Of a stretch of DNA of 36,576 bases, positions 1-36,576 are shown one piece after another. A program made the position numbers and the translations under genes. The notes under the pieces were generated by a model, which worked only from the letters and a program-made list of their open reading frames with translations, was not told the DNA's origin and made no database searches. Numbering within the stretch: position 1 is the stretch's first letter; each line of letters starts with the position of its first letter. The DNA is from Bacteroidales bacterium (lineage in GTDB: Bacteria > Bacteroidota > Bacteroidia > Bacteroidales > DTU049), in NCBI GenBank assembly GCA_026418905.1, contig JAOAAK010000010.1:1-36576 (forward strand), given 5' to 3'.

Positions 1-1
1 A

Positions 2-2356
2 TATATAGGAACATCTCAAGGAGGATTGTGGAAAACTACAGATAAAGGTTTTACGTGGACTTGTCTTACTGATGCTTCACCTGCATTACGAATTAGTGGA
101 ATTGCTATTGATCCTCATCATCCTGATACTATTTATGTAGCTACTGGTGATATTGATCACTGCCTCTACAACATGGTTTCTCCTGGTGGTGTATCTGAAT
201 ATGGTTTAGGAGTATTTAAGTCATACGACGGAGGAATAAGCTGGGAACCGACCGGTTTAACGTTTCAAATTCAACAGCCACGAGCAACAGCATTGCGAGC
301 CGTTTTCGTGCATCCCGATTCCAATAATATTCTTTTAGCTATAGGGTTACCCGGAGTATATCGCTCCGAAGATTATGGTATCACCTGGACAAAAGTTAAA
401 GATGGCTATTTCGTTGATGCAGACATTCATCCAATGAATCCAAACATAATTTTTGCAACATCGATTTTTGTACCATCCGTTACCAATTCACGTGCTGCCA
501 TCTATCGTTCGATGGATTTTGGAAAAACATGGGTTGAACTAAATACAAGTATTCCTCCCACATCGGACGTTATACGCATCGAACTAGCTATTTCTCCTAG
601 TGATAGCATGCGAATGTATGCTCTTACCTGTAGAAGTAATGGGGGCTTTTATGCTTTCTATCGTTCGGACGATGGAGGTGAAACATGGATACAAACTTCC
701 AAATATACAGGCAATAATAAAGCTCCTAACATGCTTGGTTGGGCAGATGGTGGATATTTTGGTATTCAATTGCCAGGATTTCCCCCAGATGATGCAGGTC
801 AAGGCACATACGATTTAACACTTCTGGTACATCCTCAAAATCCGAATGTTGTTTACACAGGAGGAATCAATATATGGGGAAGTACCAACGGAGGTAGCGG
901 TGGAAATTCTTCTACTTGGAATCCAGTTACGTATTGGGTAAATCTCTTTGGTAAAAGCGTACATGCAGACCAGCACGCCATAGCATATCATCCGGTTTTG
1001 AAAAAATATTTTGCTGGTGGTGATGGGGGTTTATACATGACTGATACACTTGTGCTAGGCAATTTAAATGCCGTTCTTCCTTGTTTAGATTTTGCAAATA
1101 TGACCTTTATACCTGGATGCTACAACCTACCTACTAAATGGAAAAACATTTCTCATGGAATTCATAACACTGAATATTATCGACTCTCATTGAATCCGAA
1201 TGATCCAACGATGTTGATGGGTGGGACGCAAGATAATGGAACTTTTCTTTTTCGCAACGGTCAATGGTTGCAAACTCTCGGTGGAGATGGTATGGAAGCC
1301 ATGATTGACCCTATTAATCCCAATATCGTTTATGCTACCAACTACAATGGTGCATTAAATCGGAGTGAAGATGGAGGTTATACCTACACTACTAATCTCG
1401 AAAAACCTATTACCGACGCAGGTGAAATTGGAGCCTGGGTTACACCTTTTGTCATGCATCCATGGTATCCTCACGTTATTTACACAGCATTTTATAATGT
1501 CTGGAAAAGTGAAGACCGTGGCAATACATGGACAAGATTATCTAATTTCAGTAATGGTAAAAGTTTTGAAGCTCTTGCCATTTGTCCATCGCATCCTGAG
1601 TACATATATGCTGCGAGAGTAGACAACATTTTTGTTAGTTCAGATGGAGGTAATACATGGACTAGTATCAAAAATGGCCTTCCAATGAATGAAGCATACC
1701 TTACGTATATTGCCGTTGACTTTTTTAATCCACAGGAAGTATACGTTACTTTTAGTGGTTTCAAAGATGGCAAGAAAGTTTACCGAAGTTTAAATGGAGG
1801 TCAAACATGGGAAAACATTTCAGCTGGTTTACCTAATGTTCCAGTTAATTGCATAGTAAAGCATTCAGGAACACAAACAAATGATATTTACATAGGTACG
1901 GATATTGGAGTTTTTTACACCAATGATTCATTGCTTGCTAGTTTTACATGGTTGTATTTAAACAATGGACTACCAGCTGTTGTTGTAAATGAACTTGAAA
2001 TACATTACGGAGCTAAAAAAATAGTAGCCGCCACATATGGAAGAGGAATTTGGGAAACACAACTTCTAAACCAAGGAGGTCCTGTCCCTATCAGTATTCC
2101 CGAACATTCTATGATCGATTTGAATATTTATCCTAATCCATCTTTTAAAGAATTTACAGTAACAACCCCATGGGGCATAAAACCGGGCGACCATTGGTTT
2201 ATTTACACCCTAGATGGAAAAAAAGCTATGGAAGGATTAGCTAACGAAAACAGTAATGCCATTGTCATACGTCATAATCTTCCTCAGGGTACTTATGTTT
2301 TTGAATGGTCAACACCCTTTGTTAATTTGAAAAAACAGATTTTGATTTGCAACTGA
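2..2356 (+). CDS. Asp-box (BNR/sortilin-like) beta-propeller protein with T9SS sorting domain, 5' partial
   Basis: The reading frame is open from base 2, so the gene begins outside the window; the TTG at 26 is an internal Leu codon. About nine Asp-box repeats of the form S-x-D-x-G-x-T-W are visible, for example RSEDYGITW, RSMDFGKTW, RSDDGGETW, KSEDRGNTW, SSDGGNTW and RSLNGGQTW. These are the signature of BNR/VPS10-sortilin-type multi-bladed propellers. The last 75 or so residues, beginning near LNIYPNPS, look like a type A T9SS C-terminal sorting domain (Por_Secre_tail), which directs export across the outer membrane and is then cleaved. Inference: a secreted or surface-attached propeller protein that may bind glycans or proteins. 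No catalytic residues can be assigned, so I do not call it a glycosidase. The proline dehydrogenase gene follows on the same strand 67 bases later. Confidence 0.88.
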   Translation, partial: YIGTSQGGLWKTTDKGFTWTCLTDASPALRISGIAIDPHHPDTIYVATGDIDHCLYNMVSPGGVSEYGLGVFKSYDGGISWEPTGLTFQIQQPRATALRAVFVHPDSNNILLAIGLPGVYRSEDYGITWTKVKDGYFVDADIHPMNPNIIFATSIFVPSVTNSRAAIYRSMDFGKTWVELNTSIPPTSDVIRIELAISPSDSMRMYALTCRSNGGFYAFYRSDDGGETWIQTSKYTGNNKAPNMLGWADGGYFGIQLPGFPPDDAGQGTYDLTLLVHPQNPNVVYTGGINIWGSTNGGSGGNSSTWNPVTYWVNLFGKSVHADQHAIAYHPVLKKYFAGGDGGLYMTDTLVLGNLNAVLPCLDFANMTFIPGCYNLPTKWKNISHGIHNTEYYRLSLNPNDPTMLMGGTQDNGTFLFRNGQWLQTLGGDGMEAMIDPINPNIVYATNYNGALNRSEDGGYTYTTNLEKPITDAGEIGAWVTPFVMHPWYPHVIYTAFYNVWKSEDRGNTWTRLSNFSNGKSFEALAICPSHPEYIYAARVDNIFVSSDGGNTWTSIKNGLPMNEAYLTYIAVDFFNPQEVYVTFSGFKDGKKVYRSLNGGQTWENISAGLPNVPVNCIVKHSGTQTNDIYIGTDIGVFYTNDSLLASFTWLYLNNGLPAVVVNELEIHYGAKKIVAATYGRGIWETQLLNQGGPVPISIPEHSMIDLNIYPNPSFKEFTVTTPWGIKPGDHWFIYTLDGKKAMEGLANENSNAIVIRHNLPQGTYVFEWSTPFVNLKKQILICN

Positions 2357-2423
2357 AGAACTGTTATTGATTTTTAACAGGTTTGTATTCTTTTCACTAA
2401 AAACTTACTTTCTTAGAAAAAAA

Positions 2424-3578
2424 ATGTTTAACTCGTATAGTTTTTTATCTGACCATGAATTAAAAAGGTATTTTAAAGTTTTTAATTTGGTTTCCCGACC
2501 AACTCTTCACAAGCTGGCTAAGTTTTACGTACGTCGCCTTGGTTTTCCTATACCTCCTATTTTCCCTGTAAATCTTATTTACCATCATTTTATTGGAGGT
2601 GGCAAGTTAAACGAAACATTACCAGTCGTTTTAAATCTGAGAGAAAAAAATGTTCACGTCATCCTTGATTACGCGGCAGAAGATTCAGAGAAAGAAGAAA
2701 CTTTTGAAAAAAATTTATTTGTTTTTCTTGATGCTTTACACTTTTGTCGACAACATCAGATACCATTCCTTGCTATTAAGCCTTCTTCGCTTGCTAGAAA
2801 AGAAGATATGAAACTGTTTTCTTCCGAATCCTTGACTGCCAAAAACCTTGAAGCATATAAATTAATTAAGAAACGATTTTTTGAAATTTTTAGTAAAGCC
2901 TACGAATTAGGTATTTCCGTTCTTGTTGACGCTGAGGAATCGTGGTTTCAAACTTTTGTTGATAAACTTGTGTGGGAAGGCATTTTGAATTTTAATAAAA
3001 ATAAAGCTATTGTATGGAATACAGTCCAATTATATCGAAAAGACAGACTTGAGTTTATGGAGAATGAGATTCGTACGGCTTACATGATACGTGTTCACCT
3101 TGGGTATAAACTTGTTCGTGGTGCTTATCATGAGCAAGAGATCAATTTTGCTAAACTTCATAATATTGAATCTCCTGTTTTTGAATTAAAAGAAGAAACT
3201 GATTTTGAATTTAATAAAGCAATTAACTTATCATTACTACATCTTGAATTGGTTAATGTTATGATAGCCACACATAACAAACAAAGCATTATTCATGCTA
3301 TTGACACTATGGAAAAATATAAAATTTCATCCAATGATACTCGCGTATGGTTTTCACAACTTTATGGAATGGGCGATTACATTACATATCATTTAGCTAA
3401 TCTCAAATATAACGTTGCTAAATACCTTCCTTTTGCTCCTTTTTCAAAAGCGTTACCTTACTTAATTCGAAGACTTGAAGAAAACTCTAGTGCCTTGTCT
3501 ATGGCTAGAGAAGAATTTGAATTAATAAAACAAGAAATAGAAAAGAGGAGCCAACCCTCTGCTCTTGCAATAAAATAA
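2424..3578 (+). CDS. Proline dehydrogenase (PutA PRODH-domain family), stand-alone
   Basis: The product is a flavoenzyme that oxidises L-proline to pyrroline-5-carboxylate and passes electrons to the quinone pool. With the ATG at 2424 the protein is 384 residues, about the size of Bacteroidota stand-alone PRODHs. An upstream TTG at 2367 would add 19 residues not needed by the family, so I prefer the ATG. Family motifs in order: LVDAEESW (167-174), NTVQLYRKD (199-207), KLVRGAY (229-235), IATHN (281-285), FSQLYGMGD (310-318), NVAKYLPF (330-337) and PYLIRRLEEN (345-354). The last carries the paired Arg residues that bind the proline carboxylate. There is no P5C dehydrogenase domain, so the second step of proline breakdown must be encoded elsewhere. 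It converges on trxB with 15 bases between the stop codons and no terminator hairpin. Confidence 0.93.
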   Translation: MFNSYSFLSDHELKRYFKVFNLVSRPTLHKLAKFYVRRLGFPIPPIFPVNLIYHHFIGGGKLNETLPVVLNLREKNVHVILDYAAEDSEKEETFEKNLFVFLDALHFCRQHQIPFLAIKPSSLARKEDMKLFSSESLTAKNLEAYKLIKKRFFEIFSKAYELGISVLVDAEESWFQTFVDKLVWEGILNFNKNKAIVWNTVQLYRKDRLEFMENEIRTAYMIRVHLGYKLVRGAYHEQEINFAKLHNIESPVFELKEETDFEFNKAINLSLLHLELVNVMIATHNKQSIIHAIDTMEKYKISSNDTRVWFSQLYGMGDYITYHLANLKYNVAKYLPFAPFSKALPYLIRRLEENSSALSMAREEFELIKQEIEKRSQPSALAIK

Positions 3579-3593
3579 CTCTTGGTAAGTGAT

Positions 3594-4538
3594 TCATTCA
3601 CTCATGGTTAGATACCTTTCGGCATCGAGTGCAGCCATGCATCCACTTCCTGCAGCTGTAACAGCTTGACGATAAATGGGATCTTGCACGTCTCCCGCAG
3701 CAAATACTCCAGGAATGCTTGTTCTTGTTGATTTACCCTGAGTTATGATATATCCTTGCTCATCTAGTTCCAATTGTCCTTTGAATATGTCTGTATTTGG
3801 TTTGTGACCAATGGCTATAAAAACTCCATCAACAGGTATTGTTTTTTCTTCATTGGTGTTTTTATCAGTTATAATTATGCCACTAACAGCTTTTGCAAAC
3901 CCCCTAGTTTCACCCACTATTTCTTTTGGAATGGCATTCCATATAATTTCTATGTTAGGAGTATTGAAAACTTTTTGTTGCATAGCTTTGGAAGCGCGTA
4001 GTTGATCGCGACGGTGAATAAGATAAACCTTGTGAGCAAGTTTAGCAAGATATGTAGCTTCTTCAGCTGCGGTATCACCCCCACCAACAACAGCCACAGT
4101 CTTACCCCGATAAAAATAACCATCACAGGTCGCACATGCTGATACACCAAAACCACTGTATTCCTTTTCTCCAGGAATACCCAGCCATTTTGCGCTAGCA
4201 CCTGTTGCAATGATCACAGTCAATGCTTCAATTTTCCGTCCTTCGTCATCAATAAGAACAAATGGCTTGGATAAGAAATTCACCTGTTCAATGGAGCCAT
4301 ATCGAATTTCAGTCCCGAAACGTAAAGCTTGTTTCTTGATATCTTCCATCAATACAGGTCCTGTTACACCATCAGGATAGCCAGGAAAGTTTTCAACTTC
4401 AGTTGTAGTAGTTAATTGACCTCCCGGCTCTATGCCTTCATAAACTAGAGGTTCAAGACCTGCTCTTGCAGCATAAATAGCTGCTGTAAGTCCGGCAGGT
4501 CCAGAACCTATAATTACACACTTCCTTTTTTCTACCAT
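3594..4538 (-). CDS. trxB: Thioredoxin-disulfide reductase
   Basis: This cytoplasmic FAD enzyme uses NADPH to reduce thioredoxin. The 314-residue protein starts at the ATG whose complement is 4536-4538; a longer frame to 4601 would run into the upstream lipoprotein gene and lacks family similarity. FAD-binding GSGPAG is at residues 11-16, the redox-active CATC at 135-138, the NADPH-binding GGGDTA at 152-157, and a C-terminal FAD motif GVFAAGDV is present. Length and motif order are typical of low-molecular-weight bacterial TrxB. It lies 10 bases downstream of the DUF4249 lipoprotein gene on the same strand and is probably co-transcribed with it and the TonB receptor. I see no promoter of its own. 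Confidence 0.96.
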   Translation of the reverse strand: MVEKRKCVIIGSGPAGLTAAIYAARAGLEPLVYEGIEPGGQLTTTTEVENFPGYPDGVTGPVLMEDIKKQALRFGTEIRYGSIEQVNFLSKPFVLIDDEGRKIEALTVIIATGASAKWLGIPGEKEYSGFGVSACATCDGYFYRGKTVAVVGGGDTAAEEATYLAKLAHKVYLIHRRDQLRASKAMQQKVFNTPNIEIIWNAIPKEIVGETRGFAKAVSGIIITDKNTNEEKTIPVDGVFIAIGHKPNTDIFKGQLELDEQGYIITQGKSTRTSIPGVFAAGDVQDPIYRQAVTAAGSGCMAALDAERYLTMSE

Positions 4539-4548
4539 AATATATTTT

Positions 4549-5436
4549 TTAGGGTTTGACGACCATAGTATCATAGGATGATGCATAGCCTCCGAAAACA
4601 CCTAGGGCTCCTTTGACATTGTGTCGGATAGGTGTAGGATTGGTCATAGGACTTCCTGCGGAGAAAATTTCTTCTTCCAAGGTCCTCCAAAATTCATAAT
4701 GAGCTTTATCAATCGAAGAAAGCTTTACTACTACCGTATCACCAAGTTTAAATCGACCAAATTCAGGATCAGCAAACGCTGAATCATCCTCAATGCTTTT
4801 CACACCACGTGTAAGATAAAAATCAATGTTTTTACCACTGATATACGTATCTTCATAAATACTTCCAAAAATAGGAACAAAATCAAAATCTCTGCCCAGT
4901 CGTTTTGTAAAAATGCGATAATAATTTTTTTCCAAAGGATTATCCGTTGCTTTAATCCAAATATAACCTAAAGAATCATTGTTAATGGTAGGATCAGGTT
5001 TCCACCATAATGTATCAAAATAATAAATAGATGAAGGAATGGTAGTCTCACCTGTAATGGTGTGATCACCTATTTTGACATAAAGTTGGTATTGGCCACC
5101 TAATTGCCCTTTTATTTTTTTTCCCTGGTAATATACAAAAGGCCATGTTTTGTTAAGAATTCTTGGAAGATCAATTTTAAGCTCTAAGGTATCAATTTCA
5201 AAACCATTACTTACAGTCACAAAAGCATTTGTTACGAAAAGAGAGTCCATTAAAAATGATGTATCAACAGGAGCAAAATAAGGCATGTTCCTCGTAAGCA
5301 CGACCACAGGGTAAGCATCGTTTTGAATGTATCCTTCTACAACATATTTTAGGGTTGGAGATGGCAAATCAAGATCTATTTCTTTTGAACATGAAATCAT
5401 TGTAATGATCAAGATTAAATATAAAACTTTTCTCAT
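4549..5436 (-). CDS. DUF4249 family outer-membrane-associated lipoprotein
   Basis: The 295-residue product begins with a lipoprotein signal peptide, with the lipobox Cys at residue 16 (MISC). The rest resembles DUF4249 proteins of Bacteroidota: a beta-rich N-terminal half (EGYIQNDAYPVVVLTRNMPY) and a C-terminal part with a GALGVFGGYAS motif near the end. DUF4249 genes usually sit directly beside a TonB-dependent receptor, as here: the receptor stop codon region is 5 bases upstream. The likely role is an accessory lipoprotein to that receptor, by analogy with SusD-type partners, although no substrate is known. Gene order receptor, DUF4249, trxB on one strand with gaps of 5 and 10 bases suggests one transcript. 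Confidence 0.85.
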   Translation of the reverse strand: MRKVLYLILIITMISCSKEIDLDLPSPTLKYVVEGYIQNDAYPVVVLTRNMPYFAPVDTSFLMDSLFVTNAFVTVSNGFEIDTLELKIDLPRILNKTWPFVYYQGKKIKGQLGGQYQLYVKIGDHTITGETTIPSSIYYFDTLWWKPDPTINNDSLGYIWIKATDNPLEKNYYRIFTKRLGRDFDFVPIFGSIYEDTYISGKNIDFYLTRGVKSIEDDSAFADPEFGRFKLGDTVVVKLSSIDKAHYEFWRTLEEEIFSAGSPMTNPTPIRHNVKGALGVFGGYASSYDTMVVKP

Positions 5437-5441
5437 CTTGT

Positions 5442-7808
5442 TTAAAATTTAAAATTCCATGTTATGGATGGTAAAATGGGAAATAAACTTACTTGTTTAG
5501 CTTTAATAACGGCAGTACCAGCAGCAATATCTCCATCCACATCAATATAGATGAAATAAGGATTTTTTCGATTGTAGAGATTGTAGACAGAAAAGTTCCA
5601 ACTTTGTTCGAATTTTCTTTGTTTTTTAGGTTTGGGGTACCATATGATACTTATGTCGGCCCTATGATAAGGGGGTAGTCGATAGCCATTACGAGGTCCG
5701 TATTCGGATACAACATTGCCACCAATGATGTAACGCGAAACAGGCATGGTGGTGGTATTTCCCGTAGCATAAACCCATACCAACGAAACAATAAGATTTT
5801 CGGAAAATGAGTGGTTGAGAACAATAGAAACATCATGTGTTCTATCGAACTTAGCTGGAAATTCCTTACCCTCATTAATATCAGGGAATTGGCGTGTGGT
5901 TTTCGACCAAGTATAGCCAATCCATCCTGTTGTATTACCAACTCGCTTTTGAATCAAAAATTCTATGCCATAGGATTTTCCCATTCCAAAAACAAGAAAA
6001 TTATCTATGTTATCATAAAGCGTCTGTTCTAATATAACACCTTCAGCATACTCAATTTGGTTTTTCATAATTTTATAATAGACTTCAACACTGGTTTCAA
6101 GCGTATTTTTCAAAAAATTGCGATAATAACCCAGTGAAAATTGCTGACCAAATTGGGGTTTTACCCTATCGGTGCTAGGAAACCAGATATCTGTGGGCAA
6201 AGTTGTCGTAGAGTATGAAACCAGATGAAGATATTGATAATTTTGATTATATGAAGCTTTTAAAGAGCTATTGCTATCAAGAGTTATGCGAATGCCTACC
6301 CGTGGTTCCAGATGAAAATAATTTTTAACCAATTGGTTTCTTTTATAAACTATAGAGTCCTTAATAGTTTGCTCTAAAAGAGTATCTTTGATATACCTGA
6401 CAAAAGGTCCAACATGTGCAAAATCTGTAAACCTCAGACCTACATTTAATTTCAAAAGTTTAAGCAACGAAAATTCATCGTTTAGATAAAGAGCTGTTTC
6501 GTGAGAATAAAGTTTAACAGGCTTGCCAAGATCCAGTTCAGTTTCTCCTGCATAGCCACTCACACTACTTGGAGAAAAAATATGACGTGCATAAAATAAA
6601 CCAAATTTGATATTATGATCAAATGCCGACATGTAAGTAAAATCGAGCTTAGAAGTAATATCCTGAATACCGGATTTCATGCCAATTTTAAAAATTTCTT
6701 GCTTTGCATCAAACAAGAACTGATATCGACTATAAATCAATGATAAATTTGAAAAAAGTTTGGGATTATATTGATGATTCCAACGAATTGTACTGGTGAT
6801 ATTTCCCCATTCAATGTTTGTTTTCATCAGGTCTTCTGCAAAGTTAAATTTAAAAATATCATTTCCTCCATAAAGACTAAAAAATATTCTATCTTTCGAT
6901 GAAAAACGATAATTGGCTTTCATGTTTATATCATAAAAATAATATGAGGTTCCCCTGGCAATGCTTCCTGGCTTAGTAAAAGGCCTAATTAAAACATCAG
7001 CATACGTTCTTCTCGCACTAATAATAAAAGATGATGTATCTTTTTTTATCGGTCCTTCAACAGATAATCGAGATGCAATAAGTCCTATACCTCCTGATGC
7101 GCTCCATTTTTTTGCATTGCCTTCTTTCATATTGATATCAAGCACTGAAGCTAGTCTTCCACCATAATAAGCTGGAATAGCTGCTTTGTATAATTCTATA
7201 TTCTGAATAGCATCAGCGTTGAAAACACTAAAAAAACCGAAAAGATGACTTGGATTATATACGATTGCTTCATCCAAAAGGATCAGATTTTGATCGGGTC
7301 CTCCCCCTCTTACATACATGGCTGTATTCCCCTCCCCTCCTGTTTGGATACCAGGCATAAGCTGAAGAGATTTCAAAATGTCAACTTCTCCAAAAACAAC
7401 AGGAATTTGCTTTACGACCGTAATGGGTATTTCGATTTTACCCATTTCCGTAGATTCAACATTTTTTCTTGCTTTTTCATCAGTAATAATTACTTCTTTG
7501 GTCGTATAAGAAATAGGATTTAATTCAATGTTTAAAGATATATTTTTGCTGACTTGAATCTCTTTTCTCAATTCTTCATAACCAAGATATCTTGCTATTA
7601 GCGTATATTTACCAGGTTCCACTGTAATAGAGTAAAAACCATACGAATTGGAAGAAGTTCCCTTTTTTAATTCATCGATCCACACATGACAACTGATGAG
7701 TGATTCCCCAGTTTTAGCATCACGCACATAACCTGATATGGTATATTTCTGAGCACTTAAAAAATAGTTGATAATTAAGATAAAAAAAAATTTCAAAGTT
7801 TTTGTCAT
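5442..7808 (-). CDS. TonB-dependent receptor with carboxypeptidase-like regulatory domain
   Basis: A 788-residue outer-membrane active transporter. A signal peptide covers about residues 1-20 (ending FLSAQ). A CarboxypepD_reg-like beta-sandwich follows (about 22-105, starting YTISGYVRDAKTGE), then a plug domain with the typical segments ILKSLQLMPGIQ, YVRGGG and YGGRLASVLDI, and a long beta-barrel ending in a terminal Phe (TWNFKF), the usual BAM recognition signal. I see no SusC-specific features and the ligand is unknown. The partner is the DUF4249 lipoprotein immediately downstream. A near-match to the -7 box (TAATTTTTG, one base too long in the spacer) lies at 7842-7834, 25 bases before the ATG. 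Energy would come from TonB-ExbBD, which is not encoded in this window. Confidence 0.92.
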   Translation of the reverse strand: MTKTLKFFFILIINYFLSAQKYTISGYVRDAKTGESLISCHVWIDELKKGTSSNSYGFYSITVEPGKYTLIARYLGYEELRKEIQVSKNISLNIELNPISYTTKEVIITDEKARKNVESTEMGKIEIPITVVKQIPVVFGEVDILKSLQLMPGIQTGGEGNTAMYVRGGGPDQNLILLDEAIVYNPSHLFGFFSVFNADAIQNIELYKAAIPAYYGGRLASVLDINMKEGNAKKWSASGGIGLIASRLSVEGPIKKDTSSFIISARRTYADVLIRPFTKPGSIARGTSYYFYDINMKANYRFSSKDRIFFSLYGGNDIFKFNFAEDLMKTNIEWGNITSTIRWNHQYNPKLFSNLSLIYSRYQFLFDAKQEIFKIGMKSGIQDITSKLDFTYMSAFDHNIKFGLFYARHIFSPSSVSGYAGETELDLGKPVKLYSHETALYLNDEFSLLKLLKLNVGLRFTDFAHVGPFVRYIKDTLLEQTIKDSIVYKRNQLVKNYFHLEPRVGIRITLDSNSSLKASYNQNYQYLHLVSYSTTTLPTDIWFPSTDRVKPQFGQQFSLGYYRNFLKNTLETSVEVYYKIMKNQIEYAEGVILEQTLYDNIDNFLVFGMGKSYGIEFLIQKRVGNTTGWIGYTWSKTTRQFPDINEGKEFPAKFDRTHDVSIVLNHSFSENLIVSLVWVYATGNTTTMPVSRYIIGGNVVSEYGPRNGYRLPPYHRADISIIWYPKPKKQRKFEQSWNFSVYNLYNRKNPYFIYIDVDGDIAAGTAVIKAKQVSLFPILPSITWNFKF

Positions 7809-7893
7809 CGCAACTTTTGTTTGCTCGCATGGTCAAAAATTATGCCATGGAAAAACATGACTTTTTTTCAGTTCTATCAAAAATCAAGAAGTC

Positions 7894-7907
7894 AAAAAAA
7901 TTTTTTT
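7894..7907. promoter_or_regulatory. A7T7 palindromic tract upstream of the tRNA promoter
   Basis: Seven A followed by seven T form a perfect palindrome about 36 bases upstream of the tRNA -7 box. Its position and composition would fit an UP-like or intrinsically bent activating element for a strong stable-RNA promoter. That role is inference; such tracts also arise by chance in AT-rich spacers. Confidence 0.25.
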
Positions 7908-7942
7908 ATTTTTTAATGTTTTACAATTTATAAAAAGTTTTA

Positions 7943-7950
7943 TAATTTTG
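7943..7950 (+). promoter_or_regulatory. -7 promoter element of tRNA-Pro/queA
   Basis: TAATTTTG is a perfect match to the Bacteroidota primary sigma-factor -7 consensus TAnnTTTG. It ends 10 bases before the first base of the tRNA, so transcription should start a few bases before the mature 5' end. No clear TTG -33 element is visible. Confidence 0.6.
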
Positions 7951-7960
7951 CAACCGATTT

Positions 7961-8034
7961 CGGGGCGTGGCGCAGTTGGCTAGCGCACTTGCATGGGGTG
8001 CAAGTGGTCGTCCGTTCGAGTCGGACCGCTCCGA
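7961..8034 (+). tRNA. tRNA-Pro, anticodon GGG
   Basis: A full cloverleaf can be folded. The acceptor stem CGGGGCG pairs with CGCTCCG at 8027-8033 (one G-T wobble). The anticodon stem CTTGC/GCAAG closes the loop ATGGGGT at 7993-7999 with anticodon GGG at 7995-7997. The T stem GTCCG/CGGAC flanks TTCGAGT at 8015-8021. C1:G72 and discriminator A73 are the known bacterial tRNA-Pro identity elements and support the assignment. The 3' CCA is not encoded (ACAA follows), so it must be added by a nucleotidyltransferase. queA begins 32 bases downstream without a visible promoter of its own. Confidence 0.95.
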
Positions 8035-8066
8035 CAATAATTCATATTTTTTTTAATCTTTTTTTC

Positions 8067-9119
8067 ATGAAGTTGTCCGATTATAAATTCCCTTTACCGC
8101 AGGATCTTATTGCCCGATATCCCGAAAAAAGTCGAGATGAATCAAGATTAATGATTCTTCATAGAAAAACAGGGGAGATTGAACACAAAATTTTCAAGGA
8201 TATCATTAACTATTTCAACGAAGGAGATCTATTTGTGTTTAATAACACTAAGGTTTTTCCAGCACGATTATATGCCAAAAAAGAAAAAACGGGTGCAAAA
8301 ATTGAGGTTCTCTTATTAAGAGAACTTGATCCTGCATCAAAGCTGTGGGACGTGCTTGTCGATCCGGCCCGAAAAATTAGACTTGGGAACAAGCTATATT
8401 TTGGGGAAAACAATGAATTAATGGCTGAAGTTATTGACAATACAACCAACCGAGGAAGAACTATTCGTTTTCTGACGGATATGGAACATGATAAGTTCAT
8501 CACTTTACTTAAGTCAATGGGCGAACCACCTTTACCTAAAATATTGGGCAGACCCGTTATTGAAGAAGATAAGGAACGATATCAAACCATTTATGCAAAA
8601 CACGAGGGTGCTATTGTAGCACCCATGGCTGGTTTACACTTTTCGAGAGAATTATTAAAACGTTTTGAAATTAAGGGAATAAAAAAAGTAGAAATCACAT
8701 TACATGCTGGACTTGGTAATTTTAGGAACATAGAAGTTGAAGACCTCTCAAAACACAAGATGGATGCTGAAGAATTTATCATCACCGAGGAAGCAGCAGA
8801 TATGATTAATCAAACTAAACAAGCAGGATATAAAGTGTGTATTGTGGGAACCACCACCATGAAAGCTATTGAATCTAGTGTTACTATCGAAGGAAAAGTG
8901 AAACCGGCTCATGCATGGACCAACAAATTCATTTATCCCCCTTATAATTTCCTTGTAGCCGATGCCATGGTTACCAATTTTCATCTTCCTATGTCTGTCG
9001 CCATGATTCTCGTATCAGCTTTTGCTGGTTATGAAAACTTAATGAAAGCATATAAAGTTGCCATTGAAGAAAAATATAAGTTCTTTGCCTATGGCGATGC
9101 CATGTTGATCATCGACTAG
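8067..9119 (+). CDS. queA: S-adenosylmethionine:tRNA ribosyltransferase-isomerase
   Basis: QueA transfers and isomerises the ribosyl moiety of AdoMet onto 7-aminomethyl-7-deazaguanine at position 34 of tRNAs with GUN anticodons, giving epoxyqueuosine in the queuosine pathway. The ATG at 8067 gives 350 residues, the usual family length. The frame is open further upstream but runs into the tRNA, so longer starts are rejected. Family motifs: [17 protein letters not shown] at the N-terminus, [10 protein letters not shown] (59-68), APMAGLHFS (185-193; the usual residue after AP is Thr) and [19 protein letters not shown] near the C-terminus. ispD starts one base after the stop. Transcription most likely comes from the tRNA promoter by read-through. 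Confidence 0.96.
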
Positions 9120-9120
9120 C

Positions 9121-9789
9121 ATGCAATCACCCCTCGTTCATTTTGTAGTTGTAGCTGCCGGTGAAGGTCAGAGGTTTTCTTCGACCATACCTAAGCAATT
9201 CGTAAAAATTCACGGCAAAACTCTTGCTTATCATACTCTTAATGCCCTCTATAAAGCTTTTCCAGAAGCCATATTCACGCTTGTTATTAATCCCGAACAT
9301 CAATCTTATTGGAACAACGTCTTTCAAGAATTAAGTTTTTCTCTTCATCATATTATCGAAGGTGGTAGGGAACGTTTTCATTCTGTCAAAAATGGTCTTA
9401 CATACATAAAAAATGATCAGATTGTGGCAATTCACGACATTGCTCGACCAATTGTTTCACCCCTATTGATTCAAAAAGGTGTTGAACTTGCTATACAGCA
9501 TGGCACAGCCATTCCAATCTTACCTCTCAATGATGCTCTTATACATATTGATAGTCAAGGCATTTACTATGCTGACAGAAGAAAATTCTTCCGAGTTCAA
9601 ACCCCACAATTTTTTAGAGCTAACATCATTCTTCACGCATATCAACAAGAATCCCAAATAATTTTTCCCGATGACGCTTCAGTTGCACTTGCTGCAGGAT
9701 ACGAACTTCACTTTTTTGATGGCGATTTACACAACATAAAACTTACTCATCCTGAAGATTTGTCATACGTTAAGACTTTTTTGTCTTAA
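9121..9789 (+). CDS. ispD: 2-C-methyl-D-erythritol 4-phosphate cytidylyltransferase
   Basis: IspD couples CTP to MEP in the third step of the non-mevalonate (MEP) isoprenoid pathway. The 222-residue protein has the CTP-binding loop AAGEGQRF (12-19) with PKQF following, the VAIHDIARP segment (about 102-110) that contacts substrate and metal, RVQTPQFF, and the C-terminal DGDLHNIKLTHPEDL typical of the family. Length is normal. It sits one base after queA, so the two are almost certainly co-transcribed although their pathways are unrelated. Its presence implies that the organism makes isoprenoids by the MEP route. Confidence 0.95.
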   Translation: MQSPLVHFVVVAAGEGQRFSSTIPKQFVKIHGKTLAYHTLNALYKAFPEAIFTLVINPEHQSYWNNVFQELSFSLHHIIEGGRERFHSVKNGLTYIKNDQIVAIHDIARPIVSPLLIQKGVELAIQHGTAIPILPLNDALIHIDSQGIYYADRRKFFRVQTPQFFRANIILHAYQQESQIIFPDDASVALAAGYELHFFDGDLHNIKLTHPEDLSYVKTFLS

Positions 9790-9812
9790 AAGCATTTCAT
9801 TACTAAAATGTT

Positions 9813-9820
9813 TAAATTTG
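9813..9820 (+). promoter_or_regulatory. -7 promoter element of the J-domain gene
   Basis: TAAATTTG is a perfect TAnnTTTG match. It ends only four bases before the GTG start codon at 9825, so the predicted transcript begins at or within a base or two of the start codon, in effect a leaderless mRNA. Confidence 0.6.
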
Positions 9821-9824
9821 TTAT

Positions 9825-10748
9825 GTGAAAAAAATTATCTTAAATCTTCTTGAATTATTAAGAACTGGAAGTCCAGAAGAATCTGAAATTAATGAGCTTT
9901 TATATCGCCTGAAAAGTTTTTATCCTGATTTTCCTTTACAAGAATGTTTGCAATTATCTGAGCAAAAAAAATACGATTTAATTGAAACACACATCTCATC
10001 TTTTTTTAAAAGCGATGTTTTATCCGAAGACATATCCTCCATTGAAGGGCTAAAAACTCGTCTTTATTTTCTTGAAATTCAGCATTCCATTCTATCACAA
10101 AAGCTTAATTTATTGGAACAACAACTTTGGCATTTTAAACAACGTTACTATCAAGAACTCAATGATTACATCTCACGACTTCTTGACTTAAAATGGGAAG
10201 TTCTTGCATTAAAAAAAGAAAAAGACAAAAGTTTTTTCGATGACTTTGTAGCAATAGATGAAGAAAGAAAAACATTTAAAGAATTTTCAAGGGACAAGTT
10301 TAATCATCAAGTTATTAACCTTTCAAATGAAGAAGAAAATCAACTTCAAACATTATATAGAGCTGCCTCTAAACTTTGCCATCCTGACCTTGTTATCGAT
10401 GAATTTAAGCAAGAAGCAGAAAAATGGTTTATTGAGCTCAGCCATGCATATCAAGCTAAAGACCTCAAACGAATTCAATGGATTTATGATCAGCTTAATC
10501 AGCGAGAAGTTTTTTTTCCTAAAATTACTGAAACTCTTTCTTCTAAAGAACTTATTCTAGCATCTATCCGGAAACTTGAAAAAAGAAATGTAGAAATTGA
10601 AAAGCAAATTAATGAGATTCAGATGAGTTCGCTGTATAGGACCATTATTTCTAACCATAACATAGATGGCTATTTCGATGGCTTGAAAAAACACTTTATC
10701 ATGGAAATAGAAATACTTGAAAAAGAGTTAATCCAATTACGCTCATGA
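9825..10748 (+). CDS. J-domain-like coiled-coil protein
   Basis: The 307-residue protein has a GTG start; the ATG two bases upstream reads ATG-TGA and cannot be used. Residues about 75-135 and 240-305 are predicted coiled coil (heptad-like Leu/Glu/Lys pattern). Between them, residues about 170-222 resemble a J domain: LYRAASKLCHPDL carries the diagnostic HPD at 186-188, followed by a helix ending AEKWFIELSHAYQAKDL, as in J-domain helices III-IV. J domains stimulate the ATPase of Hsp70 (DnaK). No zinc-finger or C-terminal client-binding domains of DnaJ are present, so this is not dnaJ but a specialised J protein, as found in many Bacteroidota and Proteobacteria. No signal peptide, hence cytoplasmic. 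Its stop overlaps the start of the next gene (ATGA), suggesting translational coupling to the propeller protein. Client unknown. Confidence 0.75.
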   Translation: MKKIILNLLELLRTGSPEESEINELLYRLKSFYPDFPLQECLQLSEQKKYDLIETHISSFFKSDVLSEDISSIEGLKTRLYFLEIQHSILSQKLNLLEQQLWHFKQRYYQELNDYISRLLDLKWEVLALKKEKDKSFFDDFVAIDEERKTFKEFSRDKFNHQVINLSNEEENQLQTLYRAASKLCHPDLVIDEFKQEAEKWFIELSHAYQAKDLKRIQWIYDQLNQREVFFPKITETLSSKELILASIRKLEKRNVEIEKQINEIQMSSLYRTIISNHNIDGYFDGLKKHFIMEIEILEKELIQLRS

Positions 10749-11863
10749 GTCGTTATCCTACTCATACTCATTCTTTATCCATAACTAAAATCATAGAGTT
10801 AAGCGAAATCACGAGAAAATTGCATCATTCTCTACAAGTTTTTTCAACATCTTTTGTTGCCTGTTTTAGAGGAAATTTACACAGAACGGGACATTTTCCT
10901 TTTCAAAATATTTTAGTTAAACCTAAAATAAGACATCTCCATCATGCCCATCTTGGTGTATATTCATCACCGGTGGTTTACGACCACATTGCTTATTATG
11001 GAACAGAAGACGGATATGTTATTGCTTTTGATCTTTCGAGCTTAAAAGAAGCATGGCGCCAAAAAACACGTGGCCTTATTCGAAGTACTCCATTTGTTAC
11101 AGAAGATAGAGTTTACATAGGTTCATTTGATCGAAATTTTTACTGTTTGAAACGTTCAAATGGACAAATTCTTTGGCATGTAAACACGTGCGACTGGATT
11201 TTTTCCTCTCCACTCGTTTTGGACGATCGCGTAATAGTCGGAGGAATGAACAATTCCATCATGTGTTTCGATCGTTTTACTGGGCAATCCATTTGGACCA
11301 TTAATACTGAAGGTTGGGTCATAGCTTCCCCATCTTTCTGGAATAATAAAATCATAGTAGGTAGTAGAGATAAACATATCTATGTTATCGACCCATGGAA
11401 AGGTGAACTTTTAAGAAAAATTCGCATAGATAAACGAATACATGCTACTGCAGCAATAGTCGAAGGCATGGCATGGATTCCAACTTTAGATCAACAAATC
11501 GTCGTTTATGACATTCGTCGAGACAAAATTTCATCTCGGATTGACAATTATGCTGGTTACTTTTCTTCACCTTGTGTTGTCGATGATGTTGTTGTAGTAG
11601 CAGACAAAAAGGGCATGATTCAGGGGTTTGATAAGGACTCATTGCAAAAAAAATGGGAATGGTATTCCGAAGCTCCCATTTATTCGAGCCCTTCCACCAA
11701 CGGTGAAATTATTATCGTAGGCAATGATCACGGAAAACTCATCATACTCGACAGATTCGGAAATTTAGTTGAACAACTACAAACCCATTCACCTTGCAGA
11801 AGCTCTGCATTCATAACGGAAAAGTATGTGATCATTGGTGGAAGTGGTTTGTTTGTTTTATAA
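10745..11863 (+). CDS. PQQ-like (BamB-type) beta-propeller protein without a signal peptide
   Basis: The 372-residue protein opens with about 50 unassigned residues, then CFRGNLHRTGHFP, a form of the FRGNxxRTG motif that begins many PQQ-like propellers. Repeating blades follow with the pattern SSPxVxDDxVxxGxxDxxxxxxDxxTGxxxW, for example FSSPLVLDDRVIVGG and IASPSFWNNKIIVGS. These are the outer-strand motifs of the pyrrolo-quinoline-quinone repeat family, which includes BamB and alcohol dehydrogenases. I see no signal peptide, lipobox or transmembrane segment, so the protein is probably cytoplasmic, unlike BamB. No PQQ- or calcium-binding catalytic residues can be pointed to, so a binding or scaffold role is more likely than an enzyme. 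Start ATG overlaps the stop of the J-domain gene. Confidence 0.8.
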   Translation: MSRYPTHTHSLSITKIIELSEITRKLHHSLQVFSTSFVACFRGNLHRTGHFPFQNILVKPKIRHLHHAHLGVYSSPVVYDHIAYYGTEDGYVIAFDLSSLKEAWRQKTRGLIRSTPFVTEDRVYIGSFDRNFYCLKRSNGQILWHVNTCDWIFSSPLVLDDRVIVGGMNNSIMCFDRFTGQSIWTINTEGWVIASPSFWNNKIIVGSRDKHIYVIDPWKGELLRKIRIDKRIHATAAIVEGMAWIPTLDQQIVVYDIRRDKISSRIDNYAGYFSSPCVVDDVVVVADKKGMIQGFDKDSLQKKWEWYSEAPIYSSPSTNGEIIIVGNDHGKLIILDRFGNLVEQLQTHSPCRSSAFITEKYVIIGGSGLFVL

Positions 11864-11900
11864 TTTTTACATCAAAATTCAATAAACCTAAAACTTGGTT

Positions 11901-11908
11901 TAAATTTG
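11901..11908 (+). promoter_or_regulatory. -7 promoter element of serS
   Basis: TAAATTTG, a perfect consensus match, ends eight bases before the serS ATG at 11917. It decides the start: the frame is open upstream to 11794, but that segment would lie before the transcription start. Confidence 0.6.
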
Positions 11909-11916
11909 CAAAAAAA

Positions 11917-13191
11917 ATGCTACTACTTGACGTTATTCGCGAAAATCCTTCTGTTGTTAAAAAGAAATTGGCTATTAAAAACTTCAAAAATCTAGAAATT
12001 ATTGACGAAATCATAGATTTGGATAAACAACGAAGATCACTTCAATTGCAAAGAGATCAACAACAAAAAGAATTAAATGACCTTTCTAAAAAAATAGGCC
12101 ATGCATACCAATCTAAAAATATAGATCAAGCAGAAAAGTTAAAACAAATCAGTAGCTCTATAAAAGAACAAATTAGCCAGATTGAAAAACAACATGATGA
12201 AGTTGCAAACCTCCTTCATGAAAAGCTATTGCTTTTACCCAATCTTCCTTCCGATCAAGTTAAACCAGGACAAAGCGCTGAGGACAACGAAATAGTTTTC
12301 GAATACGGTCATCCCCCTCATCTTCCGTTCGATGCTCTCCCCCACTGGGATTTGGCTAAAAAATTTAATCTCATAGATTTCGAATTAGGTGCCAAAATAA
12401 CAGGAAGTGGTTTCCCTGTCTACACAGGTATAGGTGCTTTATATCAAAGAGCTCTTATTCACTTTTTTTTAAATGAATGCATTGCTGCAGGCTACTATGA
12501 AATACAGCCCCCCTTGTTGGTCAATGAAAGTTCTGCTTTTGGAACTGGTCAACTTCCCGATAAAGACAAGCAAATGTACTTTGTTCCCGAAGATAATTTA
12601 TATCTTATTCCAACAGCAGAAGTACCTGTCACAAACCTGTATCGTGACATGATTATTGGTGAGAACGAACTTCCCATTAAAATGGTAGCTTATAGTGTTT
12701 GTTTCAGACGTGAAGCTGGCTCGTATGGTAAAGATGTTCGAGGTTTGAACCGACTTCATCAATTTGACAAGGTAGAGATCGTACAAATTACTCATCCCGA
12801 CAAATCATATGATGCTCTCAATGAAATGGTCGATCATGTAAAGAATATTCTTATTAAACTCAATTTGCCTTTTAGAATTGTTCGTCTTTGTGGTGGTGAT
12901 ATGAGTTTTGCATCTGCTCTAACTTATGATTTTGAAGTCTATAGTGCTGCTCAGCAAAAATGGCTCGAAGTGAGCTCAGTTTCGAACTTTGAAACATTTC
13001 AAGCTGTGCGTATGAAGTTAAAATTTAAAGGATCTGACGGAAAAACTCATTATCCTCATACGCTAAATGGAAGCTCTTTAGCATTACCTAGATTATTGGC
13101 AGCTTTACTGGAAAACAACCAAACAAATGAAGGTTTAATTATTCCAGAACCCCTCAGGGATATAATGCAGTTAAATATTATCAAATCGTAA
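11917..13191 (+). CDS. serS: Seryl-tRNA synthetase
   Basis: Class II aminoacyl-tRNA synthetase that charges tRNA-Ser. From the ATG at 11917 the protein is 424 residues, the family norm; an upstream start at 11794 would add 41 residues that overlap the previous gene and precede the promoter. Residues about 30-105 form the N-terminal antiparallel coiled-coil arm that binds the long variable arm of tRNA-Ser. Catalytic motifs: TAEV (233-236, serine binding), motif 2 FRREAG (263-268) with GLNRLHQF, the segment SSVSNFETFQAVRM, and motif 3 NGSSLALPR (384-392). The lipoprotein gene follows five bases after the stop. Confidence 0.97.
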   Translation: MLLLDVIRENPSVVKKKLAIKNFKNLEIIDEIIDLDKQRRSLQLQRDQQQKELNDLSKKIGHAYQSKNIDQAEKLKQISSSIKEQISQIEKQHDEVANLLHEKLLLLPNLPSDQVKPGQSAEDNEIVFEYGHPPHLPFDALPHWDLAKKFNLIDFELGAKITGSGFPVYTGIGALYQRALIHFFLNECIAAGYYEIQPPLLVNESSAFGTGQLPDKDKQMYFVPEDNLYLIPTAEVPVTNLYRDMIIGENELPIKMVAYSVCFRREAGSYGKDVRGLNRLHQFDKVEIVQITHPDKSYDALNEMVDHVKNILIKLNLPFRIVRLCGGDMSFASALTYDFEVYSAAQQKWLEVSSVSNFETFQAVRMKLKFKGSDGKTHYPHTLNGSSLALPRLLAALLENNQTNEGLIIPEPLRDIMQLNIIKS

Positions 13192-13196
13192 AAATT

Positions 13197-13745
13197 ATGC
13201 TAAAGAAAATTAATATTTTTTTGGGGGTACTTATTTTGTTCGTAGCTTCGTGCGCCCCTGCTTATGTGAGAAAAGGGAAAAAAGCTATAAAACAAGAAGT
13301 TTCACGTCTTCAAGAAACACATACTTATTTTCGAAAACTTGATACTACTCAAGTCAGAGATGTTTTCAAATCTTATATGGCTTCACTCGATAGCTTAAAG
13401 AAATACTTTAAAGAAAAAGAAAATGAAGAACAGTGGTACATCATGACTCAATGGGGACAAGTGAAAAAAGCCTTACAGGTTTATCTTTCTTCTTATCCTG
13501 CTATTGAAAAAGATTTTCGTTTTTCTTATAAGCAACTTAGTAATCTCCAGCATGACTTACGTTACAAACTAGTATCAGCTGAAGCTTTCAAACAATACTT
13601 AAACGATGAAATAGAAGCCAACAATAATTTAATCATAAGGGCACGGATGCTGGTCGACAATGCTGAAATGAGTTTGAAAATTTATCATCAATTTCAATTT
13701 AAGATAGATAGCCTTATTCAAGTAATGAGAAATCAATCTCGATGA
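13197..13745 (+). CDS. Small lipoprotein with coiled-coil, function unknown
   Basis: The 182-residue product has a lipoprotein signal peptide ending LFVASC (Cys at residue 19). The mature part is almost entirely charged and helical (for example KKAIKQEVSRLQETHTYF and EEQWYIMTQWGQVKKALQVY), consistent with an extended coiled coil anchored by lipid to the inner or outer membrane. I do not recognise the family. The gene starts five bases after serS and its stop overlaps the start of the TPR-protein gene (ATGA at 13742-13745). That tight coupling suggests that the lipoprotein and the periplasmic TPR protein act together in the envelope. Confidence 0.75.
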   Translation: MLKKINIFLGVLILFVASCAPAYVRKGKKAIKQEVSRLQETHTYFRKLDTTQVRDVFKSYMASLDSLKKYFKEKENEEQWYIMTQWGQVKKALQVYLSSYPAIEKDFRFSYKQLSNLQHDLRYKLVSAEAFKQYLNDEIEANNNLIIRARMLVDNAEMSLKIYHQFQFKIDSLIQVMRNQSR

Positions 13746-15550
13746 TCAGATTCATTTTCTTCATTCTTATTCCATATATTCTTTTCGCACAAAAGGATGT
13801 AAATGAGCAACTTGCTCGTCAATATTACCAACAAGGAGAATACGAAAAAGCTATTACATTCTACGAAAAAATTTTCACACCGACAAAAGTCGATTTATAC
13901 GACGAATATCTAACATGCCTTATCAAACTCGAAAAATGGAAGGACGCCGAAAAGCTTATAGGAACTATGAAGAAAAAAAATCCTTATACTGTTCGATATT
14001 ATGCAGATGAAATTGAATTATATTCACTTCAGAATCAGTCTAAAATATTAGAAAAAAAATTAAAAGAAAGCTTTGATGTTTTAAAGAATTCCGAGACCTT
14101 GCTAGCTGATTACGCCCAACTCTTAATAGATAAAAAACTTCTTGATGCAGCCCTTTTCGTTCTTCAAGAAGCAACTAAAATATTTGCTTCATCCATTTCC
14201 CTAAACATACTTCTTGCTCAAGTTTATAGATTAAAAGGCAACCGTGAAAATGCCGTCCAAATTTTATTTAATCTATATGACAAAAATCAACTTTTCACGG
14301 AAAATATGCTTAAAGAACAATTACTGTCCATCATGATAGAAGACGATAGGCAGAAACATGATGATATACATGCCCAACTCCTCGAACGAGTACAAAAAAA
14401 CCCATCAAATGAATCGTATGTTTCGATTCTTATTTGGTTTTACGAGCAAAATCAAGAATACTACAAAGCTCTTACACAAGCAAAAGCTATCGACAGGCGA
14501 ACACGTAACAATGGTAAATTTACTTTTGAATGTGCAAAAACATTTTATTCTCTCAAACTTTATGATTTAGCATTAGATGCTTTACAGTTTGTTCTTTCAC
14601 AAGGCGAGCAGGGAATGTTTTACTATGATGCTTACGATCTTATGTTGGAGGTTCAGTACGACAAACTGACAACTTTACCCAATCCCTCATTGAACGAACT
14701 TAGAGAATTACGAGATAAAATTTTTCAATCTTACAAGCAAACTTATCAGACTTCATCGAAATTTTCACTTCTTCAGAAATTGGTATATCTTGATGTTTTT
14801 TATTTGAAGCAATCTCAACTTTCGATTTCTCTTTTAAGGGAAGCCATTGATAGTAAAATTTTCACGCCTCTTGAAAGGGGAAAGCTTAAACTTCTTTTGG
14901 GTGACGTGCTTTCCATCGAAGGCGACCCATGGGAAGCTGTTCTTTTGTATGCTCAGGTCGACAAAGCTTTCAAGAATGATACCCTAGGAAGTTATGCCAA
15001 GTTTTGTAGTGCTCGACTTTATTATTTCATGAATGAAATAGATTATGCTCAAGGCCTTTTAGAAATTCTAAGGGGAGCTACTTCCAAAACTATTGCCAAC
15101 GATGCTCTCGAACTTTCTTTGAGAATTCAGATGAGTATCGACTATGATAGTTCTTATGTACCGCTGCAAAAACTGGCTCGAGCCGAATGGCTCATGTTTG
15201 GATGGAAATTCGATGATGCCATGCTGGTGCTGGACACTATTCTTAAAAATTTTCCTGACCATCCAGTGCAGGATTATGCTTTACTCCTCATGGCAAAGCT
15301 TTATGAAAAGAAAAAAAATTACGATAAAGCTATTATGTTCTATCAAACTCTTGTTGATAAGGGAATTTATTCACATTATGCTGATGATGCCCTTTATGGA
15401 CTTGCCCAACTCTACGATATAGTTTTACAGCAACCAGAAATGGCTAAAAAATACTACGAACAACTTATCTTTGATTTCCCTTCCAGTTACTATTCCAAAC
15501 AAGCCATTCCAAGGTACAGAGAAATGCGAGGTGTTAAAGCCACACCATGA
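13742..15550 (+). CDS. Exported tetratricopeptide-repeat protein
   Basis: A 602-residue protein with an N-terminal signal peptide (residues 1-16, FFILIPYILFAQ) and many TPR-like helical hairpins. The clearest are near the N-terminus (LARQYYQQGEYEKAITFYEKIF, here split into halves LARQYYQQGEYEK and AITFYEKIF) and near the C-terminus (LLMAKLYEKKKNYDKAIMFY, GLAQLYDIVLQQPEMAKKYY). TPR arrays bind partner proteins. The final repeats, ending FDFPSSYYSKQAIPRYREMRG, resemble BamD/YbgF-type TPRs in Bacteroidota proteins that handle envelope assembly. The protein is probably periplasmic. It overlaps both neighbours by four bases: the upstream lipoprotein and downstream rsmA. Confidence 0.85.
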   Translation: MIRFIFFILIPYILFAQKDVNEQLARQYYQQGEYEKAITFYEKIFTPTKVDLYDEYLTCLIKLEKWKDAEKLIGTMKKKNPYTVRYYADEIELYSLQNQSKILEKKLKESFDVLKNSETLLADYAQLLIDKKLLDAALFVLQEATKIFASSISLNILLAQVYRLKGNRENAVQILFNLYDKNQLFTENMLKEQLLSIMIEDDRQKHDDIHAQLLERVQKNPSNESYVSILIWFYEQNQEYYKALTQAKAIDRRTRNNGKFTFECAKTFYSLKLYDLALDALQFVLSQGEQGMFYYDAYDLMLEVQYDKLTTLPNPSLNELRELRDKIFQSYKQTYQTSSKFSLLQKLVYLDVFYLKQSQLSISLLREAIDSKIFTPLERGKLKLLLGDVLSIEGDPWEAVLLYAQVDKAFKNDTLGSYAKFCSARLYYFMNEIDYAQGLLEILRGATSKTIANDALELSLRIQMSIDYDSSYVPLQKLARAEWLMFGWKFDDAMLVLDTILKNFPDHPVQDYALLLMAKLYEKKKNYDKAIMFYQTLVDKGIYSHYADDALYGLAQLYDIVLQQPEMAKKYYEQLIFDFPSSYYSKQAIPRYREMRGVKATP

Positions 15551-16299
15551 AACTAAAAAAGTCGCTTGGGCAACATTTTCTCATTCAACCTTCCATTGCT
15601 CAGAAAATAATATCCTTGATGCTTCCTGTCGAGGATACTGAATCTGTTTTAGAGATTGGTCCCGGGCGAGGCGCCTTGACTAGGCATTTGCTTCATTTAA
15701 AAAATCAACTTTGGCTGATCGAAAAAGATGTCTTTTGGGTTGAATACCTCAAAAAACAATTCCCTGATATTGAAAACCGTATCATTTGCGGCGATGTTCT
15801 TGAATTTTCTCTTTCTAACCTTCCTCAGCAACCTGTGCACGTAATAGGAAATATGCCCTATAACATCTCGGGACCTTTATTATTTATGGCTATTGAACAG
15901 AAGGATAACTTAGTCGAATGGCTTGGGATGCTTCAAAAAGAAGTTGTAGAACGAATCATTGCTCACCCTGGCACTAAATCTTATGGTATTTTATCCGTTC
16001 TACTACAAATTTTTTTTCATGTAAAAAAACATTTTGTCGTTTCACCTTTCGCTTTTCAACCACCTCCCCAAGTTAATTCTGCTGTTATCCAATTGGTTCC
16101 TAAAAAGATCACTCTTCCCTGTCCTGAACAAATCTTTATAACAGTGGTAAAACATGCATTTAAGCAACGACGTAAAAAACTTAGCAACGCCCTTAAAGGC
16201 TTACCTCTAAATAAAATACCTAATAGTTTTGCAAATAAGAGAGCTGAAGAATTAAATCCTCAAGAATTTGTTGAATTATCAACATATTACGAATTGTAA
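15547..16299 (+). CDS. rsmA: 16S rRNA (adenine1518/1519-N6)-dimethyltransferase
   Basis: RsmA (KsgA) dimethylates two adjacent adenosines in the 3' hairpin of 16S rRNA late in small-subunit assembly. The 250-residue protein begins KKSLGQHFL, the family signature, with the AdoMet-binding EIGPGRG at 36-42 and the catalytic NMPYN at 102-106 (NLPY in the commonest form; substitution at the second position is common in Bacteroidota). The C-terminal helix segment KHAFKQRRKKLSNAL is also typical. The start overlaps the stop of the TPR gene (ATGA). It converges on the glycosyltransferase gene with four bases between stops and no hairpin. Confidence 0.96.
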   Translation: MKLKKSLGQHFLIQPSIAQKIISLMLPVEDTESVLEIGPGRGALTRHLLHLKNQLWLIEKDVFWVEYLKKQFPDIENRIICGDVLEFSLSNLPQQPVHVIGNMPYNISGPLLFMAIEQKDNLVEWLGMLQKEVVERIIAHPGTKSYGILSVLLQIFFHVKKHFVVSPFAFQPPPQVNSAVIQLVPKKITLPCPEQIFITVVKHAFKQRRKKLSNALKGLPLNKIPNSFANKRAEELNPQEFVELSTYYEL

Positions 16300-16303
16300 A
16301 CTT

Positions 16304-18244
16304 TCAATCTATTTTCTTATCCAACTTCCGAAAGGCACGAAAAATAATTTGCATATCGGTCCAAACGGAAAAATTTTGTGCATACGCCATGTCAAGCTCT
16401 TGGGCTGTTTTTTCATCAAATACCTGCGGTAAAACATCGACTGGTGTAAGTATACCTGGCCTCACATCTGCTTTGTTCCTAAACCACTTCTCATAAGCAT
16501 AAAAACTTACCCACGTTCTGTTTCCCTTCATGACAAGCCAAATATTTTTTAGCAAATTTTTTGGGGAAGAATAGAACCAACAAATGAAAAAAAACAAACA
16601 CCATAGGAAAAGGCAAAATAAAATGTCGAATCCTCTTTTAAATCGTCGATTGATGGGAGATACCACATTTCTTACATGTGATAAATAACCATCAGAGAAA
16701 AGATGCACGTACTTACTACCTAAAATCACAGAAGTATGAGACGGAAAAAAGAAAAATTGTGGTACGAATGAACTAAGTGCACCCATGATTTGCATCATCA
16801 ACGACATATTTAGGTCTTCTGAATAAAAAATAATTTGATTGATTTTATAAATTCGAACTTTTTCAACAAGTTTTTGAAAAACCATATGATCGACATCTTC
16901 ATGAATGATTAACTCATATACGCTACTCATGGTTCTTAACCGCTGTTCGAGTAATGGGAAAATCTCAGCCTTTGAGATAACGAGTGCTCGTCTGTGCATA
17001 AAGAAAGAAAGTTCAACCCCTAGTATCCTAAGCTTGTGAAAAATCATTCTTGAAACTACGTAATAAAGCAACACATAAAAAAATCCTAATATGATAATAG
17101 CTCTGGAAAAACGTAATTGCTCGGGTAAGAGGCTATAGCCAACTAAAATCACAAGGGTCGCAAACACTAGGCCACGTAAAATGTTCCTCAAATGAATAGG
17201 TCTGTCATAGCCCCCAAAAAGATATACAAAAAACAACCATGTTAGAGCATAAATGGAAATTCCACCTAAAAATAATTCCGGAATATAGTGAATACCAAAT
17301 GGCAATAAAAAAAATTTCTCCCAGAGTTTCCCTATGAAATACAAACCAGTAAAAATCAATAAGTAGTCCACAAGAAAAATAGCAATCTTGGATATCATTC
17401 TAGAAATGACAGCTAAAAAAGCTTTCGTTGCAATAGCAAAATTGATCAAAAGAAGCAATAAGTTAAAAGAGCGACTCGAATAATGTTTCTTTGCAAAAAT
17501 ACGCATAGCGTTGTAAAAGTGGTAAATGTAATTAAGGCTTCCTTTTTTAGTACTCTCTCCCTTAAAATGTATGATTTGAGTAATGGGTAGATAATAGTTT
17601 TTATAGCCTGCTTGCAAAATGCGATAACTAAGATCAATGTCCTCACCGTACATGAAAAAAGCTTCATCCAGCAATCCAACTTGATTTAGGACAGTTTTCC
17701 TTACACACATGAAAGCACCGCTCAAAACTTCTACTTCGTGAATCTGGTTTTTATCGAGATGACCCAAATAATAGCCAGCAAACAACTTAGACTTTGGAAA
17801 TAAGTGAGTCAGACCAGTCATCTTACAAAAAGCCACCCAAGGTGTTGGTAAGCCTCGCTTGGACTCGGGAAGAAATTTCCCTTTCCCATCTACCATTTTA
17901 ACTCCTGCAGCACCAGCTTCAGGATGCTTATCCATGAACTCAATCACTTTGCGAAAAGTTCCTTCTTCGACAATTGTGTCGGGATTGAGTAAAACAACAT
18001 ATTCACTCTTCACTTGGCTCAGAACTATATTGTTAGCTTTGGAAAAGCCTAAATTTTCTTGAAGTTCGATAAGACGAACTTTTGGAAATTTTTGTTTGAC
18101 CATTTCTGTTGAGCCGTCTACACTATTGTTATCAACAACCCACACCTCGGCTTCTAACCCATTTAAAGCTTTCATTACAGAAGTAAGGCATTGATCCAGA
18201 AAGTGCCGTACATTGTAGTTGACTATGACAACGGATAGTTTCAT
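16304..18244 (-). CDS. Family 2 glycosyltransferase fused to membrane region and reduced sugar-transferase-like tail
   Basis: A 646-residue protein. Residues 1-230 are a GT2 domain of the rhamnosyltransferase type: VVIVNYN, the nucleotide-binding VDNNSVDGS (37-45), NPD (87-89, DXD-like position), GAFMCVRK and FFMYGEDIDLSYR. About five transmembrane segments follow (roughly 260-410), then a soluble Rossmann-like section. The tail looks like a polyprenyl-phosphate sugar-phosphotransferase (WcaJ/PssY type): RFKRGFDILFC, MKGNRTWVSF, RPGILTP and a final D-Q-x-I-F-R segment. The catalytic middle of that family (the Q-R-x-G and KFRTM region) appears to be missing. Likely role: adding a sugar to a lipid-linked surface polysaccharide. 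A perfect -7 box lies four bases before the ATG. Confidence 0.85.
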   Translation of the reverse strand: MKLSVVIVNYNVRHFLDQCLTSVMKALNGLEAEVWVVDNNSVDGSTEMVKQKFPKVRLIELQENLGFSKANNIVLSQVKSEYVVLLNPDTIVEEGTFRKVIEFMDKHPEAGAAGVKMVDGKGKFLPESKRGLPTPWVAFCKMTGLTHLFPKSKLFAGYYLGHLDKNQIHEVEVLSGAFMCVRKTVLNQVGLLDEAFFMYGEDIDLSYRILQAGYKNYYLPITQIIHFKGESTKKGSLNYIYHFYNAMRIFAKKHYSSRSFNLLLLLINFAIATKAFLAVISRMISKIAIFLVDYLLIFTGLYFIGKLWEKFFLLPFGIHYIPELFLGGISIYALTWLFFVYLFGGYDRPIHLRNILRGLVFATLVILVGYSLLPEQLRFSRAIIILGFFYVLLYYVVSRMIFHKLRILGVELSFFMHRRALVISKAEIFPLLEQRLRTMSSVYELIIHEDVDHMVFQKLVEKVRIYKINQIIFYSEDLNMSLMMQIMGALSSFVPQFFFFPSHTSVILGSKYVHLFSDGYLSHVRNVVSPINRRFKRGFDILFCLFLWCLFFFICWFYSSPKNLLKNIWLVMKGNRTWVSFYAYEKWFRNKADVRPGILTPVDVLPQVFDEKTAQELDMAYAQNFSVWTDMQIIFRAFRKLDKKID

Positions 18245-18248
18245 ATCA

Positions 18249-18256
18249 CAAAAGTA
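18249..18256 (-). promoter_or_regulatory. -7 promoter element of the glycosyltransferase gene
   Basis: On the minus strand this reads TACTTTTG, a perfect TAnnTTTG match. It ends four bases before the ATG at 18244, which predicts a leaderless transcript. Confidence 0.6.
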
Positions 18257-18594
18257 GAAGTTTTAACTAAATTGAATCGTTGCACATCAATGACTTGTGT
18301 ATTTTTTTACACTTAATAAAAATTGAACTTCATTAGAAATTCGAGAATACCACAAGTCTACTATTATCAAGAACAAAGCTCTTATTCGAAAAAATAACAC
18401 ATGATTGAAAACAATAAATCATTGTCAATCACATTTTCATTCAAAAAAATAATCGTAGTTCATACTTCATCTAGCAAAAATGACCTTGACAGTTTCAAAA
18501 TTCTTCAAACGTTCCATGATACATTTTATAGGAAATGAATCTACGTAAACTTTTTTAATTTTTTGCCTAATTTCGTCGGGAATTCATTCAATTA
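18257..18594. other. AT-rich gene-free spacer with two small inverted repeats
   Basis: No coding frame of interest is present. Two inverted repeats are visible: GTGTA-6-TACAC at 18297-18312, about 40 bases upstream of the glycosyltransferase -7 box, and GATTG-aaa-ACAAT / ATTGT-CAATC at 18403-18430. The second has ten paired positions and a three-base bulge. They could be operators or chance structures in AT-rich DNA. The spacer separates two divergent genes. Confidence 0.4.
18568..18575 (+). promoter_or_regulatory. Probable -7 element of the 156-residue lipoprotein gene
   Basis: TAATTTCG matches the TAnnTTTG consensus at all but one position (C for T) and ends 19 bases before the ATG at 18595. 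Confidence 0.35.
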
Positions 18595-19065
18595 ATGAAA
18601 AAAATAATTTTTTCTTTCATGCTTTTTCTTTCATGCGTACAACAGAGAAACGATTCAAAAGATCAAGCATTAAATTTACTTAATAAAATGTTCAAATATG
18701 AATGTTTATTAAAAAATGAAATACGAACCATAATAGTATTCTCGGAAAAATCTTTGCGTCATGATACTACCTTTGTATTACCTGATAGCTTTTTAAACAT
18801 ACTTCAATCAAGCTGGTTTGATTTCAAAAAAAGATTTGAAGAATTTGATAGTATTTGTAATAAATCTCTTCACATATCACAACCTTTAAAACAAGTCCAT
18901 GAAATTTACGACACACATCTTTTTCATGAATACTCTCACATAATAGAAATGTTAAAACTCAGAAGAATCCATGCGAAACAATACAAAAACATCCTAAGAA
19001 AATCAATCATGATTGATTCTATTTCAAATCAGTGCTTAAAAATAGTTTGTTCAACAAATTTTTAA
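18595..19065 (+). CDS. Small orphan lipoprotein, function unknown
   Basis: The frame encodes 156 residues. The N-terminus MKKIIFSFMLFLSCVQQ is a short but good lipoprotein signal peptide with Cys at residue 14. The mature part is mostly charged and helical, with several His residues in its second half (HISQPLKQVHEIYDTHLFHEYSHI). I do not recognise a family. It stands alone between two AT-rich gene-free stretches, with a near-consensus promoter upstream. I see no terminator immediately downstream. The signal peptide, promoter and A/T-ending codons like its neighbours favour a real gene. Isolation and lack of similarity suggest a lineage-specific or fast-evolving one. Confidence 0.6.
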   Translation: MKKIIFSFMLFLSCVQQRNDSKDQALNLLNKMFKYECLLKNEIRTIIVFSEKSLRHDTTFVLPDSFLNILQSSWFDFKKRFEEFDSICNKSLHISQPLKQVHEIYDTHLFHEYSHIIEMLKLRRIHAKQYKNILRKSIMIDSISNQCLKIVCSTNF

Positions 19066-19341
19066 CTAGTCAACTTCTCAGACTTTTAATTAAATTTGAT
19101 TGAGTCCAAATAACAAATTCTTTATTGGTCATTTTAAAATTCGATCTATATCCCACAAGAAGAATCAAGGTAATTAGTAAGCAAAGTGACATCTAGCTGG
19201 CTTTTGATTACTACATCATAAAAAGTAAAATCCGTTAAGATATTTTGCAAATACTTCTAGAAACTTGGTGAAAAACCGACAAAATGCTTCTATTTGTACA
19301 ATTTACTCATCGATGTATTGTAAATATTATGCACATTTGAT

Positions 19342-19349
19342 TATTTTTG
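19342..19349 (+). promoter_or_regulatory. Orphan -7 promoter motif
   Basis: TATTTTTG followed by CAAC is a perfect consensus match with no gene within about 600 bases downstream. It is the first of two such boxes 22 bases apart. Confidence 0.35.
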
Positions 19350-19363
19350 CAACTACCTGATTT

Positions 19364-19371
19364 TACTTTTG
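19364..19371 (+). promoter_or_regulatory. Second orphan -7 promoter motif
   Basis: TACTTTTG, a perfect consensus match identical to the serC and glycosyltransferase boxes. A terminator-like hairpin lies about 125 bases downstream. Confidence 0.35.
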
Positions 19372-19377
19372 CTCGAA

Positions 19378-19518
19378 AAATTCTATTCAATTAACAAAAT
19401 AGTAGGTAATCGTACTAATTTCGGTACACTAAACGAATAAATTTTGTTCGATGTTCGTTTTTCATAAACCACCACAACATGCTAGCATTAAGAAATAATT
19501 ACCTTTTGTAATTTTTTA
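19378..19518 (+). ncRNA. Candidate small RNA transcription unit
   Basis: This interval runs from the expected start site of the 19364-19371 box to the terminator-like hairpin at 19493-19518. It contains a 15-codon frame at 19451-19498 and a palindrome at 19479-19488. I recognise no known RNA family. The call rests only on promoter and terminator geometry in AT-rich DNA and is speculative. Confidence 0.2.
19493..19518 (+). terminator. Terminator-like AT-rich hairpin
   Basis: AATTAC and GTAATT pair around a five-base loop CTTTT. The outer AAA/TTT pairs extend the stem past one mismatch, and a T run follows directly. The stem is AT-rich and therefore weak. Confidence 0.3.
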
Positions 19519-19853
19519 TGCACCTAATTACACTAACACCTTCTCTCTTACCTTTTCCTGTTTTATCTGTGATTGCAACTTCCCTACTTCAATGTAGGGC
19601 TGAATAATTATAGCTGATGTTCATCAATGATCTCTGAAATCTCTATCAATTCCATGCACTTCATTACCCTGCAACTTTTCAATATGTAAACAATGTACAA
19701 TGACAACAACTATGCTCTCCATAAAAATATTACCACACATATTTTAAGATTTAACAAGTTACATTGCCATCAAAGAAATCATAACATGTAGCAAAATTTT
19801 TGAAGAAAAATAAGTCTGATTCTAAAAAAATGACAGAAAATTTGTACTATTTG

Positions 19854-19872
19854 AATCAATGATGTATTGATT
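19854..19872. promoter_or_regulatory. Inverted repeat upstream of serC
   Basis: AATCAAT and ATTGATT are perfect inverted arms separated by GATGT, located 54 bases upstream of the serC -7 box. It could be an operator for a dimeric regulator. No regulator is identified. Confidence 0.25.
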
Positions 19873-19925
19873 AAATGAGCACAAAATTTTTCCTAAATTC
19901 ATATGTATTTTGAAAAAATTTACCT

Positions 19926-19933
19926 TACTTTTG
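19926..19933 (+). promoter_or_regulatory. -7 promoter element of serC
   Basis: TACTTTTG, a perfect consensus match, ends 19 bases before the serC ATG. This predicts a short leader of roughly 10-15 bases. Confidence 0.6.
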
Positions 19934-19952
19934 CATAAAATCGAGTATCATT

Positions 19953-21029
19953 ATGAAAAAGCATAATTTTAATCCAGGACCGGCTATTTTGCCACAACAG
20001 GTTTTTGAAAGAACCGCTCAGGCTGTTCTTAATTTCAATAATTCAGGTTTATCAATTCTTGAAATTTCTCATAGACATAAAGATTTCGAAAACGTTTTAA
20101 ATCAAGCTATCGAATACATGAGGCAACTTCTTAATCTGCCTCCTAATTACAAGGTAATTTTCCTTGGAGGAGGAGCAAGTTTGCAATTTTCGATGGTACC
20201 ATTTAACTTTTTGAAAACAAAAGCTGCCTACTTGGAAACAGGAGCATGGGCTCAAAAAGCCATCAAAGAAGCTAAAGGATTTGGAGAAGTCGTCATAGTG
20301 GCTTCTTCAGCTGATAAGAATTTTACTTACATACCTAAGAATTTCACCATTCCTACTGATGTAGATTATTTTCATATCACCACCAACAATACCATTTTCG
20401 GTACTGAAATACGCTATGACATAGATTCACCAGTACCACTAGTTGCAGACATGTCATCAGATTTTTGCTCCCGTCCTTTAGATGTAACGAAATATTCATT
20501 AATATACGGAGGTGCTCAGAAAAATATTGGTCCAGCTGGTGTTACTTTTGTTATTATCAAAGAAGAATTTTTACAACAAATCACCAATCAACGTCATATT
20601 CCTACCATGCTTGACTACCGTACTCACGTGAAAGAAAACAGCCTTTATAATACTCCACCTGTTTTTGCTATTTACGTGGTCATGGAAACCATGAAATGGC
20701 TTGTAGAGATTGGTGGGTTGCAAGTAATGGAAAAAATGAATATTGAAAAAGCAAATCTTCTCTATGAGGCAATTGATAACAGCAAAATGTTTATTGGTAC
20801 TGTTGAAAAAGAAAGCCGTTCTATTATGAACGTTTGCTTTGTGATGCGCGAAGAATATAAAGATAAAGAAGAAAAATTCCTTGAATTTGCCAAAGAAAGA
20901 GGAATCATAGGAATCAAAGGTCATCGTTCGGTAGGTGGTTTCCGTGCATCTTTATACAACGCACTTCCCAAGGAAAGCGTGCAATGGCTTATAGATACCA
21001 TGCAAGATTTTGAAAAGCAATACGCTTAA
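19953..21029 (+). CDS. serC: Phosphoserine aminotransferase
   Basis: SerC is a PLP enzyme that transaminates 3-phosphohydroxypyruvate with glutamate to give O-phosphoserine; it also acts on a related substrate in pyridoxine synthesis. The 358-residue protein starts [12 protein letters not shown], the family N-terminus, and has GGGASLQF (72-79), the [10 protein letters not shown] segment that contacts PLP, the Schiff-base Lys190 within [11 protein letters not shown], and the C-terminal [15 protein letters not shown] that binds substrate phosphate and carboxylate. In many Bacteroidota serC is followed by serA. Here a strong terminator follows instead and serA is not in the window, so serC appears monocistronic. 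Confidence 0.97.
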
Positions 21030-21049
21030 TTTCAAAAAATTCCTCTCGT

Positions 21050-21076
21050 AAGGCTGCTTTAGGCAGCTTTTTTTTA
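21050..21076 (+). terminator. Rho-independent terminator after serC
   Basis: The stem AAGGCTGC / GCAGCTTT (eight pairs, one G-T wobble) has the loop TTTAG and is followed by a run of T. It separates serC from the oxidoreductase gene. Confidence 0.85.
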
Positions 21077-21152
21077 TCAAAGATCAATTTTTTAATAAGC
21101 AAATTGCAAACTTATTTTTCTTATAAAATCTAATCATCAGCCTAAAACGTAT

Positions 21153-21160
21153 TAGTTTTG
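21153..21160 (+). promoter_or_regulatory. -7 promoter element of the fused oxidoreductase gene
   Basis: TAGTTTTG, a perfect consensus match, ends nine bases before the ATG at 21170. It overlaps the in-frame TTG at 21158, which therefore cannot be the start codon. Confidence 0.6.
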
Positions 21161-21169
21161 TTAAAAAAA

Positions 21170-24100
21170 ATGGCTAGATTTTTTGTCCATCCAATCCTTG
21201 ATGTTCCAACGACTGAAAAACATTTTTTTACTTACCAAGGCAAACCAGTAGAGACCATGAAAGGACAAACCATAGCTGCTGCTCTTCATAATGCTGGATA
21301 TCCTGTTCATAGTCATTCTCTAAAAAATAGAAATCGCTCACTTGAATGTGGCATCGGCAAGTGTGGAGCATGTGAAATGTTGGTGGATGGTAAAATTAAA
21401 AGAATTTGCATCACCCTTGTTGACGGCGTTAGCGAAGTTTCTGAGATACCCAAAAACTATATTCCTGAGTCAGAAATTTTTAATGCCCAAGAAAGAAACA
21501 TGTATTTAACTGATGTTGCGATCATTGGAGCTGGTCCTGCAGGTTTAGCTGCCCGAGAAATTCTGAACGAACATGGCATTTCCAATATCGTCATTGACAG
21601 CAATCATACCATAGGCGGACAATTCATGATGCAAACTCATCAATTTTTCTTTTTTGAAAAAGAACATCGCTATGGCGGAATGAGAGGTTTCGAAATAGCA
21701 AAACAACTTGCTGGAGATTCAACAAATGGAATTTTTCTCAATTCAACCGTTTGGGACATTTTTCAAGGAAAAATCATAGCAGCTAAAAATATTCGTACAG
21801 GAGAGTTTTTTTATGTAAAAGCTGAATATTTGGTGATTGCTACTGGTGCAATTCCTTTTATACCGCCCTTCGAAAATGACGACTTGCCAGGTGTTTACAC
21901 TGCTGCTGTGATTCAAAAAATGATGAATCTGGAATACACCCTCCTCGGAAAAAAGATTTTAACCGTCGGTGCCGGGAATATTGGGTATTTAACAAGTTAT
22001 CAACTTACCCAAGCCGGAGCACAAGTAGTAGCTATTATTGAAGCCCGCGATCAAGAAGGAGGCTTTCCCGTTCAGGCTAATAGAATAAAAAGGCTGGGAA
22101 TTCCCATCTTACTCAACCATATGCTTGTCAAAGCTATACCTAATGAAGATAAATCAGGAATTATCGGTGCAGTTATTGCCGAATGCAAAAACTTTCAGCC
22201 TATTCCTGGCACAGAAAAAAAACTTATGGGAATTGATGCTATCAATATCTGCACCGGATTGGTTCCAGATAATCAATTATTAACATTGGGCGAAGAAATA
22301 TTTGGAAAAAAGTGCTTAGGTGGTGGAGATGCCATTCGTATTGGAGAAGGAACTTCCGCTGTTTTGAGAGGAAAACAAATTGCCTATGAGATCCTAGATA
22401 TGATGGGTAAAAAATACAACTACGATACCTATCTAGCCATATCGAAAGAGTACTTAGACTCACAGCAACATCCCATAAAAATTCTTGACGATCCTATCAT
22501 GCCCGACGAAGAAAGAATGAAAAAACCGTTCGTTATACTTGACTGTACCTACGGATTTGCTTGCAATCCTTGTGTCTTCGTATGTCCTCATAAAGCCATT
22601 TCAAAATCTTCTACCAGTACGGTTCCCGTCGTTGACTACAACAAATGCACTGGCTGCATGGCGTGTGTGTATCAGTGTCCTGGACTTGCCATTTTTGGTT
22701 ATAACATCCAAACAAGTACTATTTTCTTTCCTGTGGAGCTATTCGTAGATGAAGGTGTCGATGTGTACCTTGTCGACAACGATGGGAAGATAGTTGGGGA
22801 AGGAGTAGTAGAAAAAATTCTAAAAAAGCCTAACAAAACCAATATAGCACGAGTACGTTCAACCACCCTCCATGGTGAAAAATTAACCAAGGCAAGGGGT
22901 TTTATACCTAAAAATCGGTTTCCAGAGCGATTAATTTTCGAACCTGGTGAAACTTTTATACAAGAAGAAACTTTTATTTGTCACTGTGAGGATGTTACTT
23001 ACGAGGAAATCAAAAATGCTATTGGAGATCGTAAATACATATCTATTGATGAAATTAAACATACAACACGTTTAGGGATGGGGGCTTGCCGAGGAAAAAG
23101 ATGTTTCCAGCGGCTTAAGACCTTAGCTGCTGCCGACGGAATAACCATTGTTGGTGCACCAACACCTCGTGGTCCTTTATCCAACCAAATCTTTTTTGGA
23201 GAATTGCAAAAACCACTTCAAACCCGTATTGTTCCTTATAACATCTGTAAAAAAATTCCTATCGTTGAAACCAAAGTGCTTATTGCAGGTGGCGGAATTG
23301 CTGGAAGTGCACTTTTCCGCTATTTTTCTGAGGCAGGCTTTAACCCCATTTTAATAAATTATCAGCATGGTTCCTCTTGGAGAAACATTGCTGGAGGTAG
23401 GCCTGTTTTTAGTATCCCAGAATTAAGTGAAATTGCTTTACGTAACAAAGAAATTTTCATTGAACTTCAAAAAATTAAAAACATTAATTTCAAACCTATT
23501 AGATATATAAGTTTTGCTCATGACGAGGATACATTTAAAGCACTTGATGCTTCCAGGGCTTGGAGCAACGCTATAATGATTGAACCCAAAGATTTTGTAA
23601 AATACATTTCCCCCTATTTCAATCCCCATCTTCATACATACCTCGGTGCATTGATCACAGAAGATTGTTGGCAAGCCAATCCTGGAAAGGTGGTTGACCT
23701 CATTCGAACCATTGGTTTAGCCCATGGCGGCCAACTGTTAGAAGATACTCGTTTGATTAGTGTTGAAAAAGAAAATGATCAAGTTATAGCTCTTGTTCGA
23801 AATCACTTTGGAAATTACATGAAGTACAAAGCACAACACTTTGTTAATGCATTGGGCTCAGAAGCCCGTACTTTTGCTTTGCAGCTAGGAATCGATCCTG
23901 GGATTTATCCGGTTCGACATCAAGCATTTATTACAAGAAGTTTACCCATGTTAGGATATCACGATGAAAATCTTGATATGCTTATTGATCGAAGGATTTT
24001 TAAAGGTTTTTCTGCTATCTACGGGCAACAATTAAAGGAAACCGGTCAGATTATCGGTTGTGCATCACCAGTGTTAGACCCAGACGAAACTAATCAAAAT

Positions 24101-24394
24101 CTAAAAATTAATACCATTGATTTTATTGAAGCTATAAGCGAAGTTTTCACGCAATGGATTCCTTCTCTTAAATCAGTTCAATTCCAAGCCATTTGGGGGG
24201 GATATTACGTCGAACCACGCTATATTGTAGATCCTGAACTTGGCTTGTTCATTGGCCTCAGAGGTCATGGTTTTATGCTTGCTCAGTATTTAGCAAAATT
24301 ATATGTAGATGCATTTCTTAACAAAGAAGTTCCATCATACTTCAAAGAACTTAAGTTAAGTGGCAAAGGTTTGCAGGAGAAATCATTCAAGTAA
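21170..24394 (+). CDS. Single-chain multi-cofactor FAD/Fe-S oxidoreductase (HcnABC / sarcosine-oxidase-alpha-like plus DAO domain)
   Basis: A 1074-residue protein with five redox modules. Residues 1-100 are a 2Fe-2S ferredoxin with C60, C65, C68 and C80. Residues about 115-440 form a two-dinucleotide flavoprotein, with GAGPAG at 120-125 and GAGNIG near 267-272. Residues about 459-503 carry two 4Fe-4S motifs (FACNPCVFVCP and CTGCMACVYQCP). Residues about 600-660 are a BFD-like 2Fe-2S domain with C604, C606, C640 and C645. Residues about 699-1060 are a DAO-type FAD oxidase (GGGIAGSAL; GLRGHGFMLA near the end). HCN synthase and dye-linked proline, hydroxyproline or opine dehydrogenases split these modules over two to four subunits. 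Likely role: oxidation of an amino-acid or imino-acid substrate at the DAO flavin, with internal electron transfer. Substrate unknown; no signal peptide, so cytoplasmic or peripheral. Confidence 0.85.
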   Translation: MARFFVHPILDVPTTEKHFFTYQGKPVETMKGQTIAAALHNAGYPVHSHSLKNRNRSLECGIGKCGACEMLVDGKIKRICITLVDGVSEVSEIPKNYIPESEIFNAQERNMYLTDVAIIGAGPAGLAAREILNEHGISNIVIDSNHTIGGQFMMQTHQFFFFEKEHRYGGMRGFEIAKQLAGDSTNGIFLNSTVWDIFQGKIIAAKNIRTGEFFYVKAEYLVIATGAIPFIPPFENDDLPGVYTAAVIQKMMNLEYTLLGKKILTVGAGNIGYLTSYQLTQAGAQVVAIIEARDQEGGFPVQANRIKRLGIPILLNHMLVKAIPNEDKSGIIGAVIAECKNFQPIPGTEKKLMGIDAINICTGLVPDNQLLTLGEEIFGKKCLGGGDAIRIGEGTSAVLRGKQIAYEILDMMGKKYNYDTYLAISKEYLDSQQHPIKILDDPIMPDEERMKKPFVILDCTYGFACNPCVFVCPHKAISKSSTSTVPVVDYNKCTGCMACVYQCPGLAIFGYNIQTSTIFFPVELFVDEGVDVYLVDNDGKIVGEGVVEKILKKPNKTNIARVRSTTLHGEKLTKARGFIPKNRFPERLIFEPGETFIQEETFICHCEDVTYEEIKNAIGDRKYISIDEIKHTTRLGMGACRGKRCFQRLKTLAAADGITIVGAPTPRGPLSNQIFFGELQKPLQTRIVPYNICKKIPIVETKVLIAGGGIAGSALFRYFSEAGFNPILINYQHGSSWRNIAGGRPVFSIPELSEIALRNKEIFIELQKIKNINFKPIRYISFAHDEDTFKALDASRAWSNAIMIEPKDFVKYISPYFNPHLHTYLGALITEDCWQANPGKVVDLIRTIGLAHGGQLLEDTRLISVEKENDQVIALVRNHFGNYMKYKAQHFVNALGSEARTFALQLGIDPGIYPVRHQAFITRSLPMLGYHDENLDMLIDRRIFKGFSAIYGQQLKETGQIIGCASPVLDPDETNQNLKINTIDFIEAISEVFTQWIPSLKSVQFQAIWGGYYVEPRYIVDPELGLFIGLRGHGFMLAQYLAKLYVDAFLNKEVPSYFKELKLSGKGLQEKSFK

Positions 24395-24407
24395 AAACCA
24401 GATTCTT

Positions 24408-24415
24408 TATTTTTG
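24408..24415 (+). promoter_or_regulatory. -7 promoter element of the flippase operon
   Basis: TATTTTTG, a perfect consensus match, ends nine bases before the GTG at 24425. The in-frame TTG at 24413 lies inside the box and is therefore rejected as the start. Confidence 0.55.
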
Positions 24416-24424
24416 CAAAAACAT

Positions 24425-25936
24425 GTGAGTTTTTTACAAAAGCTTTTCGGTCAAACTATTATTTATGGTATAAGCAGTGTTTTAGCCCGTTTTTTAAATT
24501 TTCTGCTTATTCCTCTATATACACGTCTTTTCCTTCCTGAGGAATCAGCTATTTACGTCGAATTTTATGCATATATTGCTTTTTTCATTGTGATACTCAC
24601 ATTTGGTATGGAAACCGCTTTTTTTCGTCACTATGAAGCTGAACTCGATAGGGATATCACCTACTCTACTTCTTTCTGGACTGTATTGGGGGTTAATCTT
24701 GTTTTTTTACTCATGGCATTTACTCTTCTAAAGCCTATTGCTATTATTATTGAACATGAAAACAATCAACATTTTATTATACTTTCTGCTTTGATTGTAT
24801 CGCTGGATGCAGTTTCTAGCATACCGTTTGCCTATCTTCGGGCTCACAAAAAGGCTTGGCGTTTTGCCATGATTAAAACAGCTGGAATTTCAATGAATAT
24901 CATTCTTAATTTAATATTGCTTCTTCTGTTTCCCTTTATTTATCAACAGGATCCTGTTTCATTGAAATGGTTTGAATTTTTATGCCTAGATCAACCTCAT
25001 GTTATTCACATCTTTACAGCTAATTTAATGTCGAGTTTTTTTATCATGATGTTACTCATCCCTGAACTACAAAGAGTCAAACTGAAATTTTCCAACCATC
25101 TCTTTAATAAAATGATAAGATATGCCTTACCCCTGCTTATTCTTGGAATTGCTGGTATTGTAAACGAAACGATTGATAGAATTCTTCTTAAATTTTTATT
25201 ACCACCAGAGGTAGCCATGTATCAACTTGGAATTTATGGCATGTGTTATAAATTGGTCATTATTGTATCCATATGCATTCAGGCTTTTCGATATGCAGCT
25301 GAACCGTTTTTCTTTGAAGTCTACAAACAAGAAGATGCTCGTAAGATGTATGCGGAACTCCTTTCTTATTTCGTTTTAATTCTTAGTATAATTGTAGTTT
25401 TTATGATTTTATTCATGGATTTTGTAAAGTACTTTGTAAGCCCATTATACTACGAAGGATTAAAGGTGGTTCCGTTATTGTTATATAGTCATATTTTTTT
25501 AGGCATTGTCTATAATCTAAGCGTATGGTACAAACTTACTGACAAAACTATATATGGAGCTTTCATAAGTACCACTGGTGCAATTATTACTATTCTATTG
25601 AACTTCTTATTGATTCCTATTTGGGGTTATGTTGGCAGTGCTATAGCTAATTTTACATGTTATTTTAGTATGGCTATTCTCTCTTACTTTCTCGGGCAAA
25701 GACATTACCGCATACCATATCCTATCCATAAAATAATCCTTTTTCTCATCTTGCCCATTATTTACTCGTTGATTTCCCTGTTTATGATAGGAAATTATGT
25801 TTCAGATATGTGGATTCGTATGTTGATTAATTCATTTTTATTACTGACTTTTCTAGGCTTTATTTTAATGATTGAACCTTCATTTAAAAAATTTCTCATT
25901 CAATGGATGTCCAACTTAAAACTTATAAAAAAATGA
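24425..25936 (+). CDS. Oligosaccharide flippase family protein (Wzx/MviN-like)
   Basis: A 503-residue integral membrane protein with about 12-14 hydrophobic segments spread over its whole length. The N-terminal signature LLIPLYTRLFLPEESAIYVEF resembles the polysaccharide biosynthesis (RfbX/Wzx) family start LLIPLYTR; typical internal features such as PLLILGIAGIVNETIDRILL are present. These proteins flip lipid-linked glycans across the inner membrane. I choose the GTG start because the -7 box overlaps the earlier TTG; no ATG is available in frame near the N-terminus. The stop overlaps the hisS start (ATGA at 25933-25936). The fused glycosyltransferase at 16304-18244 could act in the same surface-glycan pathway, but the two are not adjacent. 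Confidence 0.87.
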   Translation: MSFLQKLFGQTIIYGISSVLARFLNFLLIPLYTRLFLPEESAIYVEFYAYIAFFIVILTFGMETAFFRHYEAELDRDITYSTSFWTVLGVNLVFLLMAFTLLKPIAIIIEHENNQHFIILSALIVSLDAVSSIPFAYLRAHKKAWRFAMIKTAGISMNIILNLILLLLFPFIYQQDPVSLKWFEFLCLDQPHVIHIFTANLMSSFFIMMLLIPELQRVKLKFSNHLFNKMIRYALPLLILGIAGIVNETIDRILLKFLLPPEVAMYQLGIYGMCYKLVIIVSICIQAFRYAAEPFFFEVYKQEDARKMYAELLSYFVLILSIIVVFMILFMDFVKYFVSPLYYEGLKVVPLLLYSHIFLGIVYNLSVWYKLTDKTIYGAFISTTGAIITILLNFLLIPIWGYVGSAIANFTCYFSMAILSYFLGQRHYRIPYPIHKIILFLILPIIYSLISLFMIGNYVSDMWIRMLINSFLLLTFLGFILMIEPSFKKFLIQWMSNLKLIKK

Positions 25937-27306
25937 AACAGAACATTGGTATTCCCCGTGGTACAAGAGATTTTTCACCTGAAGAAACATTAAAAAGACA
26001 TTATATATTTTCTATTCTACGCAAAACTTTCGAACATCATGGATTTCTTCCTCTAGAGACACCTGCCATGGAAAATTTATCGGTATTGCTTGGAAAATAT
26101 GGTGAAGAAGGTGATAAATTGCTTTTTCGTATTCTGAATTCTGGCGATTTTTTGACCGATGTTCCCGAAGAAGCAAAAAATGATTATCAATCGCTCTTGC
26201 CATATATTGCAGAAAAAGGTTTGCGATATGATTTGACTGTTCCTCTTGCACGCTATGTTGCAACACATGCACATGAATTAACTTTCCCTTTCAGGCGCTA
26301 TCAGATTCAACCTGTCTGGCGAGCCGATCGTCCTCAAAAAGGTAGATACCGCGAATTTTATCAATGCGATATTGATGTCATCGGAACTAACAGTCTTCTT
26401 GAAGAAGTAAATATCATTCAGATCATCAATGATGTATTCGAACAATTACGTATCAACGTAGAAATCAAAATTAATCATCGAAAAATCCTATGGGGAATAG
26501 CTGAATATTTCAACATCAATGATCAATTTTTTGCATTTACCACCATATTGGATAAACTTGATAAAATTGGTTGGGAAAATGTTTTGCAAGAACTTGAAAA
26601 TTCCGGATATCCGTTAGCACTGATAAATTTTTTGAAGGATTTTACCCACAACGGATCAGATCATTTGTCGTTGCTTTTAGAAAAAATTTCTAATTTACAT
26701 GTGCAACTTGGCGTCAATGACATAAAGTATATCCTTCAACAAAGTCGAAATATTCATTTAACTTACCAACCTGTTTTCGATTTTTCTCTTGCTCGAGGAT
26801 TAAACTATTATACGGGTTGCATTTTTGAGGTTTTAGCTAAAGATGTACAGATGGGAAGTATTTGTGGTGGCGGACGCTACGATGACTTAACCGGAATTTT
26901 TGGCCTTGAAGGGTATTCTGGAGTAGGTATTTCGTTTGGTGCTGAACGCATTTATGATGTGATGGAGCAATTAAAACTCTTTCCGGAAAATCTTGTTAAA
27001 GCCGGAGATATATTGATACTTCAATTTGAAGATAGTGAGATTTCATCACTTTTGCAAATGGCAAAGAACTTGCGTAAAAACGGTTTTCGTGTGATGATTT
27101 ATCCTGAACCCCATAAAATTAAAAAACAGCTTGCCTACGCTGATAAATTACATTTTTCTTATGTTCTTATGCAAGGTGGTGATGAATTAAAAAACAATAC
27201 GATTACACTAAAATGCATGAATACGGGAAAACAACTTAAGTTCCACGAAAGCATCTTGTCAGAACTTACTCCCTTAAACATTTCGTCTGTTTTTAGGGAC
27301 ACATAA
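25933..27306 (+). CDS. hisS: Histidyl-tRNA synthetase
   Basis: Class II synthetase that charges tRNA-His. The 457-residue protein starts at the ATG overlapping the flippase stop; an earlier in-frame ATG at 25903 lies inside the flippase gene and adds non-family residues. Motifs: PRGTRDFSPEE (8-18), RYDLTVPLAR (98-107), motif 2 RYQIQPVWRADRPQKGRYRE (122-141), histidine-binding RGLNYYTG (about 288-295) and CGGGRYDDL (about 311-319), then the C-terminal anticodon-binding domain. It is cotranscribed with the flippase, and the large outer-membrane protein gene follows three bases after its stop. Confidence 0.97.
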   Translation: MKQNIGIPRGTRDFSPEETLKRHYIFSILRKTFEHHGFLPLETPAMENLSVLLGKYGEEGDKLLFRILNSGDFLTDVPEEAKNDYQSLLPYIAEKGLRYDLTVPLARYVATHAHELTFPFRRYQIQPVWRADRPQKGRYREFYQCDIDVIGTNSLLEEVNIIQIINDVFEQLRINVEIKINHRKILWGIAEYFNINDQFFAFTTILDKLDKIGWENVLQELENSGYPLALINFLKDFTHNGSDHLSLLLEKISNLHVQLGVNDIKYILQQSRNIHLTYQPVFDFSLARGLNYYTGCIFEVLAKDVQMGSICGGGRYDDLTGIFGLEGYSGVGISFGAERIYDVMEQLKLFPENLVKAGDILILQFEDSEISSLLQMAKNLRKNGFRVMIYPEPHKIKKQLAYADKLHFSYVLMQGGDELKNNTITLKCMNTGKQLKFHESILSELTPLNISSVFRDT

Positions 27307-27309
27307 AAT

Positions 27310-30300
27310 ATGTTCCGTAATGCTTTTATTTTATGTATTCTTTTATACTCGTGTTGGGTAAAATCCCAACATCCTAACTGGAAGGTAATAACCCTCTATC
27401 GTCCTTATCCCGATTCTCTTAAGCTAGATACAGCTACCATCCCAGAAGATAAGTGGTTTGCCATGAGTGGTACAACAGTCTTAAACAAAGAAAATTTCAA
27501 GTTTAATGTAAACACGGGTTTTTTATATTTTGATACAACAATACTCAATCGATTCGATTCTATTTCTATCTTATGGTCGCCCATACATGTAAATCTCTCG
27601 AAAATTTATTACCATAAAGACACTTCCATCATTACTAAAACATCAAAATTATTACTCATTCCATATAATGAAATCAACTATAAAAAGCCGAATTTTTTCG
27701 AAACAGGATCAATCGAAAAATCAGGAAACTTCACACGTGGAATCAGCATTGGTAATAGGCAAGATCCAGGATTTAACTCATCCTTGAACCTTTCTCTGAG
27801 AGGAAAAATAACAGAAGATCTTGAAATTTCAGCTCATCTCACCGATCAAAAGCTACCCATTCAACCACAAGGAACTACCCAACAAATTCAAGATATCGAC
27901 AACATATTTATACAACTAAAATATAGAAAATTCCTGCTCGACGCAGGGGACATAGAACTATCTTCCGACAAACATTATTTTCTCAAATATCGCCGTAAGG
28001 TAGAAGGTATCAAGTTCCAAGATAAAGTTCGTTCCATTTTCACTAAGAACGACTCTCTTTTTTATCATTGCGGTACTTCATTTTCACGTGGTCAGTATGC
28101 TCGGATTAGTATCAATCCTATTGAAGGTAATCAGGGCCCATACAGACTTTATGGCAAAAACAATGAAATGTACATTATTATTCTTGCTGGTACAGAACGA
28201 GTCTATTTAGATGGAGAATTACTTCAACGAGGACAAGAAAATGACTACGTTATTAATTACAACACAGCAGAAATAACTTTCACTCATCGAATCCAAATTC
28301 GATCTAATAGTAGAATCATAGTAGAATTTCAATATATCGATAGATTTTACAATAAGTACCTTCTTACAACAGGAGTTCAATATCATCTTCGACAATGGAA
28401 AATTCGAGCTTCAATGATGGAAGAAAAAGATTTAAAAAGTCAACCCATTGAACCTCTTTCCGACTCAGCTCGCAAAGTCTTATTCATAACTGGCGACAGT
28501 TTGCAACATGCTTATCTTACTGGTATTCGTGTCGTTCCATTTCAGAATGATCTTGTTCTTTACGCTATGAAAGACTCTCTTGGTTATGATAGTGTCTTTT
28601 ATTACTCAACCAATCCAGATAGTGCACGTTATCTACTCTACTTCTCCTACGTGGGCCAACATAAAGGAAATTACATTCTTGATCCTCAGTTAGCCAATGG
28701 TAAAGTTTATCGGTGGATCTGTCCTGTAAATGGAATCCCTCAAGGTTCCTACGAACCCGTTATCCAGCTCGTGACACCTCAGAAAACCAGCATGTGGACC
28801 ATTGCCACTGATTTTCAGCCTAATTCTAAAACCCTTTTCAATTTGGAATATGCTCGAAGTACCAAAGATTTAAATACCTTTTCTCCTTATCATGATAACA
28901 ACAACCATGGCAATGCTATCAAGTTTTTTACAGAATATAAACGACCTCTCAGACACCTTCGAGACAGTTCCTCGATATGGAAAATATTCTTTTCGGCTGA
29001 AGCAACGGATTCACTTTTTTCCCCAGTCGAAAAATTCCTGCCACTCGAATTTGAACGTAACTGGTCCTTACATCAAAGTGTGAAGGCTTATCAATTGTTA
29101 GAAATGGATAATCTTATTCAGGTTAAACAATTTTCTATTCGGGTACAAAATTCATTGCTTCATCTACCTTCCAATTTGCTTTCGACGAAAACTTCATACT
29201 TATGGCAAGTCAAGATAAACCGTTTTTATCTTTTTCAAAGCGGCTCCTACGTTAGCCCATGGCAAGGAAAACAACTTCCTTTTTTTCAGTACAAAAACGT
29301 CGTAAGTTTCCTTCCTTGGAAAGTAAAATTAAATTTAGTTCACACTGGTGAAATTCGAAAAGGAAATACTCAATTGGCTATCGATACTAATCAGTTTCGT
29401 TGGAATCAAGTCATGGTGTATGTCCAGAATATTGATACTAATCAATGGACAGTACGACCGTATTATTCCATGAGGCTGGACGAGCGTTTTTATAATGGTC
29501 ATCCAATCAAGACTAGGCATTCTCACGAGACAGGACTAAATTTTACCTTCCATCGTTTTCTTCCCATTCAATGGCAATCCGATATCAGTTATTGGTGGTT
29601 TCCAGTCTTGACCGATACCAGCATGAAAACGCATTTTCTACAAATGAAACATACCACCTCTCAGCAATATTTTAAAGGATTTTTGTCCTTCAGTCTTCGT
29701 TATTTAAATAGAATGGGCCGAGAAAACAAAAAAGAATTCTTTTTCTTGGAAGTAGCTCCCGGTCAAGGATCTCATACGTGGAAAGACTACAATCATAACG
29801 GGATTAAAGAATTGAACGAATTTGTCCTTGCTAGTTTCCAGGATCAAGCAAACTACATTAAAATGTTATTACCTTCCACTCAATACCAAATTGTTTATGA
29901 TATTTACTCTTCAGGTGATATGATCATCGATGCTGCAAAATTAAACATCAAACGTAAATTTTGGATCTGGTTACAAGGTTTAAAAAACACTTTTTCATTT
30001 CAATTTAATAGTAAAAACACCTCTCCTATTCTAAAACATCATTTTATTCCTCATCGCATCCCGGATAGTCTTCATCTTTTTTTAAGTCAATCGCTTCGGG
30101 AACAGATTTCTTTTAGAAATTCTACTGGAAAAATAAGTACTTATTATTTATTACAAGTAAATAAGGTTGCTCAATCTTATTTCTATGGAACTGATGATCA
30201 TACAACTATAGAACATCGAAGCCAGACGACCTTCCAATTCAAACAACATTTCTACTTCGAGCCACTCCTTTATCAAAAATCTCAAAAAAATTTATCTGTC

Positions 30301-30726
30301 GTATCATACGTTCAAAGCTATCAAATCGACAAGAAAGGAATCGGTTTAATCCTTTCATACCAACGTTCCATCAAATGGAGAACCTCCGTCGGAAGTTCTT
30401 TTGAAAAATCACAAAATATGACTGATACAACAAAAACTCTTAAACAAACCTGGAGCATCGAACATCGACATTCTTTTGCTACACGAGGAAATATTTCACT
30501 AAAATTTCAATTTCAAAACATATATGGTTTAAACAAAGCGATTCACCCCTACATTGAATACATCATGTTGGAAGGATACAAAGTGGGAAAAAACTTTTCA
30601 TGGGAAATTATGTTTATGCGACGCTTAGATAATAACATCGAACTCACATTCATGTATACTGGACGTGCTTTACCACATGAAACTGTCGTTCATACCGGCA
30701 GTGCTCAGATTCGTGTAATTTTTTAG
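27310..30726 (+). CDS. Large predicted outer-membrane beta-barrel protein of a Bacteroidota-specific family
   Basis: 1138 residues. A signal peptide covers residues 1-20 (ending VKSQ); a lipobox reading at Cys15 is possible but less likely. Residues 140-220 hold a conserved-looking block: FTRGISIGNRQDPGFNSSLN, then LTDQKLPIQPQGTTQQIQDI, then LDAGDIELSS. I recall similar blocks in uncharacterised Bacteroidota outer-membrane proteins, and a looser likeness to segments of SprA, the T9SS translocon. Residues 826-838 (DYNHNGIKELNEF) resemble an EF-hand calcium loop. Much of the rest alternates polar and aromatic residues as in barrel strands, and the protein ends RVIF with the terminal Phe of BAM substrates. 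Function unknown. Its stop overlaps the convergent adenine deaminase stop. Confidence 0.7.
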   Translation: MFRNAFILCILLYSCWVKSQHPNWKVITLYRPYPDSLKLDTATIPEDKWFAMSGTTVLNKENFKFNVNTGFLYFDTTILNRFDSISILWSPIHVNLSKIYYHKDTSIITKTSKLLLIPYNEINYKKPNFFETGSIEKSGNFTRGISIGNRQDPGFNSSLNLSLRGKITEDLEISAHLTDQKLPIQPQGTTQQIQDIDNIFIQLKYRKFLLDAGDIELSSDKHYFLKYRRKVEGIKFQDKVRSIFTKNDSLFYHCGTSFSRGQYARISINPIEGNQGPYRLYGKNNEMYIIILAGTERVYLDGELLQRGQENDYVINYNTAEITFTHRIQIRSNSRIIVEFQYIDRFYNKYLLTTGVQYHLRQWKIRASMMEEKDLKSQPIEPLSDSARKVLFITGDSLQHAYLTGIRVVPFQNDLVLYAMKDSLGYDSVFYYSTNPDSARYLLYFSYVGQHKGNYILDPQLANGKVYRWICPVNGIPQGSYEPVIQLVTPQKTSMWTIATDFQPNSKTLFNLEYARSTKDLNTFSPYHDNNNHGNAIKFFTEYKRPLRHLRDSSSIWKIFFSAEATDSLFSPVEKFLPLEFERNWSLHQSVKAYQLLEMDNLIQVKQFSIRVQNSLLHLPSNLLSTKTSYLWQVKINRFYLFQSGSYVSPWQGKQLPFFQYKNVVSFLPWKVKLNLVHTGEIRKGNTQLAIDTNQFRWNQVMVYVQNIDTNQWTVRPYYSMRLDERFYNGHPIKTRHSHETGLNFTFHRFLPIQWQSDISYWWFPVLTDTSMKTHFLQMKHTTSQQYFKGFLSFSLRYLNRMGRENKKEFFFLEVAPGQGSHTWKDYNHNGIKELNEFVLASFQDQANYIKMLLPSTQYQIVYDIYSSGDMIIDAAKLNIKRKFWIWLQGLKNTFSFQFNSKNTSPILKHHFIPHRIPDSLHLFLSQSLREQISFRNSTGKISTYYLLQVNKVAQSYFYGTDDHTTIEHRSQTTFQFKQHFYFEPLLYQKSQKNLSVVSYVQSYQIDKKGIGLILSYQRSIKWRTSVGSSFEKSQNMTDTTKTLKQTWSIEHRHSFATRGNISLKFQFQNIYGLNKAIHPYIEYIMLEGYKVGKNFSWEIMFMRRLDNNIELTFMYTGRALPHETVVHTGSAQIRVIF

Positions 30727-32327
30727 TCGCACAAACTGGTAAACTGAAATTTACTTACATCAAAAAGCCCCATATCACCCAATTTGAGTTCTGGTATGAC
30801 AAGCAAAGACAAAAATGAAAGAGTCATAAAAGGTGCTCTGAGAGGAATTCCCATGGAATGAGCTCTATCGTTAAGATTTTGATATTTATAGGCAACTTTT
30901 TCAACCGACTCGGAACTCATAATACCAGCTACAGGAAGAGGTAATTCGAATAAGTCCTGCCCATCGAATAGGACCATTCCTCCCTTCATTCTTTGAATGG
31001 AATCAATTACTTTCATAATCGCTTCATCGCTTGCACCAACAGCTATGATATTATGGCTATCATGAGCAACACTCGTAGCAATAGCCCCTTCATAAATGGA
31101 AAAACCTCGCACATATCCGACTGCTGGCTGAGCTTCCTTGTAACGATTTAAAACCACTATTTTATTGATGCCATGTTCAACCTTTATTTCTTCAGTGGGG
31201 ACCGAAAGGCGACGAGTTAAAAGTTGTCCGTCAATAACTTCTATAACTTTTACCTGCGAACAAGAGCTAAGATTTGGTTTTAAGTCTTCTAATGAAAAAG
31301 AATTAAGATGAAAACGATTGACGTCTTGATATGAAAAATTTACATCAAAAGTTGGTTTACCGTCCCAAACTACCTGGCCATCAATAAAAACTTTTATAGG
31401 TATAAAATCTTTAAGATTGTTTACAACTAGAAAATCGGCAGGATCACCTTCGCGAAGAAGTCCGACAGATAAGCCATAATGCAAAACTGGATTGACGGAA
31501 ACAGCTCGTAGTACATCAAAAAGATCATAATTAAGAGAGACAGCTCGTCGTACGAACTCATTCATGTGATGACGAATAAGATCATCCGGATGGCAATCAT
31601 CTGTACAGAACATAATTTTATCTGGGTGCTCTTTCAAAAGAGGTAAAAGTTCATCTAGGTTTCGTGCTGCGCTCCCTTGTCGAATGAGTACCTTCATTCC
31701 TAAACGAATCTTTTCCCTAGCTTCTTCCATGGTAGAGCATTCATGATCGGTTGTGATCCCAACTTCCACATATTTTCTAAGTTCCTCTCCAGTAAGCAAA
31801 GGAGCATGCCCATCAATTGGCTTACCAACCCTATGAGCTGCCTGAATTTTTCTATGTATTTCGACATCTCCGTTTATCACGCCTGGATAATTCATAACTT
31901 CCGCCAAAAAATACAGATCATCTCGCTGGATAAGTTTTTCAACCAGATCAGCATCCAAACTAGCACCACTGGTTTCAAATTTCGTAGCCGGTACACACGA
32001 TGGAACACCGAAAAAAAATTTAAGAGGCACTTTGCTTCCATCCTTTATCATGAAATCTATTCCTTCTTCTCCCATCACATTGGCAATTTCATGGGGGTCT
32101 GAAACCACTGCGATTGTTCCATGACGTAAAGCTACTGCAGCAAAGTTAGCAGGGGTAACCATGGAACTTTCAATATGCACATGAGCATCCACAAAACCAG
32201 GTATTATATACATATCAGGAGCATCACTAAGTTTTTCAATAGACCGAATTTTCCCATTTTCAATGATCAGCTTTGCTCCATAAATGGAACGTGACCAAAC
32301 ATCAACCAACTTGCCTTCAATTTTCAT
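30723..32327 (-). CDS. ade: Adenine deaminase
   Basis: Amidohydrolase that converts adenine to hypoxanthine and ammonia in purine salvage. The 534-residue protein has the metal-binding GFVDAHVHIESSM (His49 and His51), SDPHEIANVMG, PIDGHAPLLTGEEL, GITTDHECST and FCTDDCHPDDL, followed by the C-terminal domain with VAHDSHNIIAVG and PLPVAGIMSS. All are typical of bacterial Ade proteins of the cryptic adenine deaminase family, and the length is normal. A near-consensus -7 box (TAAGATTTG, spacer one base too long) lies at 32348-32340, 12 bases before the ATG. The stop codon overlaps the opposing stop of the outer-membrane protein gene. Confidence 0.96.
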   Translation of the reverse strand: MKIEGKLVDVWSRSIYGAKLIIENGKIRSIEKLSDAPDMYIIPGFVDAHVHIESSMVTPANFAAVALRHGTIAVVSDPHEIANVMGEEGIDFMIKDGSKVPLKFFFGVPSCVPATKFETSGASLDADLVEKLIQRDDLYFLAEVMNYPGVINGDVEIHRKIQAAHRVGKPIDGHAPLLTGEELRKYVEVGITTDHECSTMEEAREKIRLGMKVLIRQGSAARNLDELLPLLKEHPDKIMFCTDDCHPDDLIRHHMNEFVRRAVSLNYDLFDVLRAVSVNPVLHYGLSVGLLREGDPADFLVVNNLKDFIPIKVFIDGQVVWDGKPTFDVNFSYQDVNRFHLNSFSLEDLKPNLSSCSQVKVIEVIDGQLLTRRLSVPTEEIKVEHGINKIVVLNRYKEAQPAVGYVRGFSIYEGAIATSVAHDSHNIIAVGASDEAIMKVIDSIQRMKGGMVLFDGQDLFELPLPVAGIMSSESVEKVAYKYQNLNDRAHSMGIPLRAPFMTLSFLSLLVIPELKLGDMGLFDVSKFQFTSLCD

Positions 32328-32405
32328 ATGTTTTTTTTACAAATCTTATGATTTTTTTAAAATTGAAATTACAATTACTCACGATGTTTTTAACATTTCG
32401 GTTTC

Positions 32406-32726
32406 ATGAACATGATCAGAAAAAACATTTACCTAAAACTTTCGCCCGATATTGATTTAATTGACCCATTTGTGACTCATTTTATAAGAAGCTTTGAGAA
32501 TAATCAATATGGCGAAGTTCTTTATTTGAGAAACGCACAATTTCTATTTCGTATCATTTTATCACTAGATTTTATTTGTCAAAATCGACTTTTAGTTTTC
32601 ATCTCGAATCATTCTATTTTATTGCGCAATTCTTCGCATGTTTTCAATTGGATCCAGCTCATTATCCTGAATCAATAAATTTTTTATCTTATTTAAATCG
32701 GGTTATAAGACAAGTGAATCCATGAA
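32406..32726 (+). pseudogene. Possible small frameshifted gene, function unknown
   Basis: A frame from the ATG at 32406 encodes 90 residues to 32678, with protein-like content in its first half (LSPDIDLIDPFVTHFIRSFE, then GEVLYLRNAQF). Near its end the codon use becomes less like the genome, while another frame takes over with a convincing C-terminus (LDPAHYPESINFLSYLNRVI) and stops at the TGA at 32724-32726. The simplest reading is one gene of about 105 residues with a single frameshift somewhere around 32610-32640, either a real decay, an assembly error or recoding. I do not recognise the family and see no perfect promoter. It could also be chance open frames. Confidence 0.3.
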
Positions 32727-32865
32727 ATTTTTTTCCATACTTATTCACCATAAACTTCTTCTCTTACTTTATTTGAACTAAAGATAAGATGTAACAAATA
32801 AATATGCAATATATTTTAATGGTATAAAAACATAAAAAAATTTTTGTATAACCAATTAATTTATA
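32727..32865. other. AT-rich spacer upstream of the ArsR-type gene
   Basis: I see no gene. The right end holds the ArsR-gene promoter, including a TTG (-33) at 32844-32846 that is 19 bases from the -7 box. An imperfect palindrome AATTA-7-TAATT at 32854-32870 overlaps the -7 box and could be an operator. Confidence 0.35.
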
Positions 32866-32873
32866 TAATTTTG
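32866..32873 (+). promoter_or_regulatory. -7 promoter element of the ArsR-type regulator gene
   Basis: TAATTTTG is a perfect match. A TTG (-33) at 32844-32846 lies 19 bases upstream, the best two-part promoter in the window. A small hairpin CCCC-AAAA-GGGG (32876-32887) lies right after the box and three bases before the ATG. Confidence 0.65.
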
Positions 32874-32890
32874 TTCCCCAAAAGGGGTTT

Positions 32891-33193
32891 ATGAAAGATA
32901 TAAAGGAATATGAATGTTTTAAAGATTTGTCCAAAAAATTAAAGTCATTTGCACATCCTGTGCGACTACAGATTCTCAAGTTATTAAAAGATGAAAATGG
33001 TTTAAATGTTACTTCTATTTATCAAAAACTCAATCTTGAACAACCAGTTGCATCTCATCATCTCATTATTCTAAATAAAAATGGACTGCTAATTAAAGAT
33101 AGAATGGGGCGAGAAAACATTTACAAAATTAACACAGAAATGTTTAATTACTTGTTGGACAACCTAAAAGACTGCATCTACAAAAATTCTTGA
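32891..33193 (+). CDS. ArsR-family winged-helix transcriptional regulator
   Basis: The 100-residue protein is a single winged helix-turn-helix of the ArsR/SmtB type: KLKSFAHPVRLQILKLLKDE is the characteristic first helix pair, VTSIYQKLNLEQPVASHHLI the recognition helix-turn-helix, and NGLLIKDRMGRENIYKI the wing. The ELCVCD-type arsenic/antimony motif and the alpha-5 His/Asp zinc ligands are not evident, so it is probably not a classical metal sensor. No transporter or reductase gene is adjacent. The palindrome over its -7 box and the leader hairpin suggest autoregulation, which is inference. Confidence 0.9.
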   Translation: MKDIKEYECFKDLSKKLKSFAHPVRLQILKLLKDENGLNVTSIYQKLNLEQPVASHHLIILNKNGLLIKDRMGRENIYKINTEMFNYLLDNLKDCIYKNS

Positions 33194-33225
33194 GTTTTCA
33201 GTACCTTATGGCAGTCAATTTAACA

Positions 33226-33252
33226 CTAACCCACAAGGTGGGCTACTTTTAG
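33226..33252 (+). terminator. Probable terminator after the ArsR-type gene
   Basis: CCCAC (33230-33234) and GTGGG (33238-33242) form a stem with a three-base loop, extended by outer TA pairs beyond one mismatch. A short T run follows at 33247. It separates the regulator gene from rpmB. Confidence 0.5.
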
Positions 33253-33296
33253 GTTTGTATTTTGTTTTATTAACTTCTTGCTAATTCAAAAATTTT

Positions 33297-33304
33297 TAAC
33301 TTTG
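33297..33304 (+). promoter_or_regulatory. -7 promoter element of rpmB
   Basis: TAACTTTG, a perfect consensus match, ends 14 bases before the rpmB ATG at 33319. An upstream TTG at 33278-33280 is spaced 16 bases, slightly short. Confidence 0.6.
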
Positions 33305-33318
33305 CAAAAAGTTTTACT

Positions 33319-33555
33319 ATGTCAAGAGTATGTGACCTGACCGGAAAAAAAAGGCTTGTTGGTTACCACGTATCACACTCCAACAAGAAGACAAAAAGAA
33401 GATTTTATCCAAATCTTCAGTATAAGCGTATTTGGCTTCCAGATGAAAAAAGATGGGCTCGTCTAAGGATATCAACTTCCGTAATGCGTACTATCAACAA
33501 AAAAGGTTTGGAAGCTGTTCTCAAAGAATTTTTTGAAAAAGGATATGTGAAATAA
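33319..33555 (+). CDS. rpmB: 50S ribosomal protein L28
   Basis: The 78-residue protein starts [20 protein letters not shown], the L28 signature, and has [18 protein letters not shown] and [19 protein letters not shown], typical of Bacteroidota L28. It binds 23S rRNA in the large subunit. In many Bacteroidota rpmB is followed at once by rpmG (L33) and a short DUF4295 gene. Here a terminator follows and the next gene is an envelope protein, so rpmB is on its own between two terminators. Confidence 0.97.
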
Positions 33556-33578
33556 TTACTCAAGTTATTATTATAGAG

Positions 33579-33603
33579 AGCTGCTGCTAAGGCAGCTTTT
33601 TTA
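33579..33603 (+). terminator. Rho-independent terminator after rpmB
   Basis: The stem AGCTGC / GCAGCT has a seven-base loop and is followed by TTTTTTA. Its core sequence is nearly the same as that of the serC terminator, so this looks like a recurring terminator type of the genome. Confidence 0.85.
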
Positions 33604-33619
33604 TTTTTAAAATAATGAT

Positions 33620-33627
33620 TATTTTTG
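33620..33627 (+). promoter_or_regulatory. -7 promoter element of the surface-protein pair
   Basis: TATTTTTG, a perfect consensus match, ends 17 bases before the ATG at 33645. It lies downstream of the in-frame ATG at 33615, which is therefore excluded as a start. Confidence 0.55.
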
Positions 33628-33644
33628 AACGTTACTTGTTATGG

Positions 33645-34316
33645 ATGAAAAAACATATTTATTTCATGCTTTTATTTCATTTTGCTTATTCATGTTTTTC
33701 TCAAGAACCTGAAAAAAACCAATACATCCAATTTAGTGGCCTTATCATGGATATGGATAGTCTAACACCTCTATCATTTGCACATGTTATTAATAAAACC
33801 AAACGTATAGCTACTTTTGCCGATATCCATGGTTTTTTTTCTTTCGCTGCTGAGAAAGGAGATGTCATAGAGTTTTCACACGTAGGTTATAAAAAAGCAT
33901 ACTATAAAATTCCTTATACCATCACAGAAACGAAATTTACTCTTTTCCAGCTCATGACGAAAGATACCATTTGGCTACCTGAAACTGTCATCTACCCTTG
34001 GCCTTCGCCTGAACAATTCAAACAAGCCTTTCTTTACACTGTTCCTCCCGAAGATGATTACGACCGAGCAAAACGTAATCTTACATTACAAGCTATCAAA
34101 GAACGTATGCCTTACGTTGCGCCTGATGGAAGTGAAACATACAGGTATAGGACCAATCAAGTAGCTCAAAAATTATATTATGCAGGTCAACTTCCACCAA
34201 ATAACTTGATTAACCCATTGGCATGGATGCAATTTATTCAAGCATGGAAAAGAGGTGCTTTTCGCAAGCAAAAATCATCAGCTTCTGAATACTACTACAA
34301 TGAAACGATGGATTAA
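33645..34316 (+). CDS. Exported protein with carboxypeptidase-like regulatory domain
   Basis: With the ATG at 33645 the protein has 223 residues and a clean signal peptide (KKHIYFMLLFHFAYSCFSQ). The part from about residue 30 to 110 is a CarboxypepD_reg-like beta-sandwich (FSGLIMDMDSLTPLSFAHV, FADIHGFFSF, FSHVGYKKAYY). The C-terminal half, starting VIYPWPSPEQFKQAFL, is conserved in Bacteroidota proteins of this type but has no assigned function. Its last 17 bases overlap the start of the next gene, a TonB-dependent receptor with the same kind of N-terminal domain. Such pairs are presumably translationally coupled surface or periplasmic partners. Exact role unknown. Confidence 0.8.
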   Translation: MKKHIYFMLLFHFAYSCFSQEPEKNQYIQFSGLIMDMDSLTPLSFAHVINKTKRIATFADIHGFFSFAAEKGDVIEFSHVGYKKAYYKIPYTITETKFTLFQLMTKDTIWLPETVIYPWPSPEQFKQAFLYTVPPEDDYDRAKRNLTLQAIKERMPYVAPDGSETYRYRTNQVAQKLYYAGQLPPNNLINPLAWMQFIQAWKRGAFRKQKSSASEYYYNETMD

Positions 34317-36557
34317 ATACTTTATTTTTTTCTTTTTTACTTCGCCTCAATTTGCTCAGTTAGCCAAAATCCATGGTTATGTAAAAGATGAAAAGAACAA
34401 AGCCATGGAAGGAGTTCAAGTGGGAATACAAAATACGTCTATTGGGAAAACTACAGATAAAAATGGATACTACGAAATTATAGTTCCAACTGACACAACG
34501 GTTATTATCTATTTTTCCTTTCTTGGCTATGAAACTCATCAGAGTTCATTTAACCTCAAACCAGGTGAAGTGAGGGCTTATCATGTCACGTTAAAGGAAA
34601 TATCTAGACTTTTACCTACAGCTTTAATCACCGACCATTTCGACAATGCTCGTGGCATCCAAAAAATGAACCCTCGTGAAGTTCAGTTGCTACCTGGATC
34701 ACAGAACATAGATCAACTCATTCGCATCGTTGGTCTCGGAGTTTCATCTGGGAATGAACTTTCTTCTGGCTACTCAGTTCGTGGTGGAAATTTCGACGAG
34801 AATTTAGTGTATGTGAATGAATTTGAAGTATATCGGCCTTTTTTGCTCAGTGAAGGCCAGCAAGAAGGACTTTCTATTGTTAATCCTCAGCTCATTCAGT
34901 CCATCATTTTTTCTTCTGGGGGGTTTGAACCCCAATACGGCGACAAAATGAGTTCTGTTCTTGACATACGTTACAGAAAACCAACCGACAAAAAATTTAA
35001 TATCGACGTCAGTCTTCTTGGCTCCAACATTAGTGGTGAAGGAACTTTAGCAAAAGGTCTCCTAACCTTCATTGGAGGAATTCGATACAAAACTACTCGG
35101 TATTTGCTTAAAGCTCTTGATACTCGTGGTGACTATAAACCCTTTTTCTTTGATATACAGGGACAGTCAACATACCAGCTCTCTGAAAAAAATGAACTAT
35201 CATGGTTTACTTATGCATCCTATAATCAATACAAATTTATCCCAACAACTCGAAAAACCACATATGGAACCATCAATGAGGCCTATCAGCTCACCATGTA
35301 TTTCGATGGGCAAGAAAAAGATCTTTTTTCAACATTTCTAACCGGTTTTAAATGGTATCATCTTGTTAATCCACAAACAACACTTAAATACCTAATTTCT
35401 TTTACACACACTCATGAAGAGGAGAACCAAGACATCATGGGACAGTACTGGCTGGGACTTTTAGAATCCGATTTAGGAAGTGATCAATTTGGTAATGTTG
35501 CTGAAAACCTTGGAATCGGTACTCATTGGAAATACGGACGAAACAGACTTAACATGAAACTTCTTACCATCGAACATAAAGGAAACCATAGCTTCAAAAA
35601 AGATTTTAATTTATTATGGGGAGCAAAATTTCAGTACGAAAATGTTTATGATCATATATGGAAATGGTACTATATAGATTCTTCTGGGTTTTCTCTTCCA
35701 CATCCTCCCGATTCTGTTGGTTACACAAATCCTCAGATTCAACCTTATACCCTTTTCGAGCTTTATGAAACATCCATTTCGTCACATCAAATGCAAAGTT
35801 TACGTTTCTCTACATACATGCAAGGAGAAAGAAAATTGATGTTTTCCTCTTTCTCCATGTATTCAGTAGGTGGCATTCGGCAGACTTATTGGACATATAA
35901 TTCCGAGTTGTTATTGAGTCCTAGAATTTCGATAAGCATTCAACCCCACAAAAGGAAAAATGAAACATACCGTTTTGCTTTGGGGTGGTATCAGCAACCC
36001 CCAATGTATAAAGAACTTCGCGACAATCGAGGTAATGTATATCCAGAAGTAAAAGCTCAGAAATCCATTCACATAGTTGCTGGCTTTAACAAAACAGATA
36101 CATTTTGGAATAGACCTTTTAAAATGATAGGAGAAGTTTACTACAAATGGCTCTATCATTTGATTCCTTATTATCAAGATAACATCAGTATTGAATACAT
36201 ACCACAAGAGAAATCGAAAGGTTATGCAATAGGGCTTGATTTTAAAATCTTCGGTCAATTTGTGCCCGAAGTAGATTCTTGGTTTAGTCTGGGCATTCTT
36301 CAAACCAAGGAAGACATCATAGGAGATTACTATTATGTATACTATAATGCAGCTGGTGAAAGAATTATTCCTGGTATAACAGTAGATCAAGTAGCTGTAG
36401 ATAGTGAACGGGTTGAACCTCGTTTTATTCCACGACCTACCGATCGATTAGTAACTGTCAATATATTTTTCCAAGATTACATGCCTCGTAACCCACAATT
36501 TAAGATGCACCTTAACTTGGTCTTTGCTAGTGGACTTCCTTTCGGCCCCCCTAATAC
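34300..36557 (+). CDS. TonB-dependent receptor, 3' partial (cut by contig end)
   Basis: The frame is open from the ATG at 34300 to the end of the window, about 752 genomic codons, with no stop. A signal peptide ends FFFFTSPQFAQ (residues 10-20). It is followed by a CarboxypepD_reg-like domain (HGYVKDEKNKAMEGVQVGI, then FSFLGYETH), a plug domain (LIRIVGLGVSSGNEL, YSVRGGNFDENLVYVNEFEV, FSSGGFEPQYGDKMSSVLDI) and barrel strands up to FASGLPFGPPN, which in related receptors lies close to the C-terminus. The sequence after 36557 is adapter and must not be translated as part of the protein. Ligand unknown; the partner is the upstream regulatory-domain protein, whose gene it overlaps by 17 bases. Confidence 0.9.
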
Positions 36558-36576
36558 CTGTCTCTTATACACATCT
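36558..36576. other. Tn5/Nextera mosaic-end adapter (library artefact)
   Basis: The final 19 bases read CTGTCTCTTATACACATCT, identical to the transposase mosaic end used in Nextera-type library preparation. It sits at the exact contig end and interrupts a TonB receptor frame. It is sequencing adapter, not genome. Confidence 0.97.

Follow-up and report, generated by a model that had tools for sequence, protein, structure and literature searches.

A single gene in the window, the whole 36,576-nucleotide contig JAOAAK010000010.1 of a Bacteroidales bacterium, encodes an oxidoreductase that is a variation on a known dehydrogenase class, with modules that are elsewhere spread over subunits placed here on one chain. 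We propose that it is probably a one-chain member of the heteromeric flavin/iron-sulphur PDH/OpnDH/HcnABC dehydrogenases (the archaeal L-proline dehydrogenases PDH1 and PDH2, opine and D-hydroxyproline dehydrogenases, HCN synthase), passing electrons from a DAO flavin via iron-sulphur clusters to NAD(H) or ferredoxin. Support comes from the modules and their order, the conserved cysteines, the predicted DAO fold and the spread of the gene over Bacteroidales. The protein has the class features of a DAO-fold part nearest to PDH beta, an alpha part with an FAD/NAD flavoprotein and a BFD motif, and a Fer2 motif. It lacks the Arg-X-Trp motif of the class and the distribution of modules over separate subunits.

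Module layout and cofactor sites

The open reading frame, counted from its first start codon (TTG), spans 21158-24394 on the forward strand. The in-frame ATG at 21170 aligns with Met in all 41 aligned sequences (the window protein and 40 relatives), which supports the ATG start and the length of 1074 residues. Pfam places all five modules in this one frame, each above its own gathering cut-off. In the TTG-numbered protein (minus 4 for the ATG-based numbering used elsewhere) these are Fer2_4 (24-88, 33.9 bits, cut-off 22.8), Pyr_redox_2 (119-379, 101.8 bits, cut-off 26.1), Fer4 (490-512, 25.6 bits, cut-off 21.1), Fer2_BFD (607-656, 37.9 bits, cut-off 26) and DAO (706-1051, 113.2 bits, cut-off 27.9, E 2.5e-32). 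The first of the two 4Fe-4S motifs was assigned from its cysteine pattern; the dicluster Fer4 models of Pfam that reach over C459-C472 score below their cut-offs. A beta-rich segment separates the 4Fe-4S region from the BFD domain, and none of the Pfam matches listed (25 of 35 families) falls there. Thus, the five kinds of redox module in one chain, and the DAO-like C-terminal third, that the preliminary description had read from the sequence were both borne out.

Table 1 Features of the fusion gene and its upstream neighbour (window coordinates; ATG-based residue numbers).
Feature	Position	Strand	Basis and details
Class-V aminotransferase, upstream neighbour	19953..21029	+	serC by eye
Single-chain oxidoreductase gene	21170..24394	+	1074 aa, ATG start; full-length homologues
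Fer2_4 [2Fe-2S] domain	21227..21421	+	Pfam; C60, C65, C68, C80
Pyr_redox_2 FAD/NAD(P) flavoprotein module	21512..22294	+	Pfam; first Rossmann GxGxxG 120-125 with D143
Second dinucleotide motif GAGNIG (267-272) with E291	21968..22042	+	Alignment of 41 sequences
Two 4Fe-4S motifs	22544..22678	+	C459, C465, C468, C472; C493, C496, C499, C503
Beta-rich segment, residues 508-564	22691..22861	+	Secondary structure of AlphaFold model
Fer2_BFD [2Fe-2S] domain	22976..23125	+	Pfam; C604, C606, C640, C645
DAO flavoenzyme module	23273..24310	+	Pfam; nearest solved chain 1y56_B (PDH1 beta)

The cysteine positions given earlier were exact. Fifteen of the 16 cluster cysteines in Table 1 are invariant across the 41 aligned sequences, and the remaining one, C80, is retained in 40. 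The N-terminal set satisfies the Fer2 motif CX4CX2CX11-12C. A BFD-type motif is present with a spacing of 33 residues between its cysteine pairs, compared with 15-20 in the motif given in PMC4575208. In the Pyr_redox_2 module, D143 of the first Rossmann motif and E291 of the second are both found in 41 of 41 sequences, and G267, G269, N270, I271 and G272 of GAGNIG are invariant, with A268 nearly so. NAD(H) is expected to be favoured over NADP(H), judging from E291.

Two positions in the DAO part stand out against its solved relative. N730 is Asn in all 41 sequences where 1y56_B carries a Glu, the residue that usually holds the FAD ribose, and the loop that follows (733-739) has low confidence in the AlphaFold model, so FAD binding in this part may be different from that of 1y56_B. 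At position 1007 the residue is Ala in 38 and Ser in 3 of the 41 sequences, where the aligned residue of 1y56_B is Arg, while W1009 is conserved in 41 of 41. Arg-X-Trp, which Watanabe et al. (PMC4575208) propose as the FMN site of the beta part, is therefore missing.

We suggest how electrons may travel through the chain. The C-terminal DAO module would oxidise an amino or imino acid and transfer hydride to its own FAD, from which electrons would pass one by one through the BFD [2Fe-2S], the two [4Fe-4S] and the N-terminal [2Fe-2S] clusters to the FAD of the Pyr_redox_2 module, and on to NAD+ (E291 favouring NAD over NADP) or ferredoxin. In the fusion, the donor and acceptor sites and the wire between them would stay on one molecule. 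According to the preliminary description, a single-chain version would be a self-contained dehydrogenase with built-in electron transfer; the cofactor motifs do lie in one chain, but the electron transfer is read from these motifs and the Arg-X-Trp is missing.

Relatives and distribution in Bacteroidales

We compared a profile of the 41 family sequences with the PDB. The top two matches were the two chains of Pyrococcus horikoshii L-proline dehydrogenase PDH1 (1y56_B, 6.7e-16; 1y56_A, 2.9e-15), followed by the alpha subunit of heterotetrameric sarcosine oxidase (1.5e-9) and dimethylglycine dehydrogenase (8.2e-7). An AlphaFold model built from 42 sequences (pLDDT 82.9, pTM 0.77) gave a predicted DAO fold that superimposes on 1y56_B with Z 37.8 (rmsd 2.6, 352 aligned, 22% identity), the nearest chain in a comparison made without HcnC, OoxB and HypO sequences. 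Sarcosine oxidase beta (1vrq_B, Z 36.9) ties with it by the rule of the tool, and glycine oxidases also rank high in the fold comparison. For the N-terminal half, the fold assignment comes from Foldseek, with the second aligner barely covering this part. In NCBIfam, the single match of the DAO part is ThiO (TIGR02352), at 22.8 bits against a cut-off of 250.8, and SoxA (TIGR01372) at 93.7 bits does not reach its curated cut-off of 1164. None of the named families is close to the DAO domain. The most likely substrate class, by analogy with the nearest solved relatives, is that of secondary amino acids of the proline or sarcosine type, with L-proline itself only one candidate among others.

The full-length chain is found in 81 of 198 sampled genomes of Bacteroidales, and any match in 87. 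The frame runs unbroken over the joints in these 81 genomes, so a fusion by misassembly, for which a check had been advised, is excluded. Nor is the chain a one-off; the gene is common in Bacteroidales. In the window's own family, all 12 genomes match, ten of them full length on a single contig, and a further full-length homologue occurs in one Bacteroidales MAG. Two genomes (G399, G410) were flagged with one TAA inside the match; their ORFs of 1077 and 1076 residues contain no stop. In the gene counts below, the 86 fusion genomes are the 87 matching ones less G533, which has the distant two-gene relative alone, and include two (G406, G552) with a fragment only.

The search outside the phylum was small, comprising a peptide-pattern scan of genome contigs (two loci) and the plasmid records. 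A Parabacteroides distasonis record, whose gene (WP_048927274.1) is annotated 'FAD-dependent oxidoreductase', holds the sole full-length match among plasmid records. For the DAO part, 20 plasmid records matched at E<=0.1; once Parabacteroides is set aside, the best of them reached 1e-5 and 23%, and six plasmid regions that we inspected held no closer relative. No one-chain enzyme of this class appeared among the open-access papers listed, judged by title and the beginning of the abstract. A redox enzyme of 81 of 198 sampled Bacteroidales genomes, present also in the record of a gut species, bears no more than a generic annotation there.

In two Bacteroidales genomes (loci L038 and L039) the modules follow the order of the fusion but are divided between two genes. 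A protein with Fer2-Pyr_redox-Fer4-BFD at its C-terminal end directly precedes a separate DAO-like gene, the two overlapping by four bases in L038. The L038 pair matches the window protein (29% over 712 columns; DAO at E 1.3e-10). Besides the separate DAO gene, these loci differ from the window protein in an extra N-terminal half of the first protein, with Fer2, Fer4 and FlpD (MvhD) domains, and the gene before is NuoE/NuoF-like by eye.

Regulation, neighbourhood and alternative functions

Among the first 41 genes, 15 have an FNR/CRP-like box upstream, as do 11 of 40 in a held-out set (42, with two dropped for having <200 bases upstream). It occurs in 15 of 423 control upstreams of the first set and 5 of 329 of the held-out set, plus 2 in which the site is shared. 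In the first set, four of the 15 controls with a box belong to divergent neighbours whose site is also that of the fusion gene, which inflates this control rate and does not lower it. Relatedness among the sequences, with L053 and L056 as near copies, means that the p-values assume more independence than there is. The upstream region of the window's own gene has no such box. A redox- or anaerobiosis-responsive regulator of the CRP/FNR family probably controls the gene in part of the Bacteroidales.

The gene neighbourhoods hold no operon partner that points to the substrate in the wider set of 83, which comprises 81 single-chain loci (not the same set as the 81 genomes) plus L038 and L039. A YceD gene occurs in 17 of these, 13 times no more than 300 bases downstream, and is accompanied by PlsX in 14 and by FabH in 15; this recurrence is housekeeping synteny and no pointer to a substrate. 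The aminotransferase upstream of the window gene is absent from the recurring neighbour families listed for other loci. A superoxide dismutase gene, present as a family in 154 of 198 genomes, neighboured 5 of the first 43 loci (41 fusion loci, L038 and L039) and then 1 of 40 further loci, and was dropped; no other family occurred in more than five of those 43. No riboswitch was matched by Rfam at 20 loci.

The two PDH1 chains as best PDB matches raise the possibility that the enzyme is specifically an L- (or D-)proline dehydrogenase, linked to NAD or ferredoxin, that works beside the PutA-type enzyme or replaces it. A short Pro_dh gene adjoins the fusion gene in three loci from three families (L060, L146 and L154; 303, 303 and 328 residues), and another lies in the window at 2367-3578, about 17.6 kb from the fusion gene. 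However, this adjacency concerns 3 of 81 single-chain neighbourhoods and falls within a shared block of housekeeping genes, and may therefore reflect old synteny. Over the order, Pro_dh also shows no association with the fusion (present in 56 of 86 fusion genomes and in 62 of the 112 others, p 0.19), and with the classical enzyme in those 56 genomes a proline role would often be redundant. Other enzymes of the class act on opines, glycine or hydroxyproline, according to PMC4575208, and we regard the specific proline reading as unlikely. D-hydroxyproline dehydrogenase belongs to the same class in that text, but 5 of the 86 fusion genomes and 9 of the other 112 have a proline racemase/hydroxyproline epimerase (PF05544 exceeds its cut-off in 17 genomes, of which the 14 with E<1e-90 were counted). 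The usual first step of hydroxyproline use is thus not found in 81 of the 86, a general hydroxyproline role does not fit this distribution, and we give this activity very little credence. The ThiO match and the glycine oxidase folds would agree with an anaerobic counterpart of ThiO making iminoacetate (dehydroglycine) from glycine for thiazole synthesis. This is contradicted by the distribution of ThiG and ThiH over the 198 genomes and is barely credible: ThiG occurs in just 15 of 86 fusion genomes, all 15 also with ThiH, and the single genome with ThiG and without ThiH (G583) has no fusion. PF05690 exceeds its cut-off in 143 of 198 genomes; for ThiG we counted the 60 with E<1e-41, excluding weak partial matches.

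The two flavin modules and four cluster sites of the chain could also join NAD(H), ferredoxin and an amine/imine couple in an NADH-driven reductase or an electron-confurcating or bifurcating enzyme. FlpD (MvhD) and NuoE/NuoF-like parts occur in bifurcating complexes, and the two-gene loci L038 and L039 have such parts next to the module set; the FNR-like boxes would fit an anaerobic role. But the single-chain protein has no FlpD or NuoE/F family among the Pfam matches listed, the Arg-X-Trp of FMN, which could be a third flavin, is missing, and sequence does not distinguish bifurcation. We consider such an enzyme improbable, as we do the combined account in which confurcation or bifurcation between these three couples on one polypeptide goes with FNR-type induction in part of the Bacteroidales and Asn for the FAD-ribose acid in the DAO site. 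The one-chain dehydrogenase remains our preferred reading. With every cofactor on one chain, the protein would be handy for structural work on the electron path of the proline dehydrogenase class, whose other members need several genes, and identifying its substrate would extend the amino acid metabolism of Bacteroidales by one reaction.

Comparison with known dehydrogenases

The preliminary description held that the relatives encode these modules as separate subunits, which is right in kind. PMC4575208 describes as heteromeric the archaeal L-proline dehydrogenase, opine and D-hydroxyproline dehydrogenases, and HCN synthase. In Thermococcus profundus the L-proline dehydrogenase type takes four genes, pdhA, pdhF, pdhX and pdhB (PMC4364671). 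The Thermococcales enzymes have two or four subunits (alpha-beta-gamma-delta in the second type), where the window protein is one chain.

Thermococcales PDH1 (alpha4beta4, PDB 1y56) is the best PDB sequence match for both halves of the window protein, and along its alpha chain a Fer2-like region, the flavoprotein part and BFD follow one another as they do here. The window protein has the full Fer2 cysteine set, whereas the aligned PH1363 region of PDH1 is without these cysteines. Unlike PDH1, it carries two 4Fe-4S motifs and the beta-rich segment before the BFD domain, and it lacks the Arg-X-Trp.

OdhABC (OoxAB/NoxAB), D-hydroxyproline dehydrogenase and HcnABC share with the window protein a class defined by a DAO-superfamily beta subunit, and their gamma and alpha subunits bear both types of [2Fe-2S] motif, a likeness drawn from the description in the accessible portion of PMC4575208. 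In that portion they form separate subunits (alpha4beta4gamma4) in contrast to one chain, no 4Fe-4S motif is mentioned for them compared with two in the window protein, and Arg-X-Trp is found in both opine dehydrogenase types. The window protein differs from SoxA of heterotetrameric sarcosine oxidase (2gag, 1vrq) in having no GCV_T among the matches listed (25 of 35 Pfam families). Like the sarcosine oxidase, it pairs an alpha-like N-terminal half with a beta-like DAO half.

Gene structure and cofactor modules

The fusion gene can be read from a TTG or from an in-frame ATG, and the latter gives the start and the 1074 residues of the preliminary description. Both are borne out by a Met at this position in 41/41 aligned sequences (the window and 40 relatives). 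Pfam places Fer2_4, Pyr_redox_2, Fer4, Fer2_BFD and DAO in the protein, every one above its cut-off, and the first 4Fe-4S site is assigned from the cysteine pattern C459, C465, C468 and C472 together with dicluster matches below cut-offs. Across the 41 sequences, C80 is present in 40 and the other 15 of the 16 cluster cysteines never vary, in agreement with the proposal of five redox modules in one chain.

Positions of the fusion gene, further window features and the gene sets of the two-gene relatives (neighbourhoods L038 and L039)
Feature	Position	Strand	Length	Remark
Fusion ORF, TTG start	21158-24394	+	1078 aa	
Fusion ORF, in-frame ATG start	21170-24394	+	1074 aa	
Pro_dh gene	2367-3578			window contig, ~17.6 kb from fusion
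ORF	9825-10748		307 aa	no Pfam match at E<=1e-5
ORF	13197-13745		182 aa	no Pfam match at E<=1e-5
ORF	18595-19065		156 aa	no Pfam match at E<=1e-5
ORF	27310-30726		1138 aa	no Pfam match at E<=1e-5
L038 gene set	L038:2873-10337			three genes
L039 gene set	L039:2392-9853			three genes

Distribution and surroundings of the gene

The window is one entire contig, and the genome it belongs to has 2.11 Mb and a completeness rating of 97%. Of 198 genomes sampled from the order, 87 match the fusion protein at E<=1e-8 and 81 of these carry the full chain unbroken, which dispels the concern that it arose by misassembly; the others hold contig-edge halves (G540, G452, G571), fragments (G406, G552) or a distant relative only (G533). 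All 12 genomes of the window's family match, ten at full length on a single contig, one partially at a contig end (G596) and one split across two contigs (G589). The fusion gene is not rare in the order. In a phylum sample of 395 genomes, the window's genome was the sole match at E<=1e-30, and the five further genomes from its order within that sample had no match. Homologues occur in a Parabacteroides distasonis record (61%) and in the Bacteroidales MAG SLKJ01000012.1 (60%), presumably from a soda lake, to judge by its sample name.

In a tree of the 81 single-chain proteins, with an arbitrary root, same-family genomes are mostly adjacent (exceptions being families f57, f117 and f135), as a gene inherited mostly vertically would show. 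The P. distasonis copy (L024, NZ_OY725834.1) lies on a 219 kb record named as a plasmid, which also carries ppdK and rlmD, both of chromosomal appearance to us. Contigs binned as Bacteroidales and as Spirochaetaceae (L003:1-2789 and L004:1647-4435) have 2789 bases in common at 99.8%, so one of these bins may be wrong or chimeric. In the L003 relative, from a MAG, an insert of 40 residues (567-606, L003:3939-4058) separates the 4Fe-4S part from BFD; it is repeat-like and rich in Leu, Gly, Glu, Asp and Ser, and may be a flexible linker.

Neighbouring genes gave no clue to the substrate. Recurrent neighbours are PlsX (14 neighbourhoods), FabH (15), starch-synthase-domain genes (11) and DUF4270 genes (12); a short Pro_dh gene directly adjoins the fusion gene in three loci. 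YceD lies within 300 bases downstream in 13/81 single-chain loci, and the dispersal of these loci across the tree, judged by eye, suggests that this position is old.

When inverted dyads of three letters were ranked over spacers from 2 to 13, TGA-N6-TCA came first upstream of the first 41 fusion genes (16/41, against 34/423 controls), and the narrower TGAYN4RTCA was found in 15/41 against 15/423. Because this pattern was picked after inspecting those genes, it was tried on 40 further ones, where it occurs in 11, against 5/329 control upstreams whose neighbourhoods belong for the most part to the same genomes (two more controls share the fusion gene's own site). By sequence the dyad resembles FNR-like boxes, exemplified by TTGACnnnnGTCAA (PMC1274295). 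The window's own fusion gene lacks a TGAYN4RTCA box upstream.

Kinship and predicted function

With the whole protein, phmmer ranked 1y56_A, a chain of the Pyrococcus horikoshii L-proline dehydrogenase PDH1, first (3.9e-16), followed by sarcosine oxidase alpha (2gag_A) and the other PDH1 chain, 1y56_B; the family profile ranked 1y56_B first (6.7e-16) and 1y56_A second (2.9e-15). The 1y56_A alignment covers fusion residues 13-268, plus a weak second stretch over BFD. Since the Fer2 region of this chain (PH1363) aligns without cysteines, the cluster set of the fusion protein is the fuller. Among the families listed, no curated NCBIfam cut-off was passed. In the AlphaFold model (42 sequences, pLDDT 82.9, pTM 0.77), the DAO third scores Z 37.8 on 1y56_B and 36.9 on sarcosine oxidase beta, a tie by the aligner's rule. 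Fold evidence on the N-terminal half comes solely from Foldseek, whose top four matches are two chains of sarcosine oxidase alpha and the two of PDH1.

Gene distribution was compared between the 86 fusion genomes and the remaining 112. It argues against a thiazole role, ThiG and ThiH each occurring in 15/86 fusion genomes against 45/112 others, and against a general hydroxyproline role, the epimerase family being found in 5/86. Pro_dh (56/86 against 62/112) speaks neither for nor against proline. The fusion protein is thus probably a dehydrogenase of amino or imino acids that works as one chain and passes its electrons to NAD(H) or ferredoxin. A secondary amino acid is its most likely substrate, and proline itself an unlikely one.

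Two-gene relatives and comparison with the known class

Two genomes of the order (L038 and L039) hold the modules of the fusion protein, arranged identically, as two adjacent genes. The second half of a 1290- or 1292-residue protein carries Fer2, Pyr_redox, Fer4 and BFD, and a separate DAO-like gene follows directly, with a four-base overlap in L038. The L038 protein has cysteines spaced as in the fusion protein and is 29% identical to fusion residues 3-681 over 712 columns; its DAO-like partner matches the fused domain at E 1.3e-10 (25% identity). These pairs are distant relatives of the fusion, not ancestors. Given their arrangement, the single chain would have arisen most simply by loss of the stop codon between two such genes, and we infer this origin.

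In both sets the first gene encodes a 797/798-residue protein, NuoE/NuoF-like by eye, the second joins Fer2/Fer4/FlpD to Fer2-Pyr_redox-Fer4-BFD, and the third is DAO-like; such a set might couple an NADH/ferredoxin complex with an amine dehydrogenase. In the main text of PMC9304861, which concerns the Bfu family, none of the words DAO, amino acid oxidase, sarcosine, proline or glycine appears.

Within the DAO part, R738, R744, C833, H917 and E1015 do not vary across the 41 sequences and, by this conservation, are candidate active-site residues. The fusion family departs from the heteromeric DAO dehydrogenases (PDH, opine and D-hydroxyproline dehydrogenases, HcnABC) at N730, which in 41/41 sequences replaces a Glu of 1y56_B that we take to hold the FAD ribose. 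Arg-X-Trp, proposed as an FMN motif in beta subunits of the class (PMC4575208), is Ala/Ser-X-Trp in the fusion protein, and a gap of 33 residues separates the BFD cysteine pairs, wider than the 15-20 that this paper gives for the motif. The overall reading of the preliminary description, a putative one-chain dehydrogenase akin to the multi-subunit class, holds: the fusion protein is a real, well-conserved single-chain form of a known kind of enzyme.
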